From: Westiellopsis prolifica IICB1
GTDB taxonomy: Bacteria > Cyanobacteriota > Cyanobacteriia > Cyanobacteriales > Nostocaceae
NCBI RefSeq assembly: GCF_004323185.1
Contig: NZ_NAPS01000002.1
Span: 808,228-854,662 of the forward strand
Length of the DNA: 46,435 nt
Reading direction: 5' to 3'
A program made the position numbers and the translations under genes. Every line of letters begins with the position of its first letter. The stretch's first letter is position 1. Below are positions 1-46,435 of the stretch, piece by piece. The notes beneath the pieces were generated by a model. The model did no database searches and was not told the origin of the DNA. It saw nothing but the letters and a program-made list of their open reading frames with translations.

Positions 1-144
1 CAGGGATTCTCCAGAGGAGACGCTACGCGTAGACGCGTCAGCGGCTTCTCATAGAGTACGGGGATTGGGGATTGGGGATCGCTTAGGGTGGGGTTCTCTC
101 TGGGGATTGGGGATCGCAATTCGGATTGGGGATTGAGGATTATA
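1..144. repeat. STRR-type tandem repeats and palindromic GC-rich repeat
   Basis: Positions 1-55 hold a palindromic segment built around GACGCTACGCGTAGACGCGTC, a motif that recurs in modified form near 1,100-1,200. Positions 58-140 are degenerate heptamers of the GGGGATT type, with a TTAGGGTGGGG piece that resembles repeats near 7,600 and 32,850. There is no coding evidence here. The heptamers run on into the 3' end of the neighbouring minus-strand gene. Confidence 0.7.
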
Positions 145-801
145 TTAAAAACCTATCCTAGTCTCCGTTCCCCTTTCCCCGATCCCTGATCCCTGATCCC
201 CGATCTCCTTAGTACTTATACTTGCCGGACTAATTTTTTCATAGCGCACCAAAAGTCTATGCAAAAATTCCGCCGCAGTTAAACTTTGCTGGGATGGCGA
301 TTCCCCAATAGATGAGTCTACCCACCAACCTTGGACGGTCTGGGGCGATCGCCACATTTCTAAATGATCAACTGCTGGATCTGCATAAAAATTATTTTCA
401 CCGCTACCCAGTAGTTTAGAAGTCCAGTGAGTGAAGTAATCATGGCTCATTCTATGGATAGGAAAGTTTCCCCATAATGGTACTCCCCATCCATCTATAG
501 CAATAAAAGCTTTTATTTTACCTCCTAGTAGTTGCCATAAAGATGCGGCTGCGATCGCTCCTACTACACCAGCACTAAAACTAATAAATATAAGCGGCGA
601 TTCCAGCCCGTCTCCTAAGTGTTTGTGTAAAAACTCTAAAATATGAAATGCTGATAACGATGAAAAAAAGTTACCTGGATATAGTAGTATATTTACTGAC
701 CCAGGGGACTGCAAACTGTGATCTACTGAGTCTCTCCAAGCCATAATAAAATTCTCAGTTAATTCTTGTGTATGTATACCTGGGCAAATAATTATACTCA
801 T
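145..801 (-). CDS. Alpha/beta-hydrolase-like protein of unknown substrate
   Basis: This 218-aa protein starts at an ATG. It has a short N-terminal beta segment (SIIICPG) and a nucleophile-elbow-like motif S-F-S-A-G at residues 74-78, with Ser76 the likely nucleophile, followed by an alanine-rich helix. That pattern, the overall length and the Asp/His residues further on fit an alpha/beta hydrolase, but the substrate cannot be told from the sequence. There is no signal peptide, so it is probably cytosolic. The last ~20 residues are G/E/R/T-rich and are encoded by the heptamer repeats at 145-205, so the original C-terminus was probably shorter. It stands alone: the next gene is 670 bp away on the other strand. 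I am moderately sure it is a real gene and less sure of the family. Confidence 0.7.
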   Translation of the reverse strand: MSIIICPGIHTQELTENFIMAWRDSVDHSLQSPGSVNILLYPGNFFSSLSAFHILEFLHKHLGDGLESPLIFISFSAGVVGAIAAASLWQLLGGKIKAFIAIDGWGVPLWGNFPIHRMSHDYFTHWTSKLLGSGENNFYADPAVDHLEMWRSPQTVQGWWVDSSIGESPSQQSLTAAEFLHRLLVRYEKISPASISTKEIGDQGSGIGERGTETRIGF

Positions 802-1475
802 TAGTATTTTGTGACAGCTTTTCTAATCATAATTATTTTTGAATTGAAATTTTGCAAATATAACGGTGTTTTATCCATCTCTACAACATAGAAGGAGTTG
901 CTAGAAATTATAGAAAAGTCCCAGGGGTAAAACTCAAGTGCGGATAGCCCACCCATCTCTCATGTAAAATCAAATATCGAGCGATCGCACATCGGTTTCA
1001 AGTATCAAACTCAAACATTCTCATTTCAGACCCCAAAGCTAAGGGTTGATATCAGTAGGACTTACGCAAAAACTCTCCCAAACTGTTATTCCTACCTTTC
1101 AGGAAGCCACTGCGTGTCTACGTGTCCTACCCTACGGGAAGCCGCTTGCGCGTCTAATGCGTCCTACTCTACGAGAAGCCGCTGACGCGTCTACGCGGTT
1201 CGTTTTTTCATGATTTTGCGTAAGTCCTAATCAGGTTCGGATAATTAGTTATACTTCCCACAGTCATTGCACCCACCCCCAACAGGGGCTTTCAAGAGTA
1301 GGTTTTTGAACCTCAACATTCTCATTTCAAACCGGAACGTTCTGACTTCAAATTATTTTCCTGATCCCCAATCTCCCATCCCCAATTATCGGAACTCTAA
1401 CCCAAATCACTGAATCTGTGGTTACTATTAGTTACGATTACTTGGATTTCATATATTAAATTTGGTCGGGTGTAA
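802..1475. other. Intergenic region carrying a MITE-like element
   Basis: This 674-bp spacer has no convincing gene. It contains the inverted-repeat element at 1056-1229 (separate entry), a HIP1-like site near 980 and AT-rich flanks. The promoters of the two divergent flanking genes must lie here, but I could not pick a clear -35/-10 pair. Confidence 0.6.
1051..1234. mobile_element. MITE-like element with 16-bp inverted ends and a 5-bp target duplication
   Basis: Positions 1056-1071 read TAGGACTTACGCAAAA and positions 1214-1229 are its exact reverse complement, so the 174-bp core is bounded by perfect 16-bp terminal inverted repeats. The core is flanked on both sides by ATCAG (1051-1055 and 1230-1234), which looks like a 5-bp target-site duplication. 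There is no transposase inside. The interior has two to three degenerate copies of a piece around GAAGCCGCT..CGCGTCT. This is the structure of a non-autonomous miniature transposon; the mobilising IS family is not identified. Confidence 0.75.
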
Positions 1476-1955
1476 ATGTCTGTCGGGTATCGTAAAAATC
1501 ATATTATTGTTCCCATAACTGTAAGCCTGACTTTATTGCTAGTCGGTTGCAACGACAGCAAAACCTCCCAATGTCAGCGACTAATTAAGACTGTCAACGA
1601 AGGAAATTCTTTATTAGAAATTAATAAAGGTACTCAGGTTGCAACAAGCTTGAAACTAGCTAAGGATTTGGAAGCAGCAACCAAAAAAATTGAGCGACTA
1701 AACTTAAAAGATCCTAAGCTCAAAGAATACCAGACTCGGTTTGTCAAAGTATTTACAATACTCAGTCAAAATGTCAATAAAGCAGGTAAAGGGCTTAATA
1801 CTGCAAAGCTAGCAAAAGCTTCAACATTTGGTAGACAACAAATACAAACATCCAGAAGTGAAATTGACAACGCTCTCAAAGCAGCCGAATTTGCTGGAAA
1901 ACAATCAGATGTGCTTGCGGTACAAGTGAATAAATATTGTAGTCAGGCTGAATAG
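1476..1955 (+). CDS. Small lipoprotein of unknown function
   Basis: This 159-aa protein has a lipoprotein signal: a basic start (GYRKNH), a hydrophobic core and a lipobox L-V-G-C with the modified Cys near residue 25. The mature part is Lys- and Ala-rich and predicted helical, with Cys residues near both ends (SQCQRL and NKYCSQ) that could pair. It would sit on the outer face of the plasma or outer membrane. I recognise no domain; similar short helical lipoproteins are common as hypothetical proteins in filamentous cyanobacteria. It is probably monocistronic, because a palindromic MITE-like element separates it from the next gene. Confidence 0.7.
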   Translation: MSVGYRKNHIIVPITVSLTLLLVGCNDSKTSQCQRLIKTVNEGNSLLEINKGTQVATSLKLAKDLEAATKKIERLNLKDPKLKEYQTRFVKVFTILSQNVNKAGKGLNTAKLAKASTFGRQQIQTSRSEIDNALKAAEFAGKQSDVLAVQVNKYCSQAE

Positions 1956-1997
1956 GGGAGTGTGGGGAGTGTGGGGAGTAAACAACCAACTTCTCTA

Positions 1998-2103
1998 ATA
2001 CCATTTCACGTTAATCACGATCCATATAAATTTTGTACCAGACGCGATATATCGCGTCTGGTACAGGGTCTGTATTTGTATCAGGTTTTTCGTGAAATGG
2101 TAT
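1998..2103. mobile_element. MITE-like element, family A, copy 1
   Basis: This 106-bp element is bounded by the inverted pair ATACCATTTCACG (1998-2010) and CGTGAAATGGTAT (2091-2103). At its centre is a perfect 30-bp palindrome (2035-2064). A second copy, alike over its whole length, lies at 21623-21727, and a lone end lies at 24081-24107. There is no coding capacity. The strong central hairpin could also act as a terminator for the lipoprotein gene. Confidence 0.8.
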
Positions 2104-2182
2104 AACATCTACTTGCAGACTGGGGACAGTATTTTGGTGGTGAGTATACATTTATAAGTGTTGGGCTGGATTTAAATTTGGG

Positions 2183-3511
2183 ATGACTGTAATAAATTCT
2201 TCAAAGAGTTTCCTACTGCTAGTTTTACTACTAACTACAGTAGTAGGGTGCGAGCAAAATACTCGTGCTTCTGTCGATACTTCCACACCAGTAGCACAGA
2301 ATTCTCCACAGTCTGAAAATGTTATCCCCACTAAACCACTCTCACCTCAACGCATTCGGATTAATTTGAAAAATTTACCAAAACCTTTTGCGACTAAAAG
2401 CGCCTCCAAATCACCTCAAGTTGTCTCAATTCCTGCTAACCCAACACTGCGGGTTCCACCTGGGTTTACAGTCAATGTTTTTGCAGAAGATTTAGATGCA
2501 CCCCGTTGGTTAGCGTTAACCCCCAATGGTGATGTGTTGGTGACTGAAACCAGACAAAACCGCATTCGCTTGCTGCGTGATACCAACGGTGATGGTGTGG
2601 CTGATGTGAAAAAGACTTTTGCTACTACTAAAAATGGGCTGAATCGTCCTTTGGGTATGACTTTTGCAGCCAATTCTTTCTTTTTAGGTAACACCGATGC
2701 AGTGCTACGCTTTCCTTATACCCAAGGTCAGCAAGAACTTAATGGTAATGGTCAAAAAATAGCCGATATTCCTGCTAATGGTTACAATCAGCACTGGACA
2801 CGCAACGTTATAGCCTCGACTGATGGTAATAAAGTATACGTTTCTATTGGTTCCGGTACAAACGTAGATGAGGAACCACTACCACGTGCTTCTGTGCAGG
2901 TGATGAACTTGGATGGTTCCAATCAACAGACTTTTGCTTATGGTTTGCGTAACCCAGTTGGTTTAGATTTTCACCCAGTAACTAAGCAACTTTACACAAC
3001 CGTTAATGAAAGAGATGGTATCGGTGATGACTTAGTACCAGATTACTTGACACGCCTGCAACAAGGTCAATTCTACGGCTGGCCTTATGCATACCTAGCG
3101 CCCAACAATATTGATCCACGTCAAGCAAATAACGGTAAAAGTAAACGCGCGGATTTAGTCAAGACTACGACTACACCAGATGTCTTGTTTCAAGCCCATT
3201 CTGCGGCTTTGGGTTTGCAATTTTACAACGGACAAACTTTTCCGGAAAAATACCGCAATGGTGCTTTTGTTGCTTTTCGTGGTTCTTGGAATCGCGATCG
3301 CGGTACTGGTTATAAAGTTGTTTTTGTTCCTTTTGATGCTCAGGGACGTCCGCAAGGATACTATGAAGACTTTCTCACTGGATTTCTCTTAAACCCCACC
3401 GTTCCAACAACTTGGGGGCGTCCCGTCGGTTTACTAACTTTACCCGACGGTAGCCTAATTTTTACAGAAGAAGCCAACAACCGCATTTATCGAATTCAGT
3501 ACAGTGGTTAG
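2183..3511 (+). CDS. PQQ-dependent sugar (sorbosone-type) dehydrogenase, lipoprotein
   Basis: This 442-aa protein has a lipoprotein signal peptide ending in V-V-G-C (Cys near residue 23), a Pro/Ser-rich linker to about residue 85, then a beta-propeller domain of the soluble glucose/sorbosone dehydrogenase family. Typical stretches include the first blade PRWLALTPNGDVLVTE, G-L-N-R-P-L-G-M, Y-G-L-R-N-P-V-G-L-D and the late motif H-S-A-A-L-G-L followed by F-R-G-S-W-N-R. Members oxidise sugars or polyols in the periplasm with pyrroloquinoline quinone as cofactor. Whether this organism makes PQQ cannot be judged here, and many cyanobacterial homologues have no proven substrate. The length is normal for the family. 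Its 3' end runs directly into GGGGATC repeats. Confidence 0.88.
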   Translation: MTVINSSKSFLLLVLLLTTVVGCEQNTRASVDTSTPVAQNSPQSENVIPTKPLSPQRIRINLKNLPKPFATKSASKSPQVVSIPANPTLRVPPGFTVNVFAEDLDAPRWLALTPNGDVLVTETRQNRIRLLRDTNGDGVADVKKTFATTKNGLNRPLGMTFAANSFFLGNTDAVLRFPYTQGQQELNGNGQKIADIPANGYNQHWTRNVIASTDGNKVYVSIGSGTNVDEEPLPRASVQVMNLDGSNQQTFAYGLRNPVGLDFHPVTKQLYTTVNERDGIGDDLVPDYLTRLQQGQFYGWPYAYLAPNNIDPRQANNGKSKRADLVKTTTTPDVLFQAHSAALGLQFYNGQTFPEKYRNGAFVAFRGSWNRDRGTGYKVVFVPFDAQGRPQGYYEDFLTGFLLNPTVPTTWGRPVGLLTLPDGSLIFTEEANNRIYRIQYSG

Positions 3512-3653
3512 GGATCGGGGATCGGGGATCGGGGATTGGGGAAAAGGAGACAAGGAGACAAGGGAGAATTATTCAACAAGTCCCTTCCCAATCAATACCC
3601 AATTTCCTTATCCCCGATCCCTTATCCCCGATCCCTTATCCCCTTTTCCCCGA
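3512..3653. repeat. STRR heptamer array (GGGGATC/GGGGATT)
   Basis: The array starts immediately after the sugar dehydrogenase stop codon, with four GGGGATC/T units. It continues as AAGGAGACA and then as the complementary CCCCGATC orientation. Repeats in both orientations can fold into a long hairpin between the two convergent genes, which may act as a terminator. Confidence 0.75.
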
Positions 3654-4412
3654 TCAAAACCACCCTTCTTGTTCTAGGGTTTCGATCAACTGTAATCCTC
3701 GTGGATCGCCTACTCCTAAAAGTGCGGCTTTGGTGTCTTCCCGGACTCCTAAATCTTTGTCTTCGGCAAAAGCTTGAATTAAGGCATCAATTGCAGTGGC
3801 ATAAACAATATTAGAAGGTAGTTCGCGACACAATTGTCCGATCGCCCAGGCGCTGTTACTCCGCACGGGTGCTACAGGGTCTTGTACCAAAGCTTCGATT
3901 AATGGTGGTATGGCTCCAACCACTGTTTCATAACCAATTTGTGCCATTTGTGCTAGGGAACTTGCAGCCCACAATCGGACTGCGGAAATATCTGTTCTCA
4001 GAGCATCGGCTAGAGGTGCTAAACAACGGCGATCGCGGCAATTACCCAAGGCCCAAACTACGCCTTTGCGTACGTACCCATTCCAATCTCGCCCCAATTG
4101 ATTAATCAATGGTTCTACAGCGTCGGGGCTGGGGTTACGTCCGAGTCCATAAGCTGCACTTACCCGTACCAGAGGGCAAGTATCAGTCAGCAAACTAATC
4201 AAATGGGGAATTGCCCGTGCATCTTCGACGTCACAAAAGGCACGTGCCGCCAGCATTCTTTGCTGGGGTTGGGGATGCTCTAATAGTGGTAGCATTTCCT
4301 CTGGATCGGGTTTTGGCACTTCTGACTCTGGGGTCAGTGGTTCCATTTTATCTAGAGGACTTTCTAGCTCCACTTCTACATCAAGTAGGCTGAGGTCGTC
4401 TTCGTCATACAT
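3654..4412 (-). CDS. HEAT-repeat protein (phycobilisome-lyase-like HEAT family)
   Basis: From the ATG at 4412 (MYDEDDLSLLD) this is a 252-aa protein. An upstream in-frame start would add 12 residues of unlikely sequence. After an acidic, Pro-rich N-terminus it carries about five HEAT-type helical repeats, with the usual signature of Arg/Ala at the first helix turn and V-R-x-x-A-A-x-x-L-G in the second, for example VRVSAAYGLG, VRKGVVWALG, VRLWAASSLA and VRSNSAWAIG. Such proteins act as binding scaffolds. In cyanobacteria, relatives include bilin lyases of the CpcE/CpcF type, but nothing here points to a chromophore partner. It is probably cytosolic. The gene is convergent with the sugar dehydrogenase. 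Confidence 0.85.
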   Translation of the reverse strand: MYDEDDLSLLDVEVELESPLDKMEPLTPESEVPKPDPEEMLPLLEHPQPQQRMLAARAFCDVEDARAIPHLISLLTDTCPLVRVSAAYGLGRNPSPDAVEPLINQLGRDWNGYVRKGVVWALGNCRDRRCLAPLADALRTDISAVRLWAASSLAQMAQIGYETVVGAIPPLIEALVQDPVAPVRSNSAWAIGQLCRELPSNIVYATAIDALIQAFAEDKDLGVREDTKAALLGVGDPRGLQLIETLEQEGWF

Positions 4413-4489
4413 AAATAAAAAGTACCATTCCCTACTACCACTTACCAATTAATTCAAAATTTAAAATTAAAAGTCCAAAAAAATTAAAG

Positions 4490-4984
4490 TTATAAAAGTT
4501 TCTTCAGCCACAAGGACTGAGTTTCGTAACCCAAGTGACTGTAAAGATTTAATGCAGCTTGGTTAGATTGAAACACCTGCAACCCCATTTGGCGATCGCC
4601 TCTTTTTTTTGCCCAGTCTTCTGCATACCGCATCAAAGCTGTTGCAATCCCTCGTCGTCGATGTTCTGGTACGACGTAGAGTAAAAAAATGTGAGCATGG
4701 CGATCGCCTGTTACTTGATCAATCGCATTTCCCATCCACAGACAAGCTACGGAGGATGTAGAAGAGTGAGGGAATGATGATGTCCCCGTGTTTTTTTCCA
4801 TTCCTAAAAAATCCACCCACCATAAAGGTGTTTGGCTAGAAAAGTATTGTTGTACTGTTTGTGCAAGATGAGAAAAATCCCCAGTCGAAAACATTTCTTG
4901 ATAAGTCAATTGCATGAACTTTACCAACAATGCCCGATCTAAACTGGAGCCATGACGAATACAGTAACCTGGTAGCAGTTCCAC
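4490..4984 (-). CDS. GNAT-family N-acetyltransferase
   Basis: This 164-aa protein starts at a GTG. The C-terminal half holds the acetyl-CoA binding signature: strand HIFLLYVVPEHRRRGIA, with the R-R-x-G-x-A pyrophosphate loop, then a helix (LMRYAEDWAKKRG). It ends with the usual NQAALNLYSHLGY segment. The substrate (an amine on a small molecule or protein) is unknown. The N-terminal part is less conserved in appearance and could define substrate choice. It lies 78 bp upstream of the HEAT-repeat gene in the same direction, so the two may be co-transcribed. Family confidence is high and specificity unknown. Confidence 0.87.
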   Translation of the reverse strand: MELLPGYCIRHGSSLDRALLVKFMQLTYQEMFSTGDFSHLAQTVQQYFSSQTPLWWVDFLGMEKNTGTSSFPHSSTSSVACLWMGNAIDQVTGDRHAHIFLLYVVPEHRRRGIATALMRYAEDWAKKRGDRQMGLQVFQSNQAALNLYSHLGYETQSLWLKKLL

Positions 4985-5174
4985 AAATCAACCTCTAACA
5001 GGATTTTGGATTTTGGATTTTAGATTTTGGATTGACCACAGTCCCCATTCCCCCAAATTGGGGGTTAGGGGGAGGAGCTTTGGAATTTTTGGTTTTAGAT
5101 TGCGGATTGATAGGATTTATCCGCTTTCTTGTATTCTGCTCGGAATTATCGGTCAAAATGCAAGTTTTTGCTGA

Positions 5175-5390
5175 CTAGAATAATACCGGAGCTGAGGACG
5201 ACATGGGAAATACAAAGGACACGCTTAATTTCTGTGCGTCTCCCACTTTTCCTATCCCCCCATTCTCTTCAACAGGTGCGGGTGCTGCCATATCCCCAGG
5301 TAAGAATATACGAGCACTGACTGCTACTAGCGCAAACAAAAATATCAACACTACGAGTAGAGGAGCTATGTATTGACGAAATATAGCCAT
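5175..5390 (-). CDS. Small single-pass membrane protein, unknown
   Basis: This 71-aa ORF starts at an ATG and has one clear transmembrane segment at about residues 8-28 (IAPLLVVLIFLFALVAVSARI), followed by a Pro/Ala-rich soluble tail. I do not recognise the family. It is flanked by non-coding DNA on both sides. The clean hydrophobic segment and good start suggest a real small gene, but the C-terminal residues (from about 50 on) may be non-native read-through. Confidence 0.45.
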   Translation of the reverse strand: MAIFRQYIAPLLVVLIFLFALVAVSARIFLPGDMAAPAPVEENGGIGKVGDAQKLSVSFVFPMSSSAPVLF

Positions 5391-5439
5391 TTTTGAGATA
5401 TGAAGTTTAACTGAAGATTTGTGAAGTTAACATGATTTA

Positions 5440-5520
5440 TTTTAGCGATGTTCAGGAGAAATCACTTATCAGTTATCAGTTATCAACTAGTAACTGTTCA
5501 CTGTTCACTGATAACTGATT
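5440..5520. repeat. STRR heptamers (CAGTTAT / CTGTTCA)
   Basis: Tandem heptamers of the AGTTATC type are followed by their near-complement (ACTGATAACTG). They can pair into a hairpin just beyond the end of the adjacent minus-strand gene, and the same family recurs at 31180-31245. Such arrays are typical of filamentous cyanobacterial spacers. Confidence 0.7.
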
Positions 5521-5979
5521 TCATCTACGATCGCGTTCTAAGTCCGCGATCGCTCTTTCCCAGTACCAACTTTCTGGCATTCCTGGGTAGTCCTGTCTTG
5601 CTTGTTCAACAAGGCGTTCTGCGGCGGCGGTGTCGCCAGCTACCATTGAAATTAGTTTATTTTTGAGACGATTCTCAGCTTCACGTGGGGTGGAAGGTCT
5701 GAGTGTTGGTTCGGTTGGTGAGTGTGTTACTGGCTCAATTAATGGCTGGGTTGCTGGCTGCGAGTTACTAGCTTTGGTTCGGTTAGACTGCTTACGCAAT
5801 TCCCAAAATAAAACATAATAAAGTGTGCCGAAAATCAAAATCAGACTGAATGTTCCCAAAAAAGTTAGGAGGTTAAGTCCGAGAAATCCTAAAACTAATT
5901 GGGAAAGCACGTAGCCAAGTAACAATCCTGTAAATAATAGGATTGTTGTGGCAACAATAATTATTAGTTTTTGCCCCAT
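5521..5979 (-). CDS. Membrane protein with conserved cyanobacterial C-terminal helix region
   Basis: This 152-aa protein has two predicted membrane segments (about residues 6-28 and 33-60). A Pro/Thr-rich linker (QPATQPLIEPVTHSPTEP) follows, then an amphipathic C-terminal region, RLKNKLISMVAGDTAAAERLVEQARQDYPG, ending in W-Y-W-E-R-A-I-x-D-L-E-R. I read it as a cyanobacterial protein of unknown function. Its start overlaps the stop of the upstream AmpG-like permease by 16 bp, so the two are very likely translated from one mRNA and may be functionally linked. Confidence 0.75.
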   Translation of the reverse strand: MGQKLIIIVATTILLFTGLLLGYVLSQLVLGFLGLNLLTFLGTFSLILIFGTLYYVLFWELRKQSNRTKASNSQPATQPLIEPVTHSPTEPTLRPSTPREAENRLKNKLISMVAGDTAAAERLVEQARQDYPGMPESWYWERAIADLERDRR

Positions 5980-7262
5980 ATATCTTCTTCCTCATCATCT
6001 AATCCTGGTCTTGGCATTGCTATAGGTTGAGGGTTCCAAGGAGCGAAAACAGGTAGCAGCAGTAACCCTGGTACAGCAGCAATAATAGTAATTAAGAAAA
6101 ATGTAGACCAACCTGTGCTTTTGGCGATCGCTCCAGCTGGAGCAGCCAAAATATCCCGGCTGACGGCCATTAAACTAGAAAGCAATGCATACTGGGTGGC
6201 AGAAAATCTCTGGTTACAAAGACTCATCAAAAAGGCAACAAAAGCAGCCGTTCCCAATCCACCACAAAAGTTTTCAATGTTAATAGTAATTACCAGTAAT
6301 TGGTAATTTTGAGTAAATTGCGGTTGGGCAAGTATAAAGTAAGCAAGATTACTGAAAGCTTGCAACCCGCCAAAAACCCACAGTGAACGATTGATACCTA
6401 TTCTGCTTAAAACTGCACCACCTACAAGAGCGCCAACAATAGTAGCAATTAATCCCATTCCTACTTGTATTGCTCCAATATCGGTTTTAGTGAAACCAAT
6501 GGTGAGTAAAAAGGGTGTTGCCATATTACTCAATAAAGCATCACCTAGTTTATATAAGGTGATAAACACCAAAATCAATAAAGCTTGGATAACTCCTTGA
6601 CGTTGGAAAAATTCTCCAAATGGTAGGATAACTGCTTCAGCTAAAGAAGCGGGAGGGCTAATTTGTCTTGGTTCTGGTGCAAGTAAAACACCAAAAATTC
6701 CAATTACCATCATTCCTGCCATAAACAAATATACCGACGACCAAGGCATCCGATCAGCTAGTATTAATCCTAAAGAACCAGCAACTAATAGCGCAACTCG
6801 ATAACCTAAAATAAAAATTGCTGCGCCAGCACCCATTTCTAATTCTGTTAAAACATCGGTGCGGTAAGCATCAGCAGCAATATCTTGAGTTGCACTCAAA
6901 AAAGCAATAATTATGGCATTGATACCTAAAAGCTGTAACGCTTGTTTGGGTTGTTGAAAAGCCATAAAAGCGATCGCGACGACTAAAGCGATCTGCGTCA
7001 CAATCAACCAACCCCGTCTTCGTCCCAAAAATGGCGGTGTAAACCGATCTAGAAACGGAGACCAAAGAAACTTTAACGAATAAGGTAATGCAGCAAGGCT
7101 TAACCACCCAATCACCGCCAAATCTACCTGTTCTTGAGTCATCCAGGCTTTAAGGTTATTCCCAATTAATAATAAGGGCAAACCCGATGCAAAACCTAGC
7201 AATAATAAAGCCGCCATCTTGCGGCTTTCAAATACCTTAAGCAGAGATTGAATTTGTTGCAC
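5964..7262 (-). CDS. AmpG-like major facilitator permease
   Basis: This 432-aa protein starts at a GTG and has about 12 hydrophobic segments. The early motif GFASGLPLLLIGNNLKAWM and the loop D-R-F-T-P-P-F-L-G-R-R-R-G-W are characteristic of the AmpG/PAT branch of the major facilitator superfamily. TQDIAADAYRTDV in the fourth-fifth helix region is also typical of this branch. AmpG proteins import anhydromuropeptides for cell-wall recycling; in cyanobacteria the substrate is unproven. It is co-directional with, and overlaps, the small membrane protein downstream. Family call is firm and substrate tentative. Confidence 0.85.
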   Translation of the reverse strand: MQQIQSLLKVFESRKMAALLLLGFASGLPLLLIGNNLKAWMTQEQVDLAVIGWLSLAALPYSLKFLWSPFLDRFTPPFLGRRRGWLIVTQIALVVAIAFMAFQQPKQALQLLGINAIIIAFLSATQDIAADAYRTDVLTELEMGAGAAIFILGYRVALLVAGSLGLILADRMPWSSVYLFMAGMMVIGIFGVLLAPEPRQISPPASLAEAVILPFGEFFQRQGVIQALLILVFITLYKLGDALLSNMATPFLLTIGFTKTDIGAIQVGMGLIATIVGALVGGAVLSRIGINRSLWVFGGLQAFSNLAYFILAQPQFTQNYQLLVITINIENFCGGLGTAAFVAFLMSLCNQRFSATQYALLSSLMAVSRDILAAPAGAIAKSTGWSTFFLITIIAAVPGLLLLPVFAPWNPQPIAMPRPGLDDEEEDIWGKN

Positions 7263-7548
7263 AGTATTTTATTTTGTACGTTGATCAAGAATAAAAATTT
7301 AATTTACTTTTGAAAATGAGAATTTAAAGATAAAATTTTGTATTTCTTTATTGTGAGCTATAACTTGTGTATCTCTGTGTTTTTCCTGATCAGGGATTAA
7401 AATATATTGCCATAACCAGTGTGTAATTTAGTGCCAATTTGGCTCATACAATTTTGGATTTTGGATTTTGGATTGTGCATAGATTCTACATACAAATCCG
7501 GGGAATTTTACCATATATTACTCTCCAATCCCCGTTACCCCTTCGCCC

Positions 7549-9075
7549 CTAATCCCCACTCCCTTGGGGGAGTGGGGGCCGGTGAGTTCCCCAGAGGGGG
7601 CCCCACCTTAAGCGCTCCCCGCTCCCCAATTCATAAACCTGATGTCCTCTAATTTCTACCCCATGTTCAGCCAAACATTTTGTCCAACCTTCACGAGTAC
7701 CGATATCGCTTTTGTTTTTGAGTAATCCTAATTCAATTTCTTGTTTGGTGAGTTGAGAAAATTCTTCGTAAAGATGATAGTCAGGAGTTACAAATGTTTC
7801 TTTGCGGTGGAGTATGGGTGGATTTGCTCTGCTAGCATAATCTCGGTGAGTTATGTATAAAGTTTTTAAGTCGATCACAATGCTTGTTTTTAAAGCCGGA
7901 TGCGGATCAGTATCAAATTCTGGGTAAAGCAGATAAGAAATCTGTGATTTTTCGGTATCAAATTTTATTAATGTCGCATCATCAACACGTCCGATAGTCC
8001 TACTGGCACAGCCTTCGTAAATTCGTAACAAGGCATCAAGTTCACATAGAGCAGAAACGTGAACGTATAAAGCACTACGTGTACTTTTACCAATTTTACT
8101 TTTTTCGCAAGCAGTCTTTACGACTCCCGCTTTTCCTAAGCTAAACAGCTTCGCGTCAGCAACTTCACACGCTTCCTCATAGGAACCAAAAAAGGCTTTG
8201 ATATCGTGGCGCATTTCTGGTGATAACTTGTGCCATGAGGGGCGAGTTTCAAAATGAGTCAAAGCGAGATAAACTTGAATATCGAGAGAACGACGGTAGG
8301 CGATCGCATCCCATTCTGCTTCATCAGTAGCTTGCAAAACCACAGCAAAAGCTCGACGGAAATTACCAAATTCTTTTAATAATTCCTGTTCATTCTCCAA
8401 TTCGCCTTTGACTGGTAGTCTCCCGCGTTGAGCATGAAAATCCATTAACGGCTGAAGCATTTCTTGATAATCTTCAAACCGTTTAACTGGAATGCGGACT
8501 CTGGGCGTAGAATTTTTAGAGAAGAAGCGTAAAGCTTTGTAAGCTTCTTTTTCAGCTTCATCTCGAAACACAAAATAGATACCCAGCGCTACAGGTACAG
8601 CATCGACATTTAGTGTTTCATCAATGTATTTTTTGAGTTCTTCTTGCTGGTAATATTTCTGAAACGTGTTATGGCGGGTGACAACACCATCGCCATAGGG
8701 TATGAGATTGCGACTCGGAGCATTAACTAGGACTTGAGCAGCAACAATTAATACCTTTCGCGCCAGTGACCAGGCTTTTACAAGGGCTTGACGGCGTTCT
8801 TCTGTATCTTCAATCACATTCAGGATGTAACCCAAATTGACCACATCAGCAGGAATGCGATCGCGATCAGGAAAATAATAAGGGTCCCAGCCAGAACTGG
8901 TATAACCTAAATTGGTGATGCGATCGACATCACCACCGTATCCACAACCATAGTCAAAAAACGTAGTCTCTTTGTTTAGAATAGACCACTCGATTGCCAA
9001 CCTTACAGGGCGAGACAAATCAATGCGGAATATCGCAGCTCTATGGCGTTCAATTTCGATGTAGCTCTCGGACAT
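7549..9075 (-). CDS. DNA phosphorothioation-associated putative methyltransferase
   Basis: This 508-aa protein has a SAM-binding motif I at residues 41-49 (DYGCGYGGD), a downstream acidic-loop region and a long C-terminal domain. The opening E-R-H-R-A-A-I, ending in D-L-S-R-P-V, matches the methyltransferase family known to travel with dnd genes. Its target is not established; an effect on DNA or on Dnd protein activity is inference from linkage. It is the last gene of the minus-strand dnd run, 72 bp after dndE. The last ~20 residues (Trp/Pro/Gly-rich) are encoded by G/C-rich repeats that also occur near 32,850, so the native end is probably near residue 485. Confidence 0.88.
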   Translation of the reverse strand: MSESYIEIERHRAAIFRIDLSRPVRLAIEWSILNKETTFFDYGCGYGGDVDRITNLGYTSSGWDPYYFPDRDRIPADVVNLGYILNVIEDTEERRQALVKAWSLARKVLIVAAQVLVNAPSRNLIPYGDGVVTRHNTFQKYYQQEELKKYIDETLNVDAVPVALGIYFVFRDEAEKEAYKALRFFSKNSTPRVRIPVKRFEDYQEMLQPLMDFHAQRGRLPVKGELENEQELLKEFGNFRRAFAVVLQATDEAEWDAIAYRRSLDIQVYLALTHFETRPSWHKLSPEMRHDIKAFFGSYEEACEVADAKLFSLGKAGVVKTACEKSKIGKSTRSALYVHVSALCELDALLRIYEGCASRTIGRVDDATLIKFDTEKSQISYLLYPEFDTDPHPALKTSIVIDLKTLYITHRDYASRANPPILHRKETFVTPDYHLYEEFSQLTKQEIELGLLKNKSDIGTREGWTKCLAEHGVEIRGHQVYELGSGERLRWGPLWGTHRPPLPQGSGD

Positions 9076-9147
9076 AAGAGCAATTAAATTTATTAGTAGT
9101 TGGTAGTGAGTAGTTAGTAGTGTTTGTATTAATCACTAACCATAATT

Positions 9148-9534
9148 TCAATTATTGGTCGCTAATTCAATCAAATCTTCAATTTTCTTGATATTTGGAT
9201 CACCAGCTAAATACCCAATCCCACGATGCAAATGCAGGCGAAATTGGGTAACTAGGGTTTCTTTGTCTGTACCGTAACCGTCGTTATAACAGCGTTGTTT
9301 GAGAGCTAATAGCAGAATATCAGACATTTCGCCACCAAAAACGCGCCAAGTCATCTCGACATTACTATCTTGGGGAATTGGGACTGGGGAGGGTGCTGTG
9401 GGTTCTGCAAGAGAACGACAAAACGCCCAACGACACAGAATATTCCATTGGTCGATTTTGGTATTGCGTTTAAGTTTTGTCAGTTGTTCTTTGGCTGTTT
9501 GAGATAATTTGATGCGCTCGATAAGAGTTTCCAT
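9148..9534 (-). CDS. dndE: DNA sulfur modification protein DndE
   Basis: From the ATG at 9534 (METLIERIKLSQ) this is a 128-aa protein, the usual size for DndE. An upstream in-frame start would add 16 unrelated residues. DndE is a small, basic, helical protein that binds nicked DNA and is needed for phosphorothioate formation together with DndC and DndD. Recognisable parts are the N-terminal R-I-K-L-S-x-x-A-K-E-Q-L, the W-N-I-L-C-R-W-A-F-C-R-S-L motif and the C-terminal L-H-L-H-R-G-I-G-Y-L segment. It lies between the associated methyltransferase and a DUF4926/DUF6883-like pair that separates it by nearly 0.9 kb from dndD. Confidence 0.93.
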   Translation of the reverse strand: METLIERIKLSQTAKEQLTKLKRNTKIDQWNILCRWAFCRSLAEPTAPSPVPIPQDSNVEMTWRVFGGEMSDILLLALKQRCYNDGYGTDKETLVTQFRLHLHRGIGYLAGDPNIKKIEDLIELATNN

Positions 9535-9899
9535 AATATTTTGAATAGTCCACACAGGGTGACTTTGCTTATTTAGTAGCAAATCTATAGTAATGATTTT
9601 GGCAAGTTTTTAAGACAAATTAACTTAAACGAGAGAATATACGGAATAATACAATAATTCCCCTGCAAATGTTCTAATCAGTAGGAGAGTCTCAATGAAA
9701 CAAGTGTCACAACGCCTCGCTGTTATGTCACTTTTTGGAGGAGTACTGAAATAATTTATACCTTAATAACACCGCCAATTCTCTATAGTTCGTGCAACTA
9801 GATTGCGATCGCGGTAACGACTCAAATCAGCAGCAGATAACCTCAAACTCAGCATCAGGGGTTTTCAACCGTCCGCTGCATGTGACATTGTTGTGCCGC
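9535..9899. other. Intergenic gap inside the dnd run, with a 19-codon leader-like ORF
   Basis: This 365-bp stretch has no long ORF. On the plus strand a possible peptide of 19 residues (9695-9754, MKQVSQRLAVMSLFGGVLK) follows a good ribosome site (AGGAGAG, 6 nt before the ATG). It looks like the truncated start of a signal-peptide-bearing protein. The rest shows no recognisable feature apart from one HIP1 site near 9,816. The gap breaks the usual tight dndD-dndE spacing and may be a scar of the insertion described in the findings. Confidence 0.5.
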
Positions 9900-10148
9900 T
9901 TACACTGTTACCATTTCAGCTTTTGCATTGGGCGGTACTGGCTCGAAGTGCAAAACCATGATTTGCTCTGGACGTAACCCTAAAGACTCGTATGTACGCC
10001 CATTGCGATCGCTGAATTCAACTTCAAATGCAGTACCCTCCGCTAGTGTCTCAACAACTGTGCCAACCTGCCCACGCCACAAATTGTACTGGGGGAGGTC
10101 AACGACAAGAGCGACAACATCTAGCAACTTGACTGTATTGTTTATCAT
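9900..10148 (-). CDS. DUF4926-like protein
   Basis: This is an 82-aa protein from the ATG at 10148, chosen because AGAGGTGAT sits at ribosome-binding distance; an upstream TTG would add six residues. The sequence V-K-L-L-D-V-V-A-L, then G-Q-V-G-T-V-V-E and V-E-F-S-D-x-x-G-R-T-Y, reads as a small beta-barrel (SH3-like) and fits my recollection of DUF4926. It follows the DUF6883-like gene by 18 bp in the same direction, a pairing I associate with these two families. The function is unknown; an accessory or antitoxin-like role is only a guess. It is inserted between dndD and dndE. Confidence 0.75.
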   Translation of the reverse strand: MINNTVKLLDVVALVVDLPQYNLWRGQVGTVVETLAEGTAFEVEFSDRNGRTYESLGLRPEQIMVLHFEPVPPNAKAEMVTV

Positions 10149-10166
10149 GCTTATCACCTCTGCCAA

Positions 10167-10433
10167 TTATAGAGGATAGCAGGTCGTTAGTTTCGGAATC
10201 TCTGAATCATGCTCAATGATCCAGCCACTCCGAAGGGTTGCACTTTTATTTTGCCATTTGATCGTGAAATCTAGGGTGTAGCGTTGCCCAAACTCATCCC
10301 GTCTTCCCAACTGGGCTTCTTGAACTTTGACAACATCAAGAAGAATTTGACGCAGTTCCTCAGCATTATCAGCCGTCATTCCAAGAATTGACGAAAAAAG
10401 GCGTGCCTTGTGCTTGCCATCGTTGTGTTCCAA
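10167..10433 (-). CDS. DUF6883-like protein, apparently missing its normal N-terminus
   Basis: From a TTG this is 88 aa: it starts E-H-N-D-G-K-H-K-A-R-L-F, with R-Y-T-L-D-F-T-I and S-G-W-I-I-E-H-D later and L-T-T-C-Y at the end, which fits DUF6883. The reading frame stays open upstream and encodes I-R-K-L-R-D-Y-C-L-N, which also looks like the family. No start codon is present before it enters the dndD coding end in another frame. The family similarity stops at about 10458, exactly where dndD stops. So this gene was probably joined to dndD by recombination and lost ~15-20 N-terminal residues. It may be expressed from the TTG by coupling, or be defective. Confidence 0.65.
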   Translation of the reverse strand: MEHNDGKHKARLFSSILGMTADNAEELRQILLDVVKVQEAQLGRRDEFGQRYTLDFTIKWQNKSATLRSGWIIEHDSEIPKLTTCYPL

Positions 10434-10455
10434 ATTGAGGCAATAGTCACGCAGC

Positions 10456-12441
10456 TTACGAATAAAAATAACCTGCTTGTATGGTTGTTTGGCGGGTGGA
10501 TGAGTCGTATTTGAGGAGATATTCGCGGGCGATCGCTTCGTTTTCGCGCAAAGTTTTCACTTCTTTTTCTCCGATTTCGGTATCAGTGGAAAGTAATATT
10601 ACTTGATGAGAAGCTGACGGAAAGTAACGTTCGACTAAGTTAGTACGGTGCGATGAATCTAATCTTCCTAGTGGCGTATCAATTGCTACTGGTAAGCGCA
10701 GCCCGGAGACTCGTGCTAATCCCCAGAGGAAGGCGATCGCTAAAAGTTGTTTTTCCCCGGCGGAAAGGCGATGTTTGGGTACTGGTTGCGAGTGCAAATC
10801 AAATAGAGATAGGCTAAAAGTATTGGTATCAATGACGATGCGATGTACTAAGTCTGATTTGTGCAACAGATAGCGAAAGCATTCGGTGACTTCATTTTCT
10901 AATTTATTTAATTTTCTCAAAGTCAAGCGTTCACGAAACAGTTTGAGGGTTTCTTGAACTCTGGCTGAAGCTGTAATAATATGCTCTCTATTCTTCCGAT
11001 CAATTGTTTGTTCGGTATATTCTTTTAAATCTTTTTTAGACTTTTCAATAGTTGTTTCTAATTCAACTAAGTAACGGCGTGCAGTTTCGCAGCTAGCTTT
11101 AATTTCAGCAACTTTTTGTTGTGCTTTTCGCACCACATCACGGAGTTGTTCATACTCTTCTGGAGATGCTGCGGTTTGCATTTGTCTCTCGATATTAATT
11201 ATTTCTTCTTCTTTGTTTTTCAAATTTGATAATTGCTGTTTTGCAGAGTTTTTCGCATTTTGTAAATAATAAATTACATTACCTAGTTGACTTAAAGCTT
11301 CATCATCCGCTAACAACCAAGGTAGTTCTTTTTGTAAATTAGCATTTCGCGTCTTTTCGTCTTCTTTCAAAAAGAATTTGATTTTTTCAAGTTTTTGATT
11401 TTCGATTTCTAATTGACTAATTAAATTAATCAAACGTTGATCTCTTTCAAGTATAATATCCTGTGCTATTTGTGCTTGTCGGGTACGAAATTCTGTTTCT
11501 CCTTGTGCTTGGACTTGGGTAAGTAATGGTTGAATTAATGCTAACGGTAAAACATCAGCCGCAGATTCACATATTGTCTGACGAATTGCTTCTGCTGCGG
11601 TAGTTACTTCTTGTTTTTGTTGTTCTAAATGACTACGTTCTGCGGCTATTTTCCCGCCTTCCGAAAGGAATTTATCAACAGCCTCTTGTTCTTCTTTTTC
11701 TGATAATTTTAATTCTGCTTGTAGGGAAGTTAAATTTTGCTGTTGATGCTGAAATTCTTCCTGTAGCTGCTTGAGATTTTGTTCAATTTCTTCTAAGTTA
11801 TCTAAGTCTTGTTTTTCGGCTATTTCCTTGCGTTTGCGATTGACTAAAATTTCTATATCTACCGCTAATTTTTCCGCCAATTCTAGTCCTAAAAGAGCGC
11901 GAATTGCATCCACTACCATTGGTGGCGGTACTTCCTGTTCTGCTAGTTCTTTTACCTGTTCACCATCAAATAGAAATAAGTTAGAAATTCCTAAAGGTAG
12001 GAGATTTTCAATATAATCATCCCAAGTATTAACTAAAGCTTCAACAGGCCATGTATCATCATCACCTAAAATTCCTAAATGGTCTTTACCATCTTTAGGA
12101 TTTTTTTCCCAAGTTCTGACAATTCTATATTTGATGGGTTTGTCATTTTCAATATGTTCAAAGACTAACTCAACACGAGTTTTTTCATTCGGTTCTGCTT
12201 TACTATTAACACATTGAGTCAGAAAATGACTATAACTTAAATTTCCACGAGTAGAACATTGAGCGCGATGTCCATAAAGTGCAAGGCGAATTGCATCCAT
12301 GAGTGTGGTTTTTCCACCACCATTCATCCCACCTAAAAGTAGAATTGGGCGAGTATAATCATGGTTTTTTGGATTCAGATTGATTATTTGACGTCCATTA
12401 TAGGGACCAAAGTTTTGCAGAATAAGTTCAAGAAAAATCAT
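10456..12441 (-). CDS. dndD: DNA sulfur modification ATPase DndD
   Basis: This 661-aa SMC/Rad50-like ATPase has an N-terminal Walker A, GGMNGGGKTT, at residues 37-46. About 350 residues of heptad-rich coiled coil follow (roughly 190-540). Near residues 556-562 is the ABC signature LSAGEKQ, then the Walker B region P-V-A-I-D-T-P-L-G-R-L-D near 583-595 and a late S-T-D-T-E-I. DndD hydrolyses ATP and is thought to provide or regulate the DNA opening or nicking for sulfur insertion. It is full length, ending in G-Y-F-Y-S, close to the usual G-Y-F-W. It follows the 84-aa gene after a spacer with an inverted repeat. Confidence 0.95.
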   Translation of the reverse strand: MIFLELILQNFGPYNGRQIINLNPKNHDYTRPILLLGGMNGGGKTTLMDAIRLALYGHRAQCSTRGNLSYSHFLTQCVNSKAEPNEKTRVELVFEHIENDKPIKYRIVRTWEKNPKDGKDHLGILGDDDTWPVEALVNTWDDYIENLLPLGISNLFLFDGEQVKELAEQEVPPPMVVDAIRALLGLELAEKLAVDIEILVNRKRKEIAEKQDLDNLEEIEQNLKQLQEEFQHQQQNLTSLQAELKLSEKEEQEAVDKFLSEGGKIAAERSHLEQQKQEVTTAAEAIRQTICESAADVLPLALIQPLLTQVQAQGETEFRTRQAQIAQDIILERDQRLINLISQLEIENQKLEKIKFFLKEDEKTRNANLQKELPWLLADDEALSQLGNVIYYLQNAKNSAKQQLSNLKNKEEEIINIERQMQTAASPEEYEQLRDVVRKAQQKVAEIKASCETARRYLVELETTIEKSKKDLKEYTEQTIDRKNREHIITASARVQETLKLFRERLTLRKLNKLENEVTECFRYLLHKSDLVHRIVIDTNTFSLSLFDLHSQPVPKHRLSAGEKQLLAIAFLWGLARVSGLRLPVAIDTPLGRLDSSHRTNLVERYFPSASHQVILLSTDTEIGEKEVKTLRENEAIAREYLLKYDSSTRQTTIQAGYFYS

Positions 12442-12473
12442 AGTAATGTTTGATATTTAATTCTCATACAAAT

Positions 12474-12517
12474 ACGCAAAGTCGCAAATTTGATCTTAGC
12501 TGTTTGCGGCTTTGCGT
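12474..12517 (-). terminator. Imperfect inverted repeat upstream of dndD
   Basis: ACGCAAAG-TCGCAAA at 12474-12488 pairs with TTTGCG-CTTTGCGT at about 12503-12517, an imperfect stem with a ~14-nt loop. It sits between the 84-aa gene and dndD on their transcript. There is no clear U-tract on the minus strand, so it could be an attenuator or a processing site as well as a terminator. Confidence 0.4.
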
Positions 12518-12583
12518 AAATTAATTATTGATAGAGTTGGTATTGCCCACACTACCATATTTTTCACCAGCTGTTTTTAAAGT

Positions 12584-12838
12584 TCAGCTTGTGATTATAT
12601 TTCGGGTCAAAATACTCATGACTTCGCCGGGATTAGAAGTTGGTAATAATGGACTCCACTCATTAATTTGGGCAAAACCAAGCTTATAAAGGCTAATAAT
12701 TGTACTATTTACTCCTTTTTTTGAACCATATATTACCACTTTCACAGGTTCTCTGCCTGATGTTTTTTCTGTGGAAGTACTGTAGGAAACAGCAGGTGTG
12801 GAAGTAGGAAAGGGATCTGTTAAAAAGCTTTTAGTCAT
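12584..12838 (-). CDS. Conserved small cyanobacterial protein, unknown
   Basis: This 84-aa protein starts at an ATG. After a Ser/Thr/Pro-rich N-terminus (about 1-28) comes a compact domain: V-K-V-V-I-Y-G-S-K-K-G-V-N, then I-I-S-L-Y-K-L-G-F-A, then E-W-S-P-L-L-P-T, and P-G-E-V-M-S-I-L-T-R. I recall similar short proteins in many cyanobacteria, without known function. It is divergent from the XRE regulator across a region with two matching operators and is the first gene of the minus-strand dnd run. It is therefore likely controlled with dndD. Confidence 0.7.
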   Translation of the reverse strand: MTKSFLTDPFPTSTPAVSYSTSTEKTSGREPVKVVIYGSKKGVNSTIISLYKLGFAQINEWSPLLPTSNPGEVMSILTRNIITS

Positions 12839-12867
12839 TGGGATTCACCTGTTTGTTGTTAAGATTG

Positions 12868-12896
12868 TTGTTACCAATAGGTAACATAACTATCTT
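12868..12896 (+). promoter_or_regulatory. Candidate promoter of the XRE regulator
   Basis: TTGTTA at 12868-12873 and TATCTT at 12891-12896 are 17 bp apart, a fair sigma-70-type pair. The -35 overlaps operator 1 and the start point would fall just before operator 2, so a bound repressor would block it. This is inferred from spacing only. Confidence 0.4.
12870..12885. promoter_or_regulatory. Operator 1: GTTACC-AATA-GGTAAC
   Basis: This inverted repeat has 6-bp arms GTTACC/GGTAAC and lies 32 bp upstream of the minus-strand 84-aa gene. It matches the second palindrome at 12906-12921 at 15 of 16 positions. The centres are 36 bp apart, between the two divergent genes. It is probably bound by the adjacent XRE-type protein. 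Confidence 0.65.
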
Positions 12897-12905
12897 ACAC
12901 CCATT

Positions 12906-12921
12906 GTTACCTATAGGTAAC
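12906..12921. promoter_or_regulatory. Operator 2: perfect 16-bp palindrome
   Basis: GTTACCTATAGGTAAC is self-complementary over all 16 bp and lies 38 bp upstream of the XRE gene's ATG. Together with operator 1 it gives a nearly symmetric arrangement, expected for an autoregulating repressor that also controls the divergent dnd run. Confidence 0.7.
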
Positions 12922-12958
12922 GTTTACTCAGTCATGAGCCTTTGACACAATCAAAGGC

Positions 12959-13204
12959 ATGGGAAAAGCAGGAAAAGCGTTAAAACAGGTGTTAGAAACT
13001 CACGGAATCAGCCAAAATCAGTTAGCTGTGACAATGGGAACTGGACGACCAAACGTTCACCGTTGGGTGTACGAGATTAGAGATCCTGTTGCGGAAACGG
13101 TATTAGAAATTCGCGACGCGCTACAGAAAATTAATCCTGTAGCAGCCAAAGACTTTATCAGACTCTACTTAGGAGATGATTTTGAGGATGAGAAACAACT
13201 TTAA
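12959..13204 (+). CDS. XRE/Cro-type helix-turn-helix regulator
   Basis: This 81-aa protein starts at an ATG with AAAGG five bases upstream. Residues about 5-60 form an XRE helix-turn-helix: GKALKQVLETHGISQNQLA is the first part, then a turn M-G-T-G-R-P-N-V-H-R-W-V for the recognition helix, then helices around VAETVLEIRDALQKI. The C-terminus is acidic. It is a likely repressor of itself and of the divergent genes that lead into dndD, through the two GTTACC..GGTAAC palindromes. Dedicated repressors of dnd operons are known in other bacteria, but I see no direct resemblance to them. It converges on dndC through a large hairpin. Confidence 0.85.
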   Translation: MGKAGKALKQVLETHGISQNQLAVTMGTGRPNVHRWVYEIRDPVAETVLEIRDALQKINPVAAKDFIRLYLGDDFEDEKQL

Positions 13205-13330
13205 TTATCAGTCAAGTAAGTCAACCTAATTAAATATAAAATCCTCACGAGATAGATCCCCGAATTCTCAAAGGATACAGCTGGCGAATCAGGGGTATTA
13301 CCCTTCATTGAATGATTTTTCGTGATTCTA

Positions 13331-13371
13331 CCAAATGTAGAGACGTAGCATTGCTACGTCTCTACATTTGG
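13331..13371. terminator. 41-bp near-perfect palindrome between convergent genes
   Basis: Two perfectly complementary 20-bp arms (13331-13350 and 13352-13371) surround a single T. The core is TAGAGACGTAGCA, a motif also seen in dispersed cyanobacterial repeats. It lies between the 3' ends of the XRE gene and dndC. It could serve as a bidirectional terminator, although no long T-run follows, and may be a dispersed repeat that inserted here. Confidence 0.65.
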
Positions 13372-13481
13372 GTTAATGAGCGGTCAGATCCACAATTCGC
13401 CAACAGCATCCTCAAATAAGTCGGGGATCTAGGTATTATGAACGCTTCATTTTACGCATAAATTTAACTGATAACTGATAA

Positions 13482-15146
13482 CTATTCACTGTCCTTTTTT
13501 TGGAATTTCATATTCGCCCAAGTTTTCGATTTAGCTACTGATTTTGTAGTTGATGGGTTCTCTGTAGGATTTTCAATTAACTCATCCGTTACATTTGTAA
13601 TTTCATGAGTTGTAGTAACATCTCCTAAAGTCAACTGCTTGACTTTTTCGACATCGCCTTGAGTAATTGCTGTTTTCAAATCTCTTTTCATGTGAGCAAT
13701 ATCAATTGCTTCTTCACGAGAACGGGAACTAGTTTCAAAACATTTTTCTAGTGCATCATATATTCCCACGCGACGCGCTCTCTTACGAAATTGGCGTTCT
13801 GTATCTAATAACTTCGCCATTAGTTCAAGGTGCATAGCGTCATCTGCACAGATTTCTTCTAATACAGCCCATTCATCGCTACCTAAAAGACTGTAGTCAG
13901 CACCAGGGCGCGGATCTTGGAATTCTTCACCAGTCACTTCTTTATATATGCGGGGTAAACTATCATCGAATTCGTGTCTTTCTTCTAACCAAATGCGGCG
14001 AATTTCGCTCATTTCTTCTGAGGTTATTAATGTGATGTCGCGCATATTTTCTGGTGCTGTGCGACGCAATTGTTGTTGAATAGTTAGAAGTTTTCTGAGC
14101 CAATATTCTCGCGCTTCTTTAATGTATGGTCCAGGAATAGGCTCTACTGAAATTTCTTCATTGAGGTTACGTTCATAAAGTTGGACATCACCATTTCTAC
14201 GCCGAAAATCTCGTCTTTCGCGGTTTATTGGTGCATCTAATTCTTGACGAAAATCAAGAAGAGGTTGTAACCATTCTTTTTCTTCGTCATTTTGAATCAT
14301 TGCAGTTAGTGATTTATCTTCACTTACTAGCGTACAAACCCAGCAACCAAAACGAGAGCTACCACAACTAGGAGTAGATGTATCAACAACTAAAGGACAT
14401 TCATTATCAGCGGTAGCACCTCTGTACATCGAGAATAAATCCTTGTTGCTATATCCCCAAGGATTTTCCCATTGCATGAGATAAAGCCAAACCTCATCAT
14501 TTCGCCAATCTTCTACAGGACTGTAAACTAGAGAATTTGGCAAATTCATGTTAGGACTGAGGCGATCGCGTACCCGTTTGCTTTCCCATTGTTTCATTCT
14601 ATAAGCACGTTTTGTACTTTCGGCTTTGCGAGTACCTAAAACAAGAATAGCTTCTCCACAACTACGAATAACATTACGAATAAAGCGGTTAGATGGATTT
14701 ATTTTCAGACGTTCTGTACACCACCTAAATTTTGGTTTTGGTGCTGGATAACCTTTACCTATTAAACCGACCCAGAATGTTTCTTTGGGTTCTGGTTGTA
14801 GTAAATGGGGTTCAAATGGTAGCTTTTGATCAAGAGCAGCCAATTTCATTTGCTTGAGAGAGTTGCGTACCCAAACAGAGACATAGGGATTTTCTACTAA
14901 TGTATCTGTTGTAATTACATGAATAGTTTTAGTTCGCTTTTCGGGTGGAAGTTGTGCGATCGCATTCCATACCAGTTGTAATACACACGAACTATCTTTT
15001 CCCCCGGAATAACCCACAACCCAAGGTATTTCGTCCAAACAATACAAATCTTGTATTTCTGTAGTCAAAGCTTGGATCTCTTCTACTAACTCTGCTACAG
15101 TACGCGATTGCTGACTTTTATTTTCTGGCTGTTGTGCGATGACCAT
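13482..15146 (-). CDS. dndC: DNA phosphorothioation sulfurtransferase DndC
   Basis: This 554-aa protein is PAPS-reductase-like. The ATP pyrophosphatase P-loop SGGKDSS is at residues 47-53. R-W-C-T-E-R-L-K (Cys143) and later cysteines C250, C261, C268 and C271 (the last three in PSCGSSRFGCWVC) fit the ligands of the 4Fe-4S cluster known in DndC. The enzyme activates the DNA backbone and passes sulfur from the cysteine desulfurase (DndA/IscS) to it. The C-terminal ~60 residues are Thr/Glu/Lys-rich and less ordered. It is separated from dndD by the XRE gene and the 84-aa gene, and is divergent from dndB. It is complete, of normal length. Confidence 0.95.
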   Translation of the reverse strand: MVIAQQPENKSQQSRTVAELVEEIQALTTEIQDLYCLDEIPWVVGYSGGKDSSCVLQLVWNAIAQLPPEKRTKTIHVITTDTLVENPYVSVWVRNSLKQMKLAALDQKLPFEPHLLQPEPKETFWVGLIGKGYPAPKPKFRWCTERLKINPSNRFIRNVIRSCGEAILVLGTRKAESTKRAYRMKQWESKRVRDRLSPNMNLPNSLVYSPVEDWRNDEVWLYLMQWENPWGYSNKDLFSMYRGATADNECPLVVDTSTPSCGSSRFGCWVCTLVSEDKSLTAMIQNDEEKEWLQPLLDFRQELDAPINRERRDFRRRNGDVQLYERNLNEEISVEPIPGPYIKEAREYWLRKLLTIQQQLRRTAPENMRDITLITSEEMSEIRRIWLEERHEFDDSLPRIYKEVTGEEFQDPRPGADYSLLGSDEWAVLEEICADDAMHLELMAKLLDTERQFRKRARRVGIYDALEKCFETSSRSREEAIDIAHMKRDLKTAITQGDVEKVKQLTLGDVTTTHEITNVTDELIENPTENPSTTKSVAKSKTWANMKFQKKDSE

Positions 15147-15353
15147 TTCTCCCTTCCTCTGGAATCACAGGTGATAGATCGCTCGATTCCCCCAAGCTTG
15201 GGGAAATAGTGCAATATTTTACTCACCCTTCCTATGTGTACTGTAAACTTAACCCTAATATTCTAAATATTTAACGTTTTTAAAAACTTTATCAGTAAAA
15301 TCAATTTTTGTAGAACAATATTTTGATCACAACTTGAAATTTTCAAAATTAAC
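15147..15353. promoter_or_regulatory. Divergent dndC-dndB promoter region with a CCCCAAGCTTGGGG palindrome
   Basis: The 207-bp spacer must hold the promoters of both genes. At 15190-15203 lies a perfect 14-bp palindrome, CCCCAAGCTTGGGG, close to dndC. DndB-like proteins are known as regulators of dnd expression, so this is a possible binding site, but similar G/C-rich palindromes occur as repeats in cyanobacteria. The XRE operators (GTTACC..GGTAAC) are not present here. Confidence 0.45.
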
Positions 15354-16955
15354 ATGAATCCAAGCGCAAATAACCCAACTGCTGACATTGCAAGTGAGTA
15401 TTTAGAACGGGACAACAAAGATAAACAGGTACTAGCTATTTTGCTAGAAAAGTTTATGAACCAAAAAAACCAGATTCTAGTTCAGAAAACTGAGATGGGT
15501 GGTACTGAAGCTTATATCAGTTCTGTTACCTTGGAATGGTTTGCGGGTCGGGTTCGCTTTGCGTCTGCTTTACCTTTGCTTCAGCAAAAATATAATCCTC
15601 AGACAGATAATATTGATATTGATGCAGAAAGTATTGACGAAATTCAGCAACGTCCTTTGGATTGGTCACGTCAATTACCCCTCACACAATATTTAGCAGG
15701 TCGAAAAAACCATAAGTTTCCACCTGTGCTAGTAGTGATTAACCAAGCGTGGGTTGATGACCCCAAAGCTGCTGAGTGGGATAGTCAAGGACGAGCTGTA
15801 CAATCTACCACAGCTTTTACAGCTCTAGATCAAGAAGAAAAAGTTGGTTTACTTAATGTTTCTGAAGAGGATGTAACAATTTACGCATTAGATGGTCAAC
15901 ACCGACTCATGGGGGTACAGGGGTTGATGGAGTTATTAAAAACTGGCAAACTTCAGCGTTATAAGAAGGAAAAAACCCCAGATGACACTTTCATTACAGT
16001 TGATGATTTAATTGAACAATATCACCTTCAACCAGCTTATCTGCAAACCTTACCGAAAGAAAAAATAGGGATTGAATTTATTTGTGCAGTTGAAAAAGGC
16101 GAAACTCGCGAACAAGCAAGACGACGGGTGCGATCAATATTTGTTCATGTAAATTTAATGGCTGCACCTTTAACAAAAGGTCAGTTAGCACAGTTAAATG
16201 AAGATGATGGTTTTTCGATTGTTGCAAGAAAAATTGCTGTGGTACATCCACTTTTGGAACAGCGTGAAGGTAGAAAACCTCGTGTTAATTGGAATAGTGC
16301 AACAGTTGCAGCCAAATCAACTGTTTTGACGACGCTACAAGCTCTTACAGATATGTCTGAGCGATATTTAGGGCAAAAATTTCCTCATTGGAAACCTTTG
16401 GATAAAGGTCTAATTCCCAACCGTCCAGAGAATCAGGAACTTGAAGAGGGAATACAAGAATTTCACAAGCTTTTTGATGGTTTGGCAAGTCTTTCGAGTT
16501 ATAAGCTTTTAGAAGATGAGGAGACACCAGCTCTGCGAAAATTCAGCTTTGAAAAGGACGGAGGTGAAGGAAATATGCTTTTCCGTCCTGTTGCTCAAGT
16601 AGCTGTTGCACAAGCTTTGGGTATTTTGGTTTTCCGCAAAGGTTTCAAATTGGACGAGCTTGTTAAGAAATTGCGAAAATTTGACCAGCAGGGTGGTTTT
16701 AGTGGAATGGAGTTTCCCCAATCTTTATGGTATGGCGTTTTGTATGATCCAAATAAAAAGCGTGTCCAAGTTGCTGGAAGGGATCTCGCAGCGAAGTTAC
16801 TAATTTATATTTTGGGTGGTATTCAAGATCAAATGGAACGTGCTGAACTTCGCAAAGCTTTGGCTGATGCTAGAACAATTGAGAATAAAACTATGGGTTT
16901 TGATGGTAATTTTGTTGAGCCAAAACAGGTAGGACTTCCACCGATTCTTTCTTGA
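15354..16955 (+). CDS. dndB: DGQHR-domain protein DndB
   Basis: This 533-aa protein has the DndB signature D-G-Q-H-R at residues 180-184 (ALDGQHRLMG). The N-terminal region contains a beta-rich G-R-V-R-F segment, and a late R-R-V-R-S-I-F-V-H-V-N-L motif follows. DndB proteins regulate dnd gene expression and tune modification and are not strictly needed for it; DNA binding and ATP hydrolysis have been reported for some. At 533 aa it is longer than the ~360-380 aa of many enterobacterial DndB proteins, the extra being insertions and a longer C-terminal half. It is divergent from dndC and followed 165 bp later by a second, interrupted DGQHR gene. Confidence 0.9.
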   Translation: MNPSANNPTADIASEYLERDNKDKQVLAILLEKFMNQKNQILVQKTEMGGTEAYISSVTLEWFAGRVRFASALPLLQQKYNPQTDNIDIDAESIDEIQQRPLDWSRQLPLTQYLAGRKNHKFPPVLVVINQAWVDDPKAAEWDSQGRAVQSTTAFTALDQEEKVGLLNVSEEDVTIYALDGQHRLMGVQGLMELLKTGKLQRYKKEKTPDDTFITVDDLIEQYHLQPAYLQTLPKEKIGIEFICAVEKGETREQARRRVRSIFVHVNLMAAPLTKGQLAQLNEDDGFSIVARKIAVVHPLLEQREGRKPRVNWNSATVAAKSTVLTTLQALTDMSERYLGQKFPHWKPLDKGLIPNRPENQELEEGIQEFHKLFDGLASLSSYKLLEDEETPALRKFSFEKDGGEGNMLFRPVAQVAVAQALGILVFRKGFKLDELVKKLRKFDQQGGFSGMEFPQSLWYGVLYDPNKKRVQVAGRDLAAKLLIYILGGIQDQMERAELRKALADARTIENKTMGFDGNFVEPKQVGLPPILS

Positions 16956-17120
16956 ATTTTTGCGGTAATAGCTTGAATATCTTTTAAAAGTCATGTTCTA
17001 AAAGTTCCAGGATGTACTTTTACATTGCTTTTTTGCTTCTTATGTCATTTTTGATAGCCGAAAATTTTATATTAGTTATAATAAGCATGAAACAATTTAT
17101 ACTAAGATCCAATTATTTAT

Positions 17121-18305
17121 ATGGACGAAACGAACAATATTGTTACGAACAATGTCTCACATGATGTCAAAGCTAAACTCAATGCATTGCTTGAGCCATT
17201 CTTTTCAGAACATTATCGGGAACCTTGCTATCCTGGGCTAATTTTTCAGCAAGGGAAACGAAAAATGCTACAAATTAATGTACCAGCCAAGGATTTACCT
17301 ACTCTTCTCTAAGCTAAACCCTCCACTAACAATGATCCTGAATCAGGAAAAAATCGTCCAGAGGTTAAAGGTCATGCTGATGAAATAAAAGATTATGTTA
17401 TTGATCGAGCTAAAGCAGATAAACCCTGGGTTCTAGGGACAATTACAGCAAATGTTGATGAGGAGTATATTAAAATACACGATTTGGGTAGGGGAATTTG
17501 TATAGTTGTTATCCCTAATGGAGTTAAATTAGATATCACCGATGGTCAGCATCGTAAAAGTGCAATTCACCAATTGATATTCAGTGATGAAAGCCACTTA
17601 ATTAGTCATGACGATTTTGCAATTACGTTGATTTTAGAGGGAGATAAGCGTCAGTGCCAAACGGACTTTCGAGATATGGCTCAAACGAAACAATTGGATA
17701 AATCTTTATTGTTGTCGTTTGGTGAGTTTGAAGGTAGAGTTGGAATCACTAAAAACTTGATAGAACAAGTGCGAATGTTCCAAGGAAAAGTAGAGAAAAT
17801 CAAAAAATCTCCAGCTACTAAACAAAAGTTGATTTACACAACTAACTACCTAGCTCGTTTCGTAAGTTGTGTTTTTGCTGACAATCCAAATGATGAATTA
17901 CAGGGTTGTGATGTTGAACAATTATCAGAATCTCTAGTTGATTGCTTAAATAACTTTTTCTCAGAATGCAAAGATACAAAGGATATTTTTGAGACTAATT
18001 TTGAAAGACTTACAATCAACCAAATAACTGCTTTTAAAGAATATTCTTTATTAGGAGTAAGTGTTGGTCTCGAAGTTCTGGGAAGATTACTACACTGGAC
18101 ATATAACGTTGATAGAAATTATTTTGATTTACAACAAGTTTCATTACTTGCACAAATAGACTGGTCGCGGAATAACAGTCTTTGGGAAAACAATGTAGTT
18201 AGAAAAGCTGTAAATTCCGATGGTATAGCCTATAAAGTTTCTACCAGCCCTACTGCTGTGATGGATGCAGTTAGAATGGTAAAAGCCAAATTGGGATGGA
18301 CATAA
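17121..18305 (+). pseudogene. Second DGQHR-domain (DndB-like) gene broken by one in-frame TAA
   Basis: An open frame of about 394 codons is split by a single stop, TAA at 17310-17312, after 63 residues ending in D-L-P-T-L-L. The same frame stays open from 17313 to 18305 without another stop or any frameshift. The post-stop part carries I-T-D-G-Q-H-R-K-S-A (Asp141-Arg145 counted from 17121) and a D-M-A-Q-T-K segment typical of DGQHR proteins. The 273-residue piece from a TTG at 17484 has no good ribosome site. A nonsense mutation is the simplest reading; stop-codon read-through or a sequencing error are alternatives. It is unlike dndB outside the motif, so it is a paralogue rather than a duplicate. 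Confidence 0.85.
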
Positions 18306-18331
18306 ATATTTGTTGTTTAGCAGAAATTAAA

Positions 18332-18805
18332 TTAAGAGAGGAATTTACTTAAATCGAATTCCTCTTCTTGCTTATCTTTATTAGTTCTTATATGAGTCAG
18401 AATTAACAAAATTCGTTCTGTATAGTCTACTGCTCCTCGCAATTCACCTTGCAAAATTTCTAATCCGCCATTAGCATACTCTTCAAAAATATGGTTGCGG
18501 TTAGTTTCATATTCTTCTTCGCCTAATGAGAGGATTTTGATATCTTGAGTTTCGGTAATTCCCAGTAGTTTGATCACCCAATCATTACCCACAGATGCAA
18601 AGTATTCTAGCCTGATTGGTGATGGTTCTCTTTTAGAAATTTCTCCTAAAGGGACTCGCTTTTTATGCTTTGCACCTAAAGCAGCAGCAAACACTATTAC
18701 ATCAGCAAAGGTTTGAAAAGGCCCAGTTCCACCATCAGCTGATGTTAAAGCCTTGACCAACTCAGCTTTGTCTTTTGCAACTCTAATTCTACCTGTTTCC
18801 GCCAT
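18332..18805 (-). CDS. Dnd system-associated protein 4
   Basis: This is a 157-aa protein from the ATG at 18805; a TTG would add three residues. The sequence R-I-R-V-A-K-D-K-A-E-L-V, then G-P-F-Q-T-F-A-D-V-I-V-F-A-A-A-L-G, then K-K-R-V-P-L and the C-terminal D-L-S-K-F-L-S matches the small protein family annotated as Dnd-associated protein 4. Its role in phosphorothioation is not defined. It is convergent with the broken DGQHR gene (26 bp apart) and marks the end of the dnd island on this side. Confidence 0.8.
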   Translation of the reverse strand: MAETGRIRVAKDKAELVKALTSADGGTGPFQTFADVIVFAAALGAKHKKRVPLGEISKREPSPIRLEYFASVGNDWVIKLLGITETQDIKILSLGEEEYETNRNHIFEEYANGGLEILQGELRGAVDYTERILLILTHIRTNKDKQEEEFDLSKFLS

Positions 18806-18814
18806 TGTTCTCAA

Positions 18815-19262
18815 GTATACATTGTTGCAATTTTAACCGAAGCTTAAAGCTATGTCTAACGACAAACTGTAAAGTATTTGCTGAGTTTGCTCTGTCTGCG
18901 TTCTCTGGGCTAATCATCACTACGAACACATACTATATTGATGCGATCGCACATGGTTTCACCAATGACAACTCTCACCAGTAATTTTAGTGTCCCAACC
19001 TACTTATCTAATTTTATATTTTCACTTTTTAATTTGCTCTTAATTTGTGGTTAACACCGTCCTCGTAGAATCTTACTCAACAAAGTATCAAACCTTTTTT
19101 CAAAATATCGATTTTTAAATTAGGGTGTTAATTTCAGTAAAATTCATCACTAATTGTCTATCTATTTATTACTTCTCTGTTAAACACCTTATTTGTAGCG
19201 TTACTCAACTTAATAACGCAATTTTTGACTGACAATATTTTATCAAAAAAGGTCGCACAAAG
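18815..19262. other. 448-bp intergenic region
   Basis: This is AT-rich, with one HIP1 site (GCGATCGC near 18943). I see no ORF, tRNA or strong hairpin. It must contain the promoters of Dnd-associated protein 4 and of the metallophosphatase gene on the other side. Confidence 0.5.
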
Positions 19263-20243
19263 ATGCAAATCAAAAAACTATTTAAACTATTAATTCCATT
19301 CTGTTTATTTATTGTATCTGCAACCTTTGTTGCTTCTACTATTGCACAAGCATCATTTGATCCTAGTGAACCAAAACGTTTTGAAATTGCTCTCATTGGT
19401 GATTTACCCTATGATGCCGAGCAAGAAGCAAAGTATCAAGATTTAATTCAAGATATTAACAAATCTCGAAGCCGTTTTGTAATTCACGATGGAGATTTTA
19501 AAAGTGGCTCAAGTCTTTGTTCTGATGAGCTTTTCCAACAAAGATTCCAACTATTCCAGCAATTTAAACATCCTCTGATTTACATATTTGGTGATAATGA
19601 ATGGACAGATTGTCATCGTCCTGCTGCTGGTGGATATGATTCAATTGAACGCTTGACAAAATTACGCGAACTTTTTACACAAGGAAATCAAAGTCTGGGA
19701 CAAAGAACAATTACCCTTACTCGTCAAAGCGATAATCCTAAGTATACCAAGTTTCGTGAAAATGTCCGTTGGACACTAGGCAATGTTTTGTTTGTTGGTA
19801 TCCACGTTGTTGGTAGTAATAATAACTTGGGGCGCAATGCAGAAAATGATGCAGAATACGCTGAACGTAATAGTGCTAATCTCGCTTGGTTAAAAGAAGC
19901 ATTTGCACTAGCTAAAACAAGTAATAACCTTGGTTTGGTGCTTGTGATCCATGCTAATCCAAACTTTGATCTACCACCAACAGATGCACAACGAACTGGT
20001 TTCAATGATTTTATCAATGTATTGCAAACAGAGTTGCAAGAGTATAGTCAGCCAGTCATACTTGTTCATGGAGATAGCCATTATTTCCGAATTGACAAAC
20101 CTCTCAATACCTCAAATGGGAAGTCGATTACAAACTTCACTCGCGTTGAAACATTTGGTTCTCCCAACGTACATTGGTTAAGAGTCACTGTTGAACCACG
20201 CAATTCAAATTTATTTGAGGTAACTCAAGAAATTCTGCCATAA
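19263..20243 (+). CDS. Secreted calcineurin-like metallophosphatase
   Basis: This 326-aa protein has a signal peptide (about residues 1-30, cleavage near A-Q-A). The metal site is visible: I-G-D at 45-47, H-D-G-D at 75-78, G-D-N-E-W at 110-114, an H near 230 (VIHANP) and H-G-D-S-H at 269-273. This matches the two-metal phosphoesterase fold. It is probably exported to the periplasm or medium and hydrolyses a phosphate ester, for example in phosphate scavenging; the substrate is not known. It stands alone and is followed by a clear terminator. There is nothing to connect it with the dnd genes beyond proximity. Confidence 0.88.
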   Translation: MQIKKLFKLLIPFCLFIVSATFVASTIAQASFDPSEPKRFEIALIGDLPYDAEQEAKYQDLIQDINKSRSRFVIHDGDFKSGSSLCSDELFQQRFQLFQQFKHPLIYIFGDNEWTDCHRPAAGGYDSIERLTKLRELFTQGNQSLGQRTITLTRQSDNPKYTKFRENVRWTLGNVLFVGIHVVGSNNNLGRNAENDAEYAERNSANLAWLKEAFALAKTSNNLGLVLVIHANPNFDLPPTDAQRTGFNDFINVLQTELQEYSQPVILVHGDSHYFRIDKPLNTSNGKSITNFTRVETFGSPNVHWLRVTVEPRNSNLFEVTQEILP

Positions 20244-20282
20244 CATTAACATTTTCTTGCCAACAACACCTCGCTTCTCTAT

Positions 20283-20329
20283 CACCTTGGCTTGCTTTAC
20301 TAAAATTAAAGTAGCCAAGGTGGTTTTTT
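20283..20329 (+). terminator. Rho-independent terminator of the metallophosphatase gene
   Basis: CACCTTGGC at 20283-20291 pairs with GCCAAGGTG at 20314-20322, with an inner CTTTA/TAAAG stem, followed directly by a run of six T. This is the clearest intrinsic terminator in the window. Confidence 0.88.
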
Positions 20330-20528
20330 AGTTATTTTCGTTATTTGGCAATTGCGATCGCACTTCCTTTTCTTTGTGCGTCTATGTGGTTCGTTCCTCT
20401 CAATAATTGCGATCGCAGATTTTGTAACTTTATTTTAAGATGAGGTAAAAACCTATTTTGGCAGAATAATAACGATACCAACTAGAATCGAAGAGTAATC
20501 AGAACTACGCCTACTCAGAGGCTGTATT

Positions 20529-20864
20529 ATGGAAGACTTAGACCAACGCAAACTTTTGTCAGCACTGAGTCATGGAGCAATATTTTTTAGCTCTTTGATT
20601 GTATCTATCGGTATACCCATTGCAATCTTGTATATCAGCAATGATCCTATAGTTAAGGAAAATGCGAAAGAATCCCTAAATTTTCACATCAACCTTTATA
20701 TTTATGCGGTCATTTTTGGATTGTTGTCGATCATTCTCATTGGTATTCCATTCTTAATTGGTCTATTGATTATTAGTTTTATCATGCCAATTATTGCTGT
20801 TGTTCGAGTTCTCAGTGAACCCAATATACCTTACCGCTACCCATTTATCTTTCGTTTAATTTAA
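20529..20864 (+). CDS. DUF4870-like membrane protein
   Basis: This 111-aa protein starts at an ATG. The opening R-K-L-L-S-A-L-S-H-G-A-I-F-F-S, then P-I-V-K-E-N-A-K-E-S-L-N-F-H-I-N-L, matches the DUF4870 pattern, with three hydrophobic segments at about 13-35, 55-75 and 75-95. The function is unknown. It stands alone between terminated genes. The family call rests on the A-K-E-S-L-N-F-H motif. Confidence 0.82.
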   Translation: MEDLDQRKLLSALSHGAIFFSSLIVSIGIPIAILYISNDPIVKENAKESLNFHINLYIYAVIFGLLSIILIGIPFLIGLLIISFIMPIIAVVRVLSEPNIPYRYPFIFRLI

Positions 20865-20929
20865 AAAAGTAGTGTTTTATACAGATAATAATTAAACACT
20901 TATACTATCCGCCTGTGTCGGTAATTGTC

Positions 20930-20990
20930 CCCCTTGTCTTCCTTGTCCCCCTTGTCCCCGCGTCTGTTCCATCTGTCCATCTCTACAATT
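20930..20990. repeat. STRR-like TTGTCCCC array
   Basis: There are about five degenerate copies of CCTTGTCCCC in tandem, non-coding, in the spacer between the DUF4870-like and KTSC genes. The spacer (20865-21109) otherwise holds the hairpin at 21016-21045. Confidence 0.6.
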
Positions 20991-21015
20991 TTTTAGCAAG
21001 ACTTGACTAGTGATG

Positions 21016-21045
21016 ATTTGTATAGTATTTTTGTACTATACAAAT
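21016..21045. promoter_or_regulatory. Perfect 12-bp inverted repeat upstream of the KTSC gene
   Basis: ATTTGTATAGTA and its exact complement are separated by 6 nt. It lies 65-95 bp before the KTSC start codon, so it may be an operator, or the terminator hairpin of the upstream transcript, but there is no T-run. Confidence 0.55.
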
Positions 21046-21109
21046 TGAGTCCTGCATAAAAATCTACCAGAAATAGAAACTGTTGTGCCAATAGGAGAGG
21101 AAATTATAG

Positions 21110-21532
21110 ATGAAGCTATCGAAACTTGATTTAAGCAATGTAGTAGCGATCGCTCACTCTCAAGGACATTTACAGTTATTACTCGATCTCGGTCATGAGC
21201 TAGAGTTTATAGAAATTCCTGCACCCGTTGAAGCTTTTGAAGGACTGCAACATTTAAACGATATTGTTGCAGAAGCTAAAGATTTACCTTCATATGAAGA
21301 ATCAATCCCAATGTTACCAATTAATTCATCAATGGCGACTGCTGTCGGCTATAACGACGACAAAAATATTTTACAGATTGAGTTTCACAACGGTGCAGTC
21401 TATCAATATTCAGATATAGACCAAGATACTTGGCAAGATTTACACCAAGCTGATTCTATTGGTTCATTTTTCAATGAAAATGTCAGAGGTAAATATCAGT
21501 ATGAGCGTGTAAATGATGATTTTTGCTGCTAA
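21110..21532 (+). CDS. KTSC-domain protein
   Basis: This 140-aa protein starts at an ATG with GGAGAGG at ribosome-binding distance. The N-terminal ~65 residues are of unknown type. From about residue 75 the KTSC domain follows: S-S-M-A-T-A-V-G-Y, then L-Q-I-E-F-H-N-G-A-V-Y-Q-Y, L-H-Q-A-D-S-I-G-S-F-F and the end R-G-K-Y-Q-Y-E-R. KTSC domains bind nucleic acid or act with lysyl-tRNA-like proteins in some contexts; the role here is unknown. It is followed by a terminator and then repeats. Confidence 0.85.
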   Translation: MKLSKLDLSNVVAIAHSQGHLQLLLDLGHELEFIEIPAPVEAFEGLQHLNDIVAEAKDLPSYEESIPMLPINSSMATAVGYNDDKNILQIEFHNGAVYQYSDIDQDTWQDLHQADSIGSFFNENVRGKYQYERVNDDFCC

Positions 21533-21562
21533 TTACCTCGTTTAAACGTTCCTGGTGCTTCT

Positions 21563-21613
21563 GGCTAATTGCTAATAGCGAATTGCTATTGGTAATTAGC
21601 CTTTACTTTTTTT
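21563..21613 (+). terminator. Terminator of the KTSC gene
   Basis: GGCTAATTGCTAATAGC at 21563 onward pairs with GCTATTGGTAATTAGCC ending at 21602, with a short loop. A T-rich tract with seven consecutive T follows by 21613. Confidence 0.8.
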
Positions 21614-21622
21614 GTCAGACTC

Positions 21623-21727
21623 ATACCATTTTACGTTAATCGCGATACACATAAATTTTGTACCAGACACGATATATCGCGTCTGGTACGGATCTGTATT
21701 TGTATCAGGTTTTTTGTGAAATGGTAT
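21623..21727. mobile_element. MITE-like element, family A, copy 2
   Basis: This 105-bp copy is bounded by ATACCATTTTACG and TGTGAAATGGTAT and has a 30-bp central palindrome (21660-21689) carrying one mismatch. It is nearly identical along its length to the copy at 1998-2103. It contains no gene. Confidence 0.8.
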
Positions 21728-21840
21728 AAACCCTTTGCTAATACCACAAGTCGTCTTTATACGACTTCATAAAATCAAACAATCTGCTTAAAGCAGATTT
21801 TCACTATAAGACTGCGATTTCAATCGCAGGCGTTTTGTAA
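21728..21840. repeat. Dispersed hairpin repeat, family B, copy 1
   Basis: This repeat starts AAACCCTTTGCTAATA and has three internal stems (AGTCGT..ACGACT, AATCTGCTT..AAGCAGATT, TGCGAT..ATCGCA). It ends in GGCGTTTT. The same unit, over about 110 bp, recurs at 46071-46181. It lies directly against the family A element. Confidence 0.75.
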
Positions 21841-21913
21841 AGAGAATCATTATTTGCGATCGCGTAGCGGTGCTTTGCAGCATCGCTTTCCCGTTTGTTG
21901 TGAATGGGTTCTC

Positions 21914-22057
21914 GTTAATAAGCAACGTTGAAGCAAATTGAACAAACGCTTTAATGTTCTCTATGGATCAAGGAAGGTTAATAAGCAACGTTGAAGCGGA
22001 TTGAACAAACGCTTTAATGTTCTCTATGGATGAAGGAAGGTTAATAAGCAACGTTAA
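21914..22057. repeat. 63-bp tandem direct repeat (2.3 copies)
   Basis: Units begin with GTTAATAAGCAACGTT at 21914, 21977 and 22040. The first two (63 bp each) differ at three positions; the third is partial. The unit has no reading frame of note. No gene lies in 21533-22249. Confidence 0.85.
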
Positions 22058-22249
22058 TCTCAGTGTTCATAAATGATTGAGGAACGCTGTAGTACTAATC
22101 CCACCTAAAAAACTACATTCTCTTCACAAGTTCCTCATATTATTTCTCTAAATTTAGAATTGAAGCCTATTTATCTCCGATCTCTGGTATCGCTATATCA
22201 CCAATAAATTTAATAAACAGGATAATTACAAGCTGAGGGTTAAGAAATC

Positions 22250-22606
22250 ATGTCTAAAACTATTTTTAATTTAACATTGCCAGTCGTAGTAAGCTGCATA
22301 GAGGATGTTCTCGAAACTTATCCTCATCATCCTTATCAGCAAGCTTTCTCAATTCCTGATTTCCGTCAAGAACTAATTGCTCATGTCCTTAGTCAAGTAT
22401 CAAATTGCTATGTGGTTGGGGAAGAAAGTCAACAATCATATGGAAATTTCCAATCTTTGATTTGTGCGATCAAAGACAAGTATTGCATCGAAGATTTAAT
22501 CCGTCGCGGGATTGATAACATTATGTACAAACGGGAAAAACAGTTAAGTCTGCAAATTCCAGAGGAAGTTGATTCTGGTTTAGCCCCTTCTCATTGGTTT
22601 GGTTAA
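22250..22606 (+). CDS. Conserved cyanobacterial small protein (possibly ComFB-like)
   Basis: This 118-aa protein starts at an ATG. The N-terminal part reads F-N-L-T-L-P-V-V-V-S-C-I-E-D-V-L-E-T-Y-P; a helix I-P-D-F-R-Q-E-L-I-A-H-V-L-S-Q-V follows, and the C-terminus has I-E-D-L-I-R-R-G-I-D. I recall short proteins of this kind in filamentous cyanobacteria, sometimes annotated as late-competence ComFB family. The Cys-rich motif of true ComFB is not evident, so I keep that as a weak possibility. It lies 118 bp upstream of murF on the same strand. Confidence 0.65.
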   Translation: MSKTIFNLTLPVVVSCIEDVLETYPHHPYQQAFSIPDFRQELIAHVLSQVSNCYVVGEESQQSYGNFQSLICAIKDKYCIEDLIRRGIDNIMYKREKQLSLQIPEEVDSGLAPSHWFG

Positions 22607-22724
22607 GTTGAAACACCCAGATCAGAGGAATTTTTATCCAAAAATTTTACCCACTTTGACCAAGGTAGTAGTAAACTACTAACCATTTACGACCAAAATT
22701 TTGGAAACCGAAAAACCTCTGACT

Positions 22725-24104
22725 ATGGCTTGTTTTGCCAGTTTAAATCAACTAATTGATGTTCTTGCTGCCAAAGGAACTAATTTATCAGATGCAGCTT
22801 TAGCAAAATTTAGTCACGGAATACAAACAGATAGCCGTATCCTCAAACCGGGTGAAGTTTTTTTAGCTTTACGCGGTGAAAAGTTTGATGGACACGAGTT
22901 TATACCAATGGCGATCGCCAAAGGTGCATTAGCAGCAATTGTTGATTTTGAATACAAAAACTCAGAATTTCCTATATTACAGGTTAAAGATACTCTCCAG
23001 GCTTATCAAAAAATTGCCAGATGGTGGCGCGATCGCTTTGATATTCCGGTAATTGGGGTGACAGGTTCTGTAGGTAAAACTACTACCAAAGAATTAATCG
23101 CTGCGGTTTTGGCTACTCAAGGAAAGGTTCACAAAACTTATGCTAATTTCAACAACGAAATTGGTGTGCCGAAAACTCTATTAGAGTTAACTACAGAACA
23201 TGATTTCGCCGTTGTGGAAATGGCAATGCGGGGTAAAGGACAAATTGCGGAACTAACGCAAATCGCACGTCCCACAATTGGTGTGATTACCAACGTTGGG
23301 ACAGCACATATAGAATTACTCGGTTCGGAAGCGGCGATCGCAACAGCCAAGTGTGAGTTATTGGCAGAAATGCCCAAGGATAGTGTAGCAATTCTCAACT
23401 ATGACAATCCCTTGTTAATTGAAACAGCAGCAAAAGTTTGGCAAGGCAAAATCATCACTTTTGGCTTTACTGGCGGAGATATTCAAGGTGAGTTGATTGA
23501 TCACGAAACTTTGAAAGTCGCAAATATGCAATTACCTCTACCAATGCCCGGTCGGCACATCGCCGCTAACTACATGGCAGCTTTGGCAGTGGCGCAAGTG
23601 CTGGGTATTGATTGGTCATGCCTGCAATCTGGTGTGACAGTAGATATGCCAAGTGGGCGATCGCAACGGTTTGCATTACCCAATGATGTGGTAATCTTAG
23701 ATGAGACTTATAATGCTGCACCAGAAGCTATGGTAGCAGCGTTAAATTTATTAGCACAAACACCGGGTAAACGACGCATTGCTGTACTGGGTGCAATGAA
23801 AGAATTGGGAGAGCGATCGCGCCAATTGCATCAAAGAGTCGGTGAAACTGTAGAAAAATTGAATTTAGATGCTTTGTTGGTTTTAGTAGATGGACAAGAC
23901 GCCGAAACTATAGTTAAGAGTGCTGAGGGTGTCCCTTGTGAGTGTTTTACAACTCATGCAGATTTGGCAGCGAGATTAAAGACTTTAATGAAGGAAGGCG
24001 ATCGTATTCTTTTTAAAGCAGCACATTCCGTAGGATTGGATCGGGTTGTTAGTCAATTGCGCGCGGAATTTTCCAATTCTTATACCGTTTCACAAAAATC
24101 CTGA
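22725..24104 (+). CDS. murF: UDP-N-acetylmuramoyl-tripeptide--D-alanyl-D-alanine ligase MurF
   Basis: From the ATG at 22725 (MACFASLNQLI) this is 459 aa; the upstream TTG at 22701 would add eight residues. Mur ligase features are clear: the N-terminal uridine-binding part with F-L-A-L-R-G-E-K-F-D-G-H, the ATP loop G-S-V-G-K-T-T at 114-120, E-M-A-M-R-G-K-G-Q-I, and the C-terminal N-A-A-P-E-A-M, G-A-M-K-E-L-G and H-S-V-G-L-D. It adds D-Ala-D-Ala to the peptidoglycan precursor in the cytosol. The last seven codons and the stop lie in the end of a family A repeat (see findings), so the native C-terminus has been replaced by Y-T-V-S-Q-K-S. Confidence 0.94.
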   Translation: MACFASLNQLIDVLAAKGTNLSDAALAKFSHGIQTDSRILKPGEVFLALRGEKFDGHEFIPMAIAKGALAAIVDFEYKNSEFPILQVKDTLQAYQKIARWWRDRFDIPVIGVTGSVGKTTTKELIAAVLATQGKVHKTYANFNNEIGVPKTLLELTTEHDFAVVEMAMRGKGQIAELTQIARPTIGVITNVGTAHIELLGSEAAIATAKCELLAEMPKDSVAILNYDNPLLIETAAKVWQGKIITFGFTGGDIQGELIDHETLKVANMQLPLPMPGRHIAANYMAALAVAQVLGIDWSCLQSGVTVDMPSGRSQRFALPNDVVILDETYNAAPEAMVAALNLLAQTPGKRRIAVLGAMKELGERSRQLHQRVGETVEKLNLDALLVLVDGQDAETIVKSAEGVPCECFTTHADLAARLKTLMKEGDRILFKAAHSVGLDRVVSQLRAEFSNSYTVSQKS

Positions 24105-24107
24105 TAC
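24081..24107. mobile_element. Lone end of a family A element at the murF 3' end
   Basis: TATACCGTTTCACAAAAA-TCCTGATACA matches the right end of the element at 2071-2103 and 21695-21727 when reversed, with a few changes. No second end or central palindrome is found downstream, so this is a remnant. Confidence 0.65.
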
Positions 24108-24451
24108 ATTTTGGATTTTTATAGGGGCGTACACCTATACGCCCTTATCGATGTATTTTGAGCATATTTAAAGACTGCTAAGAGACTTTCTTAGTGAGAA
24201 TAATTTACTATATCTGAAGTTAGATGGTATTTTTTGGAAAAAAATCTATCATTAGTATTTGCATAATAATATTCTAAAACATTTTAAATAATAAATATTG
24301 CTTAGATTTGAGCAAGAATGAAGCTTATCAGTCTAAATTCACGAACATAAAATATAAAACTAAATCACAAAAATTAAATATTACAAGTCAATTTAGCATG
24401 ATAAAAACAGAAACTTTTAATTCTATTTTTGATAAAAATTAAACCTGTAAT
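24105..24451. other. AT-rich spacer with a short hairpin
   Basis: After murF there is a stem GGGCGTA/TACGCCC (24125-24144), a weak terminator candidate without a T-run. The rest to 24451 is strongly AT-rich and holds no ORF that I can support. Confidence 0.45.
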
Positions 24452-25081
24452 ATGACTGAGAAAAAACGGTATAATCCTCACAAAAGTCCTCTTCCCAATC
24501 CATCTAAAGGTTCTCGGCAGAAAAACTCTACTTTACCTAAGGATGCAACGCCAAGGGAAAATATATCCTATAGAGTTGCCCATGTAATTCCTGGACGTAT
24601 CCGTTTTCATATTCCTCGGCTTGGTAAAGATGCTGAGTATGCTGAAAAACTCAAGTCGGTGATCCAATCGACTCCCAATATTAGTGATGTTCGTATTAAC
24701 CCAGCTGCTGCATCGATTGTGATCAAATATCAACCAAGCACAATTTCAGATCAAGAAATGCGATCGCATCTGGTGAATCTCATCCAGACTGCCCCAAATC
24801 TAGTTGTACCACAGCAAGGAACAGCACAAACATTTGTAGGGGCTATTTTTGACGCTCTTGTCAATTTAATTGACAGTATACGTAATATTAATAAGGCACG
24901 TAGCGCCGTTGTACATCAGCCTCCCAAGACGAACGCTGTAGAGCGAATGCTTTCAGGTGCGAAAAAGATGATAAATTGGCTAAAATCAGCGATAATATTT
25001 ACTCTGCCTAAGCGATCGCCTGTTGCAAATTCTACCTTTTTTCCAGAAAATAGAGCGATTGCTAAGAGGGCAATAGGCTGA
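24452..25081 (+). CDS. HMA-like domain protein, cyanobacterial
   Basis: This 209-aa protein starts at an ATG. After a basic, low-complexity N-terminus (1-38) comes a beta-alpha-beta unit, Y-R-V-A-H-V-I-P-G-R-I-R-F-H-I-P-R-L, followed by I-S-D-V-R-I-N-P-A-A-A-S-I-V-I-K-Y, about residues 40-100. This resembles heavy-metal-associated-like (HMA2-type) domains but lacks the C-x-x-C metal motif. The rest is low in recognisable structure and may be membrane-peripheral. The function is unknown; related proteins occur near transporters in cyanobacteria. Confidence 0.72.
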   Translation: MTEKKRYNPHKSPLPNPSKGSRQKNSTLPKDATPRENISYRVAHVIPGRIRFHIPRLGKDAEYAEKLKSVIQSTPNISDVRINPAAASIVIKYQPSTISDQEMRSHLVNLIQTAPNLVVPQQGTAQTFVGAIFDALVNLIDSIRNINKARSAVVHQPPKTNAVERMLSGAKKMINWLKSAIIFTLPKRSPVANSTFFPENRAIAKRAIG

Positions 25082-25280
25082 TAAAAATAAATAATAGCGA
25101 TCACTTTTTACCCAATAACCACGGTAAAAATCAGCAATAACAGTTAATATTTTATATATTTAACAGCATCTGTGGATAAATTTTTAAGTCAATTTTGTGT
25201 AAAATTTAACAACAAAATATAGTTAAGAGTTATGAATAGTAAGTAATATTCTCAACTCTTAACTATTAATTCCTAATTTT

Positions 25281-25865
25281 ATGAGCAGCATCTATCCACT
25301 TTTAGAAACCCAACGTTTAATCCTTCGAGATTTTGTAGAATCAGATTGGCAAGCAGTACATGCATATGCTTGTGATCTAGAAGTTGTTAGATATTTGCCC
25401 TTCGGCCCCAATAGCGAAGAAGATACTAAAAACTATTTGCATACAGAGATTAAGAGCCGACGGAAGAAAATACGTGAGCATTTTACATTTGCGATCGCAC
25501 TCAAAGCAGATAAACAAGTAATAGGTTCGTGTCGGATTTCTATCACTGATCGCAATAAGCAAGAAGGTTCGATTGGATACTGCTTGGGTAGGGAGTTTTG
25601 GGGACAAGGGTATGCAACAGAAGTGGCACGGAAGTTATTAGAGTTTGGTTTCAAGCAGTTAAGTTTACACCGGGTTTTTGCTTTGTGTCATCCCAAAAAT
25701 AAAGCTTCGATGCGAGTGTTGATTAAAATTGGGATGCGACAGGAGGGTTATTTGCGAGAGTATGAATGGAGCAGAGGAGAATGGCAAGACAGATTACTAT
25801 TTGCGATGTTGGATCGGGAAATGATGCAGATGCAATTGCTTGGTATTGAGACTGAAAAAGTGTAG
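25281..25865 (+). CDS. RimJ/RimL-type GNAT acetyltransferase
   Basis: This 194-aa protein starts at an ATG. It opens with the RimJ-type L-E-T-Q-R-L-I-L-R-D-F and contains G-S-C-R-I-S-I, I-G-Y-C-L-G-R-E-F-W-G-Q-G-Y-A-T-E (with the Q-G-Y-A acetyl-CoA loop) and H-P-K-N-K-A-S-M-R-V-L. Members acetylate ribosomal proteins or small molecules such as polyamines. The substrate here is unknown. It stands alone and converges with prfA across a bidirectional hairpin. Confidence 0.9.
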   Translation: MSSIYPLLETQRLILRDFVESDWQAVHAYACDLEVVRYLPFGPNSEEDTKNYLHTEIKSRRKKIREHFTFAIALKADKQVIGSCRISITDRNKQEGSIGYCLGREFWGQGYATEVARKLLEFGFKQLSLHRVFALCHPKNKASMRVLIKIGMRQEGYLREYEWSRGEWQDRLLFAMLDREMMQMQLLGIETEKV

Positions 25866-25908
25866 AGCGATCGCACTATTACGGATTTATACAAAAATTT
25901 TAAATGAT

Positions 25909-25952
25909 AAAACCGCCTATGTGTCACAAAGAACAACACAATAAGCGGTTTT
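25909..25952. terminator. Bidirectional terminator between the RimJ-like gene and prfA
   Basis: AAAACCGC at 25909-25916 pairs with GCGGTTTT at 25945-25952 around a ~28-nt loop. Each arm ends in a T- or A-tract in the proper sense for both converging genes. Confidence 0.65.
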
Positions 25953-25972
25953 CTATATACTATTTAGCAGCT

Positions 25973-27073
25973 TTAATTCATTGCTCCAGAAGCAGCAAGT
26001 TCAGCCAAGCGTTCTTGCTGGTCTTGAGAGATACAAGACTGAATCAGTGATTCTATATCACCTTCGAGAACTGGGTTGAGGGAGAAGTTTTGACCAAGAC
26101 GATGGTCAGTAACTCGGTTATCTTTATAATTGTAAGTGCGGATTTTTTCGGAACGTGACCCTGTACCTACTTGCGATCGCCGCATGGAAGTTACTGCTTC
26201 TTGTTGTTCGCGTAACTTCATTTCATACAACTTGGCTCGCAAAATCTGCATAGCCCGTTCTTTGTTTTGTAACTGGCTGCGTTCTTCGGTACAGAAAATC
26301 CGAATCCCCGTTGGTTTGTGCATCAAGTCAACAGCAGTTTCTACTTTGTTGACGTTTTGTCCACCAGCACCACCGGATCGCGCTGTAGTCATTTCAATAT
26401 CTTTGGGATCAATGTGGATTTCCACATCATCGACTTCTGGCATGATCGCCACAGTGGCTGTAGAAGTGTGAACTCTTCCTCCCGCCTCGGTGACTGGTAC
26501 ACGCTGAACGCGATGGACTCCCGCTTCAAATTTTAATTTGCTATAAACGCTATCTCCCTGAATTTCTAGGATTGCTTCTTTAAAGCCACCCATTTCTGCT
26601 AGGGATTCACTGACTAGCTTGACTCGCCAACTCTGAGTTCCAGCATAGCGTTCGTACATCCGTACTAAATCAGCAGCCCAGATACTAGCTTCTTCACCTC
26701 CAGTCCCGGCACGAATTTCCAACATGATGTTTTTATCATCGTTGGGGTCACGGGGTAGCAATAATATCTTCAGGCGGTTTTCTAAGTATTCTATTTTCTC
26801 TTCTAATTCTTGAACTTCCAGGGCTGCCATTTCTTGCAGTTCGGCATCTCCCTGAGATTCTTTCAGTATTTGCCGCGCCCCGATGAGTTCTTCTTGGGCT
26901 GTTTTCCAAGTTTCATAAGTATTAACTACCTCTTCTAACCCTGAACGCGCCTTTGCCACTTTCTGATATTCATCAGGGTTTTTGGCGGTATCGGGGTCAG
27001 CAAGACGACGGGTTAATTCATTAAAAGTTTGTTCAACAGATCTAAGTTTCTCCAGTAAATATTGTTCAGCCAT
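25973..27073 (-). CDS. prfA: Peptide chain release factor 1
   Basis: This 366-aa protein reads UAA/UAG stop codons and hydrolyses peptidyl-tRNA. The stop-recognition motif P-V-T (P-x-T) is at residues 193-195 (RVPVTEAGG), which marks RF1; RF2 would have S-P-F. The catalytic G-G-Q is at 237-239 ([16 protein letters not shown]). The N-terminal helical domain and C-terminal basic region are complete. It is the last gene of the minus-strand ribosomal supercluster, 102 bp after rpmE. Confidence 0.97.
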
Positions 27074-27175
27074 GATGAGTGCGATCGCTCCTTAAAATAA
27101 CAAATTGGCCTGAGCATTTATGACAAGCGACCCAGCAGATGCAGGGTCGTCATTACCAGCAACAGAGCCAAATCG

Positions 27176-27418
27176 CTACTTTTTCTTTTTGCCACCAGAA
27201 GCTTGATCGCCGCCTCTCATGCCATACTTCCGCATAAAGCGTTCAACACGACCTTCAGTGTCAATAATCTTTTGAGTGCCGGTGTAAAAGGGGTGGTTCC
27301 CAGACCAAACGTCTACGTGCAGTTCCGGCTTGGTGGAGCCGACAGTCATTACAACTTGACCGTTGCAGTAAACTTTAGCCTCTGGATACCACTCAGGATG
27401 AATACCAGATTTAGCCAT
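27176..27418 (-). CDS. rpmE: 50S ribosomal protein L31
   Basis: This 80-aa protein has the L31 pattern: H-P-E-W-Y-P-E-A, then V-Y-C-N-G-Q-V, G-S-T-K-P-E-L, and S-G-N-H-P-F-Y-T-G, with the typical R-V-E-R-F-M-R-K-Y. Only Cys18 remains of the four zinc-ligand positions, so this is the non-zinc (C-) form. The Lys-rich tail KKKK ends the protein. It lies between rpsI and prfA, as is usual in cyanobacteria. Confidence 0.95.
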   Translation of the reverse strand: MAKSGIHPEWYPEAKVYCNGQVVMTVGSTKPELHVDVWSGNHPFYTGTQKIIDTEGRVERFMRKYGMRGGDQASGGKKKK

Positions 27419-27469
27419 TGTTCCTTATGTGGTGAATATACTAAAATTATAGCTTTGCTGTTCGATTAG

Positions 27470-27591
27470 AACTAGGGATCAGGGATCGGGGAAAGGGGAA
27501 AGGGAGAGGGGGGAGTGTGGGAAGTGTGGGGAGAATAACCAATGCCCAATGCCCCATGCCCAATGACCAATGCCCAATGCCCCATGCCCAA
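27470..27591. repeat. STRR array GGGGAAAGG / CCAATGC type
   Basis: Between rpmE and rpsI, degenerate heptamers run as CAGGGATC/GGGGAAAGG and then as CCAATGCCCAATGCC. There is no gene. Both repeat types are found elsewhere in the window. Confidence 0.7.
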
Positions 27592-28008
27592 TTATCGCTT
27601 CGAGTACTGCGGTGCTTTGCGAGCTTTGTGCAAACCGTATTTTTTCCGTTCTTTGGCACGGGGATCGCGGGTGAGATAGCCTTCACCTTTTAGAGGTGAG
27701 CGGTTATCGGGGTCGAGTTGGCATAAAGCACGAGCCACTCCCAAACGTATCGAATTGGCTTGTCCAGTCAAGCCACCGCCTTCGGCTTTCACCAAAATAT
27801 CATATTCGTTTTCCAATCCAAGAGTTTCTAGAGGCGCTTTGATGCCTCCGAGATAATTAGGATTGAATTGGAAATATAAATCTCCAGGTTTACCATTGAC
27901 GGTCAATTGTCCAGTACCTGGAACTAGGCGTACTCGTGCGACTGCGGACTTACGTCGGCCAGTACCCCAGTACATAGCGCGACCGCTAGTGTTTTCTGTT
28001 GCTTGCAT
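27592..28008 (-). CDS. rpsI: 30S ribosomal protein S9
   Basis: This 138-aa protein starts [14 protein letters not shown] and ends in the universal S-K-R tail (KAPQYSKR) that touches the P-site tRNA. The central G-G-L-T-G-Q and R-L-G-V-A-R-A-L regions are normal. It is translationally coupled to rplM: the rplM stop and the rpsI start share bases (TAATG at 28006-28010). Confidence 0.98.
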
Positions 28009-28463
28009 TAGTCTTGTGCTCCTGGAATAGTATTAATTTTTAGCTCTTTGGGTTTTTGAGCATCATGGGGATGAGTCGGTCCAGCGTACACTTTTAACTT
28101 GGTGAATAACTGTCGTCCCAAGCTATTTTTTGGTAGCATTCCTTTGACAGCCTGTTCAATAATCCGTTCTGGGATACGTCCTTGAAGTTTGGCAAAAGTT
28201 TCTGTCTTCATCCCACCAGGACGACCGGAGTGACGACGGTAAAGTTTTTGGGTACGCTTTTTACCAGTTACAGCTATTTTTTCGGCATTGACTACAATCA
28301 CGAAGTCGCCTGTATCCAGGTGGGGGGTGAATTCAGGTTTGTTTTTGCCTCGCAGAACCATAGCTATTTCGCTAGCTAGGCGACCAAGACGTTTGTTGGT
28401 GGCGTCTACGACGTACCAATCACGCGTTATAGAATCAGTAGGAGGAAGATATGTTTTGTTCAT
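28008..28463 (-). CDS. rplM: 50S ribosomal protein L13
   Basis: This 151-aa protein shows [15 protein letters not shown], then [10 protein letters not shown] and the C-terminal A-G-P-T-H-P-H-x-A-Q-K-P, all standard for L13, an early assembly protein of the large subunit. It overlaps the rpsI start by one base, so the two are coupled. The upstream spacer contains repeat arrays. Confidence 0.98.
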
Positions 28464-28597
28464 TGTTAATTGTTAATTGTTGTTTGTTATTTGTCCTTTG
28501 TCATTAGTAATTTGTCCTTTGTTTTTTGTTTAATACTAATAACAAATGACACTTGACCAATGACCATTGTACAGACGCGATGTTCCTCGCGTCTCTA
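28464..28597. repeat. STRR TTTGTC/GACAAATGA arrays around an ACGCGA hairpin
   Basis: TTTGTCC-type heptamers on one side and GACAAATGA-type on the other flank a hairpin at 28571-28596 (ACAGACGCGA..TCGCGTCT). The arrays are complementary and could form one long hairpin between rplM and truA. A near-copy of the same arrangement lies at 40156-40263. Confidence 0.7.
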
Positions 28598-29425
28598 CTA
28601 ATGACTAATGACAAATAGAGGCTGAGTGTCAAACCAGACTTCTTTTAAAAAGGGAAAATCTGGATAACCAACTCGTAATAAACATAAGCCATGGGCAGGT
28701 GCAGCATATTTCACTTCTTCCCGACGTTCATTTTTCCAGAGGTCAGTGAATTCAGCAAGCGATCGCTCTCCATTACCTACCTGCACCAACATTCCTACTA
28801 ATAGTCGCACCATGCCATACAAAAATCCATTTGCTTGGATTTCAATATGAATAAACGCCCCATTTCGATAACATTCTACTGCTTGCACTTCGACCCAAGA
28901 ATGCTTACGTGCTGAGTTGCTGCGGTGAAACGCTGCTAAGTGATGGTTTCCGAGTAAGGGTTTCAATGCAGCCTGAATTAAAATTTCATCCAGGGGTGCA
29001 TGGTAGTAATGCCAACAGAAGTACTTTACAAACAGGTTAGGCTGTTTTCCAGTGTATATGGTGTAGCGATAACGCCGATACGCTGCACTAAAGCGAGCGT
29101 GCCAAGTTTGGCTGACACCTGCCGAAGCTAAAATTAATATGTCTTTGGGCAGGTAACTATTTAGCACCGTTGCCCATTTGTGAGCTGGAATTTTACCAGT
29201 CGCATCAAAATGAGCTACTTGAGCGGCGGCGTGAACCCCACTATCAGTACGTCCCGCACCGTGTAGTGTCACAGAATGACCTAGTAAATTCGCTAAGACT
29301 TTCTCTATTTCTTCCTGTACGCTACGGTGTTCTGGTTGCCTTTGCCAGCCATGAAAATGAGTGCCCAGGTATTGAATTACCAGGGCGACTCGCTGTTTTA
29401 GTGGAGGCTGGTGGCTTTCTAACAT
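28598..29425 (-). CDS. truA: tRNA pseudouridine synthase A
   Basis: This 275-aa protein isomerises uridines 38-40 in the anticodon arm of tRNAs. The catalytic Asp61 lies in G-A-G-R-T-D-S-G-V-H-A (residues 56-66). F-H-G-W-Q-R-Q-P near 25-31 and the C-terminal R-L-L-V-G-M-L-V-Q-V-G-N-G motif are typical. It follows rplQ by ~130 bp within the ribosomal cluster, a location common in cyanobacteria. It looks intact. Confidence 0.96.
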   Translation of the reverse strand: MLESHQPPLKQRVALVIQYLGTHFHGWQRQPEHRSVQEEIEKVLANLLGHSVTLHGAGRTDSGVHAAAQVAHFDATGKIPAHKWATVLNSYLPKDILILASAGVSQTWHARFSAAYRRYRYTIYTGKQPNLFVKYFCWHYYHAPLDEILIQAALKPLLGNHHLAAFHRSNSARKHSWVEVQAVECYRNGAFIHIEIQANGFLYGMVRLLVGMLVQVGNGERSLAEFTDLWKNERREEVKYAAPAHGLCLLRVGYPDFPFLKEVWFDTQPLFVISH

Positions 29426-29557
29426 AGGATTTTGTCATTTGTCTTTTGTCATTTGTCACTTGTCCTTTGTCCTTCGTTGGCTGTTCTCATCAATTATCAA
29501 CGACTAACCGCCAACTACTAACTGCTCACTAATGACTAATGACCAATGACCAATAAC
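29426..29557. repeat. STRR TTTGTCATTTGTC-type array
   Basis: This spacer holds direct heptamers (TTTGTCA, CTTTGTC) and then the complementary ACTAATGACCAATGACC type near rplQ. It repeats the pattern in other spacers of the cluster. Confidence 0.7.
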
Positions 29558-29908
29558 TTAAACTAGTTCAATAATTGCCATCTCAGCATTATCACCACGA
29601 CGAGGTATGGTATGCAGGATGCGGGTATAACCGCCCTGACGATTGCCGTAACGAGTGGGAGCTTGCTCGAACAGAGCATGAACTAGTTGTTTGTCGTAAA
29701 TGTAGCCAAGGGCTTGACGGCGTGATGATAAGGAACCGTCTTTGGCTAAAGTGATCATTTTATCGACTTCGGATCTCAGCACCTTAGCTCGTTGTAGAGT
29801 CGTGGTGATTCGGCCATGACGAATTAGCTCAGTTGTGAGGGAGCGCAACAGGGCGCGGCGTTGATCAGCTGGTTTGTTGAGTTTTTTAACACGACAAAGA
29901 TGACGCAT
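29558..29908 (-). CDS. rplQ: 50S ribosomal protein L17
   Basis: This 116-aa protein starts [11 protein letters not shown] and continues with [23 protein letters not shown], the core of L17. The end ([14 protein letters not shown]) is normal. L17 binds near the exit tunnel. It is 89 bp downstream of rpoA, the usual alpha-operon order. Confidence 0.98.
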
Positions 29909-29997
29909 AACTATGAACCATTTAAAGATAGTACTTACTAAGAAAGTTGTTAGTCCATAGTTTAGTCATTAACTAACTATTGACTGTTGACTATTGA

Positions 29998-30945
29998 CTA
30001 ACCGTGTTTAGAAGCCCTTTCAGTTGGTAAGGTAATGCCCAAACGTCGCTGTAGTGCTTCAACAACTTCTTCTGCTGACTTCTGACCAAAGTTTTTAATT
30101 TCTAATAGGTCTTCTTGGGTGTAATCCAACAAGTCCGCTACAGAGTTAACTTGAGCGCGCTTGAGACAGTTATAAGCTCTGACAGAAAGCTGTAACTCTT
30201 CAATTGGAATCTGAGCTGTAGGATCATCTGGGATATCAGAATCTGTATCTGTTTGCCTGATATCAATATCTTTTAAGGGATTGAATAACTCTACCAAGAT
30301 TCCTGCTGCTGAGGAAAGGGCTTCTTGAGGGCTAAGACTGCCATTTGTCCAAACTTCTATCAGCAATCTATCTCTTGGCATTCCATTATCGCCACGAGTT
30401 TCTTCAACGCTGTAGTTAACTTTCCTGACCGGCATGAACACCGAGTCAATTTGGAGAAAGTCTAGAGATGTGGCTTCCTCACGACCTCGTTCTACGGTGC
30501 GATAGCCTTTACCTCTTTCGATCCGAAATTCCATTTCTAGCTTTCCTCCTTCTGCGAGGGTCGCTATATATTGAGTCGGATCGATAACTTCTACTTCACT
30601 CGGTAAATCAAAGTGTGCTGATGTGACTGTAGCCGGTCCTGTAACGAGCAAACGACCTATCTGAGGTTGAGAAGAATAACTTTTGAGGATTATTTCCTTC
30701 ATTTTCATGAGGATTTCTAGTACATCCTCTCTCACACCGGGAACGGTGGCAAATTCGTGCGTTACTCCTGCAATACGTACTGCTGTCACAGCCGTACCTT
30801 CTAAATTTGACAACAATACCCGTCTGAGGGCGTTGCCAACGGTAGTTCCTTGACCCCGCTCTAGAGGTTCTAGGATAAATTTACTGTAGTGGCTCCGACT
30901 TTCCTCTGTACTGGACTCTATACATTCAATTTGAAACTGCGCCAC
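29998..30945 (-). CDS. rpoA: RNA polymerase alpha subunit
   Basis: I start this at the GTG at 30945 (VAQFQIECIES), giving the 315 aa usual for cyanobacterial alpha subunits; GGGAGG lies ~8 nt upstream. The upstream ATG at 31041 would add 32 residues with no family resemblance. The N-terminal dimerisation domain (F-I-L-E-P-L-E-R-G-Q-G-T-T-V-G-N-A-L-R-R-V-L) and the C-terminal DNA-binding domain (V-R-A-Y-N-C-L-K-R-A-Q-V-N-S, later F-G-Q-K-S-A-E-E) are both complete. The subunit assembles the polymerase and contacts UP elements and activators. Confidence 0.97.
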   Translation of the reverse strand: MAQFQIECIESSTEESRSHYSKFILEPLERGQGTTVGNALRRVLLSNLEGTAVTAVRIAGVTHEFATVPGVREDVLEILMKMKEIILKSYSSQPQIGRLLVTGPATVTSAHFDLPSEVEVIDPTQYIATLAEGGKLEMEFRIERGKGYRTVERGREEATSLDFLQIDSVFMPVRKVNYSVEETRGDNGMPRDRLLIEVWTNGSLSPQEALSSAAGILVELFNPLKDIDIRQTDTDSDIPDDPTAQIPIEELQLSVRAYNCLKRAQVNSVADLLDYTQEDLLEIKNFGQKSAEEVVEALQRRLGITLPTERASKHG

Positions 30946-31045
30946 GGAGTAGCCTCCCTTGCTTTCAGGTCTTACGAGTAGACAGACTATCTGCCTACAA
31001 ATTTGGATTTTTGCCTTATGTTTGAGGTTAATTAAACTCAATACT

Positions 31046-31257
31046 TTAGTTAATTAAGTAGTAAGTTTAAATATCTACAAACTTTACAGGCGCTACTATT
31101 TCTAGGTTTTCCGAAGTTTAGTAGCCTTTCGTCACGACTAAGGCTTTTCAGACTTCGGACGGCCACTATACGTGTGAGGGAAACAGTTATCAGTTATCAG
31201 TTATCAGTTATCAGTTATCATTGACTGTTCACTGATTACCTTTACCACTCGTCGTAT
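31046..31257. repeat. rpoA-rpsK spacer with CAGTTAT tandem array
   Basis: At 31183-31230 about six copies of CAGTTAT/AGTTATC lie in tandem, followed by the complementary ACTGTTCACTG. The rest is AT-rich leader sequence of rpoA. I see no gene. Confidence 0.65.
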
Positions 31258-31653
31258 TTAAACTCGACGGCGTTTGGGAGGGCGGCAGCCATTGTGAGGA
31301 ATTGGAGTAATATCCCGAATGAGCGTAATTTCGAGTCCTGCTCCTTGCAGTGCGCGGATTGCTGTTTCCCGACCTGCTCCTGGGCCGCTCACCATGACCT
31401 CAATTTGGCGCATTCCCTGATCTATAGCTCGACGTGCTGCACTTTCAGCAGCGGTTTGAGCTGCAAAGGGAGTTCCCTTTTTTGCTCCTTTAAAACCGCT
31501 AGAACCAGCACTCGCCCAAGAGATCACATCTCCGTTTTGATCAGTGATGGTGACAATGCTATTGTTGAAAGTAGATTGGATGTAAGCAACACCATTTGGT
31601 ACGTTGCGTTTTTGCTTTTTGCTCCCGGTCTTTTTGCTTGGTTGTCGCGCCAT
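31258..31653 (-). CDS. rpsK: 30S ribosomal protein S11
   Basis: This 131-aa protein has [32 protein letters not shown] and the C-terminal [13 protein letters not shown] that is diagnostic for S11, which lies in the platform of the small subunit. It lies 54 bp downstream of rpsM. Confidence 0.98.
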
Positions 31654-31707
31654 ATCGTTGTGATTGGATGAATGTAAAACTTGCCAGCAGCAAGCGTTGT
31701 CAAAATT

Positions 31708-32088
31708 TTATTTCCCTGGTGCTTTCTTCTTACCAGCGACTGTTTGTCGTCTACCCCGACGGGTACGGGCATTGGTTCGAGTTCTCTGTCCTCTTACCGG
31801 TAAGCCCATGCGATGACGACGCCCTCTGTATGTACCAATTTCAACTAAGCGCTTGATGTTCAGTGCTTCCCAGCGCCTCAAGTCACCTTCGACTTGATAG
31901 TTTTGTTCTACTTCTCCCCGTAGGGCTGCTACGTCAGCATCACTGAGATCTTTTACACGGGTGTCTGGATTTACACCTGTAGTCTTTAGAATCTCCTGCG
32001 ATCGCGATAGACCAATTCCATAAATATAAGTCAGACCGATTTCAACACGCTTGTCGCGTGGTAGGTCTACTCCGGCAATACGTGCCAC
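31708..32088 (-). CDS. rpsM: 30S ribosomal protein S13
   Basis: This 126-aa protein starts [14 protein letters not shown] and has the C-terminal [17 protein letters not shown] tail that touches tRNAs. It contains the helix-turn-helix-like [12 protein letters not shown]. It lies between rpmJ and rpsK. Confidence 0.98.
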
Positions 32089-32195
32089 AACAATTGTCTC
32101 CCTAAATTTGCTTGCTAGTGATGTAAGTTAATGTATTGACGATGATTTTGTCGTTTCACTTCACCAAGTTTTAAGAGTCGTGCCTTAAATTCGCT

Positions 32196-32309
32196 CTAAC
32201 CTTGGCGCTGCTTGTGCTTCGGATTGGAACAGATCACCATAACGCGACCCCGACGACGGATCACGCTACACTTGTCACACATTTTTTTGACGGAAGCTCT
32301 AACTTTCAT
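32196..32309 (-). CDS. rpmJ: 50S ribosomal protein L36
   Basis: This 37-aa protein, short enough to be missed by ORF finders, was found by reading the rpsM-infA gap. It starts [11 protein letters not shown] and keeps the zinc ribbon ligands Cys11, Cys14, Cys27 and His32 (CDKC, ICSNPKH). The tail is K-H-K-Q-R-Q-G. It has the typical position between infA and rpsM. Confidence 0.97.
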
Positions 32310-32424
32310 GCTCTGCTAATTGACTCCAAATGTTAAATTATAGCATTTTTAGATAAATGTTCAGTTAAATGAGGTTTAGAAAACCAATTAATTTGAACAT
32401 GTGGTATATTAACTCACATAATAT

Positions 32425-32649
32425 CTATTTCTTCCGCAATCGATAAGTAATTCTACCCTTTGTCAAGTCGTAAGGAGTTAGCTCTACCTTGACGCGATCG
32501 CCAGGTAAAATTTTGATATAGTTACGGCGAATCTTGCCAGAGATATGAGCTAAGACATTAAAGCCATTGTCTAAATCGACACGAAACATAGCGTTCGGCA
32601 ATGATTCTGTAACTGTACCTTCCATTTCAATTAGATCTTGCTTAGACAA
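32425..32649 (-). CDS. infA: Translation initiation factor IF-1
   Basis: This 74-aa protein starts [13 protein letters not shown] and carries the S1-like fold motifs [23 protein letters not shown] and G-R-I-T-Y-R. It binds the A site of the small subunit. It follows adk after a 320-bp repeat-rich spacer. Confidence 0.97.
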
Positions 32650-32969
32650 TTTATTTTTCCCTCAATTCAACACTTATTTATTCATTTACAGATATTTATA
32701 GTCTGCAAATGAACATATTTTTAGAAAAATATCAACAGTTTATTAATATATCTTATCTAAGATTTACGTCTATCTGCTTGGGTATCAGGGATCAGGGATT
32801 GGGGATCAGGGATTGGGGATCAGGGATTTGGGGCGAAGAGGCAACAGGGAGCGCTTAAGCTGGGGTTCCCTTTGGGGGTAAGGGGTATGAGCATTAGACA
32901 TTGGTATTTACTCTTGGTGTGTCTTTGGATCCCCGATCCCCGATCCCCCCTAACTTTTTTTTGTTAATT
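32650..32969. repeat. infA-adk spacer with STRR arrays
   Basis: This 320-bp spacer has no gene. From about 32780 there are three to four copies of CAGGGATTGGGGAT, then a GAGCGCTTAAGCTGGGG unit (about 32850-32868) shared with the repeat at the end of the Dnd-associated methyltransferase gene, and then the complementary CCCCGATC motifs (about 32931-32946). Confidence 0.7.
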
Positions 32970-33524
32970 TTAAGATGCTATGGCATTTTTGAGATGGGCA
33001 GTGACTTCTTCTAGGGACTGATTGCCGTTAACCGTAATCAGTTGGTGGCGATCGCCATAGTAGTCAATCAAGGGAGCAGTTTCAGATCGGTAGACTTCCA
33101 AACGACGGCGAATCACCTCTTCTGTGTCATCAGCACGCCCTCGTTGTAAGAGACGACCAACTACAATATCATCTGGCACATCTAGATTAACTACCTTTTC
33201 CCCTTGCTGTTCTAGTTTTTGCAGTAATTCTCCTAAAAAAGCTGCTTGCTTCACAGTCCGAGGAAAGCCGTCCAAAATCCAACCTGACTTGGTATCCGGT
33301 TTAAAGAGGCGTTCTTCAACCATTTCCTCTACAAGCTGATCAGGAACCAGTTCACCCCTATCCATATAACCTTGGGCTTTTATACCCAGAGGAGTTTGGT
33401 CTTTCAATGCTTGCCGCAAAATGTCACCTGTGGAAATATGGGGTATATCACAGTGATGAGCCAAAGTTTTAGCTTGAGTTCCTTTACCAGCACCCGGCGG
33501 TCCCAAGAAGATTAATCGCGTCAC
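32970..33524 (-). CDS. adk: Adenylate kinase
   Basis: This 184-aa protein has the P-loop [10 protein letters not shown] at residues 8-17, the AMP-binding D-I-L-R-Q and the D-G-F-P-R-T motif. It lacks the long zinc-type lid insertion, so it is the short form. It converts ATP + AMP to 2 ADP. The start overlaps the secY stop by one base (33524), indicating coupling. Confidence 0.98.
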
Positions 33525-34849
33525 TATTGCTTCACCATTCCTTCATAGCGCTGAGAGATTACATAAGTTTGGACTTGTTTAGCTGTATCAATCGCAACAC
33601 CCACTAGAATCAGCAGAGAGGTAGCACCCAATCCTCTAAAAGTCGGTACTCCTAAAGCTGTTTCTACAGCAGTGGGGATGATAGCAATCAAGCCTAAAAA
33701 GATAGCACCCAAAAAAGTCAGTCGATTCAAAACGCGCTCTATATACTCGCTAGTAGCTTTCCCCGGACGAATACCAGGAATACTAGAACCCATTTTTTTC
33801 AGGTTCTGTGCCACATCAACTGGGTTTACTATCAAAGAAGAATAGAAATAACTGAAAAAGACAATTGAAACTAGGTAAACAAGAGCGTATACCCAAGACT
33901 GAGAACCACCAGGGCTGAGATAGGTGTTGATGATATTTGCCAATTCGGGATTTTTGGTGAAATTGGCAACAAACAGTGGCAAACTCAAGATTGCAGCCGC
34001 AAAGATGATGGGCATAACTCCACCTTGATTCAGACGCAAGGGAAGATAGCTACGTTGTTCAGCAAAAATCCGCCGACCGACTTGACGACGAGCAGAAATA
34101 ATGGGAATGCGGCGAATTGCTTCTTGAACAAACACAATCCCAACAATAGTGAAGAGAAAAACTAGGACTAATACAATTACTGGGCCTACTCTTTCCCGAA
34201 CAATCTCTTGACCACTACCTTGAATATAAGCGATCGTATCGCTTAGAGATTTAGGCAGTGTTGCGACAATGTTGACAAAAATCAACAAAGATGCACCATT
34301 ACCAACACCACGCTCTGTAATCACTTCTGATGCCCACATGACGAACATTGAACCAGCTACAAGAGCAACAGCTGTTTCAATTACGAAAATCGGGCTAAAG
34401 CTTAAAGCAAAAGGTCTTAACCAAAATGCTGCTAAGAACACACTTTGTAAAATTCCCCAACCCAAAGCTACATAGCGCGTAATTTGGGAAATTCTCCGCC
34501 TTCCTGCTTCTCCCTCATTTTTTTGTAAGTTTTCTAAATATGGAATCGCAGCAGTGAGCAATTGGATAATAATCGAAGCATTAATATAAGGCAAAATGCC
34601 CAAGGCAAATACTCCCAATGCTGAAAGACCGCCTCCGGAGAAGATATCCAAAAAGCTGAATATTTGATTATTACCATTAATTGCAGCGGCAAACTGCTGT
34701 CGATCAATTCCTGGTATAGGTATATGTATACCTAGACGAATCAAAATCAGAATACCGATTGTGACAAGCAGCCGACCTCTTAGCCCTGCTGCTTGTGCCA
34801 TCTGCATAAAAGTTTCTTGAGCCGTTGGGGGTTTGTCTCGACTGATCAT
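33524..34849 (-). CDS. secY: Protein translocase subunit SecY
   Basis: This 441-aa protein has ten hydrophobic segments. It is the channel of the Sec translocon and works with SecE and SecG/SecA. Motifs I-P-I-P-G-I-D near the first plug and [11 protein letters not shown] in the fifth loop region are typical. It overlaps adk by one base and lies after rplO with a spacer of 195 bp. Confidence 0.97.
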
Positions 34850-34990
34850 ATAGCGCTACCTTTGAAGAATGAAGCATGAAGTCAGAAGTGTGAAGAATAT
34901 CTAAGTGTGAAGCACGAAATTTGAAGTACTAAGTTTTTTATCCTTCATTCTTCATCCTACCCTGCACCGTCGGTGCGTAGATATGAAGTG
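34850..34990. repeat. rplO-secY spacer with inverted GAAGAATGAAG and GCACCG hairpin
   Basis: GAAGAATGAAG at 34864-34874 is exactly complementary to 34943-34953 (CTTCATTCTTC), bracketing degenerate TGAAG heptamers. A short GCACCG-T-CGGTGC hairpin follows near 34964-34977. No gene is seen. Confidence 0.6.
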
Positions 34991-35044
34991 GCTATAGAGT
35001 AGTGACTTGGTAAAAGTAGTTGCCTTAAAGGACGTCTACAGTCT

Positions 35045-35488
35045 TCATATCACCTCACAACTTCCGCCAGCTGCCTCAATTTTGCTACGAGCTGTACCTG
35101 TAAAAGCCGCCGCTTGTACTTTCAGCGGAACATTTAATTCCCCATTTCCCAAAATTTTCAATGGCCCCTTGGCAGCAGTAAGGATACCTGCTTCTTGTAA
35201 AGAGGTCAAAGTAACTTCTGTGTTAGCTGGAAGTGAGGCTAGCTTCTCTACATTAATCGTAGTGTAAACTTTACGGTTAATTAGGGGAAAGCCCTTGAGC
35301 TTGGGTATGCGACGGTACAATGGCTGTTGACCACCTTCAAAACCAGGTCTAGTACTGCTACCAGAGCGAGCTTTTTGACCCCGCATACCTTTACCGGCAC
35401 TTGCACCTTGACCAGCAGAAACGCCTCTACCTAAACGGCGACCGCGTTTTTTAGAGCCTTTTTGGGGCCGAACATCGTTGAGTCTCAT
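35045..35488 (-). CDS. rplO: 50S ribosomal protein L15
   Basis: The start is the ATG at 35488 ([11 protein letters not shown]), giving 147 aa; the upstream ATG at 35506 would add six hydrophobic residues not typical of L15. The basic region [15 protein letters not shown] and the [15 protein letters not shown] motif define L15. Confidence 0.96.
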
Positions 35489-35506
35489 AAGCAATAAATT
35501 AAGCAA

Positions 35507-35579
35507 ATTTTGTCATTTGTCATTTGTCATTTGTCGTTTGTCATTTTTTCAGAACAAAGGACTAGGGACAAATGACTTT
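35507..35579. repeat. STRR TTTGTCA array
   Basis: TTTGTCATTTGTCATTTGTC-type heptamers lie in the rpsE-rplO spacer and end with the complement near rpsE (GGACAAATGAC). Confidence 0.7.
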
Positions 35580-36104
35580 TTAAATGTAAAGATTCTCCAG
35601 AGGAATACCCCTGTCTTCGGCTACTTCTGAGAAAGTGCGTAAAGCAGTGAGGGCATTTACGGCAGCTCTGGCATTATTCAGGGGATTGTTAGAACCAAGT
35701 TGTTTGGCTAAAACATTACGTACGCCTGCCAACTCTAGTACGGTACGAACCGCACCACCAGCAATTACACCAGTACCAGGAGCTGCTGGTCGCATCATTA
35801 CTTTTGCACCGCCGCCAGCACCATCAACGGGATGGGGGATGGAATTGGATTTCGTAATAGGAATGTCAATCAGATGTTTTTTTCCATCGGCTACACCTTT
35901 TTTCACCGCACCAATTACATCTGAAGCTTTACCTACTCCGACACCAACTTGACCGCGTTCATTACCAACAACGACGATCGCGCGGAAGCTGAGTTTTTTA
36001 CCACCTTTAACTACTTTACTAACCCGGCGGATCTGAATAACCCGTTCTTGCCAGTTAGTTTCTTCTTTTTTGACGCGGTTAGTTTTACGACGATTTGTTG
36101 CCAT
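35580..36104 (-). CDS. rpsE: 30S ribosomal protein S5
   Basis: This 174-aa protein has the double-stranded-RNA-like N-terminal domain [19 protein letters not shown] and the second domain with [19 protein letters not shown]5 is important for decoding fidelity. It lies in the normal rplR-rpsE-rplO order; rpmD (L30) is absent, as in other cyanobacteria. Confidence 0.98.
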
Positions 36105-36246
36105 GCTCGATAGTCCTTAGTCATTTGTCATTTGCCATTTGTCATTTGTCATTTGTCATTTGTTGGTAGTTGTGTGCAGCAAGTAACCACGAATTACTAA
36201 CTACTAACTACTCACCATTGACTAATGACCATTGACCAATGACAAA
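36105..36246. repeat. STRR TTTGTCA array in the rplR-rpsE spacer
   Basis: At least five direct copies of CATTTGT (36121-36165) are followed by ACTAACTACTAACTACT and complementary ATTGACCAATGACAAAT at 36227-36246. The two halves can pair. Confidence 0.75.
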
Positions 36247-36609
36247 TTAGAAATCTAACCCAGCTTCACGTGCTGCATCAGCGAGTGCTTTAATCCGGCC
36301 ATGGTAAAGATTACCACCGCGATCAAAAACTACTTTGGTTATACCTTTTTCTAACGCTCGTGCTGCGAGCAGTTTGCCAACTTCAGTTGAAGCTTTAGCG
36401 TTTCCTCCAGAAGTTAATTTAGATTTGAGTTCTGGTTCTACGGTGGACGCTGCTACCAGAGTGTGATGCTGAGTATCATCTATCACCTGAGCGTAGATAT
36501 GCTGATGTGAGCGAAATATAGCTAAACGTGGACGTTCTGGAGAACCGCTCACTTTTCCACGGATACGCCGATGGCGACGCTGTTTTGATTCTCTACGAGT
36601 AAGTTTCAT
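36247..36609 (-). CDS. rplR: 50S ribosomal protein L18
   Basis: This 120-aa protein starts [17 protein letters not shown] and has [20 protein letters not shown] and [18 protein letters not shown]18 binds 5S rRNA. It is 9 bp after rplF. Confidence 0.98.
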
Positions 36610-36618
36610 GTTTACTTT

Positions 36619-37167
36619 TTACTTCTTACCACTCTTACCGGTCTTACCAGCTTTACGTCTAACTACTTCGCCAGCGTAGCGAATACCTTTACCTTTGTAA
36701 GGTTCTGGTGGACGAACAGCACGAATTTTTGCTGCTGTGTTACCTACGACTTCTTTGTCGTAACCACTGACAATGACGTTAGTATTATTTTCAACCGCAA
36801 ATTGAACTCCCTCTGGTGGCACAATTTGTACTTGGTGACTGTAACCCATATTCATCACTAGGTTACGACCTTGTACTTGCGCCCGATAACCAACCCCTTG
36901 GATTTCCAAACGGCGTTCAAATCCTTTGGAAACTCCTTCAACCATATTGGAAACCAAGGTGCGGAATAAGCCATGTAACTGGCGAGAGACGCGTGACTCA
37001 TCCCGGCGATTGACTGTGAGTATTTCCCCTTCTTGGGACAAAATCACATTAGCGGGAAGTTCGCGCGAAAGCTCACCTTTTGGACCTTTGACAACGACCT
37101 TGGTGTTATCAAATGTTACTTGTACTTTTGCGGGAACTGTAATTGGGCGTTTACCAATTCGAGACAT
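36619..37167 (-). CDS. rplF: 50S ribosomal protein L6
   Basis: This 182-aa protein starts [12 protein letters not shown] and ends with [11 protein letters not shown], then [14 protein letters not shown]. Both fold domains are complete. It binds 23S rRNA near the factor-binding region. It is followed at once by rplR. Confidence 0.98.
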
Positions 37168-37260
37168 AATTATTTATCCTTTGTCCTTTGTCCTTTGTCC
37201 TTTGTTATTTGTCCTTTGTCTTTAAATCATGACAAATGACAAATGACACTTGACCAATGA
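37168..37260. repeat. STRR array CCTTTGT and complementary GACAAAT
   Basis: Four tandem CCTTTGT units (37177-37204 region) face ACAAATGACAAATGACA and CCAATGAC further along (37230-37260). The complementary halves could form a hairpin in the rpsH-rplF spacer. Confidence 0.75.
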
Positions 37261-37662
37261 CTACCAAACGTAGCAAAGTACTTCACCACCCAAGTTTTGA
37301 CGCCGTGCTTCCCTGTCGGTCATGATGCCACTAGATGTAGAAATAATGGCAATACCAATGCCACCTAATACCCGTGGTAATTCTTTTTTATTGGAGTAAA
37401 CGCGCAAACCTGGTTTACTAACCCGTTTAAGGGTGGTAATAATAGGTTGACGATTTTTACCTTTATATTTAAGTGAAATTACCAAGTTTCGTTTGATTCC
37501 TTCTCCGACATCTTCGTATTCACTGATGTAGCCTTCTTCTTGAAGTACTTTAGCGATACTACGGGTCATTTTTGTGGATGGCACTTGTGTAGTTTGATGC
37601 CGCGCTAAAGTGGCATTACGAATGCGCGTCAGCATGTCAGAAATAGTGTCGTTAGTCGCCAT
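37261..37662 (-). CDS. rpsH: 30S ribosomal protein S8
   Basis: This 133-aa protein has [13 protein letters not shown] and the end [26 protein letters not shown], diagnostic for S8. In enterobacteria S8 regulates its own operon; whether that holds here is not known. It is 21 bp after rplE. Confidence 0.98.
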
Positions 37663-37683
37663 CGTCTCCTCGTTTAATTGAAC

Positions 37684-38229
37684 TTATTGTTCCCGGAAGG
37701 GCATTCCCATTTCTTTTAATAAGGCACGACCTTCTTCATCAGTCTTAGCTGTGGTGATGATGGAAATATCCATCCCGCGAATTTGGTCAATGCTGTCGTA
37801 CTCGACTTCTGGAAAAATCAACTGTTCTCTAACCCCAAGGGTATAGTTACCACGGCCATCGAAGCTTTTGGGACTGATACCACGAAAGTCGCGAATTCTA
37901 GGCAGAGTCAAGTTGATTAATCGGTCGAGAAAGGCATACATCCGTTCGCCTCTGAGAGTAACCATGATCCCAACGGGCATACCTTGACGGATTTTAAATC
38001 CTGCGATCGCTTTTTTTGCTCTTGTCACTACAGGTTTTTGCCCCGTGATCAAAGCAATTTCACTTAAAGACGCTTCCAGGGCTTTTGCATTTTGAGCTGC
38101 TTCTCCTAATCCCCGGTTGACAGTTACTTTCACCAATTTTGGTACTTGATGAACGTTGGTGTATCCAAACTGTTTGGTGAGATTGGAGACTATTGTTTCT
38201 TGGTATAAACTTTTAAGTCTTGTTGCCAT
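37684..38229 (-). CDS. rplE: 50S ribosomal protein L5
   Basis: I choose the ATG at 38229 ([14 protein letters not shown]), 181 aa, matching the family; the upstream ATG at 38280 adds 17 residues rich in Gln that are not typical. [14 protein letters not shown], then [12 protein letters not shown] and Q-L-I-F-P-E-V are typical. L5 binds 5S rRNA and touches the P-site tRNA. Confidence 0.95.
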
Positions 38230-38280
38230 AGTCTTTTGTTCTGGTTGTCCCTGGGCTTGGTCAGGGAATACTTTTGTCAT

Positions 38281-38417
38281 TATGTCTTACCTTTCGGGTA
38301 GACACGGAGTGGCTACTTGTACGCCTGTCGCTAACGCGCCTACGAAAGATAGCCGCTAAAGCGTCTATGTCATTTGTCATTTGTTTGAACTCATGACCAA
38401 TGACTAATGAGCAATAA
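38281..38417. repeat. Short GC-rich repeat plus STRR heptamers
   Basis: TACGCCTGTCGCTAACGCGCC lies near 38319-38340, similar in style to repeats at 1,100-1,200. TTTGTCA heptamers follow. There is no gene. Confidence 0.6.
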
Positions 38418-38768
38418 CTATTTATCAATAATTTCGCCTGTTTTCTTGAGCATCCGTACCTTCTTACCGTCATCGGTAAAGCTGTAGCAGATGCGACTGG
38501 CGACGTTCTGCTTAGTCGAGTAGAGCATGACGTTGGAACTGTGGATTGGGTATTCCTGGGTAACAATGCGCCCAGATTCACCTTCCGCTTGGGGTTTGAC
38601 GTGCTTGGTTTTGATATTGACGCCTTTGACAACGACTTTGCTTTCTTGAGGTAAAGCTTTGATAATCTCGCCAACTTTGCCTTTGTCTTTTCCAGTAATT
38701 ATCTGGACGGTATCCCCAGCTTTGACATGCATTTTATAGAACTTTGGCTTTTCTTTTTTGCTTGCCAT
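38418..38768 (-). CDS. rplX: 50S ribosomal protein L24
   Basis: This 116-aa protein has the KOW motif [16 protein letters not shown] and N-I-K-T-K-H-V-K-P. It starts assembly of the 50S subunit. Its first base overlaps the rplN stop by one nucleotide (38768), so the two are coupled. Confidence 0.98.
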
Positions 38769-39136
38769 TACAGCACCTCCGGAGCCAAAGAAACGATTTT
38801 AGTAAAGTTTTTATCACGCAGTTCGCGAGCAACGGGGCCAAAGACGCGAGTTCCTTTTGGGTTGCCGTCTTTGTTAATAATCACTGCGGCGTTGTCGTCA
38901 AAACGGATACTCATACCACTATCACGATTAATATTGTGGCGGGTACGAACAATCACTGCTTCTACGACATCTGATTTTTTGATAGCCATGTTTGGCTGGG
39001 CATCTTTAACAACAGCAATAATTCTATCGCCCACAAAACCGTAGCGACAGTTACCTGCTCCTAACACACGAATACACATGAGTTTACGAGCGCCGCTGTT
39101 GTCTGCAACATTAAGGTAACTTTGGGGTTGGATCAC
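38768..39136 (-). CDS. rplN: 50S ribosomal protein L14
   Basis: I choose the GTG at 39136 (reads [17 protein letters not shown] after the start), 122 aa, the universal length, with GGAG eight bases upstream. The upstream ATG at 39217 runs through repeat [16 protein letters not shown] and G-P-V-A-R-E-L-R define L14. Confidence 0.96.
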
Positions 39137-39237
39137 AATAATTCTCCTTGTGGTTGGTAATTGTAAATTGGTAATTGTAAGGTGGTAATTGCTAATCGCT
39201 TTTAACCCATTACCCATTACCTATTACCCATTACCCA
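39137..39237. repeat. TTGGTAATTG heptamer/octamer array
   Basis: Three to four GGTAATTGTAA-type units lie upstream of rplN, with CCCATTACCCATTAC repeats at 39207-39237. They are complementary in part. There is no gene. Confidence 0.65.
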
Positions 39238-39486
39238 TTAAGTGTTTTTTGTAGTCAGAATTTCTGCGACTTGCCAGCGCTTGGTTTTGCTCAGGGGTCT
39301 AGTTTCTTGAATACGGACGCGATCGCCGATTTTACAGCGATTTTCTTCGTCATGAGCCTTATAACGGCGGGTATTGACCACAATTTTGCCGTACTTGGGA
39401 TGAGGAGCGCGGTTTTCAATAGCGACTACAACTGTTTTTTGCATTTTGTCGCTTACTACCAAGCCAATTCGTTCTTTAACTGCCAT
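39238..39486 (-). CDS. rpsQ: 30S ribosomal protein S17
   Basis: This 82-aa protein has [18 protein letters not shown] and the [18 protein letters not shown] signature. S17 is a primary rRNA-binding protein. It lies 6 bp after rpmC. Confidence 0.98.
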
Positions 39487-39492
39487 AATCTC

Positions 39493-39720
39493 CTACTCTT
39501 GTTTTTCTGTGGCTTGACTGGCGGCCCGTTGGCGCTCTGATTCCACCGTTAGCAATTGGGCTAGGCGGTGTCGAGCATGTCGGAACTGGTGTGGTTTTTC
39601 TAGCTGTCTAGTTGCTTTTTGCAAGCGCAACTGAAATAACTGTTTTTTGACAGCAAGAATTTCCTCAGCCAGTTTTTCGTCACTTAATTCTCTTGCTTCC
39701 GAAATTTTGGGAAGAGGCAT
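39493..39720 (-). CDS. rpmC: 50S ribosomal protein L29
   Basis: This 75-aa protein starts [21 protein letters not shown], with [20 protein letters not shown]29 lies at the exit tunnel. It is 3 bp after rplP. Confidence 0.97.
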
Positions 39721-39723
39721 AAC

Positions 39724-40155
39724 CTACTCCTGCTCCTGTGGCTCTATTTCAGAGCGTGAAATGAACTTAGTTTTAATTGGTAGCTTGTATGCAGCTAAAC
39801 GCATTGCTTCGCGGGCGGTAGCTTCAGGTACACCAGCAATTTCAAACAAAATCCGTCCTGGCTTGACTACTGCTACCCAATATTCGGGAGAACCTTTACC
39901 GGAACCCATCCGTGTTTCCGCGGCTCGCATTGTTACAGGCTTGTCGGGGAAAATACGAATCCATATTTTCCCACCCCGACGGATGTAACGGGTCATGGCT
40001 CGACGAGATGCTTCGATTTGGCGAGCGGTGATCCAAGCGGGTTCTTGAGCTTGGAGAGCAAAATCACCAAAGTTCAGGGAACTGCCAGCAGTAGCTAGAC
40101 CTTTCATGCGTCCGCGCTGCTGTTTGCGGAATTTCGTTCTTCTTGGACTTAACAT
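39724..40155 (-). CDS. rplP: 50S ribosomal protein L16
   Basis: This 143-aa protein starts [19 protein letters not shown] and has [16 protein letters not shown] and [16 protein letters not shown]16 lies near the A site. It is complete. Confidence 0.98.
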
Positions 40156-40263
40156 GGTTTGTCATTTGTCATTGGTCGTTTGTCATTTGTCATTGGTCAA
40201 GACTCATTCACTAATGACTCTTGTACAGACGCGAGGAACATCGCGTCTACTAATGACTAATAA
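40156..40263. repeat. STRR array plus ACGCGA hairpin, second copy
   Basis: TTTGTCATTTGTC and TTTGTCATTGGTC units are followed by the hairpin ACAGACGCGA..TCGCGTCT (40213-40238), then by TAATGACTAATAA. The design is the same as in 28464-28597, with the loop sequence reversed. Confidence 0.7.
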
Positions 40264-41016
40264 CTATCCTTCGTTAGAGCGGTCTTCAAATTGCTGACGA
40301 CGACGTTGTTGACGGCGACGTGGTTCACGCTCCCGTGTTGATGGTGGGGGAGGTGTTTCTTCTTGTCCAGGAATAATTTCTCCCTTGAAGATCCAGACTT
40401 TGATACCGAGAATTCCGTAGATGGTTTTTGCTGTGCAGTAAGAGTAGTCAATGTCAGCTCTTAGGGTATGTAGAGGAACTCGACCTTCGCGAGTCCACTC
40501 TGTGCGAGCAATTTCTGCACCGTTGAGACGACCACTAACTTGGACTTTGATACCTTGTACACCTGCACGTTGGGCGCGTTGAATTGCTTGACGTACAACC
40601 CGACGGAAGGAAACACGGCGTTCTAGCTGTTGAGCGATGTATTCAGCAATTAGGTAAGCATCAGCATCAACACGTTGTACTTCTACAACGTTGATGCGGA
40701 TTTGACGATTGCTACCCAACAGTTCTTGAAGTCCGCTACGTAATGAATCAATACCTTGTCCACCGCGACCGACAACTACACCTGGGCGTGCTGTGCGTAC
40801 TTCAAGATCAATTTGATCGGCTTTACGCTCAATCCGGACTTCGGAAATTCCTGCATTATTCTGAGCGTATCTACCCAGTTTTTCTTCAATGAAGTTACGA
40901 AGTTTGTGGTCTTCTTGTAAGAGTTCTGGATAGCGACTAGGGTCTGCAAACCAACGAGATTGATGCTCTTGGGTAATTCCTAGACGAAAACCAATTGGAT
41001 GTATTTTCTGTCCCAC
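40264..41016 (-). CDS. rpsC: 30S ribosomal protein S3
   Basis: This 250-aa protein starts [14 protein letters not shown] and has the KH-type [12 protein letters not shown] and the S3 domain [13 protein letters not shown]. The C-terminal tail is Arg/Gln-rich ([10 protein letters not shown]). It helps unwind mRNA at the entry site. Confidence 0.98.
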
Positions 41017-41064
41017 AAATGCTTTCCTCTAAAATTTCTGGCTTTAAGCTGTCGGTGTCAGCAC

Positions 41065-41427
41065 TTATTTTGCTGAGGCTCCAGGAGCAACAGCAACTGT
41101 AATATGACATGTTGGTTTGCGAATCTGGTACGCTCGACCTTGCGCCCTTGGTTGAAACCGTTTTAGTACTGGCCCTTGATCTGCATAGGCCTTAGTAATC
41201 ACTAGATCAGCTCTGTCAAATCCTTCATTATGCTCTGCATTAGCAGCAGCGCTTCTGAGAACCTTTAATATTGGTTCACAAGCACGATAGGGCATAAATT
41301 CCAGAATGATCAGTGCTTCTCGATAAGACCGCCCACGAATTTGATCGAGTACGCGACGCACTTTATAAGGAGACATGCGTATGTAACGGGCGATCGCTTT
41401 TACTTCATTAGTAGTATCAACATCCAT
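41065..41427 (-). CDS. rplV: 50S ribosomal protein L22
   Basis: The start is the ATG at 41427 ([17 protein letters not shown]), with GGAG six bases upstream; the ATG at 41439 would add four residues. The body, [19 protein letters not shown] and the end H-I-T-V-A-V, is standard for L22, which lines the exit tunnel. Confidence 0.96.
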
Positions 41428-41439
41428 AGTTTTCTCCAT

Positions 41440-41517
41440 TTGTCAATAGTCAATAGTCAATGGTCAATAGTCAATAGTCATGTTCTTTACTATGGACTAT
41501 TGACTTTGGACTAATGA
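41440..41517. repeat. STRR CAATAGT array
   Basis: About six tandem CAATAGT/CAATGGT heptamers are followed by the complementary ACTATTGACTTTGG near rpsS. A hairpin can form between rplV and rpsS. Confidence 0.75.
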
Positions 41518-41793
41518 CTACCTACCTGCTTTTTTATCTTTGGAATGACCTCTAAAAGTGCGTGTGGGAGCAAATTCGCCCAGCTTATGTCCCACCATTT
41601 GGTCGCTGATGAAAACGGGTACATGCTGCCGTCCGTTATGAACGGCGATGGTATGACCAACCATTTCTGGCAGAATTGTGGAAGCTCGTGACCAGGTTTT
41701 GATCACTTCTTTTCGATTGCTATCGTTAAGCTTTTCAATTTTGCTTAACAAATGATCTGCGACGAAAGGACCTTTTTTAAGAGAACGACCCAT
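41518..41793 (-). CDS. rpsS: 30S ribosomal protein S19
   Basis: This 91-aa protein starts [16 protein letters not shown] and has [17 protein letters not shown] and the end [10 protein letters not shown]. It forms the head of the small subunit with S13. Confidence 0.98.
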
Positions 41794-41823
41794 AATTCGA
41801 TTTTGGATTTTGGATTTTGGATT

Positions 41824-42687
41824 TTATGATTCACGACCACCGCGTCCGCGTTTAGAAGATTTACGGCGACGACGTACAATCAATTTGCTACTTGGTTTTT
41901 TGGGTTTACGTGTCTTCAGACCCAATGCTGGTTTACCCCAAGGAGTAACAGGTCCAGAGCGACCGATGGGAGCGCGACCTTCACCACCACCATGTGGGTG
42001 ATCAACTGGGTTCATGACGCTACCTCTAACATGGGGACGGCGGCCTTTCCAGCGATTTCTACCTGCTTTACCTGCACTCAAGTTTCTGGCATCTACGTTA
42101 CCCACTTGCCCAATGGTGGCATAGCATTCCCGGCGGATCATGCGGACTTCTCCTGAAGGTAACTTCAGGGAGACATAATTACCTTCTTTGGCTACGACTT
42201 GGGCGGTTGCTCCAGCAGAGCGAACGATTTGACCACCTTTACCAGGAGTTAACTCAACGTTGTGAACAGTTGTACCCAAGGGAATATTTGACAAAGGTAG
42301 GGCGTTGCCATCTTCAATGGGAGCATTGACACCAGCAATGACTGTTGTGCCAACTTTTAAACCGTTGGGTTGGAGAATATAACGCTTTTCGCCGTCTTGA
42401 TACTGCAAAAGCGCGATGCGGGCGTTACGGTTGGGATCGTATTCAATGGCGATGACTTCTGCGGGAATATCACGTTTATTACGTTTGAAGTCGATGATGC
42501 GGTAAAGCCGCTTGTGTCCGCCCCCCCGAAAGCGGCTGGTTATCCGCCCTTGGTTATTGCGACCTTTGGCACGATGTACAAATTTAGTTAAAGACTTTTC
42601 TGGCTCAGTTTTAGTAATTTCTGCAAAGTCGGAAATCGTGACCTGGCGAGTACTGGGGGTATAAGGGCGATAAGAACGAGTACCCAT
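41824..42687 (-). CDS. rplB: 50S ribosomal protein L2
   Basis: I start at the ATG at 42687 ([14 protein letters not shown]), 287 aa; the upstream start at 42747 would translate repeat [14 protein letters not shown] and [12 protein letters not shown] are the L2 signatures; this protein is central to peptidyl transfer. The C-terminal tail is Arg-rich. Confidence 0.97.
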
Positions 42688-42892
42688 AATTTCAATTTTG
42701 GATTTTGGATTTTGCGAAAAGTTTGAGCGGAGGTTTCCTCCGATCAAAGCTTTTAAAGACGGATTTTGGATTTAGAATCTTTGATTTTGGATTTTAATTT
42801 CGGAATTTAATGAGTACCAGTTCAATTACAACAATCTTTGTCACCCACTAATAACCCTTAATCTAAAATCCAAAATCTAAAATCTAAAATTC
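42688..42892. repeat. rplW-rplB spacer with GGATTTTGG heptamers
   Basis: TTTTGGATTTTGGATTTTG-type units and a matching ATCTAAAATCCAAAATC block (about 42861-42885) lie between rplW and rplB. They are complementary. There is no gene. Confidence 0.7.
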
Positions 42893-43207
42893 TTAGACTT
42901 CAGGGAATAGAATTTGTCTGATCTTGTTCTCGTCCCCTGTCGCCACTGTGACAATGGCTCGCTTGTATTGGGGCTTGAAACCAATAAATCTTCCGACGCG
43001 ACGCTTTTTGCGGGGACGATTACAGGTATTAACTTGTACGACTTTGACATCAAACAGACTTTCGATCGCTGCTTTGATTTCTGGTTTAGTCGCTTTGGGA
43101 GAGACTTCAAAAGTATACTTATTTTGCTCCATGAGTATGGTCGCCTTTTCAGTCACAATGGGGCGACGCACTAGATCAGGGAGTTTGCGGGGGTCGAAGT
43201 TAGGCAC
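42893..43207 (-). CDS. rplW: 50S ribosomal protein L23
   Basis: This 104-aa protein has [27 protein letters not shown] and [11 protein letters not shown]. It is at the exit tunnel, contacted by SRP and trigger factor. The start overlaps the rplD stop by 8 bp. Confidence 0.98.
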
Positions 43208-43832
43208 TGTAGACCTCCTGAATTTTTTCTAGGGCTGATGCGGTAAGGACGATTTTGTCTGCGTGGAGTAAATCGTAAACGTTGAGGTTATCAGCAGCGA
43301 TGAGTTTGAGATTCTCAACGTTACGGGCTGACAAAATTACGTTGTCGCTTTTCTCGGACAATATCAACAGTGTCTTACTTTCTGGCTCGACACCCCAACG
43401 GGCGATCGCTGATACTAATTCTTTAGTCTTGGGACGCTGTAGCTGTTCGCTAAATTCTTCTACCACAATTAAGTCATCAACGCGACCAGCAAATGCTGTC
43501 CGCAGTGCCAACTTCCGCTCTTTGCGGTTCATCTTAATTTCATAGTCTCTGGGTTTGGGACCAAAGATGACACCGCCACCACGCCACAGTGGAGAACGAA
43601 TAGATCCTGCACGCGCTCGACCAGTACCTTTTTGCCGCCAAGGTTTGCGACCACCACCTCTGACTTCAGAGCGGGTTTTGGCGCTAGCTGTCCCTTGACG
43701 AGCATTAGCCATTTGTCTAATCAAGGCTCTATGCACAACATGAGCCGCCGTTTTTTCTTTGGCAACTTGCAAGTCAAAGCTTTTTTGCCCGACTTGTTCT
43801 CCCTGCCAATTTTTGACTACACATTCAAACAT
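43200..43832 (-). CDS. rplD: 50S ribosomal protein L4
   Basis: This 210-aa protein starts [15 protein letters not shown] and carries [19 protein letters not shown] and [10 protein letters not shown]. It lines the exit tunnel. Autoregulation by L4 is known in enterobacteria; here no such evidence is available. Confidence 0.97.
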
Positions 43833-43925
43833 TTTTCATGTCCTTTGTTTTCTGTCATTTGTCATTTGCTCAAAGTCAACATTTTCATCACTATTGACAA
43901 TTGACCATTGACTATTGACTATTGA
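43833..43925. repeat. STRR TCATTTG/TTGACTA heptamers
   Basis: TCATTTGTCATTTG is followed by ATTGACCATTGACTATTGACTATTGACT near rplC. The arrays face each other as complements. No gene. Confidence 0.7.
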
Positions 43926-44558
43926 CTAACCAACTACCTTGGCAGGCACAATATTTACCAAAGACCCAGGTTTCCCAGGAACAGCGCCCTTGATGAGCAA
44001 TAAGTTGCGGTCTGAGTCTACTCGCACTACAGTGAGTTTCTTGATTGTGGTGCGGCTACCTCCTAAACGTCCTGGCGCCCGTTTACCTGGATAAACACGA
44101 CCGGGGGTTGTACCAGCACCGGTAGAACCAGGCGCTCTATGGTTTTTGGAACCGTGCGACATCGGCCCACGAGCGAAGTTATTGCGTTTTTGGTTACCTG
44201 CAAAACCACGACCGATGCTTGTACCTATGACATCTACTTGTTGACCTGCGCTAAAAATATCTGCTTTAATCTCTTGACCCAGGGTATACTCACCAGAATT
44301 ATCAATGCGATACTCATTTAAATGACGCACTGCTGGGGCTGAGGACTTCGCTAGATGACCTAACAATGGTTTATTCAGCGCTTTTGGCTTAACTTCGCCA
44401 TAGCCTACTTGGATGGCGGAGTAACCGTCGGTCTGTTTTGTTTTAACTTGAGTCACTGTACATGGTCCCGCCTGAATGACTGTTACAGGAATAGCTACTC
44501 CTGCTTCGTCAAAAATTTGGGTCATGCCCAGTTTGGTGCCGAGAATACCTACAGACAC
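43926..44558 (-). CDS. rplC: 50S ribosomal protein L3
   Basis: This 210-aa protein starts at a GTG (reads [19 protein letters not shown]) with AAGGAGAG at ribosome distance. Normal motifs are [20 protein letters not shown] and P-G-R-V-Y-P-G-K. It is the first gene of the minus-strand cluster. rpsJ, rpsL, rpsG and the elongation factors are not here. Confidence 0.97.
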
Positions 44559-45235
44559 AGTTACTGGCTCTCCTTTCTACTTTTTTCTTAGGAAATTGGA
44601 TTCTTCAGAACACTTGTATGGAAGCTTTGTCAGCTACTTTCCGCTATTTGCGGCGCCTTATGAAGTCAGGAACGGCTTAGGTAATTGCGGTTCCAACTTA
44701 CCCGGTCTTTCACCAAGTATCCTTACTATGATGTGAATCCGTTTGCTTTCACTTACATGGGATTAGAACTAGCAAAATACTTTCCTGAATAGAAAGTACA
44801 TTGTTTGGGTTTAATACAAGGCTTTGCAGCTTTGTGCAACAATGCTTTTATCTCAGCAATTGCTCTGGCACTTTACTTGCTTGTAGCTGGACTTAGGCAG
44901 CAAGCTACCCAGTATCCTTGTAACTGAGACTTACGCCATGCTACAAACCAACATCACTGCTCAGTTTCTACCCCTCCAATTACCTTAAAATGAACTTTTA
45001 AGGTTTTGCCCGTGGTTTCGCTCTGTTGCAAGGGCGAATTTGTTCTACTGACTGGAATGAGTTTGAGTTTTTCACTCTACTCGTTTTTGTTGACCTGAAA
45101 GCTTTTATAGTTTACCAGTCTCTTGTCAATTGTAGCTAGCTAATTCTGTTTAGAACTTTGATTTTTAGCTTAAAATGCTAAATCATCGCTAGCAATAACA
45201 ACGAAGGGGTATCCTAAGTTTGGTCACGATCTAAG
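44559..45235 (-). promoter_or_regulatory. Long 5' leader of the ribosomal protein cluster
   Basis: About 670 nt separate the proposed transcription start (~45229) from the rplC GTG. No ORF or tRNA is found. The leader holds several stem candidates: CCTTAAAA-TGAAC-TTTTAAGG (44983-45003), TACTTTC..GAAAGTA (near 44778-44798) and CTTGCT..AGCAAG (near 44877-44905). This is much longer than needed for a simple leader and may be a regulatory region for the r-protein operon. Confidence 0.55.
44983..45003. promoter_or_regulatory. Perfect 8-bp hairpin in the rplC leader
   Basis: CCTTAAAA and TTTTAAGG are separated by TGAAC. In the sense of the cluster the same stem forms in RNA. It lacks a following U-run on that strand, so regulatory structure is more likely than termination. 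Confidence 0.5.
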
Positions 45236-45264
45236 ATTATAGATAAAATATTGATTTTTGTCTA
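45236..45264 (-). promoter_or_regulatory. Sigma-70-type promoter for the ribosomal cluster
   Basis: On the minus strand TAGACA (-35, 45264-45259) and TATAAT (-10, 45241-45236) are 17 bp apart. This is the best consensus match I noted in the window: five of six and six of six bases. Transcription would begin near 45229. Confidence 0.7.
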
Positions 45265-45368
45265 TTGATATTTTCAATAGTAATCAGAAGTCAGAAGATG
45301 AAAAACCAAGCGATCGCCTAGCTAAACTCTTTTAAGCTTCAAAAATAGAGGTTGTGCAAAAGTTAGCG

Positions 45369-45423
45369 TTGGTCATTGGTCATTGGTCATTGGTCATTGG
45401 TCATTGGTCATTGGTCATTGGTA
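45369..45423. repeat. STRR: seven exact TTGGTCA copies
   Basis: TTGGTCA is repeated seven times without error (45369-45417) and ends in TTGGTAA. It is in the spacer between the ribosomal promoter and ndhN. Confidence 0.92.
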
Positions 45424-45447
45424 AAGGTTTCTGTTTCTTCCCGATGA

Positions 45448-45472
45448 TTAACTTATCCTGTGCATAAGTTAA
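45448..45472. promoter_or_regulatory. Perfect 9-bp inverted repeat upstream of ndhN
   Basis: TTAACTTAT and ATAAGTTAA are separated by 7 nt and lie 69 bp before the ndhN ATG. It could be an operator for ndhN or the end of a transcript from the left; a CGTTTTA tract follows. Confidence 0.5.
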
Positions 45473-45540
45473 TCGTTTTACTTAATTTGATGACTAAAAG
45501 TAAATAATAGAGATATCTAAGTCGGACAAGACGAAAACCT

Positions 45541-46017
45541 ATGGCACTAATTACCACTGGTAACACTTTAATTCGTGATCTAGAAAAAAATGGCGCTCTT
45601 GGTGTCTACGCACCTCTAGAAGGAGGTTTTGAAGGTCGCTACAGACGCCGACTACGTGCAGCAGGCTATACAACTCTCAATATCACTGCGAGAGGACTAG
45701 GTGATTTAGCTGCTTATCTCACAGGTGTTCATGGAGTTCGACCTGCACATCTTGGTAAAAAAAGTACTGGTAGTGGAGCAGCAGTTGGTTATGTATACTA
45801 TGTACCACCAATTGTTAACTATCAGCTAGAGCAGTTACCGCCAAAATCTAAAGGATTGGTATTGTGGATTATTGAAGGATATATCCTTTCTGATCAAGAA
45901 GTTGAGTACTTAGCGAACTTACCCAAGCTCGAACCACGAGTCAAAGTCGTCGTCGAAAGAGGTGGCGATCGCTCCTTCCGTTGGATACCTTTGGAAAAAA
46001 CTCTGTTAGCTAGCTAG
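45541..46017 (+). CDS. ndhN: NAD(P)H-quinone oxidoreductase subunit N
   Basis: This 158-aa protein starts at an ATG. It matches NdhN throughout: M-A-L-I-T-T-G-x-x-L-I-R-D-L-E, G-A-L-G-V-Y-A-P-L-E-G-G-F-E-G-R-Y-x-R-R-L-R, and H-L-G-K-K with Y-Y-V-P-P-I-V-N-Y. NdhN is a cyanobacterial/plastid-specific, stromal-side (cytoplasmic) subunit of the thylakoid NDH-1 complex, used in cyclic electron flow and CO2 uptake. It stands alone. Presence of this gene is strong evidence that the host is a cyanobacterium. Confidence 0.97.
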   Translation: MALITTGNTLIRDLEKNGALGVYAPLEGGFEGRYRRRLRAAGYTTLNITARGLGDLAAYLTGVHGVRPAHLGKKSTGSGAAVGYVYYVPPIVNYQLEQLPPKSKGLVLWIIEGYILSDQEVEYLANLPKLEPRVKVVVERGGDRSFRWIPLEKTLLAS

Positions 46018-46060
46018 ACGGGGGAGGGGAGCATCCCCATTTTTTCCAAATACCGCCAAG

Positions 46061-46181
46061 CAAAGGGTTTAAACCCTTTGCTAATAGCGCAAATCGTCTT
46101 TATACGACTTCATAAAATCAAACAGTCTGCTGAAGCAGACTTGAGCTATCAGACTGCGATTTCAATCACAGGCGTTTTTTT
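46061..46181. repeat. Dispersed hairpin repeat, family B, copy 2
   Basis: A perfect 20-bp palindrome CAAAGGGTTTAAACCCTTTG at 46061-46080 opens the element. From 46071 it follows copy 1 (21728-21840) closely, including GTCTTTATACGACTTCAT, a GTCTGCTGAAGCAGAC hairpin and GGCGTTTTTTT. Its last T-run could terminate ndhN transcription. Confidence 0.78.
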
Positions 46182-46201
46182 GAACATTTGGAATGCTCCC
46201 G

Positions 46202-46387
46202 CTAAACGCTCATGTGATAAAAGATATCCTCTGGGTTAGCCGAAATCATTTCTGAGTTAGCCGAAATCATTTCTGGGTTCGCCGAAATCATTTCTGGGTT
46301 CGCCGAAATCATTTCTGGGTTCGCCGAAATTATTTCTGGGTTCGCCGAAATCATTTCTGGGTTCGCCGAAATCATTTTTGGGTTCAC
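46202..46387 (-). CDS. Possible heptapeptide-repeat peptide (NPEMISA)
   Basis: This 61-aa ORF starts at a GTG, is made of about seven N-P-E-M-I-S-A heptads and ends D-I-F-Y-H-M-S-V. It is wholly explained by a 21-bp tandem DNA repeat. There is no recognised domain, and no clear ribosome site. The repeat keeps all three forward frames open too, so absence of stops says little. I treat it as doubtful coding. Confidence 0.25.
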   Translation of the reverse strand: MNPKMISANPEMISANPEIISANPEMISANPEMISANPEMISANSEMISANPEDIFYHMSV

Positions 46388-46400
46388 CGAAATGATATGA
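46233..46400. repeat. Eight-unit 21-bp tandem repeat
   Basis: Units of GGGTTCGCCGAAATCATTTCT lie at 46233, 46254, 46275, 46296, 46317, 46338, 46359 and 46380. Internal units are identical or differ by one base; the first two have TTAGCC and the last one is degenerate. Stop-free translation in both directions follows from the 3n length. Confidence 0.92.
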
Positions 46401-46435
46401 CTCCAAATACTGCTCGGTTAAGGATTTTTCGTCAT

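Follow-up and report, generated by a model that had tools for sequence, protein, structure and literature searches.

The closest described counterpart is the DndCDEA-PbeABCD system of the archaeon H. jeotgali A29, in which DndC, DndD and DndE occur with a PbeA helicase, a small PbeB, a PbeC ATPase and PbeD, and in whose cassette pbeC is followed by pbeD (PMC6459918). A related group, the tandem Dnd and CxC systems with a CxC ABC-ATPase and a clade-2 DndE, was reported in 936 bacterial taxa; the HKD nuclease is found in the vast majority of them, PbeD is described as the DndE cognate, and the available main text does not contain the word "cyanobacteria" (PMC10853773). According to the same source, IscS is able to replace DndA, and DndF is present in every taxon having DndFGH. 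The families TIGR04062 and TIGR04095 were linked to Dnd in a ProPhylo study of phylogenetic profiles, the former as an uncharacterised protein (PMC3226654). The origin of dnd was placed in Cyanobacteriales by Jian et al. 2021, who took the absence of restriction systems from this order as an argument for an antioxidant beginning (PMC8569181, available text).

Here, a Dnd island was analysed in Westiellopsis prolifica IICB1 (GCF_004323185.1, contig NZ_NAPS01000002.1, positions 808,228 to 854,662, forward strand). The window is this whole stretch of 46,435 nt, and the island occupies its positions 7549 to 18805. The ORFs in the first 25 kb of the window were annotated with profiles and compared with 80 loci of relatives, several counts being restricted to the relatives informative for that point. 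The locus is carried, among others, by Fischerella muscicola SAG 1427-1 and Fischerella PCC 9431. The presence of DndC and PbeC was surveyed in 243 genomes of the order, regardless of linkage. The features of the island are listed below.

7549–9075, minus strand: putative methyltransferase, DNA phosphorothioation-associated (TIGR04096, 704.9 bits, cut-off 150)
9148–9534, minus strand: dndE, 128 aa from ATG (TIGR03184, 139.9 bits, cut-off 71.85; PF08870, 156.2 bits)
9900–10166, minus strand: DUF4926 gene, between dndD and dndE (PF16277, 94.8 bits)
10167–10433, minus strand: DUF6883 gene, between dndD and dndE (PF21814, 75.3 bits)
10456–12441, minus strand: dndD, ABC-type ATPase (TIGR03185, 725.7 bits, cut-off 245.85)
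12584–12838, minus strand: 84-aa ORF, divergent to the XRE gene (no family match in profile searches)
12870–12885, no strand: operator-like palindrome, 16 bp (pattern match)
12906–12921, no strand: second operator-like palindrome, 16 bp (36 bp from the first)
12959–13204, plus strand: XRE/Cro-type regulator, 81 aa (HTH_3, 21.9 bits, slightly below the cut-off of 23)
13482–15146, minus strand: dndC, sulfurtransferase (TIGR03183, 706.5 bits, cut-off 290.4)
15354–16955, plus strand: DGQHR-domain DndB-family gene, 533 aa, intact (TIGR03187, 190.4 bits; PF14072, 41.8 bits, cut-off 29.1)
17121–18305, plus strand: dndB (PF14072, 211 bits on the last 273 aa), with an in-frame TAA at 17310–17312
18332–18805, minus strand: dnd4, very probably pbeD, encoding the DndE-fold partner of PbeC (TIGR04062, 198.7 bits, cut-off 74.25)

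DndC, DndD and DndE all exceeded their curated cut-offs, so that the DndCDE modification set is present; the methyltransferase and Dnd-associated protein 4 did so as well, in agreement with the gene content given in the initial annotation. DndC is the only TIGR03183 match in the genome, DndE matched the PDB DndE structure 7x4e with an E value of 1.8e-5, and the methyltransferase is present in 44 of the 80 relatives' loci. Unlike in H. jeotgali A29, no dedicated dndA was found: TIGR03235 gave 10 matches in the genome, the best with 437.6 bits against a cut-off of 480, and none in the window, from which dndA had already been reported missing.

The island also shares a DndB-family protein, along with DndC, DndD and DndE, with the DndBCDE-DndFGH systems. 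The dndB noted at the outset stands as a member of the family, but the intact copy, found in 78 of the 80 relatives' loci, is a DGQHR-domain paralogue, and the gene closer to DndB (17121–18305) is broken by the stop. Apart from this stop, the interrupted frame can be aligned with residues 1–388 of DndB from a relative (73% identity). For the stretch beyond the stop, the DndB equivalog TIGR03233 gave 56.6 bits, against a cut-off of 328, and it is not among the profile matches listed for the 533-aa DGQHR protein. The stop, together with the lack of a significant dndB match between dnd4 and the DGQHR gene in five of five other loci (L004, L005, L006, L007 and L041), would suit a decaying system, in which dndB was interrupted, the pbe genes moved away and a DUF pair was inserted. 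Such decay is very improbable, as dN/dS was 0.02–0.16 for dndC, dndD, dndE, the methyltransferase, the DGQHR gene and dnd4 and 0.00–0.18 for pbeA, pbeB and pbeC (dS being saturated against more distant relatives), and none of these genes contained a stop in the regions compared.

The genes do not form one compact operon, as had been stated, since spacers are present between dndC and dndD and between dndD and dndE. The proposal of a reorganised layout is nevertheless not supported, because the order dnd4-DGQHR-dndC was seen in all 66 relatives showing the three genes. The ampG gene that flanks the island occurs in 51 of the 80 relatives' loci.

One gene of a partner module, dnd4, is located inside the window. 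Dnd-associated protein 4 is very probably PbeD, the fourth Pbe gene product, with a DndE fold; the comparison was made with plasmid genes at the same positions and not with the H. jeotgali A29 proteins themselves. Among the 55 relatives informative on this point, 46 have pbeC directly adjoining dnd4, and pbeD there comes after pbeC, matching the archaeal arrangement. Once "Dnd-associated protein 4" is read as PbeD, split systems can be recognised by annotators.

The four Pbe genes do not form a single cassette near dnd in this genome: pbeA, pbeB and pbeC lie intact on contig C1, beside OTC and lexA, and dnd4 and dndC on contig C8, at least ~1 Mb away by contig coordinates; in many relatives, too, the partner genes are located apart from dnd. 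H. jeotgali A29 differs in this respect, and the DGQHR protein and the methyltransferase are additions here. PbeA matched TIGR04095 with 672.7 bits (cut-off 600), so that both ProPhylo families occur in this genome. Pfam at E ≤ 0.1 gave only helicase-type domains in PbeA and no PLD/HKD nuclease domain, in contrast to the archaeal PbeA and to most CxC systems; the alignments with the PADLOC PbeA profiles begin no earlier than position 235. PbeC scored 1174 bits and carries the CxC motif in its translation, as a CxC-type ATPase. PbeB is a 55-aa ORF overlapping the pbeC start, an arrangement also seen in 49 of 50 relatives. A PbeB profile of 50 sequences, run on six plasmid loci (1,075 frames), matched L107 (1.2e-22), L108 (7.4e-6) and L109 (0.0046), and gave no match at E 1 in L110, L111 and L112.

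Gene content, order, split and conservation can be read directly from these genomes, and they suggest that the island is the modification arm, with one effector gene (pbeD), of a DndCDE-PbeABCD phosphorothioation system that is divided over the genome, coupled in trans and probably excludes unmarked DNA without cutting; we regard this as the probable explanation. Sulfur would reach DndC from a housekeeping cysteine desulfurase, DndD and DndE would position the complex on DNA, and DndCDE would mark the cell's own DNA with phosphorothioate at a short motif. In the archaeal system this motif is GATC. The HIP1 octamer, which is common in cyanobacteria, also contains GATC. PbeC and PbeD may act as a second DndD/DndE-like ATPase pair, scanning DNA with the small PbeB and with PbeA, an SF2 helicase without a nuclease domain; on unmarked incoming DNA, the Pbe proteins would block replication without cutting. 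Marking, motif and exclusion of invaders are here carried over by analogy from studied relatives. The partner genes probably use the sulfur marks to recognise foreign DNA. The helicase-only PbeA offers a direct test case for the dispute on DNA cutting by Pbe systems.

DndF, by which the DndFGH module was judged, had no match in the genome (TIGR03238, PDLC02672), so that no sign of dndFGH was seen in the window, as first noted, or just outside it. The 14 control genomes were silent as well, and the sole PDLC02672 positive is therefore one partial match among 386 genomes of the phylum. Together with the missing compact operon and the interrupted dndB, the lack of a DndF match sets the island apart from DndBCDE-DndFGH. 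Marks serving redox protection or gene regulation, with the Pbe genes as a separate system, would be consistent with the absence of DndF, with the near-core distribution and with the antioxidant or epigenetic start argued from the lack of restriction genes in Cyanobacteria (PMC8569181, available text). This solitary modification is unlikely, as its premise fails: PbeC is present in 186 of the 191 DndC-bearing genomes of the order, besides its adjacency to dnd4. The same count undercuts the assumption, made in the literature, that dnd of cyanobacteria lacks a restriction partner; as the survey of Jian et al. targeted dndFGH, Pbe would presumably not have been counted. The initial annotation had offered modification without linked restriction or a restriction module elsewhere. 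The second option is supported by pbeABC on C1, and the first is not needed because pbeA, pbeB and pbeC are intact elsewhere in the genome.

Among the 243 genomes, PbeC and DndC were both present in 186, one of them in 20 and neither in 37. The two sets of genes might have been linked in the ancestor of the order and persist by descent only, as the common gene order and the partly vertical inheritance of the cyanobacterial DndD tree (PMC8569181, available text) would allow. This is improbable, since linkage is frequently lost while the genes are retained, and a hand count of the listed negatives gave 14 genomes that lack all three Dnd/Pbe genes and represent nine genera, each from a different family (four are <90% complete, and in three of these genera there are also genomes carrying one or more of the genes). 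Beyond the split, trans-coupled system, we tentatively propose, at less than even confidence, that DNA phosphorothioation, paired with a nuclease-free PbeABCD, is in this order a near-core chromosomal system passed on by vertical inheritance and not a mobile defence island, with effectors beside lexA kept even when far from dnd; it may be a general check of self DNA or replication, phage exclusion being one use, and the restriction-free antioxidant origin would then be wrong.

The genes between dndD and dndE are the DUF pair noted earlier, DUF6883 and DUF4926. DUF4926 was not seen at this place in the 57 relatives showing both genes, and DUF6883, possibly short at its start (the PF21814 match begins at profile position 23), has no match in the 80 relatives' loci. 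Between dndC and dndD, the XRE gene, the 84-aa ORF and the two palindromes were all located as described. The XRE gene is found at the corresponding position in 15 of the 80 relatives and the pair with the 84-aa ORF in 14. The palindrome pattern matched twice in the window and never in 100 shuffles, and in 11 of 16 XRE loci, the window counted, a palindrome is retained at one or both of these positions.

The window spans 808228-854662 of contig C8 in a 7.3-Mb genome, and its DndC is 99, 97 and 96% identical to those of the closest named relatives, Fischerella muscicola SAG 1427-1, Pelatocladus maniniholoensis and Fischerella PCC 9431, respectively, which places the source among the cyanobacteria of that group. 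Profile annotation of the ORFs, covering the first 25 kb, gave scores above the curated cut-offs for DndC, DndD, DndE, the TIGR04096 methyltransferase and the TIGR04062 'Dnd-associated protein 4' (dnd4). Further features of the locus are listed below.

9900-10433, DUF6883/DUF4926 pair between dndD and dndE
12584-13204, divergent XRE/84-aa ORF pair flanking two palindromes of fixed spacing
15354-16955, DGQHR-domain paralogue of DndB, 533 aa
17121-18305, gene closest to DndB, its reading frame interrupted by a stop at 17310-17312

The initial annotation had dndC and dndD separated by an XRE gene, an 84-aa ORF and two operators, and dndD and dndE by a DUF pair; both sets of separators were confirmed, the operators as palindromes. 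Its dndB held only in part: the DGQHR paralogue and the gene closest to DndB are both present, but the latter is interrupted by the in-frame stop, which could be a sequencing error. No significant dndB match was detected between dnd4 and DGQHR in any of five other loci compared (L004, L005, L006, L007 and L041). The DUF pair was found between dndD and dndE in none of the 57 relatives showing both genes; as a guess, it might be a small mobile element or resemble a toxin-antitoxin pair.

A single DndC scan returned 410 encoding stretches, the best 80 of which were kept (nearly all Nostocales, judged from record titles). The order and orientation dnd4> DGQHR< dndC> were identical in all 66 of these 80 loci that showed the three genes, indicating that the layout is old and not reorganised as had been proposed. 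Sequence extends 9.9 kb or more beyond dndC in 62 loci, of which 37 contain all of dndD, dndE, the methyltransferase and ampG there and the other 25 are missing at least one; the upstream layout is thus constant and the downstream part variable. In five of those 25 (L010, L011, L062, L070 and L073), dndC is intact and dndD was not seen in the 10 kb after it, so that the modification genes themselves are scattered too in some relatives.

A second DndD-like ATPase adjoins dnd4 in relatives, and is PbeC in both loci annotated, with PbeA ahead of it in one. pbeC was seen in 50 of the best 80 of 410 loci, 54 to 3,359 bp from dnd4, and in 46 of the 55 loci that have dnd4 and extend upstream by 4.5 kb or more; the nine without it include F. 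muscicola SAG 1427-1, Fischerella PCC 9431 and F. muscicola PCC 7414. A small pbeB-like ORF overlaps the pbeC start in 49 of the 50 relatives with pbeC, and lexA directly precedes PbeA in all 19 relative loci where 1 kb or more of sequence lies ahead of PbeA. At L093 (13014-18883), lexA likewise comes directly before pbeA; LexA is a candidate regulator.

The suggestion that a restriction module might lie elsewhere was supported by a genome search for pbe-type genes, which found intact pbeA (672.7 bits, cut-off 600), pbeB (a 55-aa ORF overlapping the pbeC start) and pbeC (1174 bits) at 191-195 kb of contig C1, after OTC and lexA. By contig coordinates, this place is at least ~1 Mb from the dnd locus in any arrangement of the contigs; on a single scaffold of Fischerella PCC 9431, pbeC and dndC are ~1.9 Mb apart. 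Three of the four Fischerella-group genomes inspected have OTC-lexA-pbeA-pbeB-pbeC intact; in the other, the contig starts at lexA. In the genomes of two relatives (L077 and L015), dnd4 is still beside pbeC and neither was seen in the examined dndC stretch, indicating that the break point between dnd and pbe is not always the same.

PbeC was found in all 22 genomes searched, namely the window's own, 19 relatives without pbeC in the dnd stretch (some stretches being short) and two linked controls. A survey covered 243 genomes drawn evenly from the order, which we take to be Cyanobacteriales in GTDB. PbeC was present in 201 and DndC in 191 (E <= 1e-60), and TIGR04062 in 200 (E <= 1e-10).

Co-occurrence of PbeC and DndC (genus values tallied by hand from listings; common descent uncorrected throughout)
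Genomes (243): both 186; PbeC only 15; DndC only 5; neither 37
Genera: both 87; PbeC only 7; DndC only 2; neither 14; P value = 6.6e-11

PbeC, DndC and dnd4 were all present in 185/243 genomes and all absent from 35. Eleven had PbeC and dnd4 without DndC, five of them at least 97% complete, and Pbe may therefore work with a different mark there. Among 99 genomes with the places of all three listed, the genes fall within 20 kb of one another in 55; dnd4 accompanies dndC alone in 13 and pbeC alone in 8, and none are together in 23, the unlinked counts being inflated by fragmented assemblies. Five assemblies of at most 10 contigs nonetheless place pbeC and dndC 0.87-6.25 Mb from each other on the same contig. 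PbeC is kept alongside dnd whether linked or not. On a Pseudanabaena galeata plasmid (L107, 3993-10147), pbeA, a small gene, pbeC and 'protein 4' lie inside ~6.2 kb; dndC is not among the annotations of this 14-kb stretch.

PMC8569181 reports dnd as enriched in Nostocales, in varied configurations and without dndFGH, and argues for an antioxidant origin from the absence of restriction systems. The PbeC rate in our survey removes that premise, and does not thereby settle the role of the marks. TIGR04095, the PbeA family, was labelled a phosphorothioation-dependent restriction enzyme in 2011 (PMC3226654).

For dndC, dndD, dndE, the methyltransferase, DGQHR and dnd4, dN/dS against four or five relatives each was 0.02-0.16; for pbeA, pbeB and pbeC it was 0.00-0.18, with dS saturated for the more distant relatives in these comparisons. 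Gene content, split, conservation and selection are direct observations. In the mechanism proposed from studied systems, DndCDE would mark self DNA, with sulfur probably supplied by a housekeeping desulfurase (no match in the genome exceeds the DndA cut-off), and PbeABCD would exclude unmarked DNA without cutting it. PbeA has helicase domains only, its PADLOC match beginning at profile position 235 or later, and measures 404-524 aa in 30 relative loci. This short form is not unique to the group, as it also occurs (469-477 aa) on one Pseudanabaena and two haloarchaeal plasmids; three other plasmids encode 694-720 aa. Phosphorothioate-dependent antiviral action without cleavage is described in PMC6459918, whereas PMC10853773 contests the lack of cleavage, arguing that PbeA proteins possess a nuclease in the vast majority of cases. 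Nuclease-free PbeA offers a good place to resolve whether Pbe acts without cleavage.

The XRE/84-aa pair occupies the same position in 14 of the 80 relatives (best 80 of 410), and its two palindromes are 36 bp apart. At these positions, allowing one mismatched pair at most over 16 bp, 11 of the 16 XRE loci compared (15 in relatives plus the window) retain at least one palindrome and five retain both; L025, L026, L033, L038 and L049 retain neither. We would guess that XRE controls dndD and later genes. In L009, L040 and L060, the palindrome letters differ, yet both halves have changed together, as expected for a candidate binding site of the regulator.
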